DNA from: Phormidium tenue FACHB-886
GTDB taxonomy: Bacteria; Cyanobacteriota; Cyanobacteriia; Elainellales; Elainellaceae
Direction: 5' to 3'
Assembly: GCF_014764505.1 (NCBI RefSeq)
Contig: NZ_JACXWX010000011.1
Coordinates: 62,001-126,000, forward strand
Length of the DNA stretch: 64,000 bases
This document shows positions 1 to 64,000 of this stretch, one piece after another; within the stretch, counting starts at the first letter, position 1; every line of letters begins with the position of its first letter. A model generated the notes under the pieces. The model saw nothing but the letters and a program-made list of their open reading frames with translations. It made no database searches and was not told the DNA's origin. The translations under genes were made by a program, and so were the position numbers.

Positions 1-1
1 T

Positions 2-238
2 AGCGTGTCGCGGGTGACAGATATTCTGCTGTTTCTGGCAGACGGGCAGGGGAAATCGGGCGACAAGGGCATTGAGATCCCCAATCTGCCTCACCGCGAA
101 CTCAGTAGCCTCAGTGGGCTTGCCCGCGAGACTGTGACGCGAGTGCTTAGCAAGCTCGAAAAGAAAGGGTTGATCCAACGCGATCGAGATGTCCTCTGTA
201 TCCCTGATGCAGACGCACTAGAGAAGATGTTGGTCTAA
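2..238 (+). CDS. Crp/Fnr-family transcriptional regulator, C-terminal end (partial)
   Basis: The frame is open to the left edge of the window, so only the last ~78 residues of a larger protein are present. They form a winged helix-turn-helix of the Crp/Fnr type. The segment LPHRELSSLSGLARETVTRV has the usual order of a first helix, a turn and a recognition helix ending in ETVTR, followed by LSKLEKKGLI and a short wing. The sequence does not match what I remember of the NtcA C-terminus, so I leave it as a generic Crp/Fnr regulator. The cNMP-binding or sensor domain lies upstream of the window. The gene reads toward purH but is separated from it by about 300 bp of hairpin-rich DNA, so cotranscription is not implied. 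Confidence 0.85.
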   Translation, partial: SVSRVTDILLFLADGQGKSGDKGIEIPNLPHRELSSLSGLARETVTRVLSKLEKKGLIQRDRDVLCIPDADALEKMLV

Positions 239-355
239 TAATTTTCTTGCAAAAGGCGTGAAGGGTTAATCCTTCGCGCCTAACTTTTGTTAGGGAGAAA
301 GTCAGCAGGTTGATTTTTGCACCGAAACCGTTGATTCTGACAGGAGCAGGACTTG

Positions 356-430
356 TACAGCACTACGCGCCTGGATTGAGATTCTTTCTGCATGAAAGAT
401 TTGCTCTAACGCATGCGTGTAGCGCTATGT
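356..430. repeat. Dispersed palindromic element, copy A
   Basis: The left end TACAGCACTACGCGCC (356-371) pairs imperfectly with the right end GCGTGTAGCGCTATGT (415-430), which reads ACATAGCGCTACACGC on the other strand. Between them lies a short inner stem, ATTCTTTC (381-388) against GAAAGATT (394-401), with one mismatch. The outer ends match those of the copies near 10.7, 20.2 and 38.9 kb. This copy has the weakest inner stem and looks decayed. Confidence 0.55.
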
Positions 431-445
431 TACGCAATTTTTGGC

Positions 446-498
446 GGTGTAGTGATCGCCACTACACCACAAAATGCGCTAGCCACAGCAGGCTAGCG
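446..498. repeat. Two adjacent perfect hairpins in the purH leader
   Basis: Hairpin 1: GGTGTAGTG (446-454), loop ATCGC, CACTACACC (460-468); A/T runs flank it and could lengthen the stem. Hairpin 2: CGCTAGCC (477-484), loop ACAGCA, GGCTAGCG (491-498). Both are perfect and lie 45-100 bp before the purH ATG, where they could act in the 5' UTR or be part of a small mobile repeat. No purine-riboswitch consensus is recognised. Confidence 0.6.
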
Positions 499-543
499 AC
501 TGTCCTCAGAGATCGAACTGTTGAAACGTAAGGTTGCAAAGTC

Positions 544-2118
544 ATGACACAGTTAGCGTTGCTAAGTACCTCCGACAAAAGCGGCATCGTAGAACTGGCT
601 CAGCGGTTAGTGAGTGAATTTGGCTTCGAGTTAATTAGCAGCGGTGGCACTGCCAAAGCCATTCAAAGCGCTGGGATTCCAGTTACAAAAGTTTCAGACT
701 ACACAGGATCGCCAGAAATTTTAGGGGGGCGCGTCAAGACTCTGCACCCACGTATCCACGGTGGCATCTTGGCGCGGCAAGATCTAGCGGCAGACCTAGC
801 AGATTTAGAAGCCAATCAAATTCGCCCGATCGCCCTTGTCGTGGTTAACCTCTACCCATTTGAGCAAACCATCGCCCAGTCTAATGTCACCCTGCCAGAG
901 GCGATCGAGCAAATCGATATTGGCGGACCCGCCATGCTGAGAGCCGCCGCCAAGAATTTTGCCCATCTGACCGTGCTTTGCAATCCCGCTCAGTACAACG
1001 AATACCTGAACGAACTCCAGCAGCATGGTACTTCCAGTCCTGAATTTCGCCAAGCCTGCGCCCTGAGAGCTTTTCAGCATACAGCAGCCTATGATGCGGC
1101 GATCGCCACCTACCTAGAACGGATGGAGGCAGGCTCCACCTCCTCCCTCACACCGCAGGAGGGCAACCTGCTTCATCCTTCTTCCTTCTCCCTTGCTGGC
1201 ACCCAGCTGCAATCGCTCCGCTACGGCGAAAACCCACACCAGCCCGCAGCATGGTATCAAACGGGAGCCGCTCCAACCGGCTGGGCAGCCGCCACCAAGC
1301 TGCAAGGCAAAGAGCTGAGCTACAACAACCTGGTGGATTTGGAGGCAGCACGGCGAATTATTACGGAGTTTCCGGAATCGCAGGCAGCAGCCACAATTAT
1401 CAAGCATACAAACCCTTGCGGAACAGCGCTCGGTGACAGCCTGCTAGAAGCCTATGAGAAAGCCTTTAATGCCGATTCCACCTCAGCATTTGGTGGCATT
1501 GTGGCGCTGAATCGCTCGATCGACGCCGCCACTGCCACCGCCCTGACGAAAACTTTCCTGGAGTGTGTAGTTGCACCGGGCTGCGACCCAGAAGCCGCGC
1601 AAATTCTCAGCGCCAAATCGAAAGTGCGGGTGTTGACGCTGCCCGACCTGACGAGCAGCACAGCCCAAGACCTGAAGCCGATCGCTGGAGGCTTCTTGGT
1701 ACAGGCAGCCGATACCCAACCCAGTGACCCGGCAGAGTGGCGTGTTGTGACGGTAGCCCAGCCCAGCGAGAGCCAGCTCGCAGAACTCCTGTTTGCTTGG
1801 AAGGTGTGCAAGCATGTCAAATCCAACGCGATCGTCATCAGCCGCGATCGCACAACGATCGGGGTTGGGGCAGGGCAGATGAATCGGGTCGGCTCTGTAC
1901 AAATTGCCTTGGAGCAAGCCGGAGCCGCCGCTAAGGGTGCAACCCTTGCCAGCGATGGCTTTTTTCCGTTTGATGATTCTGTGCGAACGGCAGCCGCTGC
2001 TGGAATTGCGGCGATCGTGCAACCCGGGGGCAGCCTGCGCGATGCCGATTCAGTCAAAGCGGCAGATGAACTGGGGCTGGTGATGGTCTTTACAGGGGTT
2101 CGCCATTTCTTGCACTAG
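544..2118 (+). CDS. purH: Bifunctional AICAR formyltransferase / IMP cyclohydrolase
   Basis: PurH catalyses the last two steps of de novo purine synthesis in the cytosol: formylation of AICAR with 10-formyl-THF, then cyclisation to IMP. The 524-residue protein has the expected family length. The N-terminal MGS-like cyclohydrolase domain is shown by STSDKSG near the start, SSGGTAKAI and GGRVKTLHPRIHGGIL. The C-terminal formyltransferase domain contains the catalytic motif KHTNPCG (around residue 285) and the closing FFPFDDSVRTAAAAGI and QPGGSLRD motifs. It starts at an ATG about 45 bp downstream of two hairpins. Several long opposite-strand frames across it are shadows. Confidence 0.98.
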   Translation: MTQLALLSTSDKSGIVELAQRLVSEFGFELISSGGTAKAIQSAGIPVTKVSDYTGSPEILGGRVKTLHPRIHGGILARQDLAADLADLEANQIRPIALVVVNLYPFEQTIAQSNVTLPEAIEQIDIGGPAMLRAAAKNFAHLTVLCNPAQYNEYLNELQQHGTSSPEFRQACALRAFQHTAAYDAAIATYLERMEAGSTSSLTPQEGNLLHPSSFSLAGTQLQSLRYGENPHQPAAWYQTGAAPTGWAAATKLQGKELSYNNLVDLEAARRIITEFPESQAAATIIKHTNPCGTALGDSLLEAYEKAFNADSTSAFGGIVALNRSIDAATATALTKTFLECVVAPGCDPEAAQILSAKSKVRVLTLPDLTSSTAQDLKPIAGGFLVQAADTQPSDPAEWRVVTVAQPSESQLAELLFAWKVCKHVKSNAIVISRDRTTIGVGAGQMNRVGSVQIALEQAGAAAKGATLASDGFFPFDDSVRTAAAAGIAAIVQPGGSLRDADSVKAADELGLVMVFTGVRHFLH

Positions 2119-2404
2119 CCTTTGCCGGTAATTAGCTAATAAAAGGTTTATTTAGTCAGGATTTCAGCACAAATCGTTGAGTTCTGGCTGCTTCTGACGA
2201 TCACACAAAAATCGTCAGATCGATTGTCGTAGTGCCTTTTCTTAAGTCCTGAATCCAGAGCCGATCTCCTGCGGTAGCGGTTTGAGGTGGTGATGTGGAA
2301 AGGCAAACACGCTCGCCGTTTGTTTCAAATTCCCCAGCCAGAAAAAGCCATGCTGGCATTTCCCTACCAACATTTAATCTAAATGGCTGGGCGAGCCAGC
2401 TGAA

Positions 2405-2941
2405 CTACCGCAGGATTGAGCCATCTGGTAAGGTTGCGCCCTGCAGGTTTGCCCCCTGCAGATTTGCACAGCCGCCCAAGTTAAGGCTAAGGGTAGCGCC
2501 TTTGTCAGTGGTGTTGAAGTTAAAACCGGGGGGAGTATCTTGTGGATCGTTGGGGACGATTGGACTACTTTCTAGGCGCACCCCCAGATCGGCGCTGCTG
2601 TCGCTGCGAACGCTAAAGCTGTAGGCATGACAGCCAAAATCTACCCCTTCAAGATTGGCGTTGCGGAGGTTTGCCTGTCGCAAATCAGCCTGACCCAGCT
2701 GTGCGCCCTGCAGATTTGCACCCTGCAGATTTGCACCCTGCAGGTTCACTTTGCGTAAATCTAGTCTTTCTAGGTTGGCGCGCTGCAGGTTGCACTCTGG
2801 ACATTCTCTGGTTTCCAACAGGCTACGGATGCGGTTCATTTGCGCGACCCAGTTTGCCGCATAAACGCCTCCTACCGCGCCAGCTGCCGCCAACACCACA
2901 AACAGCGTAATAATACTAAATTTCTTTCGATCGCTTCTCAT
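2405..2941 (-). CDS. Membrane-anchored pentapeptide-repeat protein
   Basis: I place the start at MRSDRKKF (2941), which gives 178 residues with one N-terminal membrane segment (about residues 9-27). The longer frame to 3052 adds an unconvincing 37-residue leader. After the anchor come A(D/N)LXX pentapeptide repeats (NLQRANLERLDLRKVNLQGA and onward) that would fold as a right-handed quadrilateral beta-helix. About 60 non-repeat residues, containing a Cys and a Pro/Asp-rich stretch, interrupt the repeats before a final pair near the C-terminus. The pattern suggests a helix projecting from the membrane. No enzymatic motif is visible and the function is unknown. Near-identical 15-bp units at DNA level show recent repeat expansion. 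Confidence 0.85.
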   Translation of the reverse strand: MRSDRKKFSIITLFVVLAAAGAVGGVYAANWVAQMNRIRSLLETRECPECNLQRANLERLDLRKVNLQGANLQGANLQGAQLGQADLRQANLRNANLEGVDFGCHAYSFSVRSDSSADLGVRLESSPIVPNDPQDTPPGFNFNTTDKGATLSLNLGGCANLQGANLQGATLPDGSILR

Positions 2942-3061
2942 AGAGCCAGACAGGGATTGCAGCGCGCCCTGTTCCTTTATTCTGACTACAAAAGCGCCGA
3001 CTGTGTTTCCTGATGTAGCAACCGCCACAACGGCATGGCAATAGAGATTCAATCATCTGGT

Positions 3062-3385
3062 TCAATCATCTGGAAATTGCCAGCAGGCAATATATTCAAC
3101 ACTGCGACTACCACAGCTGCAAGGAACTTGGGCAGAAGCGATCCATTCGCGATCGCACATCCGACAATGACACCAGATATTGTTCCGGTTTGCTGCCTCC
3201 AGGATACGCTGCCACTCTTGCAGCTCTGCTGGGCTAAGTTGTGAAGCAGGCTGAAAATCAGGCGGCTGATTAAGCGGGTCGCGATCGAAAAATTCTGCCA
3301 CTTGTCCCTCTAAAGTCAGATTTTTGTCCTCACTGTAACCGGTCAATTGTGTGCAGGATCGAAGGGAGAATGCGCTGATCCCCAC
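3062..3385 (-). CDS. Small zinc-ribbon-like conserved hypothetical protein
   Basis: A 107-residue protein of unknown function. The C-terminal half has four cysteines plus histidine arranged as WCHCRMC ... CSCGS, followed by VEYIACWQFPDD, which looks like a zinc ribbon with a fixed C-terminal tail. The N-terminal half is polar and has no domain I recognise. It reads divergently from glgC (152 bp between starts). I believe similar short proteins with the WQFPDD ending occur in other cyanobacteria, but that is memory, not a search. Confidence 0.7.
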   Translation of the reverse strand: MGISAFSLRSCTQLTGYSEDKNLTLEGQVAEFFDRDPLNQPPDFQPASQLSPAELQEWQRILEAANRNNIWCHCRMCDREWIASAQVPCSCGSRSVEYIACWQFPDD

Positions 3386-3538
3386 CGTTTAGCGTTCGAT
3401 CCCCGATTGCTCCTCATCTGCTGTTTCTCATCCTTCAGCTACAAATTTTCTTCCTTTTAGCCCTTGCAAACTTCGACCGACAATTAGAAACTGAGGGTGG
3501 GAGTTGATTGGTTGTTAAGAAGCAGTTAAGAGGTCATC

Positions 3539-4828
3539 GTGAAGAAAGTTTTAGCCATTATTCTGGGCGGCGGTGCGGGTACTCGACTATATCCGCTGAC
3601 CAAACTGCGGGCAAAACCGGCTGTGCCTCTGGCAGGCAAATACAGATTAATTGACATTCCTGTAAGCAACTGCATCAATTCAGAGATTTTTCGCATCTAC
3701 GTGTTGACTCAGTTTAATTCCGCCTCGCTGAACCGCCATATCACGCGGACTTACAATTTTACAGGCTTCAGCGAAGGGTTTGTGGAAGTTTTGGCAGCGC
3801 AGCAAACCCCAGAAAACCCGAACTGGTTTCAGGGAACAGCAGATGCGGTGCGTCAGTATATGTGGCTGTTCCAAGAGTGGAAAGCCAGCGAGTATCTAAT
3901 TCTATCGGGCGATCACCTCTACCGGATGGACTACTGCCAGTTCATCAATCGCCACCGCGAAACCAACGCTGACATCACGATTTCTGTGCTGCCGATCGAC
4001 GAAAAGCGCGCGTCTGATTTCGGCTTGATGAAGATGGATGAAAGCGGGCGGATTGTAGATTTCAGCGAAAAGCCCAAAGGCGATGCGCTTCGGGAAATGC
4101 GGGTGGACACAACCAAGCTTGGCTTGACGCCCGAAGAAGCGCAGCAAAGCCCCTACATCGCTTCGATGGGGATCTACGTCTTCAAAGCAGAGGTGCTGAC
4201 GGAGCTGCTAAAGAAATACGCTGACCAGACAGACTTCGGCAAAGAAATGCTGCCTGCAGCTGCTCCAACCCACAATATTCAAGCCTTCCTTTATAAAGGC
4301 TATTGGGAAGACATCGGGACGATCGAAGCCTTCTATGAAGCAAACTTGGCGCTAACCCAGCAGCCTCAGCCGCCTTTCAGCTTCTACGACGAGAAAGCAC
4401 CCATCTACACCAGAGGGCGATCGCTGCCACCTACCAAAGTTTTGAACTGCCAAGTGACCGAAACGATGATCGGCGATGGCTGTATCTTGAAGAACTGCCA
4501 GATCCATCACTCAGTGCTGGGAATTCGCACCCGTATAGAATCTGGCTGTACCATTCAAGACTCGCTGCTGATGGGAGCTGATTTTTATCAGCCTTACGAA
4601 GCACGGCAGGCAGATGTTGCTCAGGGGCTAGTTCCTATTGGGATTGGCGAAAATACAACGATTCGCCGCGCCATCATTGACAAGAACTCCCGGATTGGTC
4701 GGGATGTGCAAATCATTAACAAAGACAGAGTTGAAGAGGCACAGCGCGAAGAGTTTGGCTTCCACATCCGCAGCGGCATCGTTGTGACGCTGAAGAACGC
4801 CACGATTCCCGATGGAACCATCATCTAA
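3539..4828 (+). CDS. glgC: Glucose-1-phosphate adenylyltransferase (ADP-glucose pyrophosphorylase)
   Basis: Makes ADP-glucose from glucose-1-phosphate and ATP, the committed step of glycogen synthesis. The 429-residue length is normal for cyanobacteria. The N-terminal nucleotidyltransferase signature [20 protein letters not shown] is followed by [14 protein letters not shown], then [18 protein letters not shown] and a left-handed beta-helix C-terminal domain with hexapeptide-like repeats. The C-terminal Lys/Arg-rich region that binds the activator 3-phosphoglycerate in the family is present. The start codon is GTG (3539). A debranching-type glucosidase lies at 8.6 kb in the same window. Confidence 0.97.
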
Positions 4829-4942
4829 ACCCATATAGCAGTCCTCCGCTGCATAGGAAGTTAGCTGCATCGGGGGTAAGGGGTAACCCGTATAAATTTG
4901 AAGAAGGAGTCGCTGCATTCCTTCTTCAAATAGTGCGTTCAA

Positions 4943-5479
4943 ATGTCTATTCCCCGTCTGATTCTGCTCATCGGATTGCCGGGCAGCGGCAAATCCACGC
5001 TGGCGGCTCGGCTCCAGCAAGTCTGCCCCGATTGGGCCCTCATTTCTACCGATGCGATCCGCGCCGAGCTGTTTGGCGATGAGGCGATCCAGGGTGAATG
5101 GAGTTTAATTGAGCAAACGCTGCGACGGCAGCTCCAGCAGGCAGCTACAGCAGCCCTAGCCGGACGATCATCCGTCGCTATTTACGACGCGACAAATGTC
5201 CGTCGCCGCAATCGACGAGCAGCGATCGCGATGGTTCGCGCCAGCGGATTTCAGCGAATTACGGGCATCTGGCTAGACACGTCCTTACCCTTATGCCTGC
5301 AGCGCAATTGTCAACGCGATCGCCAAGTTCCTGAAGCAGTGATTCAGCGGATGCATCGTCAGCTCCAAGGCGCGCCCCCTCATCCTAGCGATGGGCTAGA
5401 CGATCTAATTAGAGTGGCGGCGACTGGTTCGGAAATTCCTCTATTGCCAAGCTCTATACCGAACTCCGTTCTGAGTTAA
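4943..5479 (+). CDS. P-loop NTPase, polynucleotide-kinase-like (AAA_33 type)
   Basis: A 178-residue ATP-binding protein. Walker A is GLPGSGKST at residues 11-19. It is followed by STDAIRAELFGD, which resembles the STDxIR element of small kinases related to T4 polynucleotide kinase, zeta toxin and gluconate kinase. The YDATNVRRRNR motif is also typical of this kinase group. The substrate is not clear. It starts 114 bp after glgC on the same strand and precedes a DnaJ gene by about 70 bp. Confidence 0.85.
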   Translation: MSIPRLILLIGLPGSGKSTLAARLQQVCPDWALISTDAIRAELFGDEAIQGEWSLIEQTLRRQLQQAATAALAGRSSVAIYDATNVRRRNRRAAIAMVRASGFQRITGIWLDTSLPLCLQRNCQRDRQVPEAVIQRMHRQLQGAPPHPSDGLDDLIRVAATGSEIPLLPSSIPNSVLS

Positions 5480-5548
5480 CCTTTGCTAGGTTAGAGGCAG
5501 CAGAAGACTGTATACAAGCGGTTATAGGGATAGAGGAAATTAAAATTA

Positions 5549-6535
5549 ATGGCAACGACTGACTTCAAAGACTACTATGCCATGTTGGGTGTGGGTAAGG
5601 CTGCAAGCACCGATGAGATTAAGCAGGCTTACCGGAAGCTAGCGCGCAAGTATCACCCTGACGTAAATCCTGGAAACAAGACGGCAGAAGCGAAGTTTAA
5701 AGAAGTAACGGAAGCCTACGAAGTTCTATCTGACTCTGACAAGCGCAAGAAATACGATCAGTTTGGTCAGTATTGGAAGCAGGCGGCAGGCGGCGGCTGG
5801 TCGCCTAATCCTGGATACGGTGGAGGCAGCGCCGACTTTAACAACTTTGACTTCAGCCAGTACGGCAATTTTGACGAGTTCATCAATGAACTTCTGGGTC
5901 GATTTGGTACCACGCCCGGTGCAGCTGGTGGGCGTACCTACAGCTATCGCACCAGTCCAAACGGCACTGGGTTTGGTGGCTCTAACGAACAAACGGCTTC
6001 CGGTCAGGATCTGGAATCCACTCTAGTGTTGAGTTTCTCAGAAGCGTTTCATGGGGCGCAAAAACGGCTGAACTTGGGCAATGAAACGATTACCGTACGA
6101 ATTCCGGCAGGCGCAAAGCCAGGAAGTCGGATTCGGGTGAAGGGAAAGGGGCAAGCGAGTCCTTACGGTACTAACCGGGGCGATCTATACCTCGTGGTAG
6201 CGCTGCAGCCTCATTCCTTTTTCCAATTTGAAGGCGACAACTTAGTGTGCGAAGTGCCGATCGCTCCGGACGAAGCTGTTTTGGGGGCAGCAATCGAAGT
6301 ACCAACTCCCGATGGCACAGTGACTATGAACATTCCCACAGGTATCCGCTCTGGTCAGACGCTGCGGCTCCGCGGCAAAGGCTGGCTCACCAAAGGGGGA
6401 CGTGGCGATCAGCTCGTGAAAGTGGTGATTGTGCCGCCTACCGATCTAACGCCGGTTGAGCGCGAAGCGTATGAAACCATTCGAGCGAACCGCACGGTCA
6501 ATCCGCGTGCTCACTTGCAGCAGATTAAACTCTAG
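5549..6535 (+). CDS. DnaJ-type co-chaperone without zinc-finger domain (CbpA-like)
   Basis: The N-terminal J domain (residues about 7-72) carries the HPD motif at residues 36-38, which stimulates Hsp70 ATPase. It is followed by a Gly/Phe-rich and Asn/Tyr-rich linker (about 75-145) and two C-terminal substrate-binding beta domains. The CXXCXGXG zinc-finger repeats of true DnaJ are absent, so the 328-residue protein is a type II J protein like CbpA or cyanobacterial DnaJ2. It acts in the cytosol with DnaK. The ATG at 5549 follows an A/T-rich leader. Confidence 0.95.
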
Positions 6536-6721
6536 GACAGGTTAAACTGGGCAACAAGTTTGGGCAGAACCAGCTTGAACTAGTCCGCATTGCATCTACT
6601 GATATAGAACAGGGCTTGGGCAATTAGTGCGTGAGCGGCGGGTTCGTCCGGTCTTACCACTAACTGCTGTAGAACTCTGTCCCCACAATCCATTGCAAGC
6701 AAAACTAGAGGGCGATTTCTG

Positions 6722-8035
6722 ATGCAGAGCGTTGATTTTTCGGGTGGCATTCGTCTCAGAGCGATCGCCTCCTCAATCGCTTTAGTGCTGCTCACGGCTG
6801 GGCTAGCTGCCTGTCAGCAAGCGGCCCCGGCTCCGCCAGCGCCAGACCCAAGTCAGACAAGGCTGAAGCTAGGCGCGGTTCTGCCTGCCACAGGCGCTTT
6901 GGCAACTGCAAGTGAACCAATTCTGGAAGTGCTGCCGCTGATTACTAACACGGTCAACGCCTGCGGCGGAGTCAATGGGCTACCGATCGATCTGGTTGTG
7001 AAAGACGATCAGGCAAACCCCAAGACAGGGACAACTGCTATGACTCAGCTTGCTAAGCAAGACCGCGTTAGCGCTGTTTTGGGCAATTTTGCCAATGATG
7101 CCGTGGCTGCCGCAGCCATGAAAGTGGCAGTCCAAAACCGCATTCCGGTCATCTCCCCCAACAACACTAGCCCCACCTTCACAAGCCGAGCGCAAAAGGG
7201 CGAGTATCAAGGCTACTGGGCAAGAACAATTCCCTCTGAGACGCAGCAAGCGATCGCCTTAGCACAGCTAGCAAAGCAGCGCGGCTTAAAGCAAGTTTCA
7301 ACCTTGGTCAGCAATGATACGAATGGCATCGCGTTTGAGAAAGCCTTTGTTGCCGAGTTTGAAAAGCTAGGCGGCAAGGTGTTGAACAAAACCAATCCTA
7401 GCCGCTACGACCCGCAGAGCGAATTGGATTATGGAGCGCTCAGCGCGTTTCTTCCCAATGGCGAGCTACCAGACGGAGTGATTGCCGCAATTGACCGCCG
7501 TCAGGGTAGCCAGCTGCTACAGGTTGCTTATGCAGAAGGGTTAGCCGGAGACGTGCAAGTCTTGCTCACAAATAAAGCCCGAAATGCAAGCTTCGTAGAA
7601 ACCGTAGGGCAATCGGTCGATGGTAAGTTCTTTCTGAATGGAGCGATCGGCACTTCGCCAACTGTTAAAAGCCCCACCAGCGATAGCTTCTATAAGCTCT
7701 GGCAAGAGAAACAAGGCTCTACACCGGGGCTACAGGTTCCTCAAGCCTGGGATGCCTTAGCGCTGTTGATTCTGGCAGCTCAGGCAGCTCAGTCTAACCA
7801 AGGAAAGGCGCTCAAAGACCAGCTCCGACCTGTCGCCAATCCGCCGGGTGAAGAAGTCACAGACTTGTGCCAAGCGATCCAGTTGCTCAAGCAAGGGAAA
7901 GATATTGATTATGAAGGCGTCAGCGGCACGGTTGATCTAGACAAAAACGGCGATGTAATTGCTAACTACGAGGTGTGGATGGTCGATGAACAAGGCAGGA
8001 TTCAGACGATCAATCAGGTAGAGCTGGAGCGCTAA
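6722..8035 (+). CDS. ABC transporter substrate-binding lipoprotein (branched-chain amino acid type)
   Basis: The 437-residue protein begins with a lipoprotein signal: a basic N-terminus, a hydrophobic core and lipobox LAAC with lipidated Cys31. An Ala/Pro-rich linker follows. The mature part looks like the periplasmic-binding-protein type I fold of LivJ/Peripla_BP_6 proteins (LKLGAVLPATGALAT near its start; VNACGGVNGLPIDLVVKDD), including an extracytoplasmic ligand-binding N lobe. No permease or ATPase genes are adjacent, so it is an orphan. It could serve a distant transporter or act as a sensor subunit. Confidence 0.9.
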   Translation: MQSVDFSGGIRLRAIASSIALVLLTAGLAACQQAAPAPPAPDPSQTRLKLGAVLPATGALATASEPILEVLPLITNTVNACGGVNGLPIDLVVKDDQANPKTGTTAMTQLAKQDRVSAVLGNFANDAVAAAAMKVAVQNRIPVISPNNTSPTFTSRAQKGEYQGYWARTIPSETQQAIALAQLAKQRGLKQVSTLVSNDTNGIAFEKAFVAEFEKLGGKVLNKTNPSRYDPQSELDYGALSAFLPNGELPDGVIAAIDRRQGSQLLQVAYAEGLAGDVQVLLTNKARNASFVETVGQSVDGKFFLNGAIGTSPTVKSPTSDSFYKLWQEKQGSTPGLQVPQAWDALALLILAAQAAQSNQGKALKDQLRPVANPPGEEVTDLCQAIQLLKQGKDIDYEGVSGTVDLDKNGDVIANYEVWMVDEQGRIQTINQVELER

Positions 8036-8051
8036 GTCGGTTCCACAGGTA

Positions 8052-8345
8052 ATGTTCCAGATTAGCCTCACCCTCGCAGCCCTAGAAGATTTGCAAGGTT
8101 TTAGAGCCTATGAACAGCGGCAAATCATTCAGGCGATCGAGGAACAACTTCAGTACCAGCCCACTCTGCTAACTCGCAATCGCAAGCGACTTCGACCCAA
8201 CACCCTCGCCGAATGGGAGCTTCGCATCGATGCCTTCCGCGTGTTCTACGATGTGGATAAAGCGCTGCCGATCGTCAAAATTGCAGCGATCGGCTACAAA
8301 CAAGGAAATATACTCTTTGTACATGGGCAGGAATACGAGTTATGA
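8052..8345 (+). CDS. RelE/ParE-superfamily toxin
   Basis: A 97-residue basic protein. The pattern of an N-terminal FQISLTLAALEDL strand-helix, a central helix with NRKRLRPN, then WELRIDAFRVFYDV and a C-terminal strand IAAIGYK is typical of RelE/ParE/HigB-type toxins, many of which are ribosome-dependent mRNA interferases. It starts 16 bp after the lipoprotein gene and overlaps the next gene by four bases (ATGA at 8342-8345), so the two are translationally coupled. The toxin comes first, as in HigBA-type modules. Substrate specificity is unknown. Confidence 0.88.
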   Translation: MFQISLTLAALEDLQGFRAYEQRQIIQAIEEQLQYQPTLLTRNRKRLRPNTLAEWELRIDAFRVFYDVDKALPIVKIAAIGYKQGNILFVHGQEYEL

Positions 8346-8590
8346 AGACCATTAAAATTTCACAGAAGTCTGACGAACTTCAGGACTTGCTAGAGCAGGC
8401 TGAAAGCGAGGACGTAATTCTAGAACTCGCCGATGGGCGTGAGTTCATCTTGAGTGCAATGGATGACTTTGATGTGGAAATAGCCAAAACGCGGCGCAAC
8501 CAGAAACTAATGGCACTGCTAGACCAACGAGCAAGGCAAACACAAACTGTATCGCTTGCTGAAGTCAAGCGTCAGCTCAATCTAGGCTGA
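8342..8590 (+). CDS. Cognate antitoxin of the RelE/ParE-type toxin
   Basis: An 82-residue acidic protein overlapping the toxin stop by ATGA. The N-terminal half (MKTIKISQKSDELQDLLEQA, then VILELADGREFIL) is a short beta-helix module seen in Phd/prevent-host-death-like antitoxins. The C-terminal half (AKTRRNQKLMALLDQRARQ ... VSLAEVKRQLNL) would wrap the toxin. No helix-turn-helix is obvious, so the DNA-binding mode is unclear. The assignment rests on its overlap with the toxin and its size. Confidence 0.85.
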   Translation: MKTIKISQKSDELQDLLEQAESEDVILELADGREFILSAMDDFDVEIAKTRRNQKLMALLDQRARQTQTVSLAEVKRQLNLG

Positions 8591-8631
8591 AGTCACTCAA
8601 GGATAGCCAGCAGCCAACAGGCGTGATGACG

Positions 8632-10653
8632 CTACCGCTCCGTTGCTAACCACGCCCGCAGCACCTCTGCCACCGTCCAAGCCTGCGCAAAACAGCCGCG
8701 TGGGGTGAAAGGCGGGTCACCATCAAAAATTTCGCTGAGGCTGCCAACTCCATGATCGCCCAGATGGTCTGCCATTGGCTCTAGGAACTGCCGCGCTTGG
8801 GCAGGGTCTTGGTACACCCGCAGGTGGGCGATCGCAAAGGCACCCAGCAGCCAACCCCACGTTGTGCCCTGATGATAAGCGCCATCGCGCTGTCGGGGGC
8901 TGCCGCCGTAGTACCCCTGGTAGTCAGGATGCGTGGGTGCAAGAGAGCGTAGCCCGTAGGACGTGAGCAGCGATCGTCCGCAAACATCCACCACGCCTTT
9001 TTGCTGGGTTGGCGTCAGAGGGCTTTCGGGCAGGGAAACCGCAAAGATTTGATTAGGGCGCAGCGAGGCATCATTGCCCGTGGGGCTGTCGAGCACGTCA
9101 TAGCAGTAGCCCAGTTCCTCATTCCAGAAACGGACGAAGCGAGCGAGAGTGCGATCGGCAATTGCCTCATATTCCTGATGCGGCTTGCCGAGCTGTCGGG
9201 CGAATTTTGCCATGGTGCGCAGGGCGTTGTACCAGAGGGCGTTGACCTCGATCGGCTTACCCGTGCGCGGGGTCACCACCCAGTCGCCCACCTTGGCATC
9301 CATCCAGGTGAGCTGCACGCCAGTTTCCCCGGCATAAAGCAATCCATCAACTGGATCCAGATGAATATTGAAGCGAGTCCCGCGACAGTGCCAGTGGATG
9401 ATGTCTGCCAGCACAGGATACAGCTCCATTAGCAGATCGTCATCCTGGGTGGCTTTATAGTATTGGCGGATCGCTTCAAAGTACCAGAGCGTGGCATCCA
9501 CCGTGTTATATTCTGGCGTTTCTCCAGCATCTGGGAAGCGATTCGGCAGCATCCCTTGATCGACATAGTTGGCAAAAGTCCGCAGAATCAGCCGTGCCAA
9601 TTCCGATCGCCCTGTAGATAAGGTCAATCCGGGCAGGCTAATCATTGTATCCCGCCCCCAGTCGCTAAACCAGGGATATCCGGCAATAACGGTTTTGCCA
9701 TTAAGCATCCCGTTGGAAGCCGTCGCTCCCGGCTCTACCAAGCTTTGCGGCGTCACCGAACGATTGACAATGAACTGATCCGCCGCTAGCACAAGCTGGC
9801 TTACCCAGCTCGATGAGTCTCTAGCAGCCAGAGGACGATCGGTTCGCCAGAGGTTCAGTAATTTTTGCTCATATGCCTGCCGCTGCTTGAGGGCATTGCT
9901 CCCCTGCAGGTCTGGCTCTGCCTCTGTACTGCCCACAATGGTGACAGACTCGCCCGGATACAGGGTGATATGAAACGTTGCACAGTGCAAATGGTCTTCT
10001 CGATCGCTCAGCCCCCGATACCGCTCCACTGATAAATCAAAGCTGTAGTACCAGTCGTGCAGCGTCAGCACCTCTGCCCGATCGCTCAACAAATACAGCG
10101 GAGCCGCCTCCGGAAACGCCACCACGCTCACCCCCTGATCCACCCGATCGACTGCCATTCGCCAGCCCCAGCTGCGAATGCTGCCATGGTGGTCGCGGTA
10201 ATTAACCAGCGCTTTTCCCATCAGGGCGATTGGCTGGCTGGCACGCAGCAGCTCGTAGTGCACATAGGTCGTATTGGCTCCCTGCTGCATCCAAATTTGC
10301 TTTTGCAGCAGCCCATCCCCAAAAGCATAGCGCCAGCAGGGAACCATCCCATTCAGCGCAAACCGTTCAATATGCCGATAGCCCTGTGGATCGATGCTGC
10401 CATCCGCCCAGCGATCGCTGCTGAGCGTATACACCTGCTCACCGTAGTGGATCACTTCTTCCAGCTTAGTGAACATCAATGTTCGCCCCAGCGGCGGTTG
10501 GAGCGCTGCAACCAGCAAGCCATGGTAGCGCCGAGTCAGCACTCCAGCCACCGTGCCGCAGGCATAGCCGCCAATCCCATTGGTCACCAACCACTCTCGC
10601 GCTGCCGCTGTTTGAAGAGTGCCGCAGGTTTCACGTCCAAAAATTAGGGTCAT
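8632..10653 (-). CDS. Amylo-alpha-1,6-glucosidase (glycogen-debranching-type enzyme)
   Basis: A 673-residue protein with an N-terminal GDE_N domain (WLVTNGIGGYACGTVAG, RRYHGLLVAAL) and a C-terminal (alpha/alpha)6 GH133/GDE_C domain. The latter carries AGYPWFSDWGRDTMISLPGL, LWYFEAIRQYY, and DGAYHQGTTWGWLLG near the end. In the family it removes alpha-1,6 branches in glycogen or sucrose-limit structures. I start it at 10653 (MTLIFGRETCG). The longer frame to 10722 would translate a G/A-rich simple-sequence run (CTACTCCCCCACTCCCCT on the coding strand) that looks non-coding. It works in the same pathway as glgC earlier in the window. Confidence 0.92.
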   Translation of the reverse strand: MTLIFGRETCGTLQTAAAREWLVTNGIGGYACGTVAGVLTRRYHGLLVAALQPPLGRTLMFTKLEEVIHYGEQVYTLSSDRWADGSIDPQGYRHIERFALNGMVPCWRYAFGDGLLQKQIWMQQGANTTYVHYELLRASQPIALMGKALVNYRDHHGSIRSWGWRMAVDRVDQGVSVVAFPEAAPLYLLSDRAEVLTLHDWYYSFDLSVERYRGLSDREDHLHCATFHITLYPGESVTIVGSTEAEPDLQGSNALKQRQAYEQKLLNLWRTDRPLAARDSSSWVSQLVLAADQFIVNRSVTPQSLVEPGATASNGMLNGKTVIAGYPWFSDWGRDTMISLPGLTLSTGRSELARLILRTFANYVDQGMLPNRFPDAGETPEYNTVDATLWYFEAIRQYYKATQDDDLLMELYPVLADIIHWHCRGTRFNIHLDPVDGLLYAGETGVQLTWMDAKVGDWVVTPRTGKPIEVNALWYNALRTMAKFARQLGKPHQEYEAIADRTLARFVRFWNEELGYCYDVLDSPTGNDASLRPNQIFAVSLPESPLTPTQQKGVVDVCGRSLLTSYGLRSLAPTHPDYQGYYGGSPRQRDGAYHQGTTWGWLLGAFAIAHLRVYQDPAQARQFLEPMADHLGDHGVGSLSEIFDGDPPFTPRGCFAQAWTVAEVLRAWLATER

Positions 10654-10721
10654 AGGGGAGTGGGGGAGTAGAGGAACGGAGGGGAGTAAAGACCGTTGTA
10701 TCAGTTTTAGCAACCCCCGCA

Positions 10722-10832
10722 TTACAGCAGTTTTCGCTGTAATAGATCAAAAATTATTTTTGAAAGCCATGCAAAGCGCGGCTTTCAAAAATAATTTGAT
10801 CTTGTTTAGCGCAAAGTGCTGTAACTGCCCTT
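10722..10832. repeat. Dispersed palindromic element, copy B
   Basis: The inner stem pairs 10745-10768 with 10780-10801 over 22 bp, with a two-base bulge; the loop includes CAAAGCGC. The arm cores are TTATTTTTGAAAGCC and GGCTTTCAAAAATAA. The outer ends are also inverted: TTACAGCAGTTTTCGC on the left, and the right end (10809-10827) reads TTACAGCACTTTGCGC on the opposite strand. The left outer end can itself fold as TTACAGC/GCTGTAA. It lies in the divergent spacer between the debranching enzyme and coaX. Confidence 0.7.
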
Positions 10833-10945
10833 AGTATCAACTGCGAAGGGAATTGCATTTTGAGAGGATGTTTAAGAATTGGTGAAAAATGGAATCTTAA
10901 GCTGCTTCTAATTGCTCTAAATTCGCTATCCCACTTCCTCAATTT

Positions 10946-11722
10946 ATGCCTCCTTCCGCTTGGCTCGCTCTCATGATCGGCAGTTCACGTTTGCACTGGG
11001 CATGGTTTGCCGCAGGAGAGCTGAAGGCAACCTGGGATTTACCGCATTTACCAGAGAATGTGGTCGGAGCGCTTGTCCAGTCGCCAGACTTCAGCTCGAT
11101 CGCCGTTAATGCACCTGATCTGCCAGCCAATCTGCCGCTGTGGATTGCTTCAGTTGTACCGTCTCAGACGCAGCTTTGGCAAACCTACCCTTTCGCGCAG
11201 GTGTTGACGCTAGAACAAGTGCCTGTAGGGCGGCTTTATTCAACTTTGGGCATCGATCGCGCCCTCAGCCTCTGCGGAGCGGGTAATCGCTATGGCTTTC
11301 CGGTGCTGGTGATTGATGCTGGCACAGCGCTAACCGTTACAGGGGCGGACTCGGAGGGGAATCTGCACGGCGGAGCGATTCTACCCGGATTGCAGCTTCA
11401 AATGCGATCGCTCCACGAACACACTGCTGCCCTGCCCGCCCTTTCGACTGAAACCTTAGCGATGCCCCCTCGTTGGGCAAACAACACCCCACAAGCGATT
11501 CAAAGCGGCATTCTCTACATGCTGCTTGCCGGATTGCACGACTTTGTGGAGGCTTGGCTGCAATCCTTTGCCCACAGTGCGATCGTCCTGACGGGCGGCG
11601 ACAGCCAGCTCCTCTCAGCCTGCATCGCCCAGCGGTTCCCCAGCCTTGCTGCAAAAATCACTACCGACCCGCAGATCATCTTTTGGGGCATGCAGGCAGT
11701 CCTCGACCAGACCGTTCGCTGA
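10946..11722 (+). CDS. coaX: Type III pantothenate kinase
   Basis: Phosphorylates pantothenate, the first step of CoA synthesis. The 258-residue ASKHA-fold protein matches cyanobacterial CoaX: WLALMIGSSRLHWAWF near the N-terminus, YSTLGIDRALSLCGA with the conserved GxDR, VLVIDAGTALTVTGAD (phosphate-2 loop), GGAILPGLQLQMRSL and LTGGDS near the end. The first phosphate loop reads IGSSR where I recall IGNSR in relatives, a small oddity. It is followed 13 bp later by a phosphopantetheinyl transferase, which would use the CoA made by this pathway. Confidence 0.93.
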   Translation: MPPSAWLALMIGSSRLHWAWFAAGELKATWDLPHLPENVVGALVQSPDFSSIAVNAPDLPANLPLWIASVVPSQTQLWQTYPFAQVLTLEQVPVGRLYSTLGIDRALSLCGAGNRYGFPVLVIDAGTALTVTGADSEGNLHGGAILPGLQLQMRSLHEHTAALPALSTETLAMPPRWANNTPQAIQSGILYMLLAGLHDFVEAWLQSFAHSAIVLTGGDSQLLSACIAQRFPSLAAKITTDPQIIFWGMQAVLDQTVR

Positions 11723-11734
11723 TGCCGCTGAACC

Positions 11735-12475
11735 ATGAAAGACTCCAGCCATTCCACCATTTCTACGCTCTGGCAAGCTCCGCCTGCCTCGCTTTCCCTG
11801 CCAATCTCCGAAATTCACCTGTGGCGCATCCAGTTAGATCAGCCAATCGGCCCTGCTGGCTTTGCCGTCCTATCTGCGGATGAGCGTCAGCGCGCCGATC
11901 GCTACCGGCGTGCCCAAGACCGTCAGCATTTTGTGGTGGGGCGGGCAAGGCTGCGGCAGGTTTTGGGGCAATATCTGGCGATCGACCCTGCTGAGCTGCA
12001 GTTTGGCTATGGCGATCGCGGCAAGCCATTTTTGGTCAGTGCGCCTGAGCTGCAGTTTAACGTTTCCCATTCGCACGGGCTAGCGCTGTATGCGGTGCGG
12101 CGCGATCGCCAAGTGGGTGTGGATGTGGAATATTTGCCCCGTGCCCTTTCGGAAGTAGAAGCGCTGGCGCAACGGTTCTTCTCCCCGGTAGAGTACAAAA
12201 ACTTGGTGGCGCTGCCAATTGCACAGCGACAGCTAGCGTTTTTGCAGCTATGGACTTGCAAGGAAGCTGTACTGAAGGCGATCGGCACAGGTTTAAGTGG
12301 GCTGGAGCAGGTAGAAATTCCCCAGTGGAGTTTGGCGAAGGCGGCTCACCAACTCACAACAGCAGGCAGCCCGAGCACTACTTGGTCTGTGCTGCATCTA
12401 GAACCTGCTGCCGACTATGTAGGGGCGTTGGCGATCGAGGGGAGCGGGAATCTGCGCTGCTGGGAGGGGCTGTAG
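11735..12475 (+). CDS. 4'-phosphopantetheinyl transferase (Sfp/HetI family)
   Basis: Transfers phosphopantetheine from CoA to carrier-protein domains of fatty acid, polyketide or nonribosomal peptide synthases. The 246-residue length and the motifs fit the Sfp/HetI class: GRARLRQVLG, FGYGDRGKPF, FNVSHSHGLA, VGVDVEY (about 128-133) and WTCKEAVLKAIGTGLS (from about 172), the last with the Mg-binding Glu and Lys. In heterocystous cyanobacteria HetI serves heterocyst glycolipid synthesis, but in other cyanobacteria this is the single broad PPTase. It probably forms an operon with coaX (13 bp gap). Confidence 0.95.
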   Translation: MKDSSHSTISTLWQAPPASLSLPISEIHLWRIQLDQPIGPAGFAVLSADERQRADRYRRAQDRQHFVVGRARLRQVLGQYLAIDPAELQFGYGDRGKPFLVSAPELQFNVSHSHGLALYAVRRDRQVGVDVEYLPRALSEVEALAQRFFSPVEYKNLVALPIAQRQLAFLQLWTCKEAVLKAIGTGLSGLEQVEIPQWSLAKAAHQLTTAGSPSTTWSVLHLEPAADYVGALAIEGSGNLRCWEGL

Positions 12476-12647
12476 CGCGCCGCCTGCGAGTTGCTGAGTC
12501 CGGAGCTTACTTTGCAAAACTGTGGCAGACCTCTAGCGGAATGCAATTGGGCGATCGCGGAACAAAAACTTTCGCAGCAGGGACAAACAACTCAGACCAA
12601 TCCAGAACGTTTCAGCTGCACTCTCCCCCCGCGCGCTAGATGTCATC

Positions 12648-12673
12648 TTGGACGCGCCATGCTCCTGTATGAT
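12648..12673 (+). promoter_or_regulatory. Possible psbI promoter
   Basis: A TTGGAC at 12648-12653 and a TATGAT at 12668-12673 precede psbI by about 48 bp. The 14-bp spacer is shorter than ideal, so only the -10 element is persuasive. The region after 12475 is otherwise free of recognisable genes. Confidence 0.3.
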
Positions 12674-12720
12674 AAGAAAGCTTATTTTTTTAGAAAAATT
12701 TGCTGTGGGAGTTCTGACTA

Positions 12721-12837
12721 ATGCTGACGCTTAAGATTGTTGTTTACGTTGTCGTTCTTTTCTTTGTGGGGCTGTTCGTGTTTGGATTTCTATCAAACGA
12801 TCCGGCGCGTAACCCCAACCGCCGGGATCTAGAGTAA
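12721..12837 (+). CDS. psbI: Photosystem II reaction-centre protein I
   Basis: A 38-residue single-span thylakoid protein. It begins [20 protein letters not shown] and ends NPNRRDLE, which matches PsbI throughout. PsbI sits beside D1 and CP43 in photosystem II and helps early assembly. The membrane helix spans about residues 5-25 and the polar C-terminus faces the cytoplasm. It is monocistronic by position: 245 bp after the PPTase and about 150 bp before the next gene. Confidence 0.97.
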
Positions 12838-12991
12838 GAGCGGTGATTAAGTTCACAAGTGCTGGGTCTATTGGTTCTGCATCTGCTAAACTTTGCAGTT
12901 GCTAAACCCTGTTGACCTCAGGCTTCGTTCTTCCATTGAGGACGGCTAAGTTCTGGGTTGGGCTGTCCGTCTGTTGTGTCCCGCTGAAAGT

Positions 12992-15655
12992 ATGCCCTAT
13001 TCGGTTCCGCCGCCCCCGCCTCCGGTCGTTGATTTTAGACCGGCTGAGGAAAGCCGTGCTGTGCTTTCTTCGCTTGCAGCTTCCACCCATCCTTCTGCAC
13101 CAGAATCTAGCGCGGTTGCACCTGCAGCGAGCGCACCTGTTGCTCATGCATCGGCTGCAACCGCAGCAGAACTGGGGGAGCCTCTGCAGCGAGGGATCGC
13201 TCAACCGGATTTGCCCAACACAGCGCCCAATTCGGCTTCTGCTCCCCCACCCAGTTTTCCCTCGCCCAGTTCTGCTGCCAGTTCACTCCCTAGTGAATAT
13301 GGCTCGTCGGTTATCCCTGATCTGCAACCGATCGCATCATCGCCTGCTTCGCATTGGGCAGGGCAGAGTGTTGCACCACCGCAGCCAGCCTCGCCCGAGC
13401 CTCTGGTGCGCCCTTCGTTTCGCTCCTCCCAAGCAGGAGCTGAGCTTAATCAGTCACCCGACCCACCCTCAGAGCAATCCCTGCCGTTTCCGCCGTCTGT
13501 TGCACCAACGCTGCCCGAAACCCAGCCTTCTCCAAACCCAGAGCCTCCCTCTAGCAATTCAACGCCCAATTCCACACCGGTTCCGCTGCCCGCTGCGCCG
13601 GAGCAACTCCCCAACGCACCTGCCGATGGCACGCCTACTGCGCCTCCCGCCGACGGACAAATCCTGAGGATTCCCGGGCAGGGAGAAGGCACTGACACTC
13701 CAGAGCAAACCCCACCGGGGCAAATACCACCGGGGCAAGCGCCAGCGCCAAGAACGCCGCGCGGCAACAGTCCACCGGTTGACCAAGAGGCGGCAGCAGA
13801 AGTCATTGAACTCAATGCCGATCGCCAAGAATTTAATCAGCTCCAGCAAGTGTTTACGGCTGAAGGCAATGCTGTGATGCGGTTCCGGCAAGCTGTTTTG
13901 TCTGCCGATCGGATTCAGGTAAACTTGCCCAATCGGATTGCGGTAGCAGAAGGCAATGTGACGCTAACACAGGGGCAGCAGGTGCTGCAGGGCAATCGCT
14001 TCGAGTATAACTTTGTGCAAGGCGACGGCTCAATTTTTGGAGCAGGTGGGCAGATTGATGTTGCCGCAACAGAACAAGATTTTGCGCCAACCCCATCGAA
14101 TAATCAGTCGAACAATCAAGCAAATAATCAAGCGACCCTCCCAAACCCAACTGTATCCACGGGCGATCAAATTCGGGCAGACCAGCCGCTGCAGGTTTTG
14201 GGCAGTCCGGGCGGCATTACCTTTGGGGTTTCCGGCGGCAACCAAACCAACGTTCAGGGGGCAAGGGGCGATGTCAATCGTCTCCGCTACGAAGCCGAAC
14301 GGGTTGACTTTACACCAGATGGCTGGGTGGGCACGAACGTCCGCATTACCAACGATCCCTTCTCGCCGCCAGAGTTGGAAATTCGATCGCCTAGAGTGAC
14401 CTTCCGGCGAATCTCCCAAACTGCCAGCGAACTGCGGGCCAGAAACCCACGGGTTGTCTTTGACCAAGGGCTTTCGCTGCCGCTGCTGCGCGATCGAATC
14501 GTATTTGACAACCGCGAACGCGAACCGGGACTGGTGCAGTTTGGTTTTGACGAGCGCGATCGGGGCGGCTTTTTTATCGAACGACCGTTTGAGGTGCTGA
14601 ATACACCAGTCGTTCGCTTCTCGCTCACGCCTCAGCTCTTGGTGCAACGGGCTTACGACAACGGTAATTTCTTTGATGGCTCTTCGTTTGGACTGCGATC
14701 GCGGCTAGATGCCAACCTTGGTCGCAACACCAGTCTCACGGGTGAAGCCGTCCTCACCAGCTTGGATTTAAGCGAGGTAGAAGACAACCTCCGCGCTAGC
14801 CTCAGGGCAAGGCAGCGAATCGGCGACCATACGCTGGCTCTGGAATACAGCTACCGCGATCGCCTGTTTAACGGTTCGTTAGGCTTCCAAACCGTTCAGA
14901 GCAGTTTGGGCTTTGTCGTTACCTCGCCGGATATTGTGCTGGGCAATACGGGCATCAATCTTTCCTATCAGGGCGGAATTCAGTTTATCAACGCGGATAC
15001 CGATCGGCTCGACCTGCTGGAGCCAATTCGAGACAATAACAGGATTGATCTAACCCGCTACCAGGCTAGCGCTGCCGTCAGTCGTCCTTTTTACCTCTGG
15101 ATCGGTACGCCACTACCGCCAACAGCCACCGAAGGGCTGCGCTATACGCCCAATCCGATTGTGCCTTACGTAGCGCTGTCTCCAGAGGTGCGTGGGGTAT
15201 ATAGTGCCTACAGTAACGGCGACATCCAGGCTAGCCTCCGGGGAATTTTGACGCTATCTGGGCAATTTGGGCACTTCTCCAGGGACTTTTTCGACTACAC
15301 GGCGTTTCGGGTTTCTTATTCTGAGACTGCTCGCGAGGGCGAATCGCCTTTCCGGTTCGATCGCCTAGAAGATGAACGAGTCCTGACGTTGGGTTTAACG
15401 CAGCAAATTTTTGGTCCATTCACGTTCGGGATTCAAACCTCCCTCAACCTCGAAGATGACCGGACGATCGACACCATCTATACGCTGGAATACAACCGCC
15501 GCACCTATGCCGTTTCTCTCAACTTCAGCCCTATTCGTGAAGCAGCAGCACTCACCCTCCGCGTCAGCGACTTTAACTGGTTCGGCAATCCGGGTCGCTT
15601 CTCTGGGCTGGACGATGACACGGTGACCGATGGCGTCGATCAACGTGATGATTAG
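12992..15655 (+). CDS. Large LptD/OstA-like outer-membrane protein (DUF3769 type)
   Basis: About 887 residues if started at the ATG at 12992; an in-frame TTG at 12974 would add six. The first ~260 residues are Pro/Ser/Ala-rich low complexity. A middle part (ELNADRQEFNQLQQVFTAEG; RIAVAEGNVTLTQGQQVLQG; FEYNFVQGDGSIFGAGGQ) is an OstA/LptA-like beta-jellyroll, and the C-terminal ~500 residues are rich in alternating beta strands (LALEYSYRDRLFNG; TFGIQTSLNLEDDRTID), as in an outer-membrane barrel. In cyanobacteria such DUF3769 proteins are thought to be LptD homologues that insert lipopolysaccharide. No clear signal peptide is visible because of the Pro-rich N-terminus, which may be misannotated or atypical. 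The ending shows a small tandem duplication (GATGATTRGCGGCTAA). Confidence 0.82.
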   Translation: MPYSVPPPPPPVVDFRPAEESRAVLSSLAASTHPSAPESSAVAPAASAPVAHASAATAAELGEPLQRGIAQPDLPNTAPNSASAPPPSFPSPSSAASSLPSEYGSSVIPDLQPIASSPASHWAGQSVAPPQPASPEPLVRPSFRSSQAGAELNQSPDPPSEQSLPFPPSVAPTLPETQPSPNPEPPSSNSTPNSTPVPLPAAPEQLPNAPADGTPTAPPADGQILRIPGQGEGTDTPEQTPPGQIPPGQAPAPRTPRGNSPPVDQEAAAEVIELNADRQEFNQLQQVFTAEGNAVMRFRQAVLSADRIQVNLPNRIAVAEGNVTLTQGQQVLQGNRFEYNFVQGDGSIFGAGGQIDVAATEQDFAPTPSNNQSNNQANNQATLPNPTVSTGDQIRADQPLQVLGSPGGITFGVSGGNQTNVQGARGDVNRLRYEAERVDFTPDGWVGTNVRITNDPFSPPELEIRSPRVTFRRISQTASELRARNPRVVFDQGLSLPLLRDRIVFDNREREPGLVQFGFDERDRGGFFIERPFEVLNTPVVRFSLTPQLLVQRAYDNGNFFDGSSFGLRSRLDANLGRNTSLTGEAVLTSLDLSEVEDNLRASLRARQRIGDHTLALEYSYRDRLFNGSLGFQTVQSSLGFVVTSPDIVLGNTGINLSYQGGIQFINADTDRLDLLEPIRDNNRIDLTRYQASAAVSRPFYLWIGTPLPPTATEGLRYTPNPIVPYVALSPEVRGVYSAYSNGDIQASLRGILTLSGQFGHFSRDFFDYTAFRVSYSETAREGESPFRFDRLEDERVLTLGLTQQIFGPFTFGIQTSLNLEDDRTIDTIYTLEYNRRTYAVSLNFSPIREAAALTLRVSDFNWFGNPGRFSGLDDDTVTDGVDQRDD

Positions 15656-15741
15656 CGGCTAAGCGATGATTGGCGGCTAATCAGCCCCAAATGCTGGGCG
15701 CTCCGTACATGGAGACAGCCACACTGAAGCGGAGTGATCTA

Positions 15742-15860
15742 CGATCGCTATGGATTGTAAATCTAATAAAACCAAAGATTTTTTGTGAAAAAGTCGATTA
15801 CGCTGCCTTTTTCACAAAAAATCTTTCAGGTTAATTTACCCATAGTCCTACGCGATTAGG
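15742..15860. repeat. Dispersed palindromic element, copy C
   Basis: A perfect 20-bp inverted stem pairs 15774-15793 with 15807-15826 (arm core GATTTTTTGTGAAAAAG), with a 13-base loop that includes TTACGC. The pairing continues outward with a two-base bulge (AACC against AGGTT). Outer ends: CGCTATGG near 15745-15753 and, on the opposite strand, GCGTAGGACTATGGGTAAAT reading from about 15857. It fills the spacer before the S9 peptidase. Confidence 0.65.
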
Positions 15861-15867
15861 TACACCC

Positions 15868-17757
15868 ATGCAAACCGCACAACTGCCACCTTTAATTCCC
15901 CGTGAAGTTCTGTTTGGCAACCCAGAGCGCGCTCGTCCACAGCTCTCGCCCGATGGCAAATACCTTGCCTACATTGCGCCCGATGACAAGAACGTGCTGC
16001 AAGTTTGGCTGCGGACATTGGAGCAACCCGAACAAGACGCTCACCCCATCACCAACGACAAAAAGCGCGGTATCCGCAGCTATTTCTGGGCATACGATGG
16101 AGAGCATTTGATTTACCTGCAGGATGCCGACGGGGATGAAAACTTTCACTGTTTTGCAGTCAACATTCAAACCAAACGAGTGCGCGATCTCACACCTTTC
16201 CAGGATGTGAAAGCTCAGCCGATCGACCTTAACCCTGACTTCCCAAGCGAATTTTTGGTAGGGCTTAACCTCAACAATCCCCAAAGCTTTGACGTGTATC
16301 GAGTCGATCTAAAAACTGGCGCCGTCTGGTTTGAAGTAGAGAATCCCGGCAACATTGTCAGCTGGACGGTGAATGCTCGGTTCCAAGTGCGCGCAGCGAT
16401 CGCTGCCACCCCCGATGGCGGCTCCGATCTGCTGTATCGCAGCGACTCAGAGGGCGACAATTGGGAAGTGCTGCGGCACTGGGGTGCAGAAGACGAAGGC
16501 TATGCTGTTAGCTTTTCGGCAGACGGGGATATTCTCTACCTTGTTGGCAGCCACGATGCCAATGCTCAGCGCTTGCTTGCCCTCAACCTGGCAACCCGTG
16601 CCGAAACCGTGATCGCTGAAGATCCGCAATACGATGTTGGCGGCATCGTTACCCATCCAACAAGACATACGCTGCAAGCCGTAGCCTTCTACCGCGACAA
16701 GCTGGACTGGCAAGTGTTAGATCCCAGCATCACAGACGATCTACAGGCAATCGCCCAAGCTCATCCCGGCGAATACAACATCGGCAGCCGCACTTTGGCA
16801 GACGATCGCTGGTTGGTGTCTTATACGACAGATGACGGTCCAGCTTATTACTACGTCTACGATCGCGCCAGCCGCACCACCACGCTGCTGTTTAGCAATA
16901 AGCCTGACCTAGAGAAGGTGACGCTGGCAGCAATGCAGCCGATCGCCTACGATGCCCGCGATGGCTTAACGATTCACGGCTATCTGACGCTACCCATTGG
17001 TATTGAAGCACAAGCCCTACCCACTGTGCTGCTCGTTCACGGGGGTCCTTGGGCAAGAGATACTTGGGGTTATGACCCACAGGCGCAGTGGCTCGCCAAC
17101 CGAGGCTATGCTGTGCTGCAGGTCAACTTCCGAGGCTCAACGGGCTACGGCAAAGCTTTTGTCAATGCGGGCAATCGCCAGTGGGCAGCCCAAATGCATG
17201 AAGATTTATTGGATGCAGTGGCTTGGCTAACTCAGCAAGGCATCGCAGACCCAGCTAAAATCGCCATCATGGGGGGCTCATACGGCGGCTATGCCACGTT
17301 GGTGGGACTCACCTTCACGCCGGAAATCTTTGCGGCAGGCGTGGACATCGTCGGACCCAGCAATTTGTTAACACTGCTGCAAAGCATTCCGCCCTACTGG
17401 GCACCGCTGCTCAACAAGATGTATCTCCGCATCGGCAATCTAGAAACCGAAGCTGAGTTTCTCAAATCTCGATCGCCGCTGTTCTTCTGCGATCGCATTC
17501 AAAAGCCGCTGCTGATTGGACAGGGAGCCAATGATCCTAGAGTGAAGCAAGCCGAAAGCGACCAGATTGTGGAGGCAATGCGGAGCGCTAATAAACCTGT
17601 GGAATATGTCCTTTATCCCGATGAAGGACATGGATTTGCCCGCCCAGAGAACCGAATCCAGTTTTATGCGATCGCGGAGGAGTTTTTGGCAAAATACTTG
17701 GGCGGTCGAGCCGAGCCGATCGGCGAAATAGCAGGTAGCTCTGGTATTCGCAAATAA
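15868..17757 (+). CDS. S9-family prolyl-oligopeptidase-like serine peptidase
   Basis: A 629-residue protein with an N-terminal beta-propeller (LSPDGKYLAYIAPDD, FWAYDGEHLIYLQDADGDEN) and a C-terminal alpha/beta hydrolase. The oxyanion motif HGGPW is near residue 390, the nucleophile elbow GGSYGGYAT has its Ser at about 470, and the catalytic His lies in DEGHGF (about 587). This fits acylaminoacyl-peptidase/dipeptidyl-peptidase-like enzymes of family S9C. There is no signal peptide, so it is probably cytosolic and acts on short peptides. The start is ATG at 15868, right after repeat copy C. Confidence 0.95.
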   Translation: MQTAQLPPLIPREVLFGNPERARPQLSPDGKYLAYIAPDDKNVLQVWLRTLEQPEQDAHPITNDKKRGIRSYFWAYDGEHLIYLQDADGDENFHCFAVNIQTKRVRDLTPFQDVKAQPIDLNPDFPSEFLVGLNLNNPQSFDVYRVDLKTGAVWFEVENPGNIVSWTVNARFQVRAAIAATPDGGSDLLYRSDSEGDNWEVLRHWGAEDEGYAVSFSADGDILYLVGSHDANAQRLLALNLATRAETVIAEDPQYDVGGIVTHPTRHTLQAVAFYRDKLDWQVLDPSITDDLQAIAQAHPGEYNIGSRTLADDRWLVSYTTDDGPAYYYVYDRASRTTTLLFSNKPDLEKVTLAAMQPIAYDARDGLTIHGYLTLPIGIEAQALPTVLLVHGGPWARDTWGYDPQAQWLANRGYAVLQVNFRGSTGYGKAFVNAGNRQWAAQMHEDLLDAVAWLTQQGIADPAKIAIMGGSYGGYATLVGLTFTPEIFAAGVDIVGPSNLLTLLQSIPPYWAPLLNKMYLRIGNLETEAEFLKSRSPLFFCDRIQKPLLIGQGANDPRVKQAESDQIVEAMRSANKPVEYVLYPDEGHGFARPENRIQFYAIAEEFLAKYLGGRAEPIGEIAGSSGIRK

Positions 17758-17808
17758 ATCAGTCATTAGGGAGCAAGCAGGGAAGCGAACGGCGAAGCTG
17801 TTTGCTTC

Positions 17809-18525
17809 CTATTCTCCGTAATAATCGATCTGCCGAGGCGGTTTAGTTCTAACTCGGCTAGGCGGCAAAAGCTGTGGCTGGTCGGCAAAGCTGTAGGGCG
17901 GTGCAACTGGATGCACGACATGCACCGTACGGCTAGTTTTCTTCTGCCGAGAAGACAGCAAAATGACGGTAACGATGCCAATAAAAATTAAGCCACCGCC
18001 CACCAAAATCACCAGTACAACGCCACCCGCGATCCAGAGGGCAGTCACATGCCATTCTCCAGAGGAGGCATCACGCCGCAGCTCGGCTGGGCTGATATCA
18101 CGCTGATCGGCCACCTTATCGAGAATCCGCTGCTGCTCCTGCAGCTGGGCAATTAGCTGCTCGGTATTGCGCTGCTGTTTATCGAGCTGGCTGCGCAGGT
18201 CTTCCGTCTGAGTTTGCTGTTTTTCAAGCTGACCTTTTAGGTCTTCGGTATCAGTCTGCTGGCGCTTAAACTGTTCGCTAAGGTCGCGCGACAAGCCCTG
18301 CTGCTGCTCTAGCTGCGTTTGAAATCGCCACTCTTGCTGCGGGTCTTGAAACATTCCCGAGGCAGTTTGGGCAGGCGTGGAAGCAGCAGGCTGAGCAGGT
18401 GCAGGCTGGCTAGGCGCAGACTGAATGCTGCGCGGTTGGCTGATAGCAAAATCATTTCGCAGTAAAAAGAGAGCCGCAACGCCCGTGACAGCACACCCTG
18501 CTAGAAATGCCGCAGTATCAGTCAT
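17809..18525 (-). CDS. Coiled-coil membrane protein, unknown function
   Basis: A 238-residue protein with no family I recognise. Residues about 5-24 are hydrophobic (signal anchor), followed by a Pro/Ala/Ser/Gln linker. Residues about 68-135 form a Gln-rich coiled coil in ~14-residue units (KRQQTDTEDLKGQLEKQQTQ and following). A strong second membrane segment (about 162-190) comes next, with a basic tail ending in YYGE. The two anchors could place the coil on one side of a membrane. A good Shine-Dalgarno (GAGGTGAG) precedes the ATG at 18525. It converges with the S9 peptidase. Confidence 0.75.
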   Translation of the reverse strand: MTDTAAFLAGCAVTGVAALFLLRNDFAISQPRSIQSAPSQPAPAQPAASTPAQTASGMFQDPQQEWRFQTQLEQQQGLSRDLSEQFKRQQTDTEDLKGQLEKQQTQTEDLRSQLDKQQRNTEQLIAQLQEQQRILDKVADQRDISPAELRRDASSGEWHVTALWIAGGVVLVILVGGGLIFIGIVTVILLSSRQKKTSRTVHVVHPVAPPYSFADQPQLLPPSRVRTKPPRQIDYYGE

Positions 18526-18767
18526 CGTCTTCTCACCTCTACACCACGGCTGGGCTACAGAACATCTTAATATCCCAACTCATTCTCAAAGAAGGTATTG
18601 CCCTGAACCATCTCACCAGATCGCCTAATTACCTATTTGCAACCAGGACAACCGGAGCAGTGCACTTGAAACAAGACCCGCAAAAACAAGTCTGCTACTT
18701 TATAATAGCAACTTACCTTAAGAATGGGCACCACATCTTGTGCCTAGAGGATACTTTTGAAGTAAAT

Positions 18768-20024
18768 TTACGCAATTCTTAGAGTTGTTTCTGGGTCAAA
18801 TAAATGGATCTTATCGGCTGCTATAGACAGCCATAGAGCCTCACTTATGCGAACAGGACGATCGGGTTCGATTCGGACTTGCAAGGGTGAGGGGGTTGAT
18901 ACCTCACCATCATTTGCGGTTTCTGCAAAGCTAACGGTTAGATAAGTTTCACTGCCCAAGGCTTCAATGTGATCGACTTTTACAGGGATATTTTTGGGTG
19001 CAGGCGAACTGAGGCTAAGATGTTCTGGGCGGATACCAAGGATGAGCGATCGCCCATCATACGGCTGTAGCAAAGTCTCCCAGCTTTCCGGCAGGGTAAA
19101 TCGAAACAGCGGATGCTGAATCAGCAGCGGTGCTTTGACCTGCACCGGGATGAAGTTCATCGGTGGCGACCCAATAAACTCTGCCACAAACCGATTAGCA
19201 GGCTGGTTGTATAGCTCCAAGGGCGCAGCGATCTGCTGAATCTGTCCAGCATTCATAACGGCAATTCGATCGCCCATCGTCATGGCTTCGGTCTGGTCGT
19301 GCGTCACATAAATGGTTGTGATGCCCAGTTTTCGCTGCAAATTAACGATCTGCGTCCGTGTCTCAGTTCGCAGTTTGGCATCCAAGTTAGACAATGGCTC
19401 ATCCATTAGAAATACCTGGGGATTGCGCGCCATTGCTCGTCCTAGCGCCACGCGCTGCTTCTGCCCGCCCGATAGCTGCTTCGGTAGCCGATCGAGCAAA
19501 TGATCGATCTGCAGCATCTGCGCCACCGTTGCCACCCGCCGAGCGATCGCCTTTTCTTCGGCTGACCAATACTGCAGACCACGCGGCAGCGGTCGGGTTG
19601 CCCCCACAAAGGCTCTTTCCAGCCAGGCCGGACGAGTCGCTTTCTCTTCAGGCGGCTCAGCCGTTCGCCGCAAGCCAAATGCCAAATTGTCGTACACCGT
19701 CATGTGAGGGTACAGGGCATAGCTCTGGAAAACCATCGCAATATCCCGCTGTTTGGGCGGCAAATCGTTAACCAGCCGATCGCCTACCCAAATGCTGCCG
19801 CCGGTCACCGGTTCCAACCCAGCAATCAAACGCAACAGGGTACTTTTGCCACAGCCCGAAGGACCCACCAGCACCATGAATTCACCATCTTCGATTGCTA
19901 AGTTGATCCGGCGCAAGACACTGGTTGCTTCAGGACTGGCTGCAGCATCGCCTTTTGCCACACGACTGCTGCCCTGCCGACGGGGAAAGCTTTTGTAGAT
20001 ATTTTCAAGAACAACCTGCGCCAC
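18768..20024 (-). CDS. ABC transporter ATP-binding protein, CUT1/MalK-UgpC type
   Basis: About 418 residues when started at the GTG at 20024 (MAQVVLENIYKSFPR); a TTG two codons upstream is possible. Walker A GPSGCGKST, Q-loop VFQSYALYPHMTVYDNLAFG, signature LSGGQKQRVALGRAMARNPQ, Walker B VFLMDEPLSNLDAKL and switch His (YVTHDQTEAMT) are intact. A C-terminal TOBE/MalK regulatory domain follows (RPEHLSLS). An insertion of about 40 residues, rich in Pro, Arg and Glu, sits between the Q-loop and the signature; relatives usually lack it or have a shorter one. Neither permease nor binding-protein genes flank it, so it may be a shared ATPase for sugar or polyol uptake. Confidence 0.93.
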   Translation of the reverse strand: MAQVVLENIYKSFPRRQGSSRVAKGDAAASPEATSVLRRINLAIEDGEFMVLVGPSGCGKSTLLRLIAGLEPVTGGSIWVGDRLVNDLPPKQRDIAMVFQSYALYPHMTVYDNLAFGLRRTAEPPEEKATRPAWLERAFVGATRPLPRGLQYWSAEEKAIARRVATVAQMLQIDHLLDRLPKQLSGGQKQRVALGRAMARNPQVFLMDEPLSNLDAKLRTETRTQIVNLQRKLGITTIYVTHDQTEAMTMGDRIAVMNAGQIQQIAAPLELYNQPANRFVAEFIGSPPMNFIPVQVKAPLLIQHPLFRFTLPESWETLLQPYDGRSLILGIRPEHLSLSSPAPKNIPVKVDHIEALGSETYLTVSFAETANDGEVSTPSPLQVRIEPDRPVRISEALWLSIAADKIHLFDPETTLRIA

Positions 20025-20434
20025 GGTCAAATTCTTAGTGAGGGGTTGTTGCTTATTTTCCCTTAGAATTGCAGATTTGATAAATCTCTGAAAATTAAAT
20101 CCAACAGCGGATCTTAGTCACCTGCTCACTTAAGGACAAATTGCTAGCTCTCCTTGTTTTCGCAGCCTTACGTCTTGACCGTTTCTCCAAAGTGAGGATT
20201 GTATCTAGCTTCTGATCAGCCTGTTTCTAGGGTCATGTATGGCACTACGCGTATACGTTAAGACAATCATTTTTATGTAAAAGCCCCACGTAGCGAGGCT
20301 TTTACATAAAAATGATTTCGATTCAGGCGCGTAGCGCCATATAGCAAGCAGCAGCCCTGTATTACGGCTGCTGCTTGCTGAATTGCTGCCTTGAGAAAGC
20401 AATAAAGGGCGATCGTCAAGACTCCGAGTTCAGT
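20025..20434. other. Spacer between the ABC ATPase and the M1 peptidase
   Basis: This 410-bp gap has no supported gene. It contains one clean copy of the dispersed palindromic element (20238-20341). A short hairpin-like CAGCAGCC/GGCTGCTG is also visible near 20347-20380, just after the element. Confidence 0.6.
20238..20341. repeat. Dispersed palindromic element, copy D (best preserved)
   Basis: A two-layer palindrome. Outer ends: TATGGCACTACGCG (20238-20251) and CGCGTAGCGCCATA (20328-20341), complementary except one base. The inner stem is a perfect 21 bp, 20265-20285 against 20297-20317, with arm core CATTTTTATGTAAAAGCC and a loop of 11 bases containing CGTAGCG. The element is about 104 bp and has no reading frame. 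Confidence 0.75.
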
Positions 20435-22324
20435 TTATGCCACAGGCAAAACCTTGACATCCAAATTGAAGTCATTAAAGTCTCGATCGCCCAAATACAG
20501 AAGATCTTCAAAACTGTAGGTTCCTGGTGCAGAGAACTCAACATGGCTGAGTTTGTCTAGGTTGGCAGTTCTAAACGGTGTATAGAAGTCATTGGGGTTG
20601 CCATCGGCGATCAGATAAGGGACGTAGTAGAAGCCGCCCTCTAGCGACAAAGTTTCCTCGCCGCCATCTAAGGTTTTGACGCTTTGCTTTAGCGCGGCTT
20701 CAGCATATCCAGGATCTCCAGGAGAAATGCGTGCACCTGTTAGCGGATCAGCTACGATCCCGCTGGCATTATCAACCTTATAGAAGCCACCTTTATTGTT
20801 GTAGGCAACCGTTTCCTCGCTCACTGTCACCCTGACCTGCACCGTTTGATCGGTCAATTCAGACAGGTTCACGCCGTTTCTGCCCAGCAGCGGATCTGCT
20901 GATAGCCCCAACTCTGGAATTTCGGGCAGGGTTTCGCTGTAAAACCAGCGATCGAAGAACGGATTCAGTTCTTGCCCGCTCACATCTTCGGCGGCACTAA
21001 TGAAATCTTCTGGCGTAACATTGCCACCTTTGTTACGGTCGTAATAAGTCCGCAGCGTTTCAAAGAAATTATCATCACCAATTTCCAGCCGCAGCGCATG
21101 CAAGCCCAATGCGCCCCAATCGTAGACACCTGAATTAAACAAATCATCCGGCTGCGGTTCTCCAGGCGGCAGAAACTGATCGAAATTTCCGGCTATAGCG
21201 TTGTACTCATCCGTCACCCATTCATCTAGGGCATTACGTCCCTGGCTATGTTCGATCCATAGCCCTTGAGAATAGGTGGCAAAGCTTTCATTGAGCCAAA
21301 TGTCGCTCCAGTCTGCCAAGCTGACACTATTGCCAAACCACTGGTGCGAAAGTTCGTGAGCCACAATTTCTTCAGTATCAGCGCGTCCAAGCTGGTCTAA
21401 GCCAAAGATCGACAGGGTTTGCGTTTCTAGCGCTGAACCCGTCTCAGTGTCCATCACTACGGAGCCATACACATCAAACGGATACTCCCCAAAAATGCTG
21501 CTGAAGAAGGACAGCATTTCTGGCTGGCGATCGAACGGCTCCAGCAAATCTTCTGCAATGCCAACCCCAAAATAGTTGCGAATTGGAATCCCTTCTGCCG
21601 ATTGCCCCGTTTGCAGATCGAAATCGCTGATATCGACCGTGGTAAGGTAGCTCGCCATTGGGTCACGCGCTTCAAACGTGTAGGTAGTCGTGTCACCGTT
21701 GTCGATCGTTTCTTTCAAGATGCCATTTGCCGCAACTTCGTAGGGGTCAGGCACGGTGACGCGGAATTTGTAGGAAGCTTTATCTAGCGGGTGATCGTTC
21801 ACCGGATAGAAGTTGGCTGGGCCATCGGGTTCGCTTAAAACAAAGCTGCCTTCACCAAAGTTGACCCAGCCTGTCAAAACCGGAATCGCAACCGAAGTAA
21901 TTTGAGTGGGCGCACCGTTGTACTTCACCTCAACCGTAAAGGAATCGTTGTTGGCAACTGGCTCAGCAGGTGTAATGGTTAGCTCTTGCCCCTCGCGGCT
22001 GTAAGTTGCTGGCTTACCGTTTACAGTAATTTCATCGATCGCAAACCCAATAAAGTCTAAATTCAAGCTGCTCAAATCTTGGGTGGCATTAGCGGCAATC
22101 GTGGTTACACCTGTGAGCGTACTGGTGGCAACATCAGAAACATTCAAATCAAGTGTGTAAGTCTGGACATCGTAGCCACCATTACCAAAACCTGGATAAA
22201 ATGAATCTCCGATACCTGCTGCACCGGCGGTAGGATTAGAAGCGATCGATCGAGTGCTGGATGAAGTTGCAGCGGATTGGGGTAAGGACTCGCTTAAGTT
22301 CAAATAGTTGCAGATATAACACAT
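20435..22324 (-). CDS. M1-family zinc aminopeptidase with DUF4114-like C-terminus
   Basis: A 629-residue gluzincin. Zinc ligands are H323-E-L-S-H327 and E346, the canonical HEXXH-18-E. The substrate-binding motif reads GSALETQT in place of GXMEN, as in many bacterial M1 relatives. The first ~300 residues form the N-terminal beta saddle domain and the catalytic thermolysin-like domain runs to about 470. The last ~100 residues end in SFEDLLYLGDRDFNDFNLDV, which resembles the DUF4114 domain of secreted cyanobacterial proteins. There is no N-terminal signal peptide. That pattern suggests type I secretion or a cell-surface role; this is inference. Confidence 0.92.
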   Translation of the reverse strand: MCYICNYLNLSESLPQSAATSSSTRSIASNPTAGAAGIGDSFYPGFGNGGYDVQTYTLDLNVSDVATSTLTGVTTIAANATQDLSSLNLDFIGFAIDEITVNGKPATYSREGQELTITPAEPVANNDSFTVEVKYNGAPTQITSVAIPVLTGWVNFGEGSFVLSEPDGPANFYPVNDHPLDKASYKFRVTVPDPYEVAANGILKETIDNGDTTTYTFEARDPMASYLTTVDISDFDLQTGQSAEGIPIRNYFGVGIAEDLLEPFDRQPEMLSFFSSIFGEYPFDVYGSVVMDTETGSALETQTLSIFGLDQLGRADTEEIVAHELSHQWFGNSVSLADWSDIWLNESFATYSQGLWIEHSQGRNALDEWVTDEYNAIAGNFDQFLPPGEPQPDDLFNSGVYDWGALGLHALRLEIGDDNFFETLRTYYDRNKGGNVTPEDFISAAEDVSGQELNPFFDRWFYSETLPEIPELGLSADPLLGRNGVNLSELTDQTVQVRVTVSEETVAYNNKGGFYKVDNASGIVADPLTGARISPGDPGYAEAALKQSVKTLDGGEETLSLEGGFYYVPYLIADGNPNDFYTPFRTANLDKLSHVEFSAPGTYSFEDLLYLGDRDFNDFNLDVKVLPVA

Positions 22325-22480
22325 AGTCAGAGAAATTCAGTGGGCGAAAAGAAAGCTGGCTTAGCGCTGAATTAGCTGAGATTAGCGGAATCAGAAGCCA
22401 TGCGTCTCTCCCCCTACCGGAGGAAGACAAGAGTTAAGTCTTCACGAGCGCACGTAGTGCTATACAGATCGTTCAAACAA

Positions 22481-22512
22481 AAACTCGTGGCTCAAGGATG
22501 AACCACGAGTTT
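22481..22512 (-). terminator. Rho-independent terminator after the PEP-CTERM gene
   Basis: A perfect 10-bp stem, AAACTCGTGG (22481-22490) with CCACGAGTTT (22503-22512), has a 12-base loop. On the minus strand the right arm is followed by TTGTTTG, a short U-tract. It lies about 60 bp past the stop of the PEP-CTERM gene. Just beyond it, at about 22449-22468, GCGCACGTAGTGCTATACAG resembles one end of the palindromic element without a partner. Confidence 0.7.
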
Positions 22513-22574
22513 GTTATTGGATTTACATTCTTCTAGAAAGCTAGTGCAGCTTTCAGGCTATCAAGCAACCTAAT

Positions 22575-23534
22575 CTAAATTGCAACTTTGGCGGTTCTCT
22601 TCAAGAATCGGAAAGCTCCAAGTGCAACTACTACAATCGCAGCTCCTGCAGACGGTTCAGGCACTTCGACAGGCTTTTCCGGCTCCTGCGGTTTTGAAGG
22701 GGTAACTGCAACTGGGGGTAGTTCTATCTGGGATGGGGGAGTTGCAGGTGGCATTGGGGAAATTGGCGGGGTTGTAGCTACGGGTGGAATTGTAGTTACA
22801 GGTGGAGTTGTAGCTACGGGTGGAGTTGTAGTTACAGGTGGAGTTGTAGTTACGGGTGGAGTTGTAGTTACGGGTGGAGTTGTAGTTACGGGTGGAGCTA
22901 CCGATGCAAGTTTGCTGCTGCCGTTGCGATCTGCCCCAACCGACATCAAGCGGATGCCAACATTGCTATTCGATTTCTGAAGTCCTTGGAAGGAGCTGAG
23001 ATTTAACGGCGTTGAGGTATTTGAAAGCGTGAACCATGCAGAGCGGAAATCGTCGCCCTTGCCGATGCCTTGATCACCAATTTCGATCCCAGCATCAAAG
23101 CTGTATTGGTTGCCATCTCCCTTGAGAGTATTGTTGCTGCTGCCAGCAGTCATCAAGGTACTTTTGCCGCTTAGATCAACAGCATAGCGGTTGGCTAAAT
23201 CCTTGCTAGAAACTGAAATTTGCTTACCATCAGCGTTTAAGTAGTTGAGATTGCTAAATTGCAATCCCTTCAGCAAAGACTTGTCGTCGAGGTTGAAGAA
23301 GATGCCTCGCAAATCAGCAATATAACCATTGGCAACATCTACCCGAAATCGAACGTTTCCTGCTCCATCGATCGCATCATCCAGCGTAATTTTTACTTCT
23401 GCTTTGCTGCCTGTAAATTGTTGAGCTGACAGGCTGAAGGAAGCCGCCTGCGCTGAGGAAACAGAGGAAGCCAGCAGAAGCCCGGTGATTGCCAGGGTTG
23501 AGGAGACAAACTCCCGCACGGTGAAATTCTTCAT
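22575..23534 (-). CDS. PEP-CTERM sorting-domain protein with TPPVTT repeats
   Basis: A 319-residue exported protein. The N-terminal Sec signal ends near AQAAS (about residue 31). A globular domain (about 32-205) follows; its N-terminal part (SLSAQQFTGSKAEVKITLDD) resembles other cyanobacterial cell-surface proteins. Then come about seven hexapeptides TTPPVT, a Pro-rich region and the sorting signal VPEPSAGAAIVVVALGAF with a final basic stretch RFLKRTAK. PEP-CTERM proteins are processed by an exosortase and exported or anchored; no exosortase gene is in the window. The protein's role is unknown, and biofilm or surface functions are only suggested by analogy. A palindrome lies 26-46 bp upstream of the start. 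Confidence 0.92.
   Translation of the reverse strand: MKNFTVREFVSSTLAITGLLLASSVSSAQAASFSLSAQQFTGSKAEVKITLDDAIDGAGNVRFRVDVANGYIADLRGIFFNLDDKSLLKGLQFSNLNYLNADGKQISVSSKDLANRYAVDLSGKSTLMTAGSSNNTLKGDGNQYSFDAGIEIGDQGIGKGDDFRSAWFTLSNTSTPLNLSSFQGLQKSNSNVGIRLMSVGADRNGSSKLASVAPPVTTTPPVTTTPPVTTTPPVTTTPPVATTPPVTTIPPVATTPPISPMPPATPPSQIELPPVAVTPSKPQEPEKPVEVPEPSAGAAIVVVALGAFRFLKRTAKVAI
22765..22890. repeat. 18-bp tandem repeat inside the PEP-CTERM gene
   Basis: Seven contiguous copies of an 18-bp unit close to GGTGGAGTTGTAGTTACG (plus strand) encode the TPPVTT hexapeptide on the minus strand. The last three copies are identical and the outer copies carry one to three substitutions, so the array grew recently from one side. 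It is coding repeat, not CRISPR. Confidence 0.9.
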
Positions 23535-23560
23535 TGGATACTGAATACATTAGCGGTGAT

Positions 23561-23580
23561 ACTGTAACTGATCATACAGT
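23561..23580. promoter_or_regulatory. Palindromic operator-like site, GTA-N8-TAC
   Basis: ACTGTA (23561-23566) and TACAGT (23575-23580) form a perfect inverted repeat with an 8-base spacer. The core GTA-N8-TAC matches the NtcA consensus. Its centre is only ~36 bp from the start of the PEP-CTERM gene, too close for a normal class II NtcA activation site, so it may be a repressor site or chance. Confidence 0.4.
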
Positions 23581-23736
23581 TACCCGTTGAGGTTAGAGTT
23601 CGGCAATTCAGCGGTAAAACCTTGCGCCAACAGATGAGTCAACAGCTAAGTTCTCAGTGAAAATACTGTATTTGCAGACCAAATGAAACTGTAAGCGATT
23701 ACAGCAACAGAAGTAACTTCTATCTAGAGCTAATGC

Positions 23737-24052
23737 TCAAGCATTTGTTATCTCTTCTGGCTTTTCGTCTGTGATTTCATACAAGTTTTGAAGCTGCCGC
23801 AGCGTCTGTCCATTGACATTCTAAAAGCCACGATCGTGCGCTTCTAGTATCTTGCCAACGATGTTGCGAAAGGTTTCTAGAGCGAGTTGACGCAGGTTTT
23901 CAGCGATCGCCCCATCCAAGGCGTTGCGGCAGCGGCTTGCTCATACACCCAGTTTTCCCAAAACTCAGCGATCCCTGCCAACCCATTAACACCGTCATCC
24001 GCTGGGAAATTTCGTAGACTCCATCCGATCCTTGTGCCACCATTGCTTCTAC
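23737..24052 (-). pseudogene. Degraded C-terminal remnant of a ChlH/CobN-type metal chelatase subunit
   Basis: Read on the minus strand, three frames together give a recognisable ChlH/BchH/CobN C-terminus. Frame one: VEAMVAQGSDGVYEISQRMT then VLMGW. Frame two: FWENWVYEQAA. Frame three: IAENLRQLALETFRNIVGKI, LEAHDRGF, a TAG where the family has Trp, then NVNGQTLRQLQNLYEITDEK. The order and spacing match the ends of these ~1,200-residue proteins. At least two frameshifts and one stop codon break it, and an in-frame stop precedes the first block. It has no intact start. The assignment is by memory of the family's C-terminal motifs. Confidence 0.7.
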
Positions 24053-24558
24053 CCATTACGATGGTAGCTTCAACGTATGTTTACAGGTGAGTTCTTTTTC
24101 AAGATACTAAAGAGTATTTTAATAATATTCAGATAATCACCTTGGAAAACTTTAGACAAGTCACTTACTAAATTAAATTTAAGTAATTGAGCTATTCGAG
24201 TAGCGTGAGTTGACAGCGAAAAAATTGGACCCTTTTCTTGGCAGGCTCAGCCTTAAAAAGCTCTAGCAAAATGCCGATCGATTCTCCTTTAATAGCATCC
24301 AAGCTTCACAGCACAACTGAAACCAGATGCAGCCTGGCTGCATGCTTCTTCAAATGTTGAGCAATGCTTTCCTTAGCAATTTCGCGTTTACATGGCAAGG
24401 ATTGAGCACACTGAGGAAAACCCAGTTATGGGGACGATCGAGTTCACAATAACTGCTGTATTAGAAAACGGGATTGCAAGAATACCCTGCTGGCGTTGAA
24501 CTTGCTCGTAGGCAGTGGTTAGCTTACGAAGTTAGCTAGAACCATGAAGTTAGATTGT
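24053..24558. other. Non-coding or decayed DNA before the PEP-synthase-like gene
   Basis: About 500 bp with no supported gene. Every frame on both strands is broken by stops, and the A+T content is higher than in the flanking genes. It could hold older debris of the chelatase gene, since it lies directly upstream of that remnant on the minus strand, but I found no family motif in it. Confidence 0.5.
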
Positions 24559-26856
24559 TTATTCTGCTCGGGCAATGGCTTCTCGCATGAGTTCAACTTG
24601 GCTCGGCTCTACCGAAATACCAGTAACTCCCCAGCTCACTGCAGCCTCAACCATAGCTGGTGTAACTTGACCACACAAATGGCAGGGGATATTGAGTTGT
24701 TTAGCCGTTTGAATCAACTGTTGAATGGCGCGGAGTACAGCCGGATGTTCTGGATTGAATGCAGTAGCCAACTGTGGATGGTCGCGATCGACCCCCAAAA
24801 GCAGCTGCGTCAGATCGTTTGTGCCGATCGCGATGCCTTGCACTCCTGCGCTGACATAGTCCGGCAGCAACAGCAACACAGACGGAACTTCTGCCATAAT
24901 CCAGAGCTGAAAGCCCTCAACTTGCCAAAGCTTAGCTTCAATCACTCGTTCACGACAAAAGTGAAACTCCTCCACCGTTCGCACAAACGGCAAGATCAAT
25001 CGCAGATTGTCATAGCCCTGCTGCTGCACGCTTCGCAAGGCGGCTAACTCCGCCTCGAAGACAGCCGGATTGATTTGATAGTTAAACACACCCCTCAATC
25101 CCAGCATTGGATTTGCTTCGACCTGCTGACCTGTCTCTGGAGACAGCTCATGCGATCGCCAATCCAGCGAGCGGTAGAACACTGGATGCGGTGCAAAGGC
25201 GGCAGCAAATTGCTGGATTTGTATTGCCAACCGCTCGATCAGCACCTGCTGGCGATTTTCCTGGATCCACTGGTACGGCGATTGCCCCTCCAACATTTCC
25301 AGCACCATTAGCTCCGATCGCAACAGCCCCAGCCCCGCTACAGGCAGCCTCGCCGCTGCAACAGAACTCGGTTGGCTCAAAGAGACCCAGAGCTGAGTTG
25401 CCACCCTTCTAGATGCGTCTTTTACTGTCGTTTCTGGAAACCTGCGGCTTATTACAGCCGATCGCCGTGCATCATCTGTCGCTCGCGGTTGGCTATGCTG
25501 CCCAATCTGCACCCAACCCCGATCGCCATCCAACAGCAGCAGCTCTCCTGCCTGAATCAATCGCGTCACATTCGGTACGCCCACCACTGCCGGAATTTGC
25601 AATTCTCTTGCCAAAATTGCTCCATGGCTAGTCGCTCCGCCCTGCTCCGTCAGAATGCCAGCAATCGAATTTAGCCCCACCAACATTTCTGGGGTAATGC
25701 GTGCCGCAACCAAAATCGATCCAGGTGGTACATTCAATGGCGATCCCTGTTCCGTCGAGACAATGCAGGCAGGCGCAGAAACAATTCCGGGAGAAGCAGC
25801 TATCCCGACGAGAGAGGCAGCAACCGGAGCACCGTGCTTTTCGGCTATTGAGCTACTTGATTTGGAAACAGACAGCAGAGAGCGGTTGAGCTGCGGTGTG
25901 GCTTGGGTGAAGTAAAACATCGGTGGCTTGTCTGGCAGCTGGCAGAGCGTCCACTCCAAAGCAAGGGCAGTGTCTAGCGTGGCAATCGCCTGTTGTCCGA
26001 GATTCGCCAAGTGGTTTAGCTGAGCTTCACTGAGCACGGGGGCGCTCTGTTGCCTTGAAGAGGTTGCGTACCGTTCTAAAGATACCGGCAGAGATGACGC
26101 AATTCGATAAGCATAAAGCTTCTGTCCCAATTGCTGTTGGATGTTGATTTGTGAATCAATATGATAGCGATCGGGAATAGTTTCCCCTTGAACCAGAGCC
26201 ATCCCCAGCCCATAGGTCGCTTGGATTTCTAAAGGGTTTTCCCCATGCATTTCTCCTGACGCAATCGCCCCCCATAGCGGCTGCACCAGCACAGCCAAGT
26301 TAATCTGCTGAAGCTGAATTCCCAATCGCTGCCAGTACAGCAAACTTCTGGCGCAAAACAGCCCTCCCCATACCTCTTTCAGCGCCACTGCCATCTCCGA
26401 TCGGCTCGCCCTGCACACCTGCGTTTGCAACAGCCCTTTGGTACGATGGCTAACGGTGGGATCGATCCCAGCTGGTAAAGAAAATGAAGGGCGCAGTATT
26501 AATGCCAAAGAGTGTCCTGGCGTTTCCCAGATTTGAACCGCAGCTTCAAGCTGAACCAGCCATTCCTGCGGCACGGTTGCCTCCCGAATAGCACCTCGGA
26601 TCTGACGGGCGATCGTTTGGAGCTGACGCGGCTGGTTCACATCCACATGCAAGGATGAATTGGGTAGATCAGTGAGCAGAGGCGATTGCCAGTCGATCTG
26701 CTGCAAAAATCTTCGTAGCTGGGACGATGCCACCACAACGCCCGGAATCACCGGACAGCCGCGCTGCTGAAGCAACGCTAGATAAAACGCTTTGTCCCCG
26801 ACTAAACTACGCTGAGCAGGCTGGATCTGGTCAAACCAGTAAAGATCATCGGGCAT
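24559..26856 (-). CDS. PEP-synthase-like phosphotransferase with divergent nucleotide-binding domain
   Basis: About 765 residues from MPDDLYWFDQIQPAQRS (26856); the longer frame to 26931 adds a doubtful leader. Domain order follows PEP synthase/PPDK: N-terminal ATP-grasp-like (SLVGDKAFYLALLQQRGCPV), a phosphohistidine domain (GGATSHGAILARELQIPAVV, His about 411) and a C-terminal PEP/pyruvate TIM barrel (ENPMLG-like EANPMLGLRG; GTNDLTQLLLGVDRD; catalytic-type Cys about 728 in HLCGQ). The N-terminal nucleotide-binding region lacks the RSSATAED and GQxETxL motifs I would expect, so ATP binding may be changed or lost. The reaction is therefore uncertain. It is not linked to a ppdK or ppsA regulator here. 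Confidence 0.85.
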   Translation of the reverse strand: MPDDLYWFDQIQPAQRSLVGDKAFYLALLQQRGCPVIPGVVVASSQLRRFLQQIDWQSPLLTDLPNSSLHVDVNQPRQLQTIARQIRGAIREATVPQEWLVQLEAAVQIWETPGHSLALILRPSFSLPAGIDPTVSHRTKGLLQTQVCRASRSEMAVALKEVWGGLFCARSLLYWQRLGIQLQQINLAVLVQPLWGAIASGEMHGENPLEIQATYGLGMALVQGETIPDRYHIDSQINIQQQLGQKLYAYRIASSLPVSLERYATSSRQQSAPVLSEAQLNHLANLGQQAIATLDTALALEWTLCQLPDKPPMFYFTQATPQLNRSLLSVSKSSSSIAEKHGAPVAASLVGIAASPGIVSAPACIVSTEQGSPLNVPPGSILVAARITPEMLVGLNSIAGILTEQGGATSHGAILARELQIPAVVGVPNVTRLIQAGELLLLDGDRGWVQIGQHSQPRATDDARRSAVISRRFPETTVKDASRRVATQLWVSLSQPSSVAAARLPVAGLGLLRSELMVLEMLEGQSPYQWIQENRQQVLIERLAIQIQQFAAAFAPHPVFYRSLDWRSHELSPETGQQVEANPMLGLRGVFNYQINPAVFEAELAALRSVQQQGYDNLRLILPFVRTVEEFHFCRERVIEAKLWQVEGFQLWIMAEVPSVLLLLPDYVSAGVQGIAIGTNDLTQLLLGVDRDHPQLATAFNPEHPAVLRAIQQLIQTAKQLNIPCHLCGQVTPAMVEAAVSWGVTGISVEPSQVELMREAIARAE

Positions 26857-27088
26857 AGACAGCAAGAAGCAGGGAGATAGAGGCAATACAGCGCGACAGT
26901 TACAAGCCAGCCTATTTCTTTGAAACCGCACAAAATACAGCTTTAGAGTGCAAGCTGCGGTCTATGCAATTGAAAATACTGTAAACCTCATTTATCGACT
27001 ATAACGCCTCCTGTTTACACGAGTTGTTAAAGGTTCTGCTAAAGGTTCGCTTCTTCAGTGGCTCGATCGCCAGATTTATTGAACGAGT

Positions 27089-27126
27089 TTGGCTTGAAAG
27101 GAAATATCACTGCCCTTTCAAGCCAA
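27089..27126 (-). terminator. Hairpin terminator after the Ppx/GppA gene
   Basis: A perfect 13-bp stem, TTGGCTTGAAAGG (27089-27101) and CCTTTCAAGCCAA (27114-27126), has a 12-base loop. It lies 28 bp past the Ppx/GppA stop. The following sequence on the minus strand is ACTCGTTC, so there is no real U-tract. It could stabilise the 3' end or terminate weakly. Confidence 0.5.
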
Positions 27127-27153
27127 TCTACGCATCGTTCCAACCGCCTGATT

Positions 27154-28830
27154 TCAGTGGGCTGCTGTAACCGGCACCGCATCCAGCATAGGCACTAACT
27201 TGATGCCAAACTCAGTTTCAAAGTTGGTCTTCTTGAGGTCTAGGCTCCAGAGTTCTAGCGCACAATCATCGGTTGGGTTGGTAGCCTGCAGATGCAGATA
27301 GAGCGATTGGTTATCAGGTTGATAGTCGCAGCGGACTTGATCAATTGCCCCAATTTGCCGCCGATCGAGCGCCACAGCCAATCGCAGCAGCGAGTGAAGC
27401 TGTTCTACCACACGCCGATGACGTTTGCTGCTAAGGTTGCGGTAGCTATCGTGCTTCTTCTTGGGGCTGCTTTTGCGGTGGTAGCGAGCTAAATTGGCGA
27501 TCGTTTCGATTTCTACCTCCGTGTAGCCCAGCAGCTCACTATTGCGAATCAGGTAGTAAGAGTGTTTGTGGTGGGCATTGTGGCTAATGAAGTGCCCACA
27601 GTTGTGTAGCATAGCGCCTGCCCACAGAAGTTCGCGCTCGATTGCACCCCATTGATGCAGCAGTCTTTGTGTCTGGTCAAACAGGCTGAGTGCCAGTTTG
27701 GCAACTCGTTCAGCATGGGCAAGATTGACCTGAAACTTCTGGGCTGTATTGAGAACGCTCCGCTGCCGCACTGATCCCTGAAAGCGCAGGCGGTCCTCGA
27801 TCAAGCCGTGGGTCAGCATCCAATCGACCACGACCCCCTCACGCAATGCCCGTTCGCAAATGCTGATGCTCTCTAGCCCTAGCAATGTCATTGCTTCTTG
27901 CAGAATCACCGCACCTGCCACAATAATCTCTGAACGGCGATCGTTCATTCCTGGCAAGGCCAATCGCTCAACCACGCTTAGCTTCCGCAGACGATTCACA
28001 ATTTCGCGCAGATCGCGCAGGCTAAACTCATAGCCATGAAGCGGAGTAGGAACCATGCCCAGCTTCTCGCGAGCATGTAGCGTCGCTAGGGTTTCGATCG
28101 TGCCGGAAGTCCCGATCATCCGTACCGCTTCGCCTGGCTCTAGACTGGCGCGTAGTTCCTCCACCGAGCGCTCCAACATGCCCCGCACGTAGGCTTGCAG
28201 ATATTGAAATTCACTATTGCTGATCGGGTCGGTGTTGATTAGTTCTGCCGTCAGGCGAACGGCTCCAATCTTTGTGCTGCTGAGGCTACGGGGTTCGTGA
28301 CCATTACCCAAAATTAGCTCGGTCGAGCCGCCGCCAATGTCAATAATGACGTGCGGCTGCTGACCAAATTCAACGCTGGATAATACACCCAGGTAGATCC
28401 GGCGTGCCTCTTCTTGCCCAGAAATTAGATCAACGATGATTCCTGTCTCGGCTTCAACTTGCTCTAAGAAAGCATGTCCATTCGGTGCTTCACGGACAGC
28501 ACTAGTCGCAACTGCCACAATCTCTTCAGCATTGAGACTTTGAGCAATGCCTTTACATCGCTTGAGTGCCACCATAGCTCGCTCCATCGCTTCTGGCGTG
28601 AGGCGACCCGTAGCTTTGTCTCGATCGCCCAGCCGCACGGTTGCTTTTTCCCGAGAGACGATCGCAAAAGAAGGAATGCTAGGTTCAATCTTTACCACCG
28701 CCATATGAATCGAGTTGGTTCCGACATCAATAGCGGCAAGAATTCGGTCACGCTCTGAATCAAGCACAGCAGAATTGGGCAAGGCAGGACTGAGCAAGGA
28801 CGGCTTGCTCTCATAAGCCAGGTTGATCAT
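27154..28830 (-). CDS. Ppx/GppA-family phosphatase (exopolyphosphatase / pppGpp phosphohydrolase)
   Basis: A 558-residue protein. The N-terminal ASKHA domain has AAIDVGTNSIHMAVVKI (phosphate loop) and IDIGGGSTELILG near residue 165. The middle carries GTSGTIETLATL. The C-terminal half is HD-like (MLHNCGHFISHNAHHKHSYY), as in bacterial exopolyphosphatases. Ppx degrades inorganic polyphosphate, and the related GppA converts pppGpp to ppGpp; the two cannot be separated by motif alone. Length is in the Ppx range. It reads away from the 28.8-29.4 kb spacer. Confidence 0.95.
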   Translation of the reverse strand: MINLAYESKPSLLSPALPNSAVLDSERDRILAAIDVGTNSIHMAVVKIEPSIPSFAIVSREKATVRLGDRDKATGRLTPEAMERAMVALKRCKGIAQSLNAEEIVAVATSAVREAPNGHAFLEQVEAETGIIVDLISGQEEARRIYLGVLSSVEFGQQPHVIIDIGGGSTELILGNGHEPRSLSSTKIGAVRLTAELINTDPISNSEFQYLQAYVRGMLERSVEELRASLEPGEAVRMIGTSGTIETLATLHAREKLGMVPTPLHGYEFSLRDLREIVNRLRKLSVVERLALPGMNDRRSEIIVAGAVILQEAMTLLGLESISICERALREGVVVDWMLTHGLIEDRLRFQGSVRQRSVLNTAQKFQVNLAHAERVAKLALSLFDQTQRLLHQWGAIERELLWAGAMLHNCGHFISHNAHHKHSYYLIRNSELLGYTEVEIETIANLARYHRKSSPKKKHDSYRNLSSKRHRRVVEQLHSLLRLAVALDRRQIGAIDQVRCDYQPDNQSLYLHLQATNPTDDCALELWSLDLKKTNFETEFGIKLVPMLDAVPVTAAH

Positions 28831-29383
28831 CCGAGTATCCGAATCATATACAGGTGTAAGTCACGACTATGCCGACTGATTAATTCACTCAGCCACCTAG
28901 AGCTTCCTGACAGAAAAAGTTCTGAAGAAAGCTTTAAGCCTTGCATAAAATTCTACCGTGTTGCTTTACCCGCATAGCCGTACTTGGGTGAAGATGAGCA
29001 GCAAAATTAGGCAAAAATCTCGCGAAGAATGGGCATGCGTTGACTAACCCGAAGCTAGAAGGCAAGTAGGGACAGTCCTAATGGCTACCGCTCCCTCCCC
29101 GCCCAATTCACCAGCGGCTTAACAGACCACCAATTCAGCAACACATCTTCCGATGGATCAATGTATACCGAGGGACGATCTGCAGCGAAATCTGTCGTTT
29201 TTGGGACGGCAAGCGTTAGCGCCGGCAGCTACGTTTGCCCGATTTGTAGTTAATCGCTGCGCCCGCTGCGTTGATAAATCGAATTGCTACCTTGCCAACG
29301 GGCATGATTATCCTGCCAAGGATCATACTGAGGGTTGGGACGGAGGAAGGTGGTGCAGTGGCAGGAACCGCAGCGAATCTCGC
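28831..29383. other. Spacer with a possible gene remnant (minus strand)
   Basis: 553 bp without an intact gene. On the minus strand between about 29095 and 29395 two frames give fragments that look protein-like: IGEIRCGSCHCTTFLRPNPQ followed by YDPWQDNHARWQG, then, after a frame change, ADRPSVYIDPSEDVLLNWWS and VKPLVNWAGRER. I do not recognise a family. The Cys-Cys pair, the Trp content and the good local codon use suggest a decayed small gene. The rest of the spacer (28831-29094) shows nothing. Confidence 0.35.
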
Positions 29384-29635
29384 CTATTGTACCTGTCGAG
29401 AGGCAAGCTTCTTGTTTATCCAGCTTGTTAGGCCGCTAAGAATTGCGCCCAACATCAGAATACCGATCGCTGGTGTAAACACAGGCTCCCAAAGTTTGTA
29501 CCAAAGATCTAACCCTAGAGGGATGTGAAATACGTGACCTAAAACAGCAATTGCTAGCCAAAAGAAGCTAAACAAAACCAAAAAGATATTTGCCATTAAT
29601 GCAAGATTCAACCACTCTAAAAACTTCTCTTTCAT
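29384..29635 (-). CDS. Small integral membrane protein, hypothetical
   Basis: 83 residues with two likely membrane spans: NLALMANIFLVLFSFFWLAI (about 10-30) and PVFTPAIGILMLGAILSGLT (about 51-70). A basic N-terminus and a polar basic C-terminus (INKKLASRQVQ) put both ends on the cytoplasmic side. No known family. No strong Shine-Dalgarno is visible, but the codon use and hydropathy support a real gene. Confidence 0.65.
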   Translation of the reverse strand: MKEKFLEWLNLALMANIFLVLFSFFWLAIAVLGHVFHIPLGLDLWYKLWEPVFTPAIGILMLGAILSGLTSWINKKLASRQVQ

Positions 29636-29714
29636 AGCCTGTTTATGAATTAGGAGACGATAGCAAAAAACACATTAACCAATTTTTGAGCCTAAAGAGA
29701 TTTTATCCTTTGGG

Positions 29715-29746
29715 GTTCAACTGTTCTAGCGTTCAATTGTTCTAGG
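29715..29746. repeat. Two-copy 16-bp tandem repeat
   Basis: GTTCAACTGTTCTAGC (29715-29730) is followed directly by GTTCAATTGTTCTAGG (29731-29746), with two differences. It lies in the spacer between two small minus-strand genes and has no obvious role. Confidence 0.8.
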
Positions 29747-29850
29747 AAATACTCTAGGCTAAAAATTCACAAAAAAGATGGCTGCGCCATCAGTTGGAAC
29801 AGCCACGGTAGAAACAGATATATTTAGGAAGCAACAGAGCTTTAGAACGA

Positions 29851-30039
29851 TCAAGATTCAACCAACTCCTCAACATCTTCCAAGTTGTCTGGGTCTACAT
29901 AATGGCAAGTGGCATCATCAACACAGATTAGCGCCCACCCAGACTGATCCATGCCCATAAATTTGTAGGTTCCCTTCTCAATGAAGAAGCCTTTGTGATT
30001 ACGAGTTTCTGGTTTGACATCCACACTGTTCTTATTCAT
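29851..30039 (-). CDS. Small hypothetical protein (62 residues)
   Basis: I start it at the ATG at 30039 (MNKNSVDVKPETRNHKGFF), because a GGAGC lies about 9-13 bp upstream; the longer frame begins with a TTG inside that Shine-Dalgarno. The protein is soluble and acidic at the C-terminus (DPDNLEDVEELVES) and contains YKFMGMDQSGWALI and CVDDATCHYV. The beta-rich pattern suggests a small SH3-like or surface-exposed domain. No family recognised. It is separated by about 200 bp from the membrane protein downstream. Confidence 0.6.
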   Translation of the reverse strand: MNKNSVDVKPETRNHKGFFIEKGTYKFMGMDQSGWALICVDDATCHYVDPDNLEDVEELVES

Positions 30040-30301
30040 AGACCCCAGCTCCAAAAGAATATAAAGAGTGACAAAAAAATTAGCTATCTGTTTAGCTAAT
30101 GTTCGACTTAACTAAAGCTTATCACTTGCTTTCTGATTGCTTTATTAAAAATATTTGAGTAGGAGTTACAGTTGATACACATATAAAAGCGCTTGCTTTC
30201 TACAGCGAAAACAAGCGCAAAGCCCAATAGGGTAGTCTCTCAGCGAATTGTCGATAAGTTTATTTGTGTGAAGAAAGAAATCTAATTGTCGAGTTATGTA
30301 A

Positions 30302-30733
30302 TCACTCACTTTCAAAAAGCCAGTTTTTCACGCGTTCCAGGCTTTTCCAGTTTGGCTTACGGCTTAATCCTTCTTCAACATTCTGCTGCACTTCCTCTCG
30401 CAGCTCTGGTGACACTAAGATGATTTGTCCGGCAAGCTCCACATGCTGCCGCACCCCCTTTTGGGCGGTCTCCAGCATGGCAACTGCCAAATTCACCCGC
30501 GCCTGCGGGTCTTGCGGATTCAGCTTCACAGCTTTTTGAGCCGCTTTATATGCCTGTGAAGGTTTGTTGTCCAATAGATAGAGCCACGATAAACAAGTCC
30601 AAGCCGCACTGCTTTTAGGAGCGCGATCGCACACCTCTTTAAACACGGACACTAGCTCCGCCGCTGGCTCTCCCGCTTTATATCGCTCGATGCCTTCATC
30701 GAATAGGGTTTCAACTGAAACTGTCTCTGCCAT
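30302..30733 (-). CDS. TPR-repeat protein, small cytosolic
   Basis: 143 residues from MAETVSVETLFDEG (30733); the longer frame to 30793 begins with a non-protein-like leader. Two to three tetratricopeptide repeats occupy about residues 10-110 (PAAELVSVFKEVCDRAPKSS, AWTCLSWLYLLDNKPSQAYK, KAVKLNPQDPQARVNLAVAM). The C-terminal part is helical and ends WKSLERVKNWLFESE. It resembles short cyanobacterial TPR proteins that act as scaffolds. The partner is unknown. It ends just before the 30.1-30.3 kb spacer, which contains an unremarkable hairpin (GCGCTTG/CAAGCGC). Confidence 0.85.
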   Translation of the reverse strand: MAETVSVETLFDEGIERYKAGEPAAELVSVFKEVCDRAPKSSAAWTCLSWLYLLDNKPSQAYKAAQKAVKLNPQDPQARVNLAVAMLETAQKGVRQHVELAGQIILVSPELREEVQQNVEEGLSRKPNWKSLERVKNWLFESE

Positions 30734-30813
30734 AGTGAATTGAACGGTAGCAACTGAAATGTTGACATTGCACGACCCCTCAGCATAGAGCAAATTTGCA
30801 CCTGAGGGAAAAG

Positions 30814-30859
30814 TTTTGAGGGCTAAGCTCTGGACATGCCTAGAACTCAGCCCTCAAAA
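30814..30859 (-). terminator. Terminator-like hairpin after the SufA/IscA gene
   Basis: TTTTGAGGGCT (30814-30824) pairs with AGCCCTCAAAA (30849-30859). The inner bases also pair partly, giving a long imperfect stem. On the minus strand the arm is followed by CTTTTCCC. It lies about 40 bp past the stop of the iron-sulfur protein gene and before the TPR gene, so these two genes are probably separate transcripts. Confidence 0.6.
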
Positions 30860-30900
30860 ATAAATCATGCCTTTGATCTGAAGCTCTATATCTAAAGTCC

Positions 30901-31266
30901 TTAAGAGAAGGACTTACCACAACCGCAGGTTTGCGAGGCGTTCGGATTTGTAAACTGAAAGCCGCCGCCGATCAAAGCATCGCTGTAGTCCAGCATTAAC
31001 CCATAGAGATACAGCATGCTCTTCGGATCGCATACGACCTTAAAGCCCTCGTAATCATAAACTTCGTCGTTCTCCCGCACGTTGTTGGGATCTTCAAAAT
31101 CCATCATGTAAGACATGCCAGAGCAACCGCCCTGCCGAACACCCACCCGCAGACAAAGATCTTTGCCCTGCTTGTCGCGCAGCGCCATCACATGACGGAG
31201 GGCTGCATCGCTCATCATGATGCCCCGTTGCGGCTGAGTCGCTTGTGCTTGAGTGGTTTGCGTCAT
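30901..31266 (-). CDS. SufA/IscA/HesB-type iron-sulfur cluster assembly protein
   Basis: A 121-residue A-type carrier that delivers Fe-S clusters to apoproteins. Three conserved cysteines are present: one in GGCSGM (about residue 48) and two in CGCG near the C-terminus ([10 protein letters not shown]). [17 protein letters not shown] and [15 protein letters not shown] are typical of the cyanobacterial SufA/IscA group. The N-terminal [13 protein letters not shown] leader is Gln/Thr-rich and the folded part starts at about residue 16. A Shine-Dalgarno AGGAG lies 13 bp upstream of the ATG at 31266. The neighbours do not include a suf operon. Confidence 0.95.
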
Positions 31267-31565
31267 CGTCCCGGAAACTCCTGATATTGAACTGATTTAA
31301 AGAGATTTGAGAGAACTATGAGCAGTGCATCCCTCATAGCTCCTGCAAACATGCTCCTGCAAAAGTACCCGATCAGCAGCTTGCCCAAACGCTAGCTTAA
31401 ATTGCGCTCTGCAAATCGCTGACATCTACCTCGATGGTAACGGATTCCTGCGGGTTTTATCCCCAAGCTCCCCGGATTGGATTAGCATCAAAAGAATCAT
31501 GCCCCTCCTGATATGTTCGCGCTGATCAGGACTGTCCACTTTAGACCTCCTTTCAGTTTTGTTCT

Positions 31566-33221
31566 ATGAACGCTCTCAGCAGCACTACCCGCCGTCGGCT
31601 CCAGAAGTTGCGTCAAGTCCCTAGCGTTTGGGAGGGCGATCGCCGCACGCTTTCTCCCGGCATGGCTGCCAATATCGAGGCGAGCCGCAATCAGGGAGAA
31701 TGCATCATCTGGATGGATGGCACAGAAGGGTTTGTGCGGGCTATGGACATGGTTCCCTCTGATGCAGGGCATGAGGCAATCGTGCGGACACTTCTTCAGG
31801 CAATGGAATATCCCCATGCCTCTGCTCCACCTGCCCGTCCTCAAAAGATTGTGGTGTGCGATCGAGAGCTCCAATTTTATCTGCGCGGTGTTTTGCAAGA
31901 TCTCGACATTGTGGTGGACTATGCTGCCGATCTGCCGCTGATCGAAGAATTCTTTGAAGGCTTACAGGGGATGGTGCAAGCCCGTCCGCCAGAGCTACCA
32001 CAATCCTATGTTCAACCGATGATTGAGGTGACGCGCAGCCTATGGAACGACGCACCCTGGGAAGTGCTGGACGAAGAGAAGATTATTTCCGTTGAGCTGA
32101 ATTACGGCGATGTAGGCACTCTGTATGTCTCTATTTTGGGGATGCTGGGGATGGAGTATGGGATGCTGATGTATCGATCGCTAGACTCCCTCAAAAAGTT
32201 CCGGCAGCAGGTCTTAGACAGCGGGGATTCACCAGAAACCCTAGAGACAGCCTTTCTAGAACAAGACTGTTTATTTGTCACTTTTGACCAAAGCCAAGAC
32301 GAGGAAGACGAAGAACTAGACGATCTAGAAGACGACATTCCGGAATTTGCTGCCTTTCAAGCTGCAACCGGAGTCCGCCCTTCGTTTGGCAACCTCCATC
32401 CGTTGGAGGGAATGCGCCCCATGCTCTATGACGAAGAAGCCTGTGTAGTGCTGGTTGCATTGGAGGCGCTGCACCGCTTTTTCCGCCAGCATCTCGCTCG
32501 TTTAGGAACAGATAGTTTCCCTGCCATCACGAGCCGCTACCGCATTCCTGACCCGAAAGAAACCAGCCAGAAAGTTTCAGTCAAGGTGGCAACGCTGCCT
32601 GCTGTAGCAGATGAGCTATACGAAATGTCGGTCGGCTCTAGCCTAGACGACGATTTGGAGGAGATGCTGGTCAAGCCTCCTGTGCTGCACAACGATCTCG
32701 TTCCAGAAGATTCTTTTTATAGCCTTGGGGTCCTCTCCTGGGATATTTTGGATATCCTCCGCCTCAGCGTCAAAGTTCACCAAGACATCGAAGTTGACTA
32801 CACCAAAGGGGGCGACGGCTTTCCGGTGATCTTGATCCAGACCTCCCGCCCTAAAGCCACATCAATGATCGACCAGATCCAATCCGCCGGAGGGCTAAAG
32901 GCGATCTGCTTCAATCCGGGTGAAGACCCGTTTTCAGAGGAGCGCTACGATCTTGGCATTTTGCAGACCCAGAACGGCGATCTGCACCTGTTTGGTGAGT
33001 TCATTGAAAATGACCCGGTTCACATTCAAGCCCGCAAAAAGTGGGATCAGCGCTGCAAAAAAACCAAAGGCTATTGCGGTTTAGTGATCGCTAAAGGGCT
33101 AAGAGGTGCCTCTAGAGGCAATCCTGATTTAGGCGATATGATGGCGCTGTTTGAGACGCAAGCGATCACTGCCAAAGAGCTAGGCTTAGGCTCCTTACAG
33201 CTAATGCCATATTTTGAATGA
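31566..33221 (+). CDS. Large conserved hypothetical protein (DUF6930-like)
   Basis: 551 residues, soluble, no signal peptide. The N-terminal part (RRRLQKLRQVPSVWEGDRRT ... MAANIEASRNQGECIIWMDG) and a central region (EGLQGMVQARPPELPQSYVQ) look like the uncharacterised cyanobacterial protein that I recall being annotated DUF6930/DUF7309. An acidic stretch (about 237-250, DEEDEELDDLEDDIPE) lies in the middle. The C-terminal half contains a Met/Leu-rich helical part and ends LGSLQLMPYFE. No catalytic motif can be named. It is divergent from the SufA-type gene (about 300 bp between starts). Confidence 0.75.
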   Translation: MNALSSTTRRRLQKLRQVPSVWEGDRRTLSPGMAANIEASRNQGECIIWMDGTEGFVRAMDMVPSDAGHEAIVRTLLQAMEYPHASAPPARPQKIVVCDRELQFYLRGVLQDLDIVVDYAADLPLIEEFFEGLQGMVQARPPELPQSYVQPMIEVTRSLWNDAPWEVLDEEKIISVELNYGDVGTLYVSILGMLGMEYGMLMYRSLDSLKKFRQQVLDSGDSPETLETAFLEQDCLFVTFDQSQDEEDEELDDLEDDIPEFAAFQAATGVRPSFGNLHPLEGMRPMLYDEEACVVLVALEALHRFFRQHLARLGTDSFPAITSRYRIPDPKETSQKVSVKVATLPAVADELYEMSVGSSLDDDLEEMLVKPPVLHNDLVPEDSFYSLGVLSWDILDILRLSVKVHQDIEVDYTKGGDGFPVILIQTSRPKATSMIDQIQSAGGLKAICFNPGEDPFSEERYDLGILQTQNGDLHLFGEFIENDPVHIQARKKWDQRCKKTKGYCGLVIAKGLRGASRGNPDLGDMMALFETQAITAKELGLGSLQLMPYFE

Positions 33222-33368
33222 GTAATAGGGGTGAACTCGTCCAAGCCTTTTCGCTGGCTGAGCAATGCTAACTGAGCCATACAAAGTTCTGTTACAGTTC
33301 CTCACAAACTCGCAATTGCGTCCAGGCTAAATGATAGGATTCCTGGAAAATGTTCAGAGAATATATTC

Positions 33369-33812
33369 ATGGCAGAAACTCTTACTGGACAAACTCCTCT
33401 ATTCGGCGGTAGCACTGGCGGGCTGCTTAGCAAAGCCGAGGAAGAAGAAAAATACGCTATCACTTGGACTAGCCCCAAGGAGCAGGTCTTTGAAATGCCG
33501 ACAGGCGGAGCTGCTACCATGCGGCAGGGTGAAAACCTGCTGTATTTGGCTCGCAAAGAGCAGTGCATATCGCTAGGCACTCAGTTTCGCGGTCGCTTCA
33601 AACCCAGAATTGAAGATTACAAGATCTACCGGATTTATCCCAACGGTGAGATCCAGTATCTTCATCCTGCAGATGGCGTGTTCCCTGAAAAGGTCAACCA
33701 AGGACGCCAGAAAGTGAATGCGATCGGTCGCAACATCGGCAGCAATCCCGACCCAGCGACGCTTAAATTCACGGGCAAGACACCTTACGGTGGCGATCCC
33801 GAGCAATCCTAG
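33369..33812 (+). CDS. psaD: Photosystem I reaction-centre subunit II (PsaD)
   Basis: A 147-residue stromal-side PSI subunit that docks ferredoxin. The start [20 protein letters not shown] and the body ([73 protein letters not shown]) are diagnostic. The basic central surface for ferredoxin binding is intact. It has a strong downstream terminator (33854-33882) and is monocistronic. It converges with psbM. Confidence 0.99.
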
Positions 33813-33853
33813 TGAGTTCTTGATTCTGTTTTAAGTTTTATATGCGGTTTGTA

Positions 33854-33882
33854 GGGGCAGCACAGTGCTGCCCCTTTTTTTT
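33854..33882 (+). terminator. Rho-independent terminator of psaD
   Basis: GGGGCAGCA (33854-33862), loop CAG, TGCTGCCCC (33866-33874), then eight T (33875-33882). A textbook hairpin with U-tract, 41 bp past the psaD stop. Confidence 0.95.
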
Positions 33883-33931
33883 ACCGTCAGGTCAAGGCTA
33901 TATGAACTTATACAAGCCTCTGCGAGCTAGC

Positions 33932-33962
33932 AAAAAGCGCCAGGACTAAGCCCAGCGCTTTT
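33932..33962 (-). terminator. Rho-independent terminator of psbM
   Basis: On the plus strand AAAAAGCGCCAGG (33932-33944) pairs with CCCAGCGCTTTT (33951-33962). Read on the minus strand, the arm ends in GCGCTTTTTG, a U-tract, about 30 bp past the psbM stop. It and the psaD terminator lie back to back between the convergent genes. Confidence 0.8.
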
Positions 33963-33992
33963 GCAATCGATATCGACAAATTAATGCCGCTG

Positions 33993-34106
33993 CTATGAGT
34001 TCTCTCCTCCACGGCTGACAGTCTGGATATACAAAATCACCAGAAATAAAGAAGGAACCAGGACAAAGAGAATAGTTGCAACAAACCCCAGATCATTAAC
34101 TTGCAT
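33993..34106 (-). CDS. psbM: Photosystem II reaction-centre protein M
   Basis: A 37-residue single-span thylakoid protein, [20 protein letters not shown] followed by [17 protein letters not shown]. PsbM forms the dimer interface of photosystem II. The start [10 protein letters not shown] and the single helix ending LYIQT are characteristic; the tail after IQT varies among species. It is too short to be found by size filters. It converges with psaD and is followed (upstream side) by the ferredoxin gene about 120 bp away. Confidence 0.96.
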
Positions 34107-34224
34107 TAGACCCAGCCTCGTATAATTTCAGCTTCAGCAAAACAAACTATAGGATTAGGATACAACGCCATCTGACTAAAACGAGTGAGCAAGCTTACTC
34201 ACCCATCCAAAACAAGCAGGCTGG

Positions 34225-34674
34225 CTAAGCTTTCTTACTGGGCTTGGTAACCACGCTGACTGGGCCATGCACCAGCGCTTGGCAGGCAAGGCGGCAGTTT
34301 GCCGATCGCTTGCGAAGCTTGCGATCTTCCACTTCCGTTCGAGGCGATAGGTTTTCCATGCCTTCTGTAATTTCCACAATGCAAGTGCCACACTGCCCAT
34401 AACCACCGCAGTTCATCATCTTGCCTGAAAAGGTATAGAGGTCGATCTGGTTTTCCAGCGCCTTGAATCGGAGATTAGCTCCGTCCATGGCAAACACCTC
34501 TTTGTCTTCTTTAACAAACTTAATATTAGGCATCAGCTTCGATTTGGCAGCCGCGATCGGCTCGGTGTTTGGCACAGAATCTGGTGTTACGGCTGGTTCA
34601 GCAGCGAGTTCGGTTTCTTGCCCAATCAGTTGATTGAGGTTTTGGTGGAGTTCATCTTTTGCGCCTGTTTGCAT
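34225..34674 (-). CDS. [2Fe-2S] ferredoxin with N-terminal extension
   Basis: 149 residues. The C-terminal ~100 (from [20 protein letters not shown]) are a plant/adrenodoxin-type ferredoxin domain with ligands in [10 protein letters not shown] (three Cys) and a fourth Cys in RLACQ (about residue 130). The acidic N-terminal ~47 residues ([20 protein letters not shown]) are Ala/Glu/Pro-rich; an internal ATG at residue 48 with weak Shine-Dalgarno could give the short form. The gene is divergent from psbB, a pairing I recall in other cyanobacteria. Its electron partner is unknown. Confidence 0.9.
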
Positions 34675-35016
34675 AGTGCTTGCAATCGCCTCTCACACTA
34701 GTTACACTTCTTTATACACTTTCATTTTTACAAGCTTATTGTCAAACTATGCAAGAGTCGGTTTTCCACTTTTCTTAAGGATGACCGATTTTTTGGCAAT
34801 TGGGCGACGGCAAGCAATCAATTTGGGGCAGTGTTTTAACGGCGGGTCATTTTTTGCGGCAGGAGCTTCATCCTCTCTTCAAAGCGTGAACCATTAGCGC
34901 TAGGCACTCCCTCACCTGCAAATTCGATGTCACTGAATCTGGTAGGCTAACCAGTATCAGATACCTTTAATAGGCTGAAACAAGCGTTGAAACTAGATAT
35001 AGGAGGAGCGTAGTCG
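34675..35016. other. Divergent promoter region of the ferredoxin gene and psbB
   Basis: A 342-bp spacer with no gene. It must hold the promoters of the divergent ferredoxin and psbB genes, but I cannot pick a clear -35/-10 pair. A small hairpin TGGTAGGCTAACCA (34939-34953) lies about 65-80 bp before psbB, and the strong AGGAGGAG (about 35001-35008) is the psbB ribosome-binding site. Confidence 0.6.
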
Positions 35017-36549
35017 ATGGGACTACCCTGGTATCGCGTACACACAGTCGTCCTTAACGACCCCGGGCGATTGATTTCTGTACATTTGATGCACACTGCC
35101 TTAGTGGCAGGCTGGGCTGGCTCAATGGCACTCTACGAGCTGGCTATTTTTGATCCCGGCGATCCGGTATTAAACCCGATGTGGCGGCAGGGCATGTTTG
35201 TGCTGCCCTTCATGACTCGTCTCGGTGTTACTGGCTCTTGGAGCGGCTGGAGTATTACAGGTGAAACGGGTGTTGATCCTGGTTTCTGGTCATTTGAAGG
35301 CGTTGCGGCAGCACACATCGTTCTGTCGGGTCTGCTGTTCTTGGCTGCCTGTTGGCACTGGGTTTATTGGGACTTAGAGCTGTTCAGAGATCCTCGCACA
35401 GGCGAGCCTGCACTGGACTTGCCTAAGATGTTCGGTATCCATTTGTTTCTATCTGGTCTACTTTGCTTTAGCTTTGGCGCATTCCACCTGACGGGTGTAT
35501 TTGGCCCCGGCATGTGGGTTTCTGATCCATATGCTTTAACGGGTCACGTGCAGCCTGTTGCCCCGGCGTGGGGTCCAGAAGGGTTCGATCCCTTCAATCC
35601 AGGCGGTATTGTGGCTCACCATATTGCAGCGGGTGTGGTTGGCATCATCGCAGGCTTATTCCACCTAACGGTGCGCCCGCCAGAGCGCCTCTATCGCGCT
35701 CTGCGGATGGGTAATATTGAAACCGTACTTTCCAGCAGTATTGCAGCAGTGTTCTTTGCGGCATTTGTGGTTGCAGGAACGATGTGGTACGGCAACGCTG
35801 CTACTCCGGTTGAGCTGTTTGGACCAACCCGCTACCAGTGGGACAGCGGCTACTATAAGCAAGAGATGGATCGCCGTGTTCAAGCTAGCTTGGCAAGTGG
35901 CGCAACTCCATCAGAGGCTTGGTCTGCTATTCCTGAGAAGCTAGCGTTCTACGACTACATTGGCAACAACCCTGCCAAAGGTGGTCTGTTCCGCACCGGT
36001 CCCATGGTCAATGGCGATGGTATTGCCGAAGGCTGGGATGGTCATGCCGTGTTCAAGGATGCTGAAGGACGCGAACTTACCGTGCGCCGGATGCCCAACT
36101 TCTTTGAAACCTTCCCGGTTGTGTTAACAGATGCGGATGGCATTATCCGCGCTGACATCCCGTTCCGGCGGGCAGAGTCGAAGTACAGCTTTGAGCAAGC
36201 TGGCGTTACGGTCAGCTTCTATGGTGGCAACCTGGATGGGCAGACCTTTGATGATGCAGCTGTAGTGAAGCGCTATGCCCGTAAGGCTCAACTCGGTGAA
36301 GCCTTCGAGTTTGACACAGAAACGTTGAACTCGGATGGGGTGTTCCGCACAAGTCCACGTGGCTGGTTCACCTTTGGTCACGCTTGTTTCGCGCTACTGT
36401 TCTTCTTCGGTCACATCTGGCATGGTTCTCGGACACTGTTCCGTGATGTCTTTGCTGGAATTGACCCCGATCTATCGGAAGAGCAAGTGGAATGGGGCTT
36501 CTTCCAGAAGCTGGGTGACAAAACCACCCGTCGGAAGCAGCAAGTCTAA
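35017..36549 (+). CDS. psbB: Photosystem II CP47 chlorophyll apoprotein
   Basis: 510 residues, six membrane spans and a large lumenal loop. The sequence begins [20 protein letters not shown] with [20 protein letters not shown], and carries the chlorophyll-binding His residues ([43 protein letters not shown]). The long lumenal loop (about 260-440) includes [20 protein letters not shown]. The C-terminus is [18 protein letters not shown]47 is a core antenna of photosystem II. The ATG at 35017 follows AGGAGGAG. A terminator at 36557 separates it from psbT. Confidence 0.99.
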
Positions 36550-36556
36550 GCTTGTG

Positions 36557-36598
36557 GGGCTGGAATGTTTTCCCATTCCAGCCCTTTCGAGCTTTTCC
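36557..36598 (+). terminator. Terminator or attenuator between psbB and psbT
   Basis: GGGCTGGAATG (36557-36567), loop TTTTCC, CATTCCAGCCC (36574-36584), then TTTCGAGCTTTT. A perfect 11-bp stem with an interrupted U-tract directly after the psbB stop. It probably limits read-through into psbT or gives partial termination. Confidence 0.8.
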
Positions 36599-36655
36599 AT
36601 TTTGCTAATTTGCATGGAATACTATAAGTAGCTCATTCTCTGAGGATCTCCAATC

Positions 36656-36754
36656 ATGGAAAGCGTTGCATATATTTTGGTTTTGGCTCTGGGAATTGCT
36701 GTGCTGTTCTTTGCGATCGCCTTCCGCGAACCGCCTCGTATCAGCAAAGACTAA
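36656..36754 (+). CDS. psbT: Photosystem II reaction-centre protein T
   Basis: A 32-residue single-span protein, MESVAYILVLALGIAVLFFA followed by IAFREPPRISKD. This is the PsbT sequence pattern (MESVAYILVL..., FREPPRI). It sits at the photosystem II dimer interface. The gene follows psbB by 106 bp with the hairpin between them; a weak GAGGATC Shine-Dalgarno precedes the ATG. Confidence 0.97.
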   Translation: MESVAYILVLALGIAVLFFAIAFREPPRISKD

Positions 36755-36968
36755 ATTCTCCTCTTCGTAATTTAATATTTTACGCACAAGCCTGAGTCAG
36801 CCACAGTGAGCGTTTGGAGAGTTCCAAATGGTTCATTTGTTCGGTATGCTCAGGTTTTTGCTTATGTATCTGCAAGAGGCAATTGCAGTATGATGGCAGG
36901 TGAGGGGTTGCAATTGCGGTAAACGCAGCATTGTCTTGAGCCTGTCTAGTTGCGGGGAAGGGGGGTTT

Positions 36969-37505
36969 ATGCGCTGTCCAGTTTGTCAGTGCCCAGATAA
37001 CCGGGTATTGGAATCGCGTTCTGCAGAATCGGGGCATAGCGTCCGACGACGTAGAGAGTGTTTGCAGTGCAATCACCGCTTCACCACCTACGAACGCATT
37101 GAATTTGTGCCAATCGTAGTAATCAAGCAAAGTGGCGATCGAGAATCATTCGATCGCTCTAAAGTGCTGCGCGGTATTGTTCGTGCCTGTGAGAAAACAG
37201 GCATTTCGACCGTCAAGCTTGAGAACATTGTGGAGGAAATCGAGACGGAGCTGCAGCAGCGAGCCGTCCGAGAAGTTCACAGCAGTGAGATTGGTGAGCT
37301 GGTTTTGAAGCATCTCCGTAGCCTCAATGAGGTTGCCTACATTCGCTTTGCCTCAGTCCACAAGCAGTTTCGTGGGATTCGAGATTTTGTTGAAACACTG
37401 GACCATTTGAAAGAAACTGCCGATCAGATAGACAAGCCAGGAGAGGAACCCATAGGCGAAGCGGAGATCGAACGCGATCGAGTAGGGGCTTCTCCTTCTC
37501 GGTAA
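36969..37505 (+). CDS. nrdR: Transcriptional repressor NrdR
   Basis: 178 residues from [20 protein letters not shown]; an upstream open frame to 36900 is not needed. A zinc ribbon uses C3, C6, C31 and C34 (CPVC ... CLQC), followed by the [10 protein letters not shown] motif and an ATP-cone domain ([40 protein letters not shown]). NrdR represses ribonucleotide reductase genes in response to (d)ATP. A GGGAAGGGGGG stretch before the ATG provides the ribosome-binding site. The C-terminal tail after residue ~155 is variable. Confidence 0.95.
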
Positions 37506-37844
37506 GTTAGTAATTCAATCATCCCCTTGATTGAGCGGATAGTGAACCCCAATCCTGTTCATTGCGCTGATGTCAGGTACTTTTAGCAGAAAACTAGACT
37601 TGGCGTATGAGCTTGCGATGGGATTTAATAAATTATCAGTCCTCTTCAAGAGGATTTGATTGCAACCAGAATTAAGCTATCATGGTTCTCCTAGGGTCTG
37701 AGAAAATTAGAACCCGGATTTACCGGAGCCGTTTTGATAGCTGATTGGTCTATGAGTTTAGCTCAGGATTCAAGAGCCAGCAAAGATCGCGCACGATAAA
37801 CAGCACTACTACTCAACGGAGATCACCACCAGGAAAACTATCGC
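37506..37844. other. rps1 upstream spacer
   Basis: A 339-bp gap with no gene found. It holds a short hairpin TCCTCTTCAAGAGGA (near 37640-37654), and the rps1 ribosome-binding site (AGGA) just before 37845. A promoter must be here but no pair of elements is convincing. Confidence 0.5.
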
Positions 37845-38813
37845 ATGGTCAATCAGGAACTTATAGACATTGGTTTTACTCACGACGATTTTGCCGCTCT
37901 CCTCGACAAGTACGATTACCACTTCAGTCCTGGGGATATCGTGGCTGGGACAGTATTCAGCATCGAGCCGAGGGGGGCACTGATTGACATTGGTGCCAAA
38001 ACAGCCGCTTATATCCCCATTCAAGAGATGTCTATCAACCGGATAGACACTCCCGAAGAGGTACTGCAATCTAACGAAACCCGCGAGTTCTTCATCCTCA
38101 CCGATGAAAATGAGGATGGGCAGCTTACGCTGTCGATTCGGCGGATTGAGTACATGCGCGCTTGGGAACGTGTTCGGCAGCTTCAGGCAGAAGATGCTAC
38201 TGTTCGCTCTGCCGTATTTGCTACTAACCGAGGCGGCGCCCTGGTTCGGATTGAGGGATTGCGGGGCTTTATCCCTGGTTCTCACATCAGCACTCGCAAG
38301 CCTAAGGAAGACTTGGTGGGCGAAGAGCTACCGCTGAAGTTTTTGGAGGTAGATGAAGATCGCAACCGCCTGGTGTTGAGCCATCGTCGAGCGCTAGTTG
38401 AGCGTAAGATGAACCGCTTGGAAGTTGGCGAGGTTGTGATCGGCACAGTTCGCGGTCTGAAGCCTTATGGTGCCTTTATCGATATCGGTGGTGTGAGTGG
38501 TCTGCTGCACATCTCAGAGATTTCTCACGATCACATCGACACGCCGCACAGCGTCTTCAACGTCAATGACGAAGTGAAGGTGATGATCATCGATCTTGAT
38601 GCCGAGCGCGGTCGCATCTCCTTGTCCACCAAGCAGCTGGAGCCGGAACCAGGTGATATGGTGAAGAATCCGCAGGTGGTGTACGACAAGGCAGAAGAGA
38701 TGGCAGAGAAGTATCGCGAGCGGATGCTGCAACAATCTCAGCCCAAGCAAATGGCGCTAGAAGAAGAAGTAGTAGTGGTTGAAGACCTTCCTCCGGCAAC
38801 GGAAGAGGAATAG
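37845..38813 (+). CDS. rpsA: 30S ribosomal protein S1 (three S1 domains)
   Basis: 322 residues, the shorter cyanobacterial/chloroplast-type S1. Three S1 RNA-binding domains are visible at about 26-95 (GDIVAGTVFSIEPRGALIDI), 112-180 (TVRSAVFATNRGGALVRIEG) and 195-265 (VGEVVIGTVRGLKPYGAFID). The tail is Glu/Val-rich (MALEEEVVVVEDLPPATEEE). S1 helps mRNA bind the ribosome. A perfect 16-bp-stem terminator follows at 38852. Its closeness to psbB, psbT and nrdR matches what I recall of cyanobacterial gene order. Confidence 0.96.
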   Translation: MVNQELIDIGFTHDDFAALLDKYDYHFSPGDIVAGTVFSIEPRGALIDIGAKTAAYIPIQEMSINRIDTPEEVLQSNETREFFILTDENEDGQLTLSIRRIEYMRAWERVRQLQAEDATVRSAVFATNRGGALVRIEGLRGFIPGSHISTRKPKEDLVGEELPLKFLEVDEDRNRLVLSHRRALVERKMNRLEVGEVVIGTVRGLKPYGAFIDIGGVSGLLHISEISHDHIDTPHSVFNVNDEVKVMIIDLDAERGRISLSTKQLEPEPGDMVKNPQVVYDKAEEMAEKYRERMLQQSQPKQMALEEEVVVVEDLPPATEEE

Positions 38814-38851
38814 GCTGCAGTCGATCGCCTTTAAGTTGTGAATAGCTTAGA

Positions 38852-38886
38852 GAACAAAAAAGGAGGGTTACCCTCCTTTTTTGTTC
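38852..38886 (+). terminator. Rho-independent terminator of rps1
   Basis: GAACAAAAAAGGAGGG (38852-38867), loop TTA, CCCTCCTTTTTTGTTC (38871-38886): a perfect 16-bp stem containing its own T-tract. It works in either direction in principle, but only rps1 reads into it. Confidence 0.92.
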
Positions 38887-38933
38887 AGCCTGTAGATCGA
38901 GTCTGTTTTCAATGCCGGTGCTTGGTGCTCTAG

Positions 38934-39046
38934 TATGGCGCTATGCCTCCGCTTGCATCTGCATCAAGACATTTTTGTAAAAGTCTTGCTTAGCGAAGCT
39001 TTTACAAAAAATAGTTGCCCTAATATACGCGGGTAGTGCTTTAGTA
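38934..39046. repeat. Dispersed palindromic element, copy E
   Basis: Outer ends: TATGGCGCTATGCC (38934-38947) and, on the opposite strand from 39046, TACTAAAGCACTACCCGCG, related but imperfect. Inner stem: ATTTTTGTAAAAG (38971-38983) with CTTTTACAAAAAAT (38999-39012), one bulged base, and a loop with TTAGCGAAG. It lies between the rps1 terminator and the HAD gene. Confidence 0.65.
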
Positions 39047-39060
39047 GGAGGTGAGTCAAG

Positions 39061-39804
39061 TTGATTGGAATTAGCTGTAGAGGCGTTACTTTTTCACCCA
39101 TCGAAGCTGTCATTTTCGATAAAGATGGAACCTTGGCAGCCGCTGAGAATTACCTCCGGAGTTTGGCTATACGGCGATCACGCCTGATCGATGCTCAAGT
39201 TCCAGGCGTTCAGGAACCACTCAACCTGGCGTTTGGTATTGAAGGAGAAGGGTTGGCTGCTGGCGGGCTAATGGCAGTCGGGTCACGCCAAGAAAACGAA
39301 ATTGCGGCAGCCGCCTATGTAGCAGAGACGGGGCGGGGCTGGATAGAGGCACTGGAGCTGGTGCGGGCAGCCTTTATTGAAGCCGACCAGTATCTCCGCC
39401 CTAAAGCGCCTCAAACACCACTTATGGCAGGTGCAGTCGAGCTACTGCAAGTGCTTCACCAAGCAAATATCAAAATCGCACTACTCTCTGCAGACAGCAC
39501 CACCGGAGTGCAAGAGTTTATCAGCTACTATCAGCTAGGGTCTTATATCTCGATTGGGCTAGGCGCAGACGGCTACCTAAGCAAAACTGAACCGCGCTTA
39601 CTCCAGAACCTCTTAAACAAGCTGGACACCCCCGCCGATCGCATCCTGGTCATTGGCGATGCTCTCAGCGATATAGAAGTTGCGCATGGGCTGGGGGCAG
39701 CAGGCTGTATTGGGGTAATCGGCGGATGGCAGCGATCGCTGCAGTTGAAGCAAGCAAGTGTGGTTACAAAATCCTTAACAGAGATTCACATTCAAGCTAT
39801 TTAA
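39061..39804 (+). CDS. HAD-superfamily phosphatase
   Basis: 247 residues. HAD motif I is FDKDGT (D20, D22), motif II is LLSADS, and motif IV is IGDALSDIEVA. The all-helical cap between residues ~30 and 115 is the small C1 type of phosphoglycolate-phosphatase-like proteins. The substrate is not clear. The start is TTG at 39061 supported by GGAGG 8-12 bp upstream. A 17-bp perfect hairpin follows the gene. Confidence 0.88.
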   Translation: MIGISCRGVTFSPIEAVIFDKDGTLAAAENYLRSLAIRRSRLIDAQVPGVQEPLNLAFGIEGEGLAAGGLMAVGSRQENEIAAAAYVAETGRGWIEALELVRAAFIEADQYLRPKAPQTPLMAGAVELLQVLHQANIKIALLSADSTTGVQEFISYYQLGSYISIGLGADGYLSKTEPRLLQNLLNKLDTPADRILVIGDALSDIEVAHGLGAAGCIGVIGGWQRSLQLKQASVVTKSLTEIHIQAI

Positions 39805-40139
39805 TCGCTTTCGCCTGTCTAGACGAATTGTTAGCCCAACATGTCACTGATGTTACATGTTTTATGTAACATCAGTGACAATTGCAGGATTGCGTCAGGG
39901 GGGTTTGGCAGAGCTTGCTAAGCTTCACTGATCCTTTCAAGGTGGAGAAGGTTAAGTTCACCTAAAGAAAAGGGAAGTGTGATATTCTCCAAAGCTAAAT
40001 GGGCTGTTCTAGCCCACTTCTTGTAGATAGGGCTAAGCCAAAATAAGAAAGGCATTCTGCGTCATCTGACCATGTTGCGCAGATTTTGTCTTCTGCAAGA
40101 AGTATTTCTCAGCCGTTTAGAATCAGCGAGGTTATTTCC
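39805..40139. other. metK upstream spacer
   Basis: 335 bp with no gene found. It begins with the 17-bp hairpin at 39842-39880. A hairpin GGGCTGTTCTAGCCC (near 40000-40014) lies about 125 bp before metK. I looked for a SAM riboswitch (SAM-I, SAM-II, SAM-IV patterns) and found none. Confidence 0.5.
39842..39880. repeat. Perfect 17-bp hairpin after the HAD gene
   Basis: TGTCACTGATGTTACAT (39842-39858), loop GTTTT, ATGTAACATCAGTGACA (39864-39880). There is no T-tract, so it is not a standard terminator. It may be a mobile hairpin or a binding site; the core TGTCACTG/CAGTGACA resembles an operator. Confidence 0.75.
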
Positions 40140-41402
40140 TTGTCTCGTCGTTATTTCTTTACATCCGAATCAGTTACGGAAGGTCACCCAGATAAGATTT
40201 GCGATCAGATCTCAGATACGATTCTGGATACCCTTTTGGCGCTCGATCCGACTAGTCGCGTTGCCGCAGAAGTGGTGGTCAATACAGGTTTAGTTCTGGT
40301 TACTGGCGAAATCACTACTTCTGCTCAAGTCAATCTTGTCGACCTAGTTCGGAAAAAGATTGCTGAAATTGGCTACACCGATTCCAACAATGGCTTTTCT
40401 GCCAATAGCTGCTCGGTGCTGCTAGCAATTGATGAACAGTCGCCTGATATCGCTCAAGGCGTTGACACCGCTCAGGAAACTCGTGAGCTAGCCAGCGACG
40501 AAGAGCTCGATGCCATTGGCGCAGGCGACCAAGGTTTAATGTTTGGCTTTGCCTGCAATGAAACCCCAGAGCTAATGCCGCTACCCATCTGCTTGGCGCA
40601 CCGGATTTCGCGCAAGCTCGCAGCCGTCCGCAAAACTGGACAGTTGCCTTATCTGCGTCCGGATGGCAAAACTCAGGTCACAGTCGCCTACGAAGACGGC
40701 AAGCCTATTGGCATTGATACTATTCTCGTTTCAACGCAGCACACTGCTACGATCGACGATATCACCGATGCAGCAGCGGTGCAGGCAAAGATTAGAGAAG
40801 ACCTCTGGGCATTAGTCGTTCTGCCCATCTTTGAGGGAATCGATGTTAAACCTGATAGCGAAACTCGCTTTTTGGTTAACCCCACGGGCAAGTTCGTGAT
40901 TGGCGGACCGCAGGGCGATTCTGGGCTCACGGGTCGAAAAATTATCGTCGATACCTACGGCGGCTATTCTCGTCACGGCGGCGGGGCGTTCTCTGGCAAA
41001 GATCCTACTAAAGTCGATCGCAGTGCTGCTTATGCCTGCCGTCATGTTGCTAAAAACATTGTGGCAGCCGGCTTGGCAGACAAGTGCGAGGTGCAGCTAA
41101 GCTATGCAATCGGCGTAGCACGTCCAGTCAGCATCCTGGTGGAAACGTTTGGGACGGGCAAAATCGACGATGAGCGGCTGCTAGAACTCGTCAAACAGCA
41201 CTTTGAATTGCGTCCAGCAGGTATCATTCAGAGTTTCAATCTGCGAAACCTGCCTAGCGATCGCGGTGGACGGTTCTACCAGGAGGTGGCAGCATATGGT
41301 CACTTTGGGCGGACTGACCTAGACCTGCCCTGGGAGCAAACCGACAAGGCGGCGCTTTTAAAGGAGGCGGCTAGCCAACTGCTTTCGGGTGCAGCCGTGT
41401 AG
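40140..41402 (+). CDS. metK: S-adenosylmethionine synthetase
   Basis: Makes SAM from methionine and ATP. I start it at TTG 40140 ([20 protein letters not shown]), preceded by GAGG at about -8; the longer frame to 40086 has a poor N-terminus. The 420-residue protein has [24 protein letters not shown] (ATP loop), [20 protein letters not shown] and [19 protein letters not shown], all diagnostic. It is monocistronic with a strong terminator. Confidence 0.98.
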
Positions 41403-41422
41403 GCAGCTAATCAACAACACCA

Positions 41423-41453
41423 AAAAACCCTCACCGCCATGGTGAGGGTTTTT
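41423..41453 (+). terminator. Rho-independent terminator of metK
   Basis: AAAACCCTCACC (41424-41435), loop GCCAT, GGTGAGGGTTTTT (41441-41453). Strong stem with T-run, 21 bp past metK. Confidence 0.93.
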
Positions 41454-41559
41454 ATATAGCAAGTTTCACTTGAAAAATTGATTCAGTTTTGTTTCAGCAA
41501 GCGCTGTAAGACGCCCACTACCTAAACTTAGAACGCCAAGCACTTAGAACACTAACCAC

Positions 41560-44247
41560 TCAGAACGCTAAGCTGAACGTGCGGCTGCCGCTTGTGCCTT
41601 CCCGAATTAGGAGCGTCAGATTTTGATTCCCTGCTGTGCTCCAGCGGCGATCGAGTAAATAAAGCTGCGCCCGCAGCGTTTCACCCGGTTGAATCATGCC
41701 GTCTTCAGAGCCACGCAGCAAAATGCGCGCCTGTACAGCTTTCCCACTTGCATCTCTCACTTCCGCAAACAAGGGCACAAAGCCAAAGGTACGATCGCTG
41801 CCATTTGCCATAACCAGGTTTGCAACATAAGTTCCACCTGGGTTAATCCATGCCCCATCCAACCCTAACGAAACATTGTTTAAAGTCTGGGAAGCAGACA
41901 GCTGAACGCCGCCCGTAGAGGGAGCACTTCCTGAGTTAGAAGCCGTAAGCTGAGGCAGCGGCAGCAGCGACGGGACAGAACGGGGCAGCGGCACGGCATT
42001 AACCCTCTCTGGAGCTGCCTGCGGAGCTGTCCTCGGGGCTACCTGCGCTGTCCTCGGGACTGACCGAGCAGCCGGCGAAGGGACAGTTTGCACCCGCTCA
42101 GGGCTGGAAGGGCGGGAGGCAACCGCAGGCAAATTCTCCTCAGTTTCGTTTAGGCGAGAACTGCCAATCATCTGGCGAACAGCTTTAGGCTCGGACTGGG
42201 TAGAGGGAGACGGTTGCGGTGTCTGCAATCGCTGGGTCGACGCAGATGCCACGGGCAACCCTGTCGAGGGCGAAGCCGAGGGGGTAGCACGCGCTGGGCT
42301 TGCCGCTGGGTTTGCCGCAATCCGAACAACTGTTGTTTGCGGTAGCTCAGGCTGAGCCGGAGGAAGCCGATTGGGAATGCGGAGGCTGACTGCATCCAGA
42401 CGAGCTTTATATTCCTGCATCCGAGCTACAACTTGGGGATGCATAAAGGAATTTTTGGCGATCGTATTAAGCGTTGCTAAAGCACGGCTCCACTGCAACT
42501 GGGCAACTTCATAAGCTGCGACCGATTTAGCAAGCTTGGTTTGCTCAGTTGCTTTCTGCGCCTCTGCTTCAGCCCGCTTCAGCAGCTCTGTCGCTTTAGT
42601 TTCAGCTTCTAGCTGACTTTCCAGCGATTGCAGCAGACCCCGGTAGTGGAGCAACCGTTGCTGCGCCTGCGGATAAACTTTGGCATTACCAGGCAGGGCG
42701 GCGAGTTGCGCCAATGAGTCAGCTAAGCGACTGTGGGCAAGCTGTAGCTCTGAGACAGATTGAGCCCTGTCCAGCAGCGTTTTAGCACTGCTCGCCTGCT
42801 CCACTGCACGTCTATAACGCAGTTCCGACTGCCGATCATCTGCACAATTGTCAAACGTCTGACAGAAAGAGGCAATATAGGGAGATTGCACTCCTACCGC
42901 AATTCCTCCCACTGGCAACAGCGCCAATAGCCCGCAAGCCAGCAAGGTTTTAAGCTGCCGCCAGGGTCTTCGAGGGGCTGCCTGCACCATAACGCAAGTG
43001 GTGGTTTTAGGCGAAACCGTGATGGGAGTAATAGTGCTGCGAGAAAAAGCTAGATCGGCTGAGGTTCGTCCTGCGAGCGCATAGAGCGATGAGGGCAATA
43101 CCTCGGTATAGACTTGAGCCTGCGTTTGATTTGCCAGCGCCACCAGCTTTGTCGCAACCTGAGTTGAGTGGGATGGCGTTGGGCTTTCTACCTGAGTCGA
43201 TGCCATCGTGGTAACTGAACCGATGGGTTGGCCGATCGACTGCAACCGGGAGGCATCTAGGTGATAGGGCGCAGAAACTAGCTTGATGCCAGTGGGATTA
43301 AGCTGACTTTGGGTCAAAACTTGGTTATGTTGGGACGGCTGGCTTTGAGGCTGGCTGCGCGGACTGGTGCGGCGGTTAGATGACTTGATAGACTGCAAGT
43401 CGCGCAGCACCAATCGAGCGGAAGGATAGCGGTCTTGCGGCTTCTCTGCCATCATTTTTTCCAGCACCTCCACCAAACGGGGGTGCAACCGGACTTGGGA
43501 TTGCCACGTCCACTCTAGCGATCGCGGATCAATTAACACATTGGGCGATCTGCCTGTTAGCAGCACCACTGCCGTCACTGCCAAGGCATAAAGGTCGCTC
43601 TTAGGCGAACATTGCCCCATCCGGATTTGCTCATAGGGCGCATAGCCAAACTTACCGACCGAGACAGAAGCTTGAATCAATCCATCCGGGTTAATGGTGC
43701 TCATCCCATAAAAATGGGTCGCCGCCTGCTTCACCACGCCAAAATCAATCAGTACAGGCAGTTTGCTGCTCCGAGACAGCATGATGTTATCGGGTGCAAT
43801 ATCTCGATGCACAATGTTCTGGCTGTGCAGATAATCCAGCACCCGCAGCAGATGTTTTAGCCACTGCAAAATCTCGGCTTGGGTGAATGCTTCTCCTCTC
43901 TTCTGCCGTTCTTGCAGAATACGCCAGTAGGTCTTGCCGTTAATAAATTCTTGGGCAATAAAGAGCCGTCCCTCTTCTTCAAACACCGCAAAGAACTGCG
44001 GAATCTGCGAGTGGTTTAGCTTGTGCAGGATTGTAGCTTCTCGTTGAAATAACTCTCGCAGCTTTTGCGCCACGACTGGATCAGATTGGTTACTGGGAGC
44101 AAACTCTTTGAGGACACAGAGTTCTCCAAAGCGACGATCGTCTGCTGCCAGATAAGTACGCCCAAATCCGCCTCGTCCTAAAACTCGCTGTATTCGGTAG
44201 CGCCCATCGATCAGAGTCCCAGGAGTTAGCTCTAATCCTGCTGTCAC
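41560..44247 (-). CDS. Membrane-anchored Ser/Thr protein kinase (Hanks/PknB type)
   Basis: 895 residues. The kinase domain (about 15-285) has GRGGFGRTYLA, the ATP lysine in VLKEF, catalytic HRDIAPDNI and DFGVVKQ. A Ser/Gln/Thr-rich linker leads to one membrane span near 428-448 (LLACGLLALLPVGGIAVGV), then a coiled-coil-like segment (EQASSAKTLLDRAQSVSELQ, ETKATELLKRAEAEAQKATE), a long Pro/Ser/Ala-rich region and a small beta domain (SLGLDGAWINPGGTYVANLV). The start is GTG 44247, with AAGGAG about 8 bp upstream. The signal sensed is unknown. Confidence 0.95.
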   Translation of the reverse strand: MTAGLELTPGTLIDGRYRIQRVLGRGGFGRTYLAADDRRFGELCVLKEFAPSNQSDPVVAQKLRELFQREATILHKLNHSQIPQFFAVFEEEGRLFIAQEFINGKTYWRILQERQKRGEAFTQAEILQWLKHLLRVLDYLHSQNIVHRDIAPDNIMLSRSSKLPVLIDFGVVKQAATHFYGMSTINPDGLIQASVSVGKFGYAPYEQIRMGQCSPKSDLYALAVTAVVLLTGRSPNVLIDPRSLEWTWQSQVRLHPRLVEVLEKMMAEKPQDRYPSARLVLRDLQSIKSSNRRTSPRSQPQSQPSQHNQVLTQSQLNPTGIKLVSAPYHLDASRLQSIGQPIGSVTTMASTQVESPTPSHSTQVATKLVALANQTQAQVYTEVLPSSLYALAGRTSADLAFSRSTITPITVSPKTTTCVMVQAAPRRPWRQLKTLLACGLLALLPVGGIAVGVQSPYIASFCQTFDNCADDRQSELRYRRAVEQASSAKTLLDRAQSVSELQLAHSRLADSLAQLAALPGNAKVYPQAQQRLLHYRGLLQSLESQLEAETKATELLKRAEAEAQKATEQTKLAKSVAAYEVAQLQWSRALATLNTIAKNSFMHPQVVARMQEYKARLDAVSLRIPNRLPPAQPELPQTTVVRIAANPAASPARATPSASPSTGLPVASASTQRLQTPQPSPSTQSEPKAVRQMIGSSRLNETEENLPAVASRPSSPERVQTVPSPAARSVPRTAQVAPRTAPQAAPERVNAVPLPRSVPSLLPLPQLTASNSGSAPSTGGVQLSASQTLNNVSLGLDGAWINPGGTYVANLVMANGSDRTFGFVPLFAEVRDASGKAVQARILLRGSEDGMIQPGETLRAQLYLLDRRWSTAGNQNLTLLIREGTSGSRTFSLAF

Positions 44248-44461
44248 ACTCTAGCTCCTTCTTGCTAAACGCCTACATCAACGAGAAACCTTCCAAGCCT
44301 CGATTTTATGCAAAACGAGCAAAGTTCACCAGATGACCCTGCAAACAATCTAAAGATCGATCTAGGTAAAAGGCAAGTAATCCCTAAGATAGACTTTCAA
44401 ACAATAGCAGAAAGGCAAGGATTTTCTCCGTATTGAGTGATGCGATTGCCGAGGAAGCGTT

Positions 44462-45784
44462 TTAGCTATCAGTAATGATATCAATCGCTCCATTCCGGGT
44501 TTGCCATGCCAACTCCAGCAGGCGCACCCAGCGTTTGTGGACTTGTTTAGGAGTACAGCGCAGCGCTTTGGCAATGTCCTGATCGCTAAGCTTTCTGCCC
44601 TTGAGCTGCAGGAGCTGCTGTTGTTCGGGAGTTAGATGCTGTAAAAATTCTTCCCACTGCTGCTGCGGCATTCCTAAGTTCTGGTCTAAGTCTGCTTCGA
44701 GCCATTGATGCACCAGCTGCCAGCGATGTGAACGTGAGAACTTTTCAACATGATACTTGAAACGCTGCTGCAAATAGTCCCGCTGGCGGGTAGAGAGACC
44801 CAGCACTTCATCTATCTCGGGAGCAGAGAGGTCTTGCAGCTTTAGGGTGAGATAGTCGATACAATCGGACTGTCCTTGCGCCTCTAGGTAAGCAATCAGT
44901 TCGCTGACGACTCGGTCTCGCACCGCAGAATCGGTGGGATCGATGGCATCGGCAACCATTTGTTCCCGGACTTGCTGCACTACGGGCGATCGGCTGTAGA
45001 TTTCGGCTTCTTCGCCTTTTGCCGACTCGACAGCAAGCTCCAGATCCAGAGTTGTTTCAGGCGGTTGGCGGTGGGCAAAGCCTTGAGCACGCAGCACCAC
45101 AAGCTGCTGGCTGCGGCGACCCGGCAGGGTGATACGGCGTTTGGCATAATGCTCGGTGAACGCCATGTATTCAGCCAACTCTAGGCGGGTATGGGGGCTA
45201 TAGTCACTGGGTAAGTCGTTTTCTCGTCGAAAGGCTTTTAAGACTTCGATATAAAACCCTTGAAGGAAATCTTCGATTAACCCATATCTCGCTGTGAAGC
45301 CTAGCTGCATCTGACTCGCGGCAATATGTCGATACACCATTGTACTGAGGTGGCTATGCAGCTCTACTCTGCCGCGCCGTGAGCCAAGTTGGTAGTAGCT
45401 CAGACATTTTTGCAGTCGGTGCCGGGCTAAAGTAATTTGCCAATTTTGGATTTGTCCAGAGGTCTGGATGCGATCGCTTTTGCTGCAAATTCGCTCCACT
45501 TCTATAGCAAGGCGCATAATTACCGCTCGGACATTGGCAGAGAGCGCAGGCAACTCCGACTGAAACTCGCTTAGCAAAACCTGTACCAGATTAGCAACTT
45601 GAGCTTCGCTGCTGGGGTCTAACAGGTTTGCTGCCGGAGCTGGGCTGGTCGCCGGAGCGGGATCTGGGCTGGCTGTATAGTTTACTCTAACCGTAGGAGA
45701 ATCGGCTGGTAGCTCAAGGGCATGTGTACGATCTTCGTTCAGGTGGGGCATTGGGCTAGGGGAATTTACAGATTCACGATTCAT
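44462..45784 (-). CDS. HetZ-family protein
   Basis: 440 residues. After a Pro/Ala-rich N-terminus (to about 60) the sequence follows the HetZ/HetZ-related family: EVERICSKSDRIQTSGQIQN, LARHRLQKCLSYYQLGSRRG, RVELHSHLSTMVYRHI, LLELAEYMAFTE-like LELAEYMAFTEHYAKRR, and C-terminal QRDYLQQRFKYHVEKFSRSH. A helix-turn-helix is at about 370-435 (LSDQDIAKALRCTPKQVHKR). HetZ regulates heterocyst development in Anabaena, but related proteins occur in strains that make no heterocysts. Nothing else in the window points to heterocysts. It lies upstream of the kinase gene on the same strand (214 bp). Confidence 0.85.
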   Translation of the reverse strand: MNRESVNSPSPMPHLNEDRTHALELPADSPTVRVNYTASPDPAPATSPAPAANLLDPSSEAQVANLVQVLLSEFQSELPALSANVRAVIMRLAIEVERICSKSDRIQTSGQIQNWQITLARHRLQKCLSYYQLGSRRGRVELHSHLSTMVYRHIAASQMQLGFTARYGLIEDFLQGFYIEVLKAFRRENDLPSDYSPHTRLELAEYMAFTEHYAKRRITLPGRRSQQLVVLRAQGFAHRQPPETTLDLELAVESAKGEEAEIYSRSPVVQQVREQMVADAIDPTDSAVRDRVVSELIAYLEAQGQSDCIDYLTLKLQDLSAPEIDEVLGLSTRQRDYLQQRFKYHVEKFSRSHRWQLVHQWLEADLDQNLGMPQQQWEEFLQHLTPEQQQLLQLKGRKLSDQDIAKALRCTPKQVHKRWVRLLELAWQTRNGAIDIITDS

Positions 45785-46494
45785 GGCTTGTTAGGGTAAT
45801 GCACGGCAGCAACAGAGCAGACGGACAAGTGACGTTCCGAGTTGTTCTATGAAAAGCGGGTTTTAATTAACTTTCCACATAACAAAAAATTGCGGTGACG
45901 AGTGCGGCTCAAACAAGTCCAAATAGAGTACGAGTTTAGGTAACTATTGGGTTTACAGCGGTTGTCGATTGAATGAACTCTGCTTGCTCTTGGCAAAAAA
46001 AGCTGTAATCAAGCGTAAAGCACTGTAAGTCGCCAGTAAGTAACTCGATCTCGCAAAATGACAGGTTTGACCAACCCCACTAAGCTTCTAGAACTCAAAA
46101 CCCAGACAGTTGTTTCTGCCCGTTATAGTTTCTCTACAGACAAGGCTCTACACACTACGGTTAAACCCCGATCGCGCTATGGCACTTTTTCATTTGGTTT
46201 CCGGATCTGCAAATGGGTGCTAAAAAGACGGCTGCCATTGCAGTGCCGATTATGGCTGTAATCCTCATGAGGCAGTGCCTTGACAGTAAGCTGTTCCTCT
46301 ACAAGAAATAGCCGTTTGCCTATGCATTAGTGGACGGTTTCAAATTTGGTTGACTTACTATGGCGCACTGTAGGAGATCGTTTGCTAGCTGTAGCTCCCA
46401 TAGGTCGGTTTGGGTTGGCAAATCTTGTCATTAAGCTTAATCAACGTCGGTAACCTTGAATCAATGAATCGATAAAGTGGGTCGTGGGGCAGAA
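45785..46494. other. Long spacer before the HetZ-like gene
   Basis: 710 bp with no convincing gene. A 67-codon frame (46058-46261) and a 32-residue one (about 46214-46312) have no family resemblance. Near 45950-46030 there are sequences like the ends of the palindromic element: TTTACAGCGGTTGTCG and, reversed, CTTACAGTGCTTTACG, without a clear inner stem. The region is the divergent side of the HetZ-like gene and probably its regulatory region; I cannot point to a specific operator. Confidence 0.5.
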
Positions 46495-47142
46495 TCACTC
46501 TTTAGCTTCTTCAATCCAATCGGCGATCGCCTCCCACCCTAACCCTTTCCGGACTAAGACAGCTGCTTCACTGGTTAAATCCAAAATGGTAGACACTTGA
46601 GAGCCAAGAGGCGACTCATCATCAATAATCAGATCGACAAGGGGGTCAAAGTGGTCAAACAGTTCTACGGCTGAAAGGGGGAGGTCGGGGTCTGCCATTG
46701 CAGAAGGGGCAGAAGTAGAGATAATTGGATTACCCAATGCCCGCAGGAGTGCCTGACAAATGGCGTGGTCAGGAACGCGGATGCCTGTAGTCTTACGCTT
46801 GGGGCTCATCACCAGTCGGGGAACTAGCTTTGTGGCAGGCAGCAGAAAGGTATAAGTTCCAGGAATTAAACGCCGGATTAGTCGGTAGGCAGAATCGCTA
46901 ACGAGCGCGTATTCCGAGATATTGGAAAGGGAGGAACATAGAAATGTGAGCGGTTTTTCATTGGAGAGCTGCTTAATTCGCCGCACTCGTTCAACCGCCG
47001 ATTTAACATTGAGATCGCAGCCAATTGCATAAACCGTATCGGTGGGGTATAGCATCACGGCTCCGCTCCGCAGGGCATCGCGGATGCTCTCAATTTGGCG
47101 AGGTTGTGGTGTATCAGGATGGACTTTATAAACGGTTGCCAT
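46495..47142 (-). CDS. Sua5/YciO/YrdC-family protein (L-threonylcarbamoyladenylate synthase type)
   Basis: 215 residues. The YrdC domain shows IRDALRSGAVMLYPTDTVYA, IGCDLN, KPLTFLC, TTGIRVPDH and PIISTSAPSA, the typical order. TsaC/Sua5 makes threonylcarbamoyl-AMP for the t6A37 modification of tRNAs; the YciO paralogue has related but different activity. The shorter length without a Sua5 C-terminal domain favours the TsaC/YciO type. The cyanobacterial YciO-like group is an alternative. It is divergent from larC. Confidence 0.92.
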   Translation of the reverse strand: MATVYKVHPDTPQPRQIESIRDALRSGAVMLYPTDTVYAIGCDLNVKSAVERVRRIKQLSNEKPLTFLCSSLSNISEYALVSDSAYRLIRRLIPGTYTFLLPATKLVPRLVMSPKRKTTGIRVPDHAICQALLRALGNPIISTSAPSAMADPDLPLSAVELFDHFDPLVDLIIDDESPLGSQVSTILDLTSEAAVLVRKGLGWEAIADWIEEAKE

Positions 47143-47201
47143 TCGGTTGAGTTCCTCACTCGATCGCTAAAGATTACCAAATTTGCCCTTAAGACTAAAA
47201 A

Positions 47202-48644
47202 ATGCCAAAAATTGCCTACTTAGACTGCCCCACAGGAATTGCTGGAGATATGTGCTTAGGTGCTCTCGTCCATGCTGGAGTTCCTTTAGAGTATCTGATT
47301 GAACAACTCGGGCGATTGGGAATAGCAAACGAGTTTAAGCTTTGGGCAGAGTTAGTGCATCGCAATGGGCAGCAGGCAACAAAGGTACAGGTGGACTGCT
47401 CAATCGAGCAACTCATTGAGCAACCTCAGCAGCGCACCGATTCGACGCATTCCCATACCCACAGCCATTCTCACGAGCACTCCCATCATGAGCACCCGGA
47501 CATGGGTCACGCCCAAACTCATAGCCATGCCACAGCCTCTTCACCGAATCTTGATCACAGCCGCAATCTTCCAGAAATTGAGCAGATGATTCGCGCTGCT
47601 AAGCTGCCTACCCAAGCAGAAACTTGGAGTTTAGCAGTGTTTCGGCAGCTTGCAATAGCTGAGGGAGCAGTCCACGGCATTTCACCAGAGCAGGTTCACT
47701 TTCATGAGGTCGGCGCGATTGATGCGATCGTAGACATTGTGGGAACCTGTCTAGGATTGGATTGGTTGGGCATTACTGCACTGTACTGCTCGGCATTGCC
47801 CACAGGTGGCGGCACAGTTTGGGCAGCACACGGACGCTTACCCGTTCCTGCTCCGGCTGTGCTCAAGCTGTGGGAGCTGCGTCAGGTTCCCGTTTACAGC
47901 AACGGCATCGAGCGGGAACTCGTAACGCCTACTGGAGCGGCGATTGTCACAACGCTGGCTGCTAGCTTTGGTGCGCCGCCTGCCATGATTTTGCAGCAGG
48001 TCGGGCTGGGGGCTGGGTCGCGTGATTTGGCTATTCCTAATATTTTGCGGCTGTGGATTGGCGAACAGCAAGATTCGCACAGGGCATCTGCCACACCAAC
48101 CCAAACTATCGCTGAGGCTGCAAATCGACGATCGGAAGAGGCAACCCCATCTGTCTATTTCGAGCACTCCCCTACTGAGATGATTTCAGTGCTGGAAACC
48201 CAGATCGATGATCTGAATCCACAGGCAATCGGCTACGTGTTCGATGCCTTATTTGAAGTGGGTGCGTTGGATGTATTTACACAGGCGATCGGCATGAAAA
48301 AATCGCGTTTGGGCATATTACTTACCGTGATTTGTCGTCCGGCACAGGTAGAAGCCTGCGAGGCAGTACTGTTTCGCGAGACAACCACTTTAGGCATTCG
48401 TCGTTTAGATCAGCTCCGGACTGCTCTCAGCCGCGAAATTCAAACGGTGGAAACTCCCTATGGAATAGTTCAGGTCAAAGTTGCGCGATTGCAGCCAGCA
48501 GGCAAAATTACCAACGTGCAGCCAGAATACGAAGACTGCGCTAAACTAGCACGTCAGCACAAACTGGCCTGGCGAGAAATACATCGCCTTGCACTGCAAA
48601 CCTGGCTGGAGCAAAACGCTGAGGAAGCACAGCTCCTTGCTTAA
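47202..48644 (+). CDS. larC: Nickel insertion protein LarC (DUF111)
   Basis: 480 residues. The N-terminal domain begins [20 protein letters not shown], as in LarC1. A His-rich loop (residues about 82-107, with [12 protein letters not shown]) could hold nickel. The C-terminal domain ([54 protein letters not shown]) corresponds to LarC2. LarC installs Ni in the pincer cofactor of lactate racemase and related enzymes. Here both parts are one continuous frame, not the split LarC1/C2 made by frameshifting in Lactobacillus. No larB or larE gene is nearby. Confidence 0.95.
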
Positions 48645-48715
48645 AGACTTAAAAGGCTCTGGGAGAGGATTATAGAACTAGCGAAAACTTTTACTTTTAA
48701 TACAGCCTCAGCGGC

Positions 48716-49177
48716 TCAGCGGGCTAGAGACCACATGCGGCTTCTTAAACTTTTTAACTGCTTGCAGAGGCGGAGCTCAGTCCCTTGAGGGTTCCAATGA
48801 ACTTGATCAAAAATCTGATGTAAGATATAAAGCCCTCTGCCGCAATCGTCAAGCTCATCAAGCGATTGGTGAAATTCATCGGGGTTACGAGAGCAAGAGC
48901 AGTCCGGTGTGAAGCCTGCACCTTGGTCAGTAATCACCCACCAATATTGGTCTTCTAGGGAGAAAAACTCTACGGCGATCGTTTTGCCGGGGTCAAGATT
49001 GTTGCCATGCTTTACTGCGTTGACCAGCGCTTCCTGCAAACCAAGACGGAGATCAAACTGCAGCTTGGCAGGAACATCTGCCAGCAGCAGATCCAGGACA
49101 GGACACAGATGAAGAGTGGAGGCAAAGCTAACAGTGCCCCACTTGCGACCAGCTGGGCGCAGCGAGATAGCAATCAC
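48716..49177 (-). CDS. Anti-sigma-factor-type ATPase (HATPase_c_2 / RsbW-like)
   Basis: 153 residues, started at GTG 49177 (MIAISLRPAGRKWGTVSFAS) because GAGG lies 8 bp upstream; a TTG-started frame to 49204 is unlikely. GHKL motifs: LGLQEALVNAVKHGNNLD (N box), WWVITDQGAGFTPDC (G1) and DDCGRGLYILHQ (G2). Such proteins are serine kinases that bind anti-anti-sigma factors or sigma factors in partner switching. No partner gene is adjacent. A histidine-kinase-like fragment is the alternative, but the length suits RsbW. Confidence 0.92.
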   Translation of the reverse strand: MIAISLRPAGRKWGTVSFASTLHLCPVLDLLLADVPAKLQFDLRLGLQEALVNAVKHGNNLDPGKTIAVEFFSLEDQYWWVITDQGAGFTPDCSCSRNPDEFHQSLDELDDCGRGLYILHQIFDQVHWNPQGTELRLCKQLKSLRSRMWSLAR

Positions 49178-49404
49178 GCAGAGAACCTCGAAGCTTTCAA
49201 GCAAATGGACAAGTGTTTAAGACTCAACAAAGCGTCGTTTGGAGATAAAACCCAAACACAAAGGCTCGCTGATTCGTTGCCGCTTAGCCAGAAATACTTC
49301 AGGCTAAGCTCCTAATCGGAGCTGGCATTGACCATTAGACTACTTCTACAGTAACACAATTAATTTAACTTCAGGCAGCCCAACCAAGCGGTAGAGGTAC
49401 CCTC

Positions 49405-51798
49405 TTAGGGCTTAAACGAGCGCCGCAGCAGCAAAGAATTAGTGACTACGCTAATGGAACTGAACGCCATAAAAGCACCAGCAGCAGCAGGACTCAGCGC
49501 CAAGTGAAAGCTGGGCAAAAACACGCCAGCGGCGGCAGGAATCCCCAACAGATTATAGCCAAATGCCCAAAAGAGATTCTGCCGAATTTTATTAAAAGTG
49601 GCTTTGCTAAGACGGATGGCTTCTTCCACATCTGCCAGCCGATCGCTCATCAACACAATGTCTGCTGCTTCGATCGCCACATCTGTTCCAGAACGTAGCG
49701 AAATTCCAACATCAGCCTCAGCGAGGGCAGGCGCATCGTTAATCCCATCCCCAACCATTGCCACCAACTGCCCTGTTGCCTGAAGCTGAGCGATTGCCTT
49801 ACTCTTACCATCCGGTCGGACGTTTGCCAGCACCTCTTCAGGCTGCAGGTCCAACAATCGGGCAATTGCAGCCGCAGCCGTCAGACGGTCGCCCGTCAGC
49901 AGCATCACCCGCAGTCCCGACTGCCGCAACCGATCGATTGTCTGTTTAGCATCGGGTCGCAGCGTATCCTGAGCAGCAAGCAGCCCTACCAACACTCCCG
50001 CTACACCTACGTAGACCACCGTTTTACCAACAGCCTCTAGCGCTTCCGCTTGAGACTGGGCTATTTCATCGATCTCGATCGCCTGCTGCGCTAGCCAGTC
50101 CAGATTGCCTAGAACTACCGCCTGACCTTCAACGACTGCCGAAACTCCCAATCCTGGCTCGGTGTGAAATGCCTCAGCAGACCGCAGCGACAATTCCTGC
50201 CGCTGTGCCTCCTGGCAGATCGCCTCAGCCAAAGGATGCTGTGTGCCGCTTTCCACCGACGCAGCTAGCTGTAGCAATGCTGTGGCTGAGAGACTGGCTT
50301 GCAGCGGCAGACAGTCAGTGATCTGCGGTTTGCCGATCGTTAGCGTTCCTGTTTTGTCAAAAACGATCGTCCGCAGCTGATGCACTTTCTCCAGCACATC
50401 GCCCCCGCGAATTAGCAAGCCTCGCTCTGCGCCAATCCCAGAGCCAACCAAAATTGCAGTCGGGGTTGCCAACCCTAGCGCACAGGGGCAGGCAATCACA
50501 AGAACGGCGATCGTTAATTTGAGACTGAGCAAGAGAGCATCTGCAGGAACTGGGGCAGGCATCATATGTTCATGCCCCATACCCATCATCCACTCCCCAG
50601 CGCCTAATACCTGCTCGCCCCAGAGGGGAATGCCGATAAAGTACCAGAACAGGAAAGTAAACGCAGCAATCGCCATCACCCCGTAGGTAAAATATCCAGC
50701 GACAGTGTCTGCAAGTCCCTGGATAGGTGCTTTGCGAGTTTGGGCAGCTTCGACTAACGCAATAATCTGAGAGAGGGTAGTGTCTTTTCCAGTGCGGGTG
50801 GCTTTAAGCGCGATCGCCCCTGATAGATTCAGACTACCCGCACTAACCAGATCACCAACTTGCTTCAGCACAGGGGTAGCTTCGCCCGTCAGCATCGATT
50901 CATCAACCGTCGTCTGACCTGAAATGACTTCGCCATCTACTGGAATTTTTTCACTGGGTAACACCCGCAGCCATTCACCTACTTTGACCTGGCTTGCTGG
51001 CAGCAGAATAGCTGGCTGATGCACAAAAGTATCAGGGTCTACCTGTCCGGCTCTATCTTTAAGGAGGTTTGCTGTAGTGGGTTGTAGCGCCAGCAAAGAC
51101 TGAAATGCATGGATCGCTTTTGCTCTTGCCTGCTGCTCAAGGGTACGCCCCAACAGGATGAAGCCAACCAGCATGACGGGTTCATCAAAAAAGCATTCCC
51201 AGCCTAAACCGGGCAACAGCAGGGCTACAGAGCTGGTTATATAAGCAGTGAGTGTCCCCAGCCCAATCAGCGTATTCATATTGGGTGCGTTGTGCCGCAG
51301 CCCACGCCAACCGTCTGTGATAATCGATCGCCCTGGGAACAGAAGCGCTAACGTTGCTAAACCCCAGTGAAACCAAATATTGCCCAAGCCAGGAACGGTA
51401 AACCAGCCAACTTGAGCCGCAAAGTGATCGATATGCCCAATTGCTGAGAGCAGCAACAGCGTCAGGGCAACTGTCATTCTGCGGAATTGCTGCTGGGTTT
51501 CCTGCTTTTGGCGATCGGCAGGTGTTGAGGCAGTGGATGGCAGCCCTGCCAAGCGAGGTTCTGTGGGAAAGCCTGTATCAGTTAGCTTCTGAGCTAGGGA
51601 CGCTGGATCAACTTTGCCCGGTTCGCAGTCTACCGTTGCCACTTCTGTCACCAGATTGACCGTCGCGGTAATTACGCCGGGCTGTTGAGAGAGTTGATTT
51701 TCTACAGCTTTAACACAGCCTGCACACTTCATCCCACCTACATTGAGGGTGAATGTTTCGGGCGTAGAAGCAGCCGCTGATTCAGAAATAGTTTGCAT
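49405..51798 (-). CDS. Copper-translocating P1B-type ATPase (CtaA/PacS/CopA group)
   Basis: 797 residues. An N-terminal heavy-metal domain has GMKCAGC (about 21-27). Six to eight membrane spans follow. The ion-binding CPC is in [15 protein letters not shown] (about 434), phosphorylation Asp in FDKTGTLT (about 481), HP motif in QHPLAEAI (about 517), and the hinge [16 protein letters not shown] near 690. A Met/His-rich extracytoplasmic loop ([12 protein letters not shown]) supports a copper substrate. In cyanobacteria CtaA imports copper into the cytosol and PacS moves it into thylakoids; the motifs alone do not decide. It ends next to three small membrane proteins. Confidence 0.96.
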
Positions 51799-51893
51799 AT
51801 ACCGATCGCTTAAGAATTGCCCTAGCTCGCAGTAGGGCTCCTCTTTGAGGGTAGCGAAGTGTGATGCAATTGCCTAGCAAGCTTTGGCTTTTC

Positions 51894-52097
51894 TTACTTA
51901 TCGAGCGGCAGTTCAGAAGCTTTGGCACGGTCTCGCCACCCTAGCAGGTAGATCAAAACGCCAACCTGTACAGGCAAAAGTACGAGCTGCTGCTTCAAGA
52001 CTGGATGAACATCTAAGCCAGCGAAGGCAGCAAAGTAGACTGCTCCCCCCATAGCAAGGGGAATTGCTAGCGCTAGCTTTTTGGGTTTGCTTGACAT
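51894..52097 (-). CDS. Small two-span membrane protein, hypothetical
   Basis: 67 residues: MSSKPKKLALAIPLAMGGAV, a first span about 9-26 and a second about 39-54 (LVLLPVQVGVLIYLLGWRD), then a charged tail ending LPLDK. It resembles other short cyanobacterial proteins next to copper or membrane genes, but no family is named. It precedes the copper ATPase on the same strand, about 95 bp away. Confidence 0.6.
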   Translation of the reverse strand: MSSKPKKLALAIPLAMGGAVYFAAFAGLDVHPVLKQQLVLLPVQVGVLIYLLGWRDRAKASELPLDK

Positions 52098-52116
52098 TTA
52101 AAGTTGCTGATGGGGA

Positions 52117-52590
52117 CTAAAGGAGTTTGGCACCGTGGGTTAATAGCTGCCAAGCCGCTGTATCAGAGAGGTGGAAGGGTAGCATTGCAGATGTGTAGCG
52201 TACATAAAGCCGCAGTCCATAGTAGCCAAAAAACGGAACAAGAGCGATTGCCATCCATTTGGGCTGCCACAGCCAGCGCGAATAGCTCAACTGCCGCCCG
52301 ATCGCCAGCTCTAGCATCACTTGAACCACCACTGCAAGGCAGAGGCAAAACAGCACTGGGCCAAACAGGTGATACATCACAGCTTGCTGCCAGTCACCCC
52401 GCACCAGCGCCATCCATGATCGGGTCATACCGCAGGTCGGAGCCGGAAAGCCTAACAGCCATTGAAAAAGGCATTTTGCAGGCGTTATTCTTAGTCCTAG
52501 ATTGTAGAGAAATGCACCTGCGATGGGGGCTGAACTAATACCCAACAGCACCCAACGAAGGCGGCAATCGAATCTAGCAGGAAGAAGCAT
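52117..52590 (-). CDS. DUF2752 membrane protein
   Basis: 157 residues from MLLPARFDCRLRWVLLGISS (52590); the extra 20 residues of the longer frame look non-coding. The DUF2752 motif is GFPAPTCGMTRSWMALVRGDW with a Cys in PTCG, then YHLFGPVLFCLCLAVVV. There are three to four membrane spans. Function unknown; in other bacteria such genes lie near TM2-domain proteins, as here. Confidence 0.88.
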   Translation of the reverse strand: MLLPARFDCRLRWVLLGISSAPIAGAFLYNLGLRITPAKCLFQWLLGFPAPTCGMTRSWMALVRGDWQQAVMYHLFGPVLFCLCLAVVVQVMLELAIGRQLSYSRWLWQPKWMAIALVPFFGYYGLRLYVRYTSAMLPFHLSDTAAWQLLTHGAKLL

Positions 52591-52722
52591 TGGAGGCGGC
52601 GTGACAATGTAAGGGTGAATAGCGTAAGCCTTATATTGTAAATATTGCAAGCCTTACAGTGTAAGGCTGGTGGCATACTGGCAGCCTGCAGGCAATCGCA
52701 GCAATCGCTTCAGTTTTTAACG

Positions 52723-52980
52723 TTAAAACCAGCCTTTCTTGCCGGCAACATAGGTGCTAACGAATTCCTCGTCGCTCTTCGTCAGGTAGATGATGCCTTC
52801 AATCAATCCGATAATTCCCATCACAGCACCGCCAAAGCCACAGGTCAACACGGTGATGAGCAGCGTCACAATTCCTTCGGTGGTATAGCCCAGAACAAAC
52901 TTGTGAATGCCAAGTCCTCCCAGCAAAATTCCGCAAATTCCGGCAGCAATCTTTTTCTCGGCTCCGGGCAACGTTGCCAT
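52723..52980 (-). CDS. TM2-domain protein
   Basis: 85 residues started at ATG 52980 (MATLPGAEKKIAAGICGILL), with Shine-Dalgarno GGAG about 9-12 bp upstream; the longer frame to 53067 is not supported. Two spans are joined by the TM2 motif GGLGIHKFVLGYTTEGIVTL, LLITVLTCGFGG and WGIIDLI-like MGIIGLIEGIIYL. The following DEEFVSTY is typical of cyanobacterial members. TM2 proteins are common but their function is not settled. It sits just upstream (on the minus strand) of the DUF2752 gene. Confidence 0.93.
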   Translation of the reverse strand: MATLPGAEKKIAAGICGILLGGLGIHKFVLGYTTEGIVTLLITVLTCGFGGAVMGIIGLIEGIIYLTKSDEEFVSTYVAGKKGWF

Positions 52981-53156
52981 GTCAACTCTCCTTGGATGTA
53001 TAAATCTGACTACACTAAACAGTGCTTCTGTTCCGCAGTTAATGTGCCCGGATTCTTTGAGGAGCAAACTAGAAGCTTTATGTTTTGTTTGTGTAAACTA
53101 TGACAGCGCCGCGCCGAATAAAGTCCTGCCAAACGGAGAAGGAATAACCGACAATG

Positions 53157-53184
53157 TATAGCAACCGCCACAGCGGTTAGGACA
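53157..53184. repeat. Short hairpin repeat TATAGCAACCGC
   Basis: AACCGC (53163-53168), loop CACA, GCGGTT (53173-53178), embedded in TATAGCAACCGCCACAGCGG. Short units of this kind occur widely in cyanobacterial spacers. A related start is at about 4834 (ATATAGCAGTCC). Confidence 0.5.
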
Positions 53185-53280
53185 AGGGTATTTTGGGCGT
53201 GAAGCGCATCTGCAGAGATGTCCGAAGTGCAATAGCGACAGTTATTACAGTTGCAGTGATCAATTGAAAGGCAAAACGAG

Positions 53281-54054
53281 ATGGATGTGATTCCGGCGAT
53301 CGATCTGCTTGAGGGTCGGTGTGTGCGGCTATATCAGGGCGATTATGCTCAGTCGCAGGTGTTTGACGAAAATCCAGTGGCGGTAGCGCGCCAGTGGGCA
53401 GAGCAAGGGGCAACCTGGCTGCATCTGGTCGATTTAGACGGAGCCAAGGCAGGGCAGCCCGTGAACCAGACGGCGATCGAGGCGATTGTGCGGGCGGTGG
53501 ATGTGCCAGTACAGGTTGGCGGTGGTTTACGCGATCGGCAATCGGTAGCAGCTCTGCTGGCGTTAGGCGTACGGCGAGTGATTTTAGGTACTGTGGCAGT
53601 GGAGCAGCCAGAGCTGGTTCGATCGCTTTGTCGGGAGTTTCCGGGTCAGATTGTCGTTGGGATTGATGCCCGCAACGGCAAAGTGGCAACGCGCGGCTGG
53701 CTAGAAACGTCTGAAGTAGAAGCGGTGGCGCTGGCAAAGCAGATGGCAGATCAGGGTGTAGCAGCAATCATCTACACTGACATCCACCGCGACGGGACAC
53801 TGCAAGGCCCTAACCGAGCCGCGCTACGGGAGCTAGCAGAAGCCGTTGCAATTCCAGTGATCGCCTCGGGGGGCATCAGCTCCATCACTGATTTGCTGAG
53901 TCTGCTAGCGCTGGAGCCACTCGGTGTGACAGGCGCGATTGTGGGGCGAGCGCTTTACACGGGTGCGGTTTCGTTAAAGGAGGCAAATCGGGCAGTGGGG
54001 CAGGGACGCTGGCAGGATGTGCCACCAGATCTGGGATCATCGGCGTTTGCCTAA
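53281..54054 (+). CDS. hisA: ProFAR isomerase (phosphoribosylformimino-5-aminoimidazole carboxamide ribotide isomerase)
   Basis: Catalyses the fourth step of histidine synthesis. 257 residues, TIM barrel. [20 protein letters not shown] and [16 protein letters not shown] give the first catalytic Asp region; [38 protein letters not shown] (second catalytic Asp) and VIASGGISS complete it. The family length is normal. An opposite-strand frame (53177-53767) is a shadow. The 3' side has a perfect 22-bp palindrome. Confidence 0.97.
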
Positions 54055-54060
54055 GTAGGG

Positions 54061-54105
54061 CTTATAACAGCAGAGGCGCGAAATTCGCGCCTCTGCTGTT
54101 ATAAG
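54061..54105. terminator. Perfect 22-bp palindrome between hisA and the AOS gene
   Basis: The arms 54061-54082 and 54084-54105 are complementary with a single central base; the sequence begins CTTATAACAGCAGAGGCG. It sits 6 bp past the hisA stop and about 23 bp past the stop of the convergent AOS gene, so it can act as a bidirectional terminator. It lacks a T-tract on either side. Confidence 0.7.
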
Positions 54106-54128
54106 GAAATGAAGTTAAGCACTGCAAG

Positions 54129-55412
54129 TTAAGCGCTGATCGTCGGTTTATACAATGCTTCTCGTACAGCGGTCATTGCTGTGACGAGCCGATCGATTTC
54201 TTCCTTTGTATGCTGTGCGTTCGCGGTGATTCTGAGGCGCGGTTTGGCGATAAACCAAATAGGCGACACCCAGATGCCGTGGTCGTATATGAGCTGACGA
54301 GCGTAATTTTTGGGGTTGATATCTTCTGGCAGCAGCACCGGCACCACATTGGTTTCGCCGATCGCTTCAAAATCATGCTCCACAAGGCGCGAGCGTAAGT
54401 AGCGTGTATTTTCCTGCAGCCGTTGCACCATCTCAGGATAACGACGCACCTGACGCAGGCTCTCTAGGGCAGCTGCCGTCAATGGAGGCGCTAAGGAGCA
54501 GGTGCCGATTGAGGTGGGCGACACATTCAGCAGCGGCTTCAGCTCAGCGACATGGGTACTAATCGCCGCGCCGACCGACGCACCAAATTTAGAAAAGGTC
54601 GTCATGATCAGCGGAATCACGCCGCGCTCAATGGCATACTGTGGCGTAATGCCGAAATGTTCGTAGATGCCGCGACCCGTTGCGCCGATCGCTCCGCTGG
54701 CATGTGCTTCGTCCATGACCAAAACACTGCCTGGATAATCGGAAAGGATCTTAATCATTTCTGGCAGTGGAGCCATATCTCCATCCATTGAAAAGACGGC
54801 ATCCGAAACTACCATGATTCGATCGTCAGGGCGGGCATAGCGCTGCAGCTTCCGCGCTAAGTCTTCCATATCGCAGTGGCGGTAAGCACGCACACGCACA
54901 CGCGGACTGTGACCAAATAGCTTGCCAGAACGAGTGCCAGAGTTGGCAACCGCCGAAACAATACAACCGTGGTTCAGCACATCTGTCAGGATCAGCGTTT
55001 CGCGAGTGTGCTGGAAGCCTGGAACAGGAATCGCCAAGTGGCAGTAGGCATCCATCAGCGCCTGCATTGCCATCCAGGCATTTAGGAATAGCTGCGTATG
55101 AGGGAGATGTTTGAAGGCGGAGATTTCGTCTTCTAACTGACGGTGCAGGTCAATGCGACCGCTGAGTACTGAAGTGGAACTATTAGACGTACCGTAGTCG
55201 AGGATGGCATCGATCGCTGCCTGCTGCACGGCTTTGTTTTGCGTTAATCCCAGGACATCGTTGGTACAGAAAGTGAGAACAGTCCGATGGATGCCTGTTT
55301 CGGCTTCCTCAATCTCTACAAGGTTGCCATCTTTCTTGCCATGACAAATGTATTCGTCTGGATCTAGATCACTTTCGTACCAGCGCTGAACGTATTCTTT
55401 AACAACTTGCAC
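54129..55412 (-). CDS. Alpha-oxoamine synthase (PLP-dependent; BioF/Kbl/SPT/HemA superfamily)
   Basis: 427 residues, GTG start at 55412 supported by GAGGAG about 6 bp upstream. Type I fold PLP enzyme: the AOS pattern runs NDVLGLTQNKAVQQAAIDAI, YGTSNSSTSVLSGRIDLHRQ, VMDEAHASGAIGATGRGIYE (Asp binding PLP N1, then His) and TTFSKFGASVGA (PLP Lys about 275). These enzymes condense an amino acid with an acyl-CoA or acyl carrier and lose CO2. The N-terminal YVQRWYESDLDPDEYICHGK and the C-terminus do not match a named member I know (BioF, Kbl, SPT, CqsA), so the substrates are unknown. It is next to hisA (convergent) and the Rieske gene. Confidence 0.88.
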   Translation of the reverse strand: MQVVKEYVQRWYESDLDPDEYICHGKKDGNLVEIEEAETGIHRTVLTFCTNDVLGLTQNKAVQQAAIDAILDYGTSNSSTSVLSGRIDLHRQLEDEISAFKHLPHTQLFLNAWMAMQALMDAYCHLAIPVPGFQHTRETLILTDVLNHGCIVSAVANSGTRSGKLFGHSPRVRVRAYRHCDMEDLARKLQRYARPDDRIMVVSDAVFSMDGDMAPLPEMIKILSDYPGSVLVMDEAHASGAIGATGRGIYEHFGITPQYAIERGVIPLIMTTFSKFGASVGAAISTHVAELKPLLNVSPTSIGTCSLAPPLTAAALESLRQVRRYPEMVQRLQENTRYLRSRLVEHDFEAIGETNVVPVLLPEDINPKNYARQLIYDHGIWVSPIWFIAKPRLRITANAQHTKEEIDRLVTAMTAVREALYKPTISA

Positions 55413-55697
55413 AATAAACTCCTCTCACCTTCTGTTTAGGTCGCTTACTTTGCTCTAGCTCAACGGCAGATGCCTCGACGGCGTGGGGCACTAGATTACC
55501 CCGCCTGAGATTAATGCGCGATGAGAGAGATTGATACCTGCGATTGTGCCATTGAATCTGTTTGCCCTGCGACCTTTGGCATAAACCCAGCACGAGCAGA
55601 AATTGCATACCCCACTTTGCCATAAATGATGCATTTGAAATAATGGCGCTGGTACAGTTGCCTTACAGTCACACACTTTACAGCGATCTACAGGTCG

Positions 55698-56963
55698 CTA
55701 TATTGACTGCACAGCTTCCGATCCCTGTTCTAGCGAAGCTGCTGCAGGTTCTCCAGCCGTATCTGCCGCAGATTGAACTCTTTCAGGCGATCGCTGCCGC
55801 TCTGCCTGCAACGGTTGCCCGTTTGACAATTGCTCATTTGACGACTGCACACTTGATTGTTGCATAAACTGTTCGTATTGCCGGACAATTAGCCGTTGCA
55901 GCGCAATGATAGCTGGATTAATTTCTACATAGCGCCGCTGAGAATTTTTCAGGTATATCTGCTGTTCGCTTTCCATCATTTCAATGTCTTGATTCAAGAA
56001 GCGATGCAGCAGAAAACGGGGAATTGCCCAGCTTAGAAGCGGTCGCAGTGGGTTTAGCACCCATTTGGGCAACCGAACTCTAAAGAAGAACAGCGCAAAC
56101 GATCGGCTCTCGGCTTTGTCTACGGGAAGCCGCATGAGGTATAGCGCTGAAACCCCTTTGAGAGAGCTGGCATAGTGTGGATAACGATATTGGATAGTTA
56201 TAGGCAACGTCGTTACTTGGTCAGCCCGCTCGGTTAGCCCCAAGAACTTTGCCATCTGCCCTTTGTAGGACACCTGGTATTCAGCGCAGATCGAATCGTT
56301 GGTTTCTTTCAGGTCGATCAGCGTTGGGTCGAACCAGCCTTGCAGTTCCTCGTGCAGGAAGCCGTGAAATACATCCATTGCATTCTCATTGCAGATGGAG
56401 AAATGTGCCCGGAAATGAGCTGTGACTGGCACCATCAGCCAGTCTGAATCGCCAAATTCTGGCACTTCGAGAACAGGCTGCACGGTAGCGAGTGCGGCAT
56501 CCCCCGGAAACACCCAAACCAGCCCATATTTCTCTTGAATTGGGTAAGCTCGTGCCTGAGCGCAAGGCAGTTTTTGACCCTCTGGGAAATAGGGGATGCG
56601 GACGCATTCACCCGTTTTGCCGCTAAACTCCCAGCCGTGATAGGCGCAGGCAAGGTGCTTGCCATGGACTTTGCCCCGATGCAGCTCTACCCCCCGATGC
56701 GGACAGGCATCTTCAAGAGCATGTAGCTCACCTTCATCATCCCGGTAGACGGCAATTGACCGCTGCCAGACCACCACAGGTACAATTTCGCCAGCTTTGA
56801 AGCGATGTGCCCAGCCAACTGGGTACCAGTAGTTGGGATTAATCCCAACTTCCCGAATTTTGTTCTGGACAGTCTGACTTTTCAGCGCTGTTGCCAGTTC
56901 CTTAGCTGCTAGCTGCTTGGCTGTCAGGTTTTCTGCTGCCAATTCTTCTGCTGCCAGTTCCAT
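55698..56963 (-). CDS. Rieske-type aromatic-ring-hydroxylating oxygenase, alpha subunit-like
   Basis: 421 residues. The Rieske [2Fe-2S] site is C87-x-H89 (CPHRG) and C106-x-x-H109 (CAYHG). The mononuclear Fe site uses ENAMDVFHGFLH: D197, H200, H204. The core (about 35-360) is a full terminal oxygenase domain, like PobA/PaO-type proteins. N-terminal residues 1-30 are an Ala/Glu/Leu repeat (LAAEELAAENLTAKQLAAKE). The C-terminal ~60 residues are Gln/Ser/Glu-rich low complexity. The substrate is unknown. No reductase or ferredoxin gene is adjacent, though the window holds a [2Fe-2S] ferredoxin at 34.2 kb. It is divergent from the GH3 gene. Confidence 0.93.
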   Translation of the reverse strand: MELAAEELAAENLTAKQLAAKELATALKSQTVQNKIREVGINPNYWYPVGWAHRFKAGEIVPVVVWQRSIAVYRDDEGELHALEDACPHRGVELHRGKVHGKHLACAYHGWEFSGKTGECVRIPYFPEGQKLPCAQARAYPIQEKYGLVWVFPGDAALATVQPVLEVPEFGDSDWLMVPVTAHFRAHFSICNENAMDVFHGFLHEELQGWFDPTLIDLKETNDSICAEYQVSYKGQMAKFLGLTERADQVTTLPITIQYRYPHYASSLKGVSALYLMRLPVDKAESRSFALFFFRVRLPKWVLNPLRPLLSWAIPRFLLHRFLNQDIEMMESEQQIYLKNSQRRYVEINPAIIALQRLIVRQYEQFMQQSSVQSSNEQLSNGQPLQAERQRSPERVQSAADTAGEPAAASLEQGSEAVQSI

Positions 56964-57304
56964 AGTTCCACCCTAACCGTTGTCGATTCTGCTGCGGCTG
57001 TGCCTATAGGGGTGCCCTGGACAAACTTGCCGTGGACAATCTTGACCGTCTGGCATCAGATTTAGTTCCATAACGCGCAACTCGAACCGCAACTTTACTT
57101 ACTGTAAACAAATGCCGATGGGAGTCACTTTAGCAGGAAGGGTGGGGATCTGGATAGAGGAGGAAAACGAGGGCGGAGGGAGTAGCCGATCGGACAGGCT
57201 GCATTTCAGCCAGTTGGAACTGTATAGCTGACCTGTCACAGGAATGCAACCCGTCAGAAACACAGTTATGATACGGTCTTGTGGCTGTTTAAGATTTGGA
57301 CGTG
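56964..57304. other. Divergent spacer between the Rieske and GH3 genes
   Basis: A 341-bp gap without a gene. It probably has both promoters. A partial TGTCAC...GTGACA-like motif (CTGTCACAGGAATGCAAC at about 57233) resembles a half of the hairpin seen at 61499-61514 before the second MFS gene. Nothing else is evident. Confidence 0.45.
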
Positions 57305-59014
57305 ATGACAAATTTGGTGCTATCCGCATTGGGGGCGTTTGGAGTTTACGCAAAAAATTGGTTTATCTGTCAAACGAAAGCGCCGATCGCCGCACAGGAA
57401 AAGTTTTTAAAAGAACTTTTGCAAGTCCAGCAGAATACAGACTTAGGATACAAGTTTGGGCTAAGTGAAATTAAAACAATTGACCAGTTTCAAGAGCGTG
57501 TGCCGATCTGGTCTTACAGCAACTACGAACCCTACATGCAGCGGATTGCCAGCGGCGAACCGAACGTCTTAACGGCTGATCCGGTTATTTACATTAACTT
57601 GACCAGCGGCACAACCGGGACGCAAAAAATGATCCCGGTGACCCGCCGATTTAATCGCTCGCTAGGCAAAGCCAACGTCATTAGCTTGGGGTTTTTGGTG
57701 GAAGCGATCCAGCGTGAATCAACCCTGCGCTCGCAGCCGCTAGAGTTAGGCAAACAAGTTGCCGCAAACACCGTGCGCCTACAGGGATACACACTGGGAG
57801 GCATTCCCTATGGACCTGTGACGGTGGGCAGCTACCGGATGAATCGCTTTTTTTGCGAACAGGCTTTTGCACAGCCCTTTACGGCTATGGAGATTGCCGA
57901 CAGCCTCAGCCGCCACTATACCTGTCTGCTGTTTGCCCTTGCCAACCCTCAGGTTAGAGGAATAACTGCCAATTTCCCAATGCTGATGCTGCAAATCTGT
58001 GCTTATTTGGAGCAACATGCCGAGGAGTTGATTTGGGATATTGCACATGGCACGATCGCGCCGTGGCTCAACATAGAACCAGAGGTCCGAGCGACACTAG
58101 AAAAGCAGTGGATCGCCCAGCCACAGCGAGCAGCAGAGCTGCGATCGGTCCTGCGATCGACCGGCAGGCTCACGCCTAAAACCGCTTGGTCAAAGCTGTC
58201 AGCTGTAGGAACTGCCAGAGGGGGCACGTCGGACTTTTACTTCGAGCGCTTTCCCGACTACTTTGGCGATACTCCGCAGTTTGGCGGCGTTTATGGGACT
58301 GCTGAAGGCACATTCGGCATTTATCACGACTTCAACCAAGACGGCAGCATTTTGGCGTTAGGAAGTGGCTTCTATGAATTCATTCCGATTGACCAGTGGG
58401 AAATACCGCAGCCCAAGACCTTGCTGCCCACCGAAGTGAAGGTAGGAGAGTGCTATCGGATTTTGGTAACGAGCTATGGGGGTTGCTACCGCTATGACAT
58501 TGGCGATGTGGTTGAAGTCGTAGGCTTCTATGAGCAGACTCCGCTGATTGTCTTTCGGCATCGGTACGGCGGCTTGCTTTCCTCAACCACCGAGAAAACA
58601 ACCGAATTTCATGCCGCCCAAGCGATGAGTGCCCTTCAGCAGGAGTTTGGCTTGCAGCTAGAAGATTTCTGCATCACGCTTTGCGAGTGCGAATTTCCCT
58701 CACCGTACCTAGTCAATATCGAATTGTCTGCCGGACAAACGATCGACAATCCTGCCCAATTTTTGCAGCGATTTGACCATTGGCTAGGCGAATTTAACCG
58801 GCCTTATCGGACGGTGCGATCGGCGCAAGTGCCGCCACCCCGCCTGCGGATTTTAGCAGCAGGCAGCTTTGCGATTGTGCGCCAGCGGCAGCTGCAGCGC
58901 GGCACTTCGCCTTCACAGCTCAAGATTCTTCATATCAGCGAAGATCGACAATTTTTGGCGGGGTTGGTGGTGCTAGAGGAAGTCCGGATGCCTGCCGATT
59001 TGAGCAGGGTGTAA
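57305..59014 (+). CDS. GH3-family acyl-adenylate amido synthetase
   Basis: 569 residues, started at ATG 57305 (MTNLVLSALGAFGVYAKNWF); a TTG three codons upstream is possible. The GH3 signature is clear: YINLTSGTTGTQKMIPVTRR (ATP/acyl-adenylate loop), FGGVYGTAEGTFGIYH, PTEVKVGECYRILVTSYGG, YRYDIGDVVEVVGFYEQTPL and FRHRYGGLLSSTTEKTTEF. GH3 enzymes (for example JAR1 and GH3.5 in plants) adenylate a carboxylic acid and join it to an amino acid; bacterial members are poorly studied. The substrates here are unknown. It converges on an MFS gene, leaving only 7 bp. Confidence 0.95.
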   Translation: MTNLVLSALGAFGVYAKNWFICQTKAPIAAQEKFLKELLQVQQNTDLGYKFGLSEIKTIDQFQERVPIWSYSNYEPYMQRIASGEPNVLTADPVIYINLTSGTTGTQKMIPVTRRFNRSLGKANVISLGFLVEAIQRESTLRSQPLELGKQVAANTVRLQGYTLGGIPYGPVTVGSYRMNRFFCEQAFAQPFTAMEIADSLSRHYTCLLFALANPQVRGITANFPMLMLQICAYLEQHAEELIWDIAHGTIAPWLNIEPEVRATLEKQWIAQPQRAAELRSVLRSTGRLTPKTAWSKLSAVGTARGGTSDFYFERFPDYFGDTPQFGGVYGTAEGTFGIYHDFNQDGSILALGSGFYEFIPIDQWEIPQPKTLLPTEVKVGECYRILVTSYGGCYRYDIGDVVEVVGFYEQTPLIVFRHRYGGLLSSTTEKTTEFHAAQAMSALQQEFGLQLEDFCITLCECEFPSPYLVNIELSAGQTIDNPAQFLQRFDHWLGEFNRPYRTVRSAQVPPPRLRILAAGSFAIVRQRQLQRGTSPSQLKILHISEDRQFLAGLVVLEEVRMPADLSRV

Positions 59015-59021
59015 TGGAACG

Positions 59022-60221
59022 CTAGTGAGAGCGCACTTCATCCTTGCCTCGTATCCACCCAAGTCCAATTGCAGCAGCAACGCTAGCGGCTGCGTAGAAA
59101 ACGATCGTCACTTCACTGCCACTGCCCACGCTACTCTGATACAGCAACCAGCCGAATAGGAACGGCGAGAGAAACTGTCCTAAAAAATTCATGCCAGTCG
59201 CACTAGCGAGGATACTGGCTTGCAGATCGGCGGGGGCTAAGTTGGCGAGGGCAGCATAGTGGTTAGGCATGGCAATTCCTAAGCCAACCCCAAAGAGCAT
59301 GGCGATCGGAAAAAACCAGGAGAGGTGCTGAAGCTGAGGGATAGCAGCAGCAGCGAGCGCTACACAGCCCAAACCGATCGCAATTGCCCCCACCGTTCCA
59401 AATCGCCTGGATAAACGATTTGCCACCACCGCAGACGAGATAGCCGCGCCGATCGCCTGTGATGCCAGCACCAGTCCATTAGTAAGCGTCGTAGTCTGCA
59501 AAGTGGCTTTGAGGTGCAGCGGTAGGTAAATAATGGCTGCATAAGCCGTAGCGGCAGTCAGACTGATGGAAAGGAGCAGCCGCAAAACGTGGGGATGACA
59601 AAGATGAGACCAGAGGGGCGGCATGGAGCGATCGGCAGCCACACTGCCCGTCTCCTTGAGCGTAAGTGCCACCATCAGGGCAATCGGCAGCCCCATACCA
59701 TAGAGATAGAACGCAACCTGCCAGCTATTTGACCCCAACAGCCCTGCTAGCAGCGGGTAGGCAATGTTAGCCAGCGTTAGAGTAGAGGTGGCATAGGCAA
59801 TTGCCTGCGATCGCAGCTGCTTGTCAGGATACATCTGGGCCAAAATCCCCAAGCTAGCTGCCGCCACCCCACCTGTTGCGGCTCCCAGTAGCCCTCGTGT
59901 GGCAAGCAGGGGCAAAAAGCTGGTTGTCCAGGTTCCAGCCACCCCAAACAGCGCAAACAAACAAAGCGACGCAACCAAGATAGGGACGCGCCCAACTCGA
60001 TCTGCCAAAATCCCCAGTAAAGGACTACAGAGCGCTACTGTCAGATAGTGAGCACTGACCAGATACCCTGCTAGCGCCTTATCCAACTGCAACTGCTGCA
60101 CAATTTCTGGCAGCACAGGTGCAATTACCGCTCCTGGCATCACCGCCAATGAACCCGCTGCCAGCACCACCAAGAGCCGACGATCGCGCTGGAACCGTTC
60201 AGTCAAAAAAGCATTTGTCAT
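59022..60221 (-). CDS. MFS transporter (drug:H+ antiporter-like), paralogue 1
   Basis: 399 residues, 12 membrane spans. The major facilitator motif GILADRVGRVPI is in the loop after span 2, and LLATRGLLGAATGGVAAASL is the span 4/5 motif. It is clearly paralogous to the MFS gene at 61.6 kb: both share LAAG-L-MxG-V-PVLPE near the start and PLLGILADRVGR. The N-terminal LAAGSLAVMPGAVIAPVLPE fits DHA-type exporters. It is 69 bp from the cupin gene upstream on the same strand, a likely two-gene unit. Confidence 0.93.
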   Translation of the reverse strand: MTNAFLTERFQRDRRLLVVLAAGSLAVMPGAVIAPVLPEIVQQLQLDKALAGYLVSAHYLTVALCSPLLGILADRVGRVPILVASLCLFALFGVAGTWTTSFLPLLATRGLLGAATGGVAAASLGILAQMYPDKQLRSQAIAYATSTLTLANIAYPLLAGLLGSNSWQVAFYLYGMGLPIALMVALTLKETGSVAADRSMPPLWSHLCHPHVLRLLLSISLTAATAYAAIIYLPLHLKATLQTTTLTNGLVLASQAIGAAISSAVVANRLSRRFGTVGAIAIGLGCVALAAAAIPQLQHLSWFFPIAMLFGVGLGIAMPNHYAALANLAPADLQASILASATGMNFLGQFLSPFLFGWLLYQSSVGSGSEVTIVFYAAASVAAAIGLGWIRGKDEVRSH

Positions 60222-60290
60222 TCCATCAGGTTGAAGAGAACGGGTTTTTTGCGATCTGGCTCAAAGTTTACTGTTTCTCGCTGAAAAATT

Positions 60291-61277
60291 TTAGAACATC
60301 TGCAGAATTTCTTTAATTTGCTGTTGGCGATCGCCGCTGAAGCTGGCTTGGATTAAGCTGAGACCCGTGACGGGCAACGCACAGACACTGCCCAGAAAAG
60401 CCCGCCAGCGTGCCCACGATCGCCAGCCCCGAGCCACCGGAACGCACCAGAAGCGATTAATCGAGCAGACCATTTCATCTGCTACCGCATCCCTAAGCGC
60501 CGTCACTTCATGCCACCAGCCTGCCGGAATATACAGCGCTTCTCCACATTTAAGAACAAAGTCATAGCGATGGCGCATTGCCTCCCGCAGCCGAGGAAAC
60601 GCCTGAAAATCGGGGCGATCGGGATAGACCTGACTAAACCACGCGCGCAGCCGCATGCCATGCCAAAGCTGCACATAAACCGGATAAGGGTAGAGGTTGC
60701 GCGTCTGGCTGGGCGGAAATAGAACAACCCGCTTCTCGCCGTGCAGCTGAATCAAAGTGCCATCGGTCGGATCATAGTGCAAACATTCTAGATGTCCACT
60801 GGGTCCCACCCAGAGATTCACGCGGCTAGCTGGCCGGGTGAAGCCAATCTGGGCAAGCCGTTGAACAATCGATTGGTAAGCTTCTGTTTCGGTTAGCGGC
60901 GTGTCTTGAATGGCACACTTTGCTAGATAAATGTCTTGCTCATGTGCCTCGTGGCTCCGAAGCAGTTGGGCATAGTCTGAGAACGAACGTGATTCTGGTG
61001 GAACACCACTGCCGATCGTTGTCCAGGTTCGTTTGTCCTGCTGGTATCTTTCTTTGCCGTAGCGCCGCAGCAAGAAGGGGCGATCGCCTAGCTGATTGCA
61101 CAAATACTCCAGGGACCAATCCCAAGCCGGATCTAGCAAACCCGTTAAAATCACTGGAACTCCCGGCTGCTGGTAGCGTCGAATGAATTCATCGCTCGTC
61201 AGCTCAGAGATATCAACTTTAGGCAGCGTTAAGAAAGGCTGTCCCAGACTGGCTAGAGCTTCGGCAGGTATTTGCAT
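60291..61277 (-). CDS. Cupin-8/JmjC-type oxygenase
   Basis: 328 residues. Fe(II)/2-oxoglutarate JmjC-like fold with metal ligands H167-x-D169 (LHYDPTDG) and H256 (WWHEV), and the typical PGVPVILTGLLDPAWDWSLE near the start. LIQLHGEKRVVLFPPSQTRN and YVQLWHGMR are part of the core barrel. Family members hydroxylate amino acid side chains or tRNA (TYW5-like) or small molecules; the target is unknown. The C-terminal ~50 residues include a hydrophobic stretch (FLGSVCALPVTGLSLIQ). It is 69 bp upstream of paralogue 1 MFS. Confidence 0.9.
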   Translation of the reverse strand: MQIPAEALASLGQPFLTLPKVDISELTSDEFIRRYQQPGVPVILTGLLDPAWDWSLEYLCNQLGDRPFLLRRYGKERYQQDKRTWTTIGSGVPPESRSFSDYAQLLRSHEAHEQDIYLAKCAIQDTPLTETEAYQSIVQRLAQIGFTRPASRVNLWVGPSGHLECLHYDPTDGTLIQLHGEKRVVLFPPSQTRNLYPYPVYVQLWHGMRLRAWFSQVYPDRPDFQAFPRLREAMRHRYDFVLKCGEALYIPAGWWHEVTALRDAVADEMVCSINRFWCVPVARGWRSWARWRAFLGSVCALPVTGLSLIQASFSGDRQQQIKEILQMF

Positions 61278-61594
61278 GGTTCAAGATCTGGTAATTGAAA
61301 GACAATTCCCTGAATTCAAACGAGCGAATATTGAATTAGCGTTTCCGATACCAGCAGTTTGGTCCTGAGTATTACTCAAACTTTTTCAAGAGCAGCTTGC
61401 AAACCATCTCCTGAAAAGACTGGATGGAATGCTAGCCATTATGCGGCAGGAAATTCTGTCTCTGCAACAGAACAGATGAGCGTAGCCGCTTATAGAACTG
61501 TCACAAGAGTGACACCAGGCTAATCTGTCCTAGGCTGGCTATTCGACAACCGTTAAATCCCCTATGTTAACAATTAGTTAGTTACAACTTTTCT
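61278..61594. other. Divergent spacer between the cupin-8 gene and MFS paralogue 2
   Basis: A 317-bp gap with no gene. A perfect inverted repeat TGTCACAAGAGTGACA (61499-61514) lies about 80-95 bp before the MFS start and could be an operator. AATTAGTTAGTTAC near 61570 is a small direct repeat. No transcription factor gene is adjacent. Confidence 0.5.
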
Positions 61595-62797
61595 ATGTTA
61601 CCTGTCAGCAGGGTTTTACCTAAACAGATTCTCAACCTCACGGCTCACGAGCGATTTCACCAGTTTTTGATCCTGCTGGCGGCAGGCTGCCTTACTACCA
61701 TGACAGGCGGTGTTGTTTCGCCCGTCCTGCCCGAAATGGTGCAGGATCTGCACCTTGACCCCGGTTGGGCAGGCACGTTGGTGAGCGTTCATGCCTTGAC
61801 GAGTGCGATCGCCACCCCGCTGATGGGTATCGTTGCAGACCGGGTAGGCAAGCTGAAGGTGATGATTCCTTGCTTGCTGCTTTACGCTTTTTTTGGGACG
61901 GCAACGGCTTTTGTTACGGCGTTTCCGCTGCTGCTGGCAACTCGAGGTCTGCTGGGTGCAGCTAGCGGTGGCGTGGCGGCGGCAGTAATTGGCTTGCTGG
62001 GCAGCATGTATGAAGGAGAACGGCGATCGCGAGTGCTCGGCTATGCCACCAGTGTCATGACGACTTCAGCCATTTTCTTTCCGCTGCTGGGCGGCTGGGT
62101 GGGCGGTGCTCATTGGCAATATGCTTTCTATCTCTATGCATTAGGCATTCCGTTGGCAGCAGTGGCGCTACTGAACCTGCACGAGCCAACAACCAAATCA
62201 GATTCTGTTTTGGGATTGGGGCAGGGCAGTTTAGGCAAAGTGGTGCTGAAGCAAGAGATCTTGCAGCTCTATCTGTTTATTGCAATCGCCGCGCTAACGG
62301 TTTATGCCGTTGTCATTTACACGCCGCTTTACCTGAAAGATGCCATTAACGCCGACCCCATGCTGAATGGCTTTGTGTTAGCGGTGCGGCTGGTGGGTGC
62401 GGCGATCGTCTCTGCGATTGGGGCAAGCAAGCTGGCAAGACGAATGGGCAAACATTGGGCAATTGCCTTTGGGTTCAGCCTGATGGCGCTAACGCTGGCA
62501 ACGATCCCGTTTTTGACGAATATCTTCCTGATTGTGATTGCGGCGATCCTGTTTGGGATTGGCTTTGGGGTGATTACGCCCAACCTGTACGACACGCTTG
62601 CCGATCGATCGCCTGCGGAGATGCGGGCGAGTGTGCTGGCGATCGGCACTGGATTCAATTCGCTGGGGCAGTTTGTCTCGCCGGTGCTGCTGGGTCCAAT
62701 ATGGAAGGCGGCAGGGTTGCCGACGGTGTTTTATGTGGCAGGCGGCATTGCCTTAGCAGCGGCAGCGTTGAGCTTGGCACAAGGGAAAAGGGAGTAA
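61595..62797 (+). CDS. MFS transporter, paralogue 2
   Basis: 400 residues, 12 membrane spans. It shares the key motifs with paralogue 1 (LAAGCLTTMTGGVVSPVLPE; LMGIVADRVGKLKVMIPCLL; LLATRGLLGAASGGVAAAVI). The C-terminal half contains GFGVITPNLYDTLADRSPAE. It likely exports or imports a small hydrophobic or amphipathic molecule. It is on the opposite strand from the cupin and paralogue 1 genes. A perfect inverted repeat lies in its upstream region. Confidence 0.94.
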   Translation: MLPVSRVLPKQILNLTAHERFHQFLILLAAGCLTTMTGGVVSPVLPEMVQDLHLDPGWAGTLVSVHALTSAIATPLMGIVADRVGKLKVMIPCLLLYAFFGTATAFVTAFPLLLATRGLLGAASGGVAAAVIGLLGSMYEGERRSRVLGYATSVMTTSAIFFPLLGGWVGGAHWQYAFYLYALGIPLAAVALLNLHEPTTKSDSVLGLGQGSLGKVVLKQEILQLYLFIAIAALTVYAVVIYTPLYLKDAINADPMLNGFVLAVRLVGAAIVSAIGASKLARRMGKHWAIAFGFSLMALTLATIPFLTNIFLIVIAAILFGIGFGVITPNLYDTLADRSPAEMRASVLAIGTGFNSLGQFVSPVLLGPIWKAAGLPTVFYVAGGIALAAAALSLAQGKRE

Positions 62798-62854
62798 TCG
62801 GGAATAATTAACGATCGTTTTGAGAACATTTAGAGTCAAAACGATCACTTTTTC

Positions 62855-63263
62855 TTAAGTGATAGATTCAGTGATAGATTCAATGTTCTGAAACATTTGT
62901 GCTTTATTGACCAGAACTGTCTTCTGCAAAACCTTTTGGTAAAAGGGGTGAAATGTATCGGGTCTGACATAAAACCAGATGTCATCCTAGAGCTCAGCTT
63001 ATTATTAAAGTCCTGGATGATAGCATTCTCTTCAGCTGGTGTCACTGTTCAGGATATTTTTCGTACCACCCATGCTGATCGCTTGACAGGTAAACGCCGT
63101 AGAGATCCGACAAAATTGCCCAACTAACGTTTTTGTCTTTACACCTTGCCATAAACTGCTGAATACGATGCTCTGTATAAAGCTGATCTGGTGTGGCGAT
63201 CTTGCCAGATTCGTTGAGGGATAAATCTTTTTCTGCGGAACAGTGAGTTAGATATACACGCAT
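62855..63263 (-). pseudogene. Broken DUF6884-like gene
   Basis: A 73-residue open frame (63263-63042) begins MRVYLTHCSAEKDLSLNESG and contains ATPDQLYTEHRIQQFM and VSWAILSDLYGVYL, the pattern I recall for DUF6884-like proteins. It stops after WYEKYPEQ. The rest continues in other frames: TPAEENAIIQDFNNKL, then DDIWFYVRPDTFHPF with an in-frame stop before it, then KVLQKTVLVNKAQMFQNIES. So at least two frameshifts and a stop have split one gene. A 12-bp tandem duplication (GTGATAGATTCA) is at its 3' end. The family name is from memory. Confidence 0.65.
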
Positions 63264-63412
63264 AGCTCTTTTACGGTAACTTTCTCAGCGTTTCGATTCT
63301 TCATTACAGCTAGGCGCTTATGCTTCTCGCACCTGTGTAAAGCAAATCGCCCAAAGACTGCAGCAGCTTTTGGGCGATTGAGCGCTAATCCGGCTGGTAT
63401 GGAAAGAATAAG

Positions 63413-64000
63413 TTACTTCAACATCTGCTCAAACTGCTTTTCCCAATTGTCGTGATTGCCTTTGGCAACCTGAACGATCGGCGACGCTGAAATCAGCGTA
63501 TTCACCAGCCAGTTAACCAGGTTCAGCGGGAAGCGCAGCGGACGGGCAATATCGAGAAACAGCACCACCCGATAGCCATCCGTTTCATTCCAGACTTCGT
63601 GATAGAAAGTGTCATCAAAAATTAGGCTCTTGCCTTCTTCCCAATGAGCGAACTGATCTGCTACCCGGATGCGACAGTTTTCCTTAGGTTCCGGTACTTT
63701 TAGCCCCAGGTGATAGCGGATCAAGCCTTTGTGTTTGCCGCGATGTTCTGGGATATGTTTGCCCGGAGCCAAGATCGAGAAAAACGCCACCTTCATGCCA
63801 GGAATTTGACTGATCAGCCGGGTTGTTTCGGGGCAGCGATCGCAGTTTGCCTTTGCCCGGAAGCCAAAGGCACAGAAGAAATAAGTTTTCCACAGATTAT
63901 CGTTAGCAATCTTTCCTTGACGTGGCGAAATATCCTGGAAGTTGGGCAAGGCATCTGCATGTTCCATCACTCGATCGAGTTCCTGACGAATCACCTGCCA
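63413..64000 (-). CDS. Aspartyl/asparaginyl beta-hydroxylase-family protein (partial at window edge)
   Basis: The frame runs off the right edge; an internal GTG at 63994 may not be the real start. About 195 residues are visible. The Asp/Asn hydroxylase fold is shown by PGKHIPEHRGKHKGLIRYHL (Fe-binding His), EEGKSLIFDDTFYHEVWNET with second Fe His, and YRVVLFLDIARPLRFPLNLV. FF-SILAPG is the usual lead. These are Fe(II)/2-oxoglutarate enzymes that hydroxylate Asp/Asn in proteins or act on lipid A (LpxO-like). The target is unknown. Confidence 0.9.
   Translation of the reverse strand, partial: WQVIRQELDRVMEHADALPNFQDISPRQGKIANDNLWKTYFFCAFGFRAKANCDRCPETTRLISQIPGMKVAFFSILAPGKHIPEHRGKHKGLIRYHLGLKVPEPKENCRIRVADQFAHWEEGKSLIFDDTFYHEVWNETDGYRVVLFLDIARPLRFPLNLVNWLVNTLISASPIVQVAKGNHDNWEKQFEQMLK

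Follow-up and report, generated by a model that had tools for sequence, protein, structure and literature searches.

A cyanobacterial gene block with an AOS-family enzyme as a probable part of a dispersed ceramide-type lipid pathway

The genes around an AOS-family gene at the end of the window (the whole stretch of 64,000 nucleotides analysed) do not stand together by chance: they belong together. The block is probably one piece of a dispersed ceramide- or sphingolipid-type membrane lipid pathway, which would include oxidative tailoring, amide formation by an ATP-dependent synthetase and movement of the lipid. An earlier note on this DNA had proposed that an acyl-amino compound is made, tailored and moved. 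That outline is a fair one, but the idea that these genes suffice by themselves for a small compound is unsupported: in 22 of 22 sampled genomes the AOS is tied to a GNAT N-acyltransferase and an SDR, which were invisible in that note because they are located on another contig.

Architecture of the block

The AOS, Rieske, GH3, JmjC, Asp/Asn hydroxylase and two MFS genes named in the earlier note are all present, with ORFs and families in agreement (Table 1). Both strands are used, and the Rieske gene lies upstream of the AOS gene on a shared strand. For GH3-a, the ATG at 57305 is a more plausible start than 57296. The two transporters are paralogous, MFS a matching the MFS b profile at 6.8e-132. 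Doubt had been expressed about a boundary at 64 kb, and rightly: the block runs on along the same contig, through the far end of the OlsC-like gene (64177 on the scale of the window; L005:15413-16177) to GH3-b, 44 bp away on one strand with it, and then to a DUF218 gene. Scans of the window with Rfam (gathering scores) and for tRNAs gave no matches.

Table 1. Genes of the block, with positions on the scale of the window
Gene product	Position	Strand	Family evidence
AOS-family PLP enzyme, 427 aa, putative long-chain-base synthase	54129..55412	-	Pfam Aminotran_1_2
Rieske non-haem iron oxygenase	55698..56963	-	Pfam Rieske + VanA_C
GH3-a, GH3-family acyl-adenylating amide synthetase	57296..59014	+	Pfam GH3 N, M, C domains
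MFS transporter a	59022..60221	-	Pfam MFS_1
Cupin_8/JmjC 2-oxoglutarate oxygenase, FIH-like	60291..61277	-	Pfam Cupin_8, 138.8 bits
MFS transporter b	61595..62797	+	Pfam MFS_1
Asp_Arg_Hydrox protein, OlsC-like, cut by window edge	63413..64000	-	Pfam Asp_Arg_Hydrox
GH3-b, outside window	64222-65913 (L005:16222-17913)	same as OlsC-like gene	

Co-occurrence and linkage

Co-occurrence was counted in 292 genomes of the phylum, 22 with the AOS (AOS+) and 270 without it (AOS-), and linkage in 80 AOS loci of named genomes, 39 of them with full flanks; for the MFS, fatty-acid hydroxylase, Mpo1-like and OlsC-like counts the controls were 58 AOS- genomes hand-picked by the author. Fisher tests were applied to the AOS+ and AOS- counts, which come from genomes that share kinship and hence are not independent, from cut-offs chosen once the score gaps were visible, and from profiles (A1-A4) partly derived from the very genomes counted.

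The AOS (E<=1e-80), the GNAT (E<=3.1e-176; next-best score outside the cut-off 1.1e-58) and the SDR (E<=1e-80) occur in an identical set of 22 of the 292 genomes. At strict cut-offs the Rieske gene is found in 15 of the 22 AOS+ versus none of the 270 AOS- genomes, the fatty-acid hydroxylase in 20/22 versus 0/58 and the Mpo1-like protein in 14/22 versus 0/58; for the MFS b subfamily (E<=1e-70) the counts are 18/22 and 0/58. The GH3 group (best copy E<=2.9e-74) is present in 16/22 AOS+ and 0/270 AOS- genomes across a narrow gap, AOS- genomes of other classes reaching 2.0e-61; at 1e-20 the counts become 17/22 and 22/270. GH3, Rieske and MFS are each absent from part of the AOS+ genomes. Looked for in other genomes, as the earlier note had proposed, AOS, Rieske, GH3 and MFS were found not scattered but co-occurring and repeatedly linked: AOS, Rieske, GNAT, SDR, fatty-acid hydroxylase and GH3 stand together in 11 of the 80 loci. 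Strains with all or almost all of the set on their contigs include Chlorogloea sp. CCALA 695 (L096), Aliterella atlantica CENA595 (L103) and Calothrix sp. NIES-4105 (L135, whose stretch has neither GH3 nor MFS). HisA, the neighbour of the AOS in the window, comes near it in only 7-8 of them.

Separate housekeeping genes, adjacent by chance or common descent, could account for the use of both strands and the large size of several of the families, as well as for nine of the 39 full-flank loci in which AOS has no partner beyond, at most, Rieske. Such a reading is hardly credible: the co-occurrence is genome-wide and spans 17 genera, and linkage persists where the remaining neighbourhood differs (Rieske 68/80, HisA 7/80).

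Elsewhere, the recurrent neighbours of AOS are the fatty-acid hydroxylase, the Mpo1-like protein and a DevA/DevC-type ABC exporter (DevA-type in 20/80 loci, DevC-type in 17/80); together with the AOS-GNAT-SDR tie, they point to a ceramide-type membrane lipid. They also bear on another possibility, that of a specialised-metabolite cluster making, oxidising and secreting a small acyl-amino compound, suggested by oxygenases of three kinds lying with AOS, GH3 and two MFS inside 10 kb and by the patchy distribution of the AOS (22/292 genomes). A cluster of this kind is improbable given these neighbours, the constant company of a YghO-family N-acyltransferase and an SDR (22/22), and a block in which, scanned neighbours included, no NRPS or PKS domain is found among the Pfam hits.

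The AOS, GNAT and SDR core

On its sequence, the AOS appears to be a deep lineage beyond the sampled serine-palmitoyltransferase (SPT) clade. Its best NCBIfam model is bioF (TIGR00858), at 230.9 bits versus a cut-off of 426.45; against the SPT models NF047599, NF047600 and NF047603 it scores 166.4, 180 and 112.4 bits (cut-offs 500, 640 and 670), and it misses all NCBIfam cut-offs for SPT, BioF, KBL and ALAS. It forms a separate long-branch clade, the five SPT-type rows grouping at 100/98 without it, and the best tree puts it, weakly (72/42), beside KBL; with these five SPT-type reference rows, an AU test rejected neither a grouping with SPT (p-AU 0.284) nor one with BioF (0.166). In view of these scores and trees the enzyme is not filed as an SPT. 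An Spt-like clade is reported in PMC11334938. H148, D234, H237 and K275 do not vary in an alignment that includes SPT, KBL, BioF and ALAS rows; we take K275 to be the PLP lysine, and the stacking histidine to be among these residues. Orthologues (70-82%) occur in 21 other genomes of the 292-genome sample. The window's genome has two other AOS paralogues, one grouping with BioF and one with KBL, and a second AOS of Moorea is mentioned in a passage of PMC8895605. An AlphaFold model of the AOS (mean pLDDT 61.9, pTM 0.52, from 17 close rows) was unfit for fold comparison.

In the window's genome the GNAT gene (G000:C190:17977-19107) and the SDR gene adjoin each other off the AOS contig; in many relatives AOS, GNAT and SDR are consecutive, as they are on a Rubrobacter plasmid. 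The GNAT is a tandem-GNAT protein, a full-length relative of E. coli B REL606 YghO (27.8% over 388 columns, E 5e-50), whose gene is given as aca, for a ceramide acyl-CoA N-acyltransferase, in PMC9386255; on this alignment the GNAT is likened to bCerS/aca. In REL606 the neighbours of yghO are FAAL, epimerase, ACP and spt genes, and PMC9386255 suggests that the SPT product is further converted in BL21 by the strain's intrinsic enzymes. The GNAT is also related to GNATs in SPT loci of Sphingomonas and Roseomonas, the SPT of the Sphingomonas locus matching the solved SPT 2jg2 at 907 bits. Among PDB sequences, the profile of the GNAT found no significant match (best E 0.096); the predicted structure of one such protein (L103) matches a tandem GNAT fold (Z 21.0, 293 aligned, rmsd 3.6) and N-myristoyltransferase (Z 14.5, 286 aligned, rmsd 5.3). 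The SDR is related to E. coli epi only distantly (24%, E 3e-18) and for this reason is not equated with CerR.

Spt, bCerS/aca (YghO) and CerR/epi make up the bacterial ceramide pathway as set out for Caulobacter and E. coli B in parts of PMC11087976 and PMC9386255. Like it, the cyanobacterial set joins an AOS-family enzyme, a YghO-family N-acyltransferase and an SDR, consecutive in many loci; the Sphingomonas and Roseomonas loci share a hydroxylase/desaturase gene beside the GNAT. The cyanobacterial AOS differs in falling outside the sampled SPT clade on the best tree, and no ACP or acyl-ACP synthetase was recognised in the block: inspection by eye picked out no ACP in the frames of its gaps, unlike in Rhodobacteria, whose ceramide locus has an ACP and an acyl-ACP synthetase of its own. 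The cyanobacterial loci carry Rieske, GH3, MFS and Mpo1-like genes in place of the FAAL, ACP and LptF/G-type genes found at the Roseomonas and E. coli loci. The earlier note knew of no described pathway with such genes. That still stands for the full set, of which no description was found among the titles and abstracts listed in the literature searches, though supplements or subscription papers may already list Spt-like genes from cyanobacteria; it does not hold for the AOS, N-acyltransferase and reductase core, already known for bacterial ceramides.

Tailoring, amide synthesis and transport

Several accessory proteins resemble curated families but score under their cut-offs. The closest curated model to the Rieske protein is SdmA (NF052579, 4beta-methylsterol monooxygenase), rejected as an assignment at 236.8 bits, far under its cut-off of 600; the closest solved chains are of the SxtT/SxtDIOX kind (SxtDIOX, E 7.2e-22), and the CxH, CxxH and DxxHxxxH motifs are invariant in the alignment. 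The JmjC/Cupin_8 protein matches PDB FIH (E 4.5e-21), and its ORF contains HYD and a distal H, presumably the family motif. The fatty-acid hydroxylase gene of the window's genome lies away from the block, on contig C179. Like OlsC/LpxO acyl 2-hydroxylases, the OlsC-like protein is of the Asp_Arg_Hydrox family, with OlsC (NF052565) as its best NCBIfam match; unlike them, it stays under the cut-off (269.2 versus 450 bits), and filing it as OlsC was rejected. Its gene is linked to AOS in 11 of 80 loci and is not AOS+-specific, with 4/22 AOS+ versus 3/58 AOS- genomes at E<=2.8e-86 (p 0.086) and 6/22 versus 6/58 at 1e-10; as a specific member of the pathway it is unsupported genome-wide.

GH3-a is related to JAR1 (phmmer E 1.1e-37). 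It shares the GH3 N, M and C domains with OlsH, a planctomycete lyso-ornithine lipid synthetase, and is proposed to share its ATP-dependent fatty amide synthesis (OlsH as presented in part of PMC12493201); unlike OlsH, GH3-a and GH3-b score 88.7 and 94.2 bits on its model (NF052613), far under the cut-off of 620, and that assignment was rejected. The idea that GH3 substitutes for the GNAT was dropped because all 16 genomes with the GH3 group also carry the GNAT. The idea that the Rieske enzyme supplies GH3 with a carboxylate substrate is weakened, as seven of these 16 genomes have no strong-group Rieske.

DevBCA exports heterocyst glycolipids. DevA- and DevC-type genes lie near the SDR gene in the window's genome (L049), at 69% and 59% to the copies of locus L126; unlike DevBCA, the L126 copies fall under both cut-offs (DevA 247.4 bits versus 295.8, DevC 170.9 versus 290.35). 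Sphingolipid flippases and transporters of Caulobacter are described as unidentified in a passage of PMC11087976.

From gene presence, linkage, co-occurrence, family membership and conserved motifs, all observed directly, we infer the following roles for the enzymes. The AOS likely joins an amino acid, serine or another, to an acyl thioester by condensation, giving a 3-keto long-chain base, which the YghO/aca/bCerS-family tandem GNAT likely N-acylates; the SDR adjoining the GNAT is the likely reductase of the keto group. Plausibly, the Rieske enzyme and the fatty-acid hydroxylase then hydroxylate the lipid, joined in some genomes by the JmjC and OlsC-like enzymes. More speculatively, GH3 might form an amide from a free acid in an ATP-dependent reaction, either by putting a recycled fatty acid back on the base or by attaching an amino acid, and the MFS protein might flip or export the lipid, alongside or in place of the DevA/DevC-type ABC exporter.

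Two lipid pathways side by side are another possibility, with AOS, GNAT, SDR and perhaps Rieske leading to ceramides, and GH3, the OlsC-like enzyme and MFS to an N-acyl amino acid lipid resembling ornithine lipid. OlsH, itself a GH3 protein, produces N-acyl ornithine according to a passage of PMC12493201; GH3-b and the OlsC-like gene, so close in the block, are neighbours again in G011, L067 and L077; MFS tracks GH3 within the 22 AOS+ genomes (in 16/16 with the GH3 group versus 2/6 without it, a post hoc count); and in G005 MFS, GH3 and JmjC cluster away from AOS. This division is nevertheless unlikely: the GH3 group is never found without AOS in the 292 genomes, so the two branches are not independent, and the OlsH scores and the OlsC-like genes of AOS- genomes argue against it as well.

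Within the single ceramide-type pathway preferred here, a more detailed version can be offered only tentatively and with considerable doubt: a cyanobacterial ceramide-like lineage using a new type of AOS, perhaps a non-serine one, with hydroxylation by the membrane fatty-acid hydroxylase and the Rieske enzyme. The Mpo1-like protein would take off 2-hydroxy acyl chains, GH3 would put the free acids to use again, and an MFS protein would serve as the pathway's own lipid translocator.

Few cyanobacterial sphingolipids have been reported, and in passages of PMC8895605 their genetic basis is called unreported (2022), Nostoc punctiforme is found to be without them, and the question of sphingolipid signals in cyanobacterial symbioses is raised. 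If the proposed pathway is real, it would provide a genetic handle on cyanobacterial lipids of unexplained origin, and would extend bacterial sphingolipid biology by an AOS lineage, an amide synthetase of the GH3 family and a candidate transporter for lipids. The complete gene set in named strains makes the origin of cyanobacterial sphingolipids directly testable, and bears on the question of sphingolipid signals in such symbioses.

Block genes and the divergent condensing enzyme

The assembly holding the window (contig C13, positions 62001-126000) is cyanobacterial and 8.9 Mb in size, and the family names that an earlier note had given to the accessory block are all borne out by Pfam. None of the block proteins reaches an NCBIfam cut-off among the matches listed (for MFS, the best 25); judged by sequence, they are relatives, rather than members, of BioF/KBL/SPT, SdmA, OlsH and OlsC. 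This genome carries four GH3 genes in all (contigs C13, C178 and C179), and the block accounts for two of these. An open frame within the block is possibly a gene remnant; the 73 residues compared had no Pfam match at 0.01.

Genes of the block in order, followed by other features discussed (G000, the window's genome; C, contigs; L, loci)
Feature	Location	Strand	Remark
hisA		+	putative, name read from sequence; adjoins AOS
AOS		-
Rieske		-
GH3-a		+
MFS-a		-
JmjC		-
MFS-b		+
Open frame	window 62798-63412	-	MFS-b/OlsC-like gap; ~80 codons open, coding-looking
OlsC-like		-	partly outside window
GH3-b		-	outside window
DUF218		+	outside window
GNAT and SDR	G000:C190:17977-20086		close to DevA- and DevC-type ABC genes
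TnpB-family gene	L032:12156-13346		between Rieske and MFS
Member of same ORF cluster	L046:12095-13210		between Rieske and MFS
295-aa and 175-aa proteins	L033:10925-12424; L035:7575-9115		between Rieske and AOS
452-aa protein	L114:11382-12740		adjoins AOS
AOS, GNAT, SDR, LTA-synthase-family gene in row	L141:6725-12317		Rubrobacter radiotolerans plasmid, near type I-D CRISPR genes
SPT-like gene	NZ_CP106839.1:115888-117042		Klebsiella michiganensis plasmid; 47% to Sphingomonas SPT; adjoins acyl carrier protein gene

The PLP condensing enzyme (AOS) keeps its catalytic residues and forms a separate long-branch clade. Of 169 relatives, the 80 best were taken as named AOS loci, and among these Elainella sp. 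Prado103, at 90%, and Drouetiella hepatica, at 89%, are closest. In a 23-row tree that leaves out Acidisoma, a long row, five SPT-type references group at 100/98 with AOS outside; the best such tree places AOS beside KBL (support 72/42), and neither an AOS+SPT (p-AU 0.284) nor an AOS+BioF grouping (0.166) is rejected. With Acidisoma kept, AOS is again beside KBL (80/73); the remaining five SPT-type rows stay together (99/98). A profile of the clade gives 176 bits to a Bacteroides AOS, 160 to that of Rubrobacter and 155 to one of Aureispira, with lower scores for the best KBL-type row (146), the best BioF row (137), E. coli Spt (122) and Sphingomonas SPT (108). Two other AOS genes in G000 group with BioF and with KBL, so those functions probably do not depend on the block AOS.

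An AOS-GNAT-SDR core

Among 292 genomes sampled from the phylum, AOS (E≤1e-80) occurs in 22, from 17 of 116 genera. Neighborhoods were examined in 20 of the 21 other AOS-positive genomes and in the window, 21 loci in all: 13 have a GNAT protein of ~380 aa, adjoining AOS in 12 of them, and 10 a reductase (SDR) of the ~320-aa cluster, one of the ten (L043) being a different SDR. Both are absent from the window's own AOS locus. Genome-wide, GNAT at E≤3.1e-176 is found in the identical 22 genomes as AOS (next best, 1.1e-58; 31 of 292 genomes at a looser 1e-20), as is SDR at E≤1e-80. The earlier note, which proposed that the block makes, tailors and exports a small acyl-amino compound, could not see these two genes because G000 encodes them together elsewhere.

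GNAT and YghO of E. coli B REL606, whose gene neighbors FAAL, epimerase, ACP and spt genes, are full-length relatives (27.8% over 388 columns, E 5e-50); PMC9386255 lists yghO, along with Caulobacter CC_1154, as the ceramide N-acyltransferase gene aca. Related GNATs also occur in SPT loci, at 28% in Sphingomonas parapaucimobilis and at 34% in Roseomonas mucosa; the SPT encoded in the Sphingomonas locus matches the solved SPT 2jg2 with 907 bits. The predicted structure of the Aliterella atlantica protein (L103; pLDDT 72.4, pTM 0.72) is a tandem GNAT, aligning with 5kf2 (Z 21.0, 293 residues, rmsd 3.6) and with N-myristoyltransferase (Z 14.5, 286 residues, rmsd 5.3); the model suggests kinship of fold, which by itself does not establish function. 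The SDR is of HpnA/SdmB/OleD type, scoring under their cut-offs, and is a distant relative of E. coli epi (E 3e-18). In Rubrobacter radiotolerans, the GNAT is 34% identical to the cyanobacterial one, and the row of genes that holds it on the plasmid may be a ceramide-type operon of this actinobacterium.

Candidate tailoring and transport partners

Rieske proteins of the block's type (E≤1.3e-183) are present in 15 of 22 AOS-positive vs 0 of 270 AOS-negative genomes; a second, weaker group (2.7e-92 to 4.3e-72) is widespread, bringing the count at 1e-60 to 61 of 292. For GH3 (best copy E≤2.9e-74) the figures are 16/22 vs 0/270, across a narrow gap, AOS-negative genomes from other classes reaching 2.0e-61; at 1e-20 they are 17/22 vs 22/270. 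The remaining families were counted in 80 genomes, the 22 AOS-positive and 58 AOS-negative ones chosen from printed lists: the MFS-b subfamily (E≤1e-70), 18/22 vs 0/58; fatty-acid hydroxylase (E≤2.2e-82; on contig C179 in G000), 20/22 vs 0/58, with five AOS-negative homologues at 3.7e-57 to 8.2e-65; Mpo1-like (E≤1e-15), 14/22 vs 0/58, with no match in G000; JmjC (E≤2.2e-98), 5/22 vs 0/58, with weaker matches in two AOS-negative genomes; and OlsC-like (E≤2.8e-86), 4/22 vs 3/58. Fisher values run from 1e-33 (GNAT, SDR) to 0.001 (JmjC) and 0.086 (OlsC-like), taking no account of kinship and with cut-offs picked after the gaps were visible; the profiles A1-A4 include sequences of some counted genomes. 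GH3 and MFS track each other, MFS being present in 16/16 AOS-positive genomes with this GH3 vs 2/6 without (p 0.002, post hoc).

The 80 named loci, many ended early by contig ends, have cyanobacterial titles save for one MAG titled Tatlockia (L097); this survey overlaps the first, since some loci apparently are sampled genomes (e.g., L082, G005). By labels from BLAST and clustering, Rieske is in 68 (64 of the 70 with ≥3.5 kb upstream), MFS and GNAT in 36 each, fatty-acid hydroxylase in 27, SDR in 26, GH3 in 23, DevA in 20, DevC in 17, Mpo1-like in 19, amidohydrolase in 18, OlsC-like in 11, JmjC in 10 and HisA in 7. Eleven have Rieske, GNAT, SDR, fatty-acid hydroxylase and GH3 all together. Full flanks are available for 39 loci; an additional pathway gene is present in 30 of these and absent from 9. 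The fullest order, exemplified by Chlorogloea sp. CCALA 695 (L096) and L103, is amidohydrolase, Mpo1-like, fatty-acid hydroxylase / GH3 / MFS / Rieske, AOS, GNAT, SDR / DevA, DevC (the 97-aa Mpo1-like ORF of L103 is in the family list, yet the printed locus row omits ORFs <100 aa). Modules also occur apart from AOS: MFS, GH3 and JmjC (G005:C53); GH3, fatty-acid hydroxylase and Mpo1-like (G062:C12, G172:C107); GH3 and OlsC-like (G011).

TnpB-family cluster members lie inside two relatives' loci; the gene cluster therefore takes mobile-element insertions. Some genomes have conserved 295-aa and 175-aa proteins (7 and 6 of 80 loci), the latter lipoprotein-like in look, neither matched in Pfam or NCBIfam; a 452-aa protein in 6 of 80 has no Pfam match.

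A putative ceramide-type pathway

We infer every enzyme step of the proposed pathway: AOS would join an acyl thioester and an amino acid into a 3-keto base, GNAT would N-acylate the base and SDR would perform a reduction, while the fatty-acid hydroxylase, Rieske and occasional 2-oxoglutarate enzymes may hydroxylate the lipid. GH3 enzymes couple free acids to amines using ATP. The Mpo1 family is named in Pfam for 2-hydroxy-palmitic acid dioxygenase, and Mpo1 takes part in yeast phytosphingosine breakdown. In Caulobacter, Spt and bCerS are cytoplasmic steps, followed by CerR in the periplasm; flippases and transporters are unidentified there, according to PMC11087976. Planctomycete OlsH makes N-acyl ornithine (PMC12493201).

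Bacterial ceramide synthesis is known, and SPT-like genes extend the potential producers of sphingolipids to 40 phyla (PMC11334938); “cyanobacteri” appears once in the text searched, within the reference list. According to PMC8895605, Nostoc punctiforme makes no sphingolipids, and the two species that do make them seem to carry a second AOS. The literature searched yielded no published description of the present gene set. The proposed pathway follows the logic of ceramide synthesis, with a divergent AOS and, within the literature searched, a previously undescribed set of putative tailoring and transport genes.
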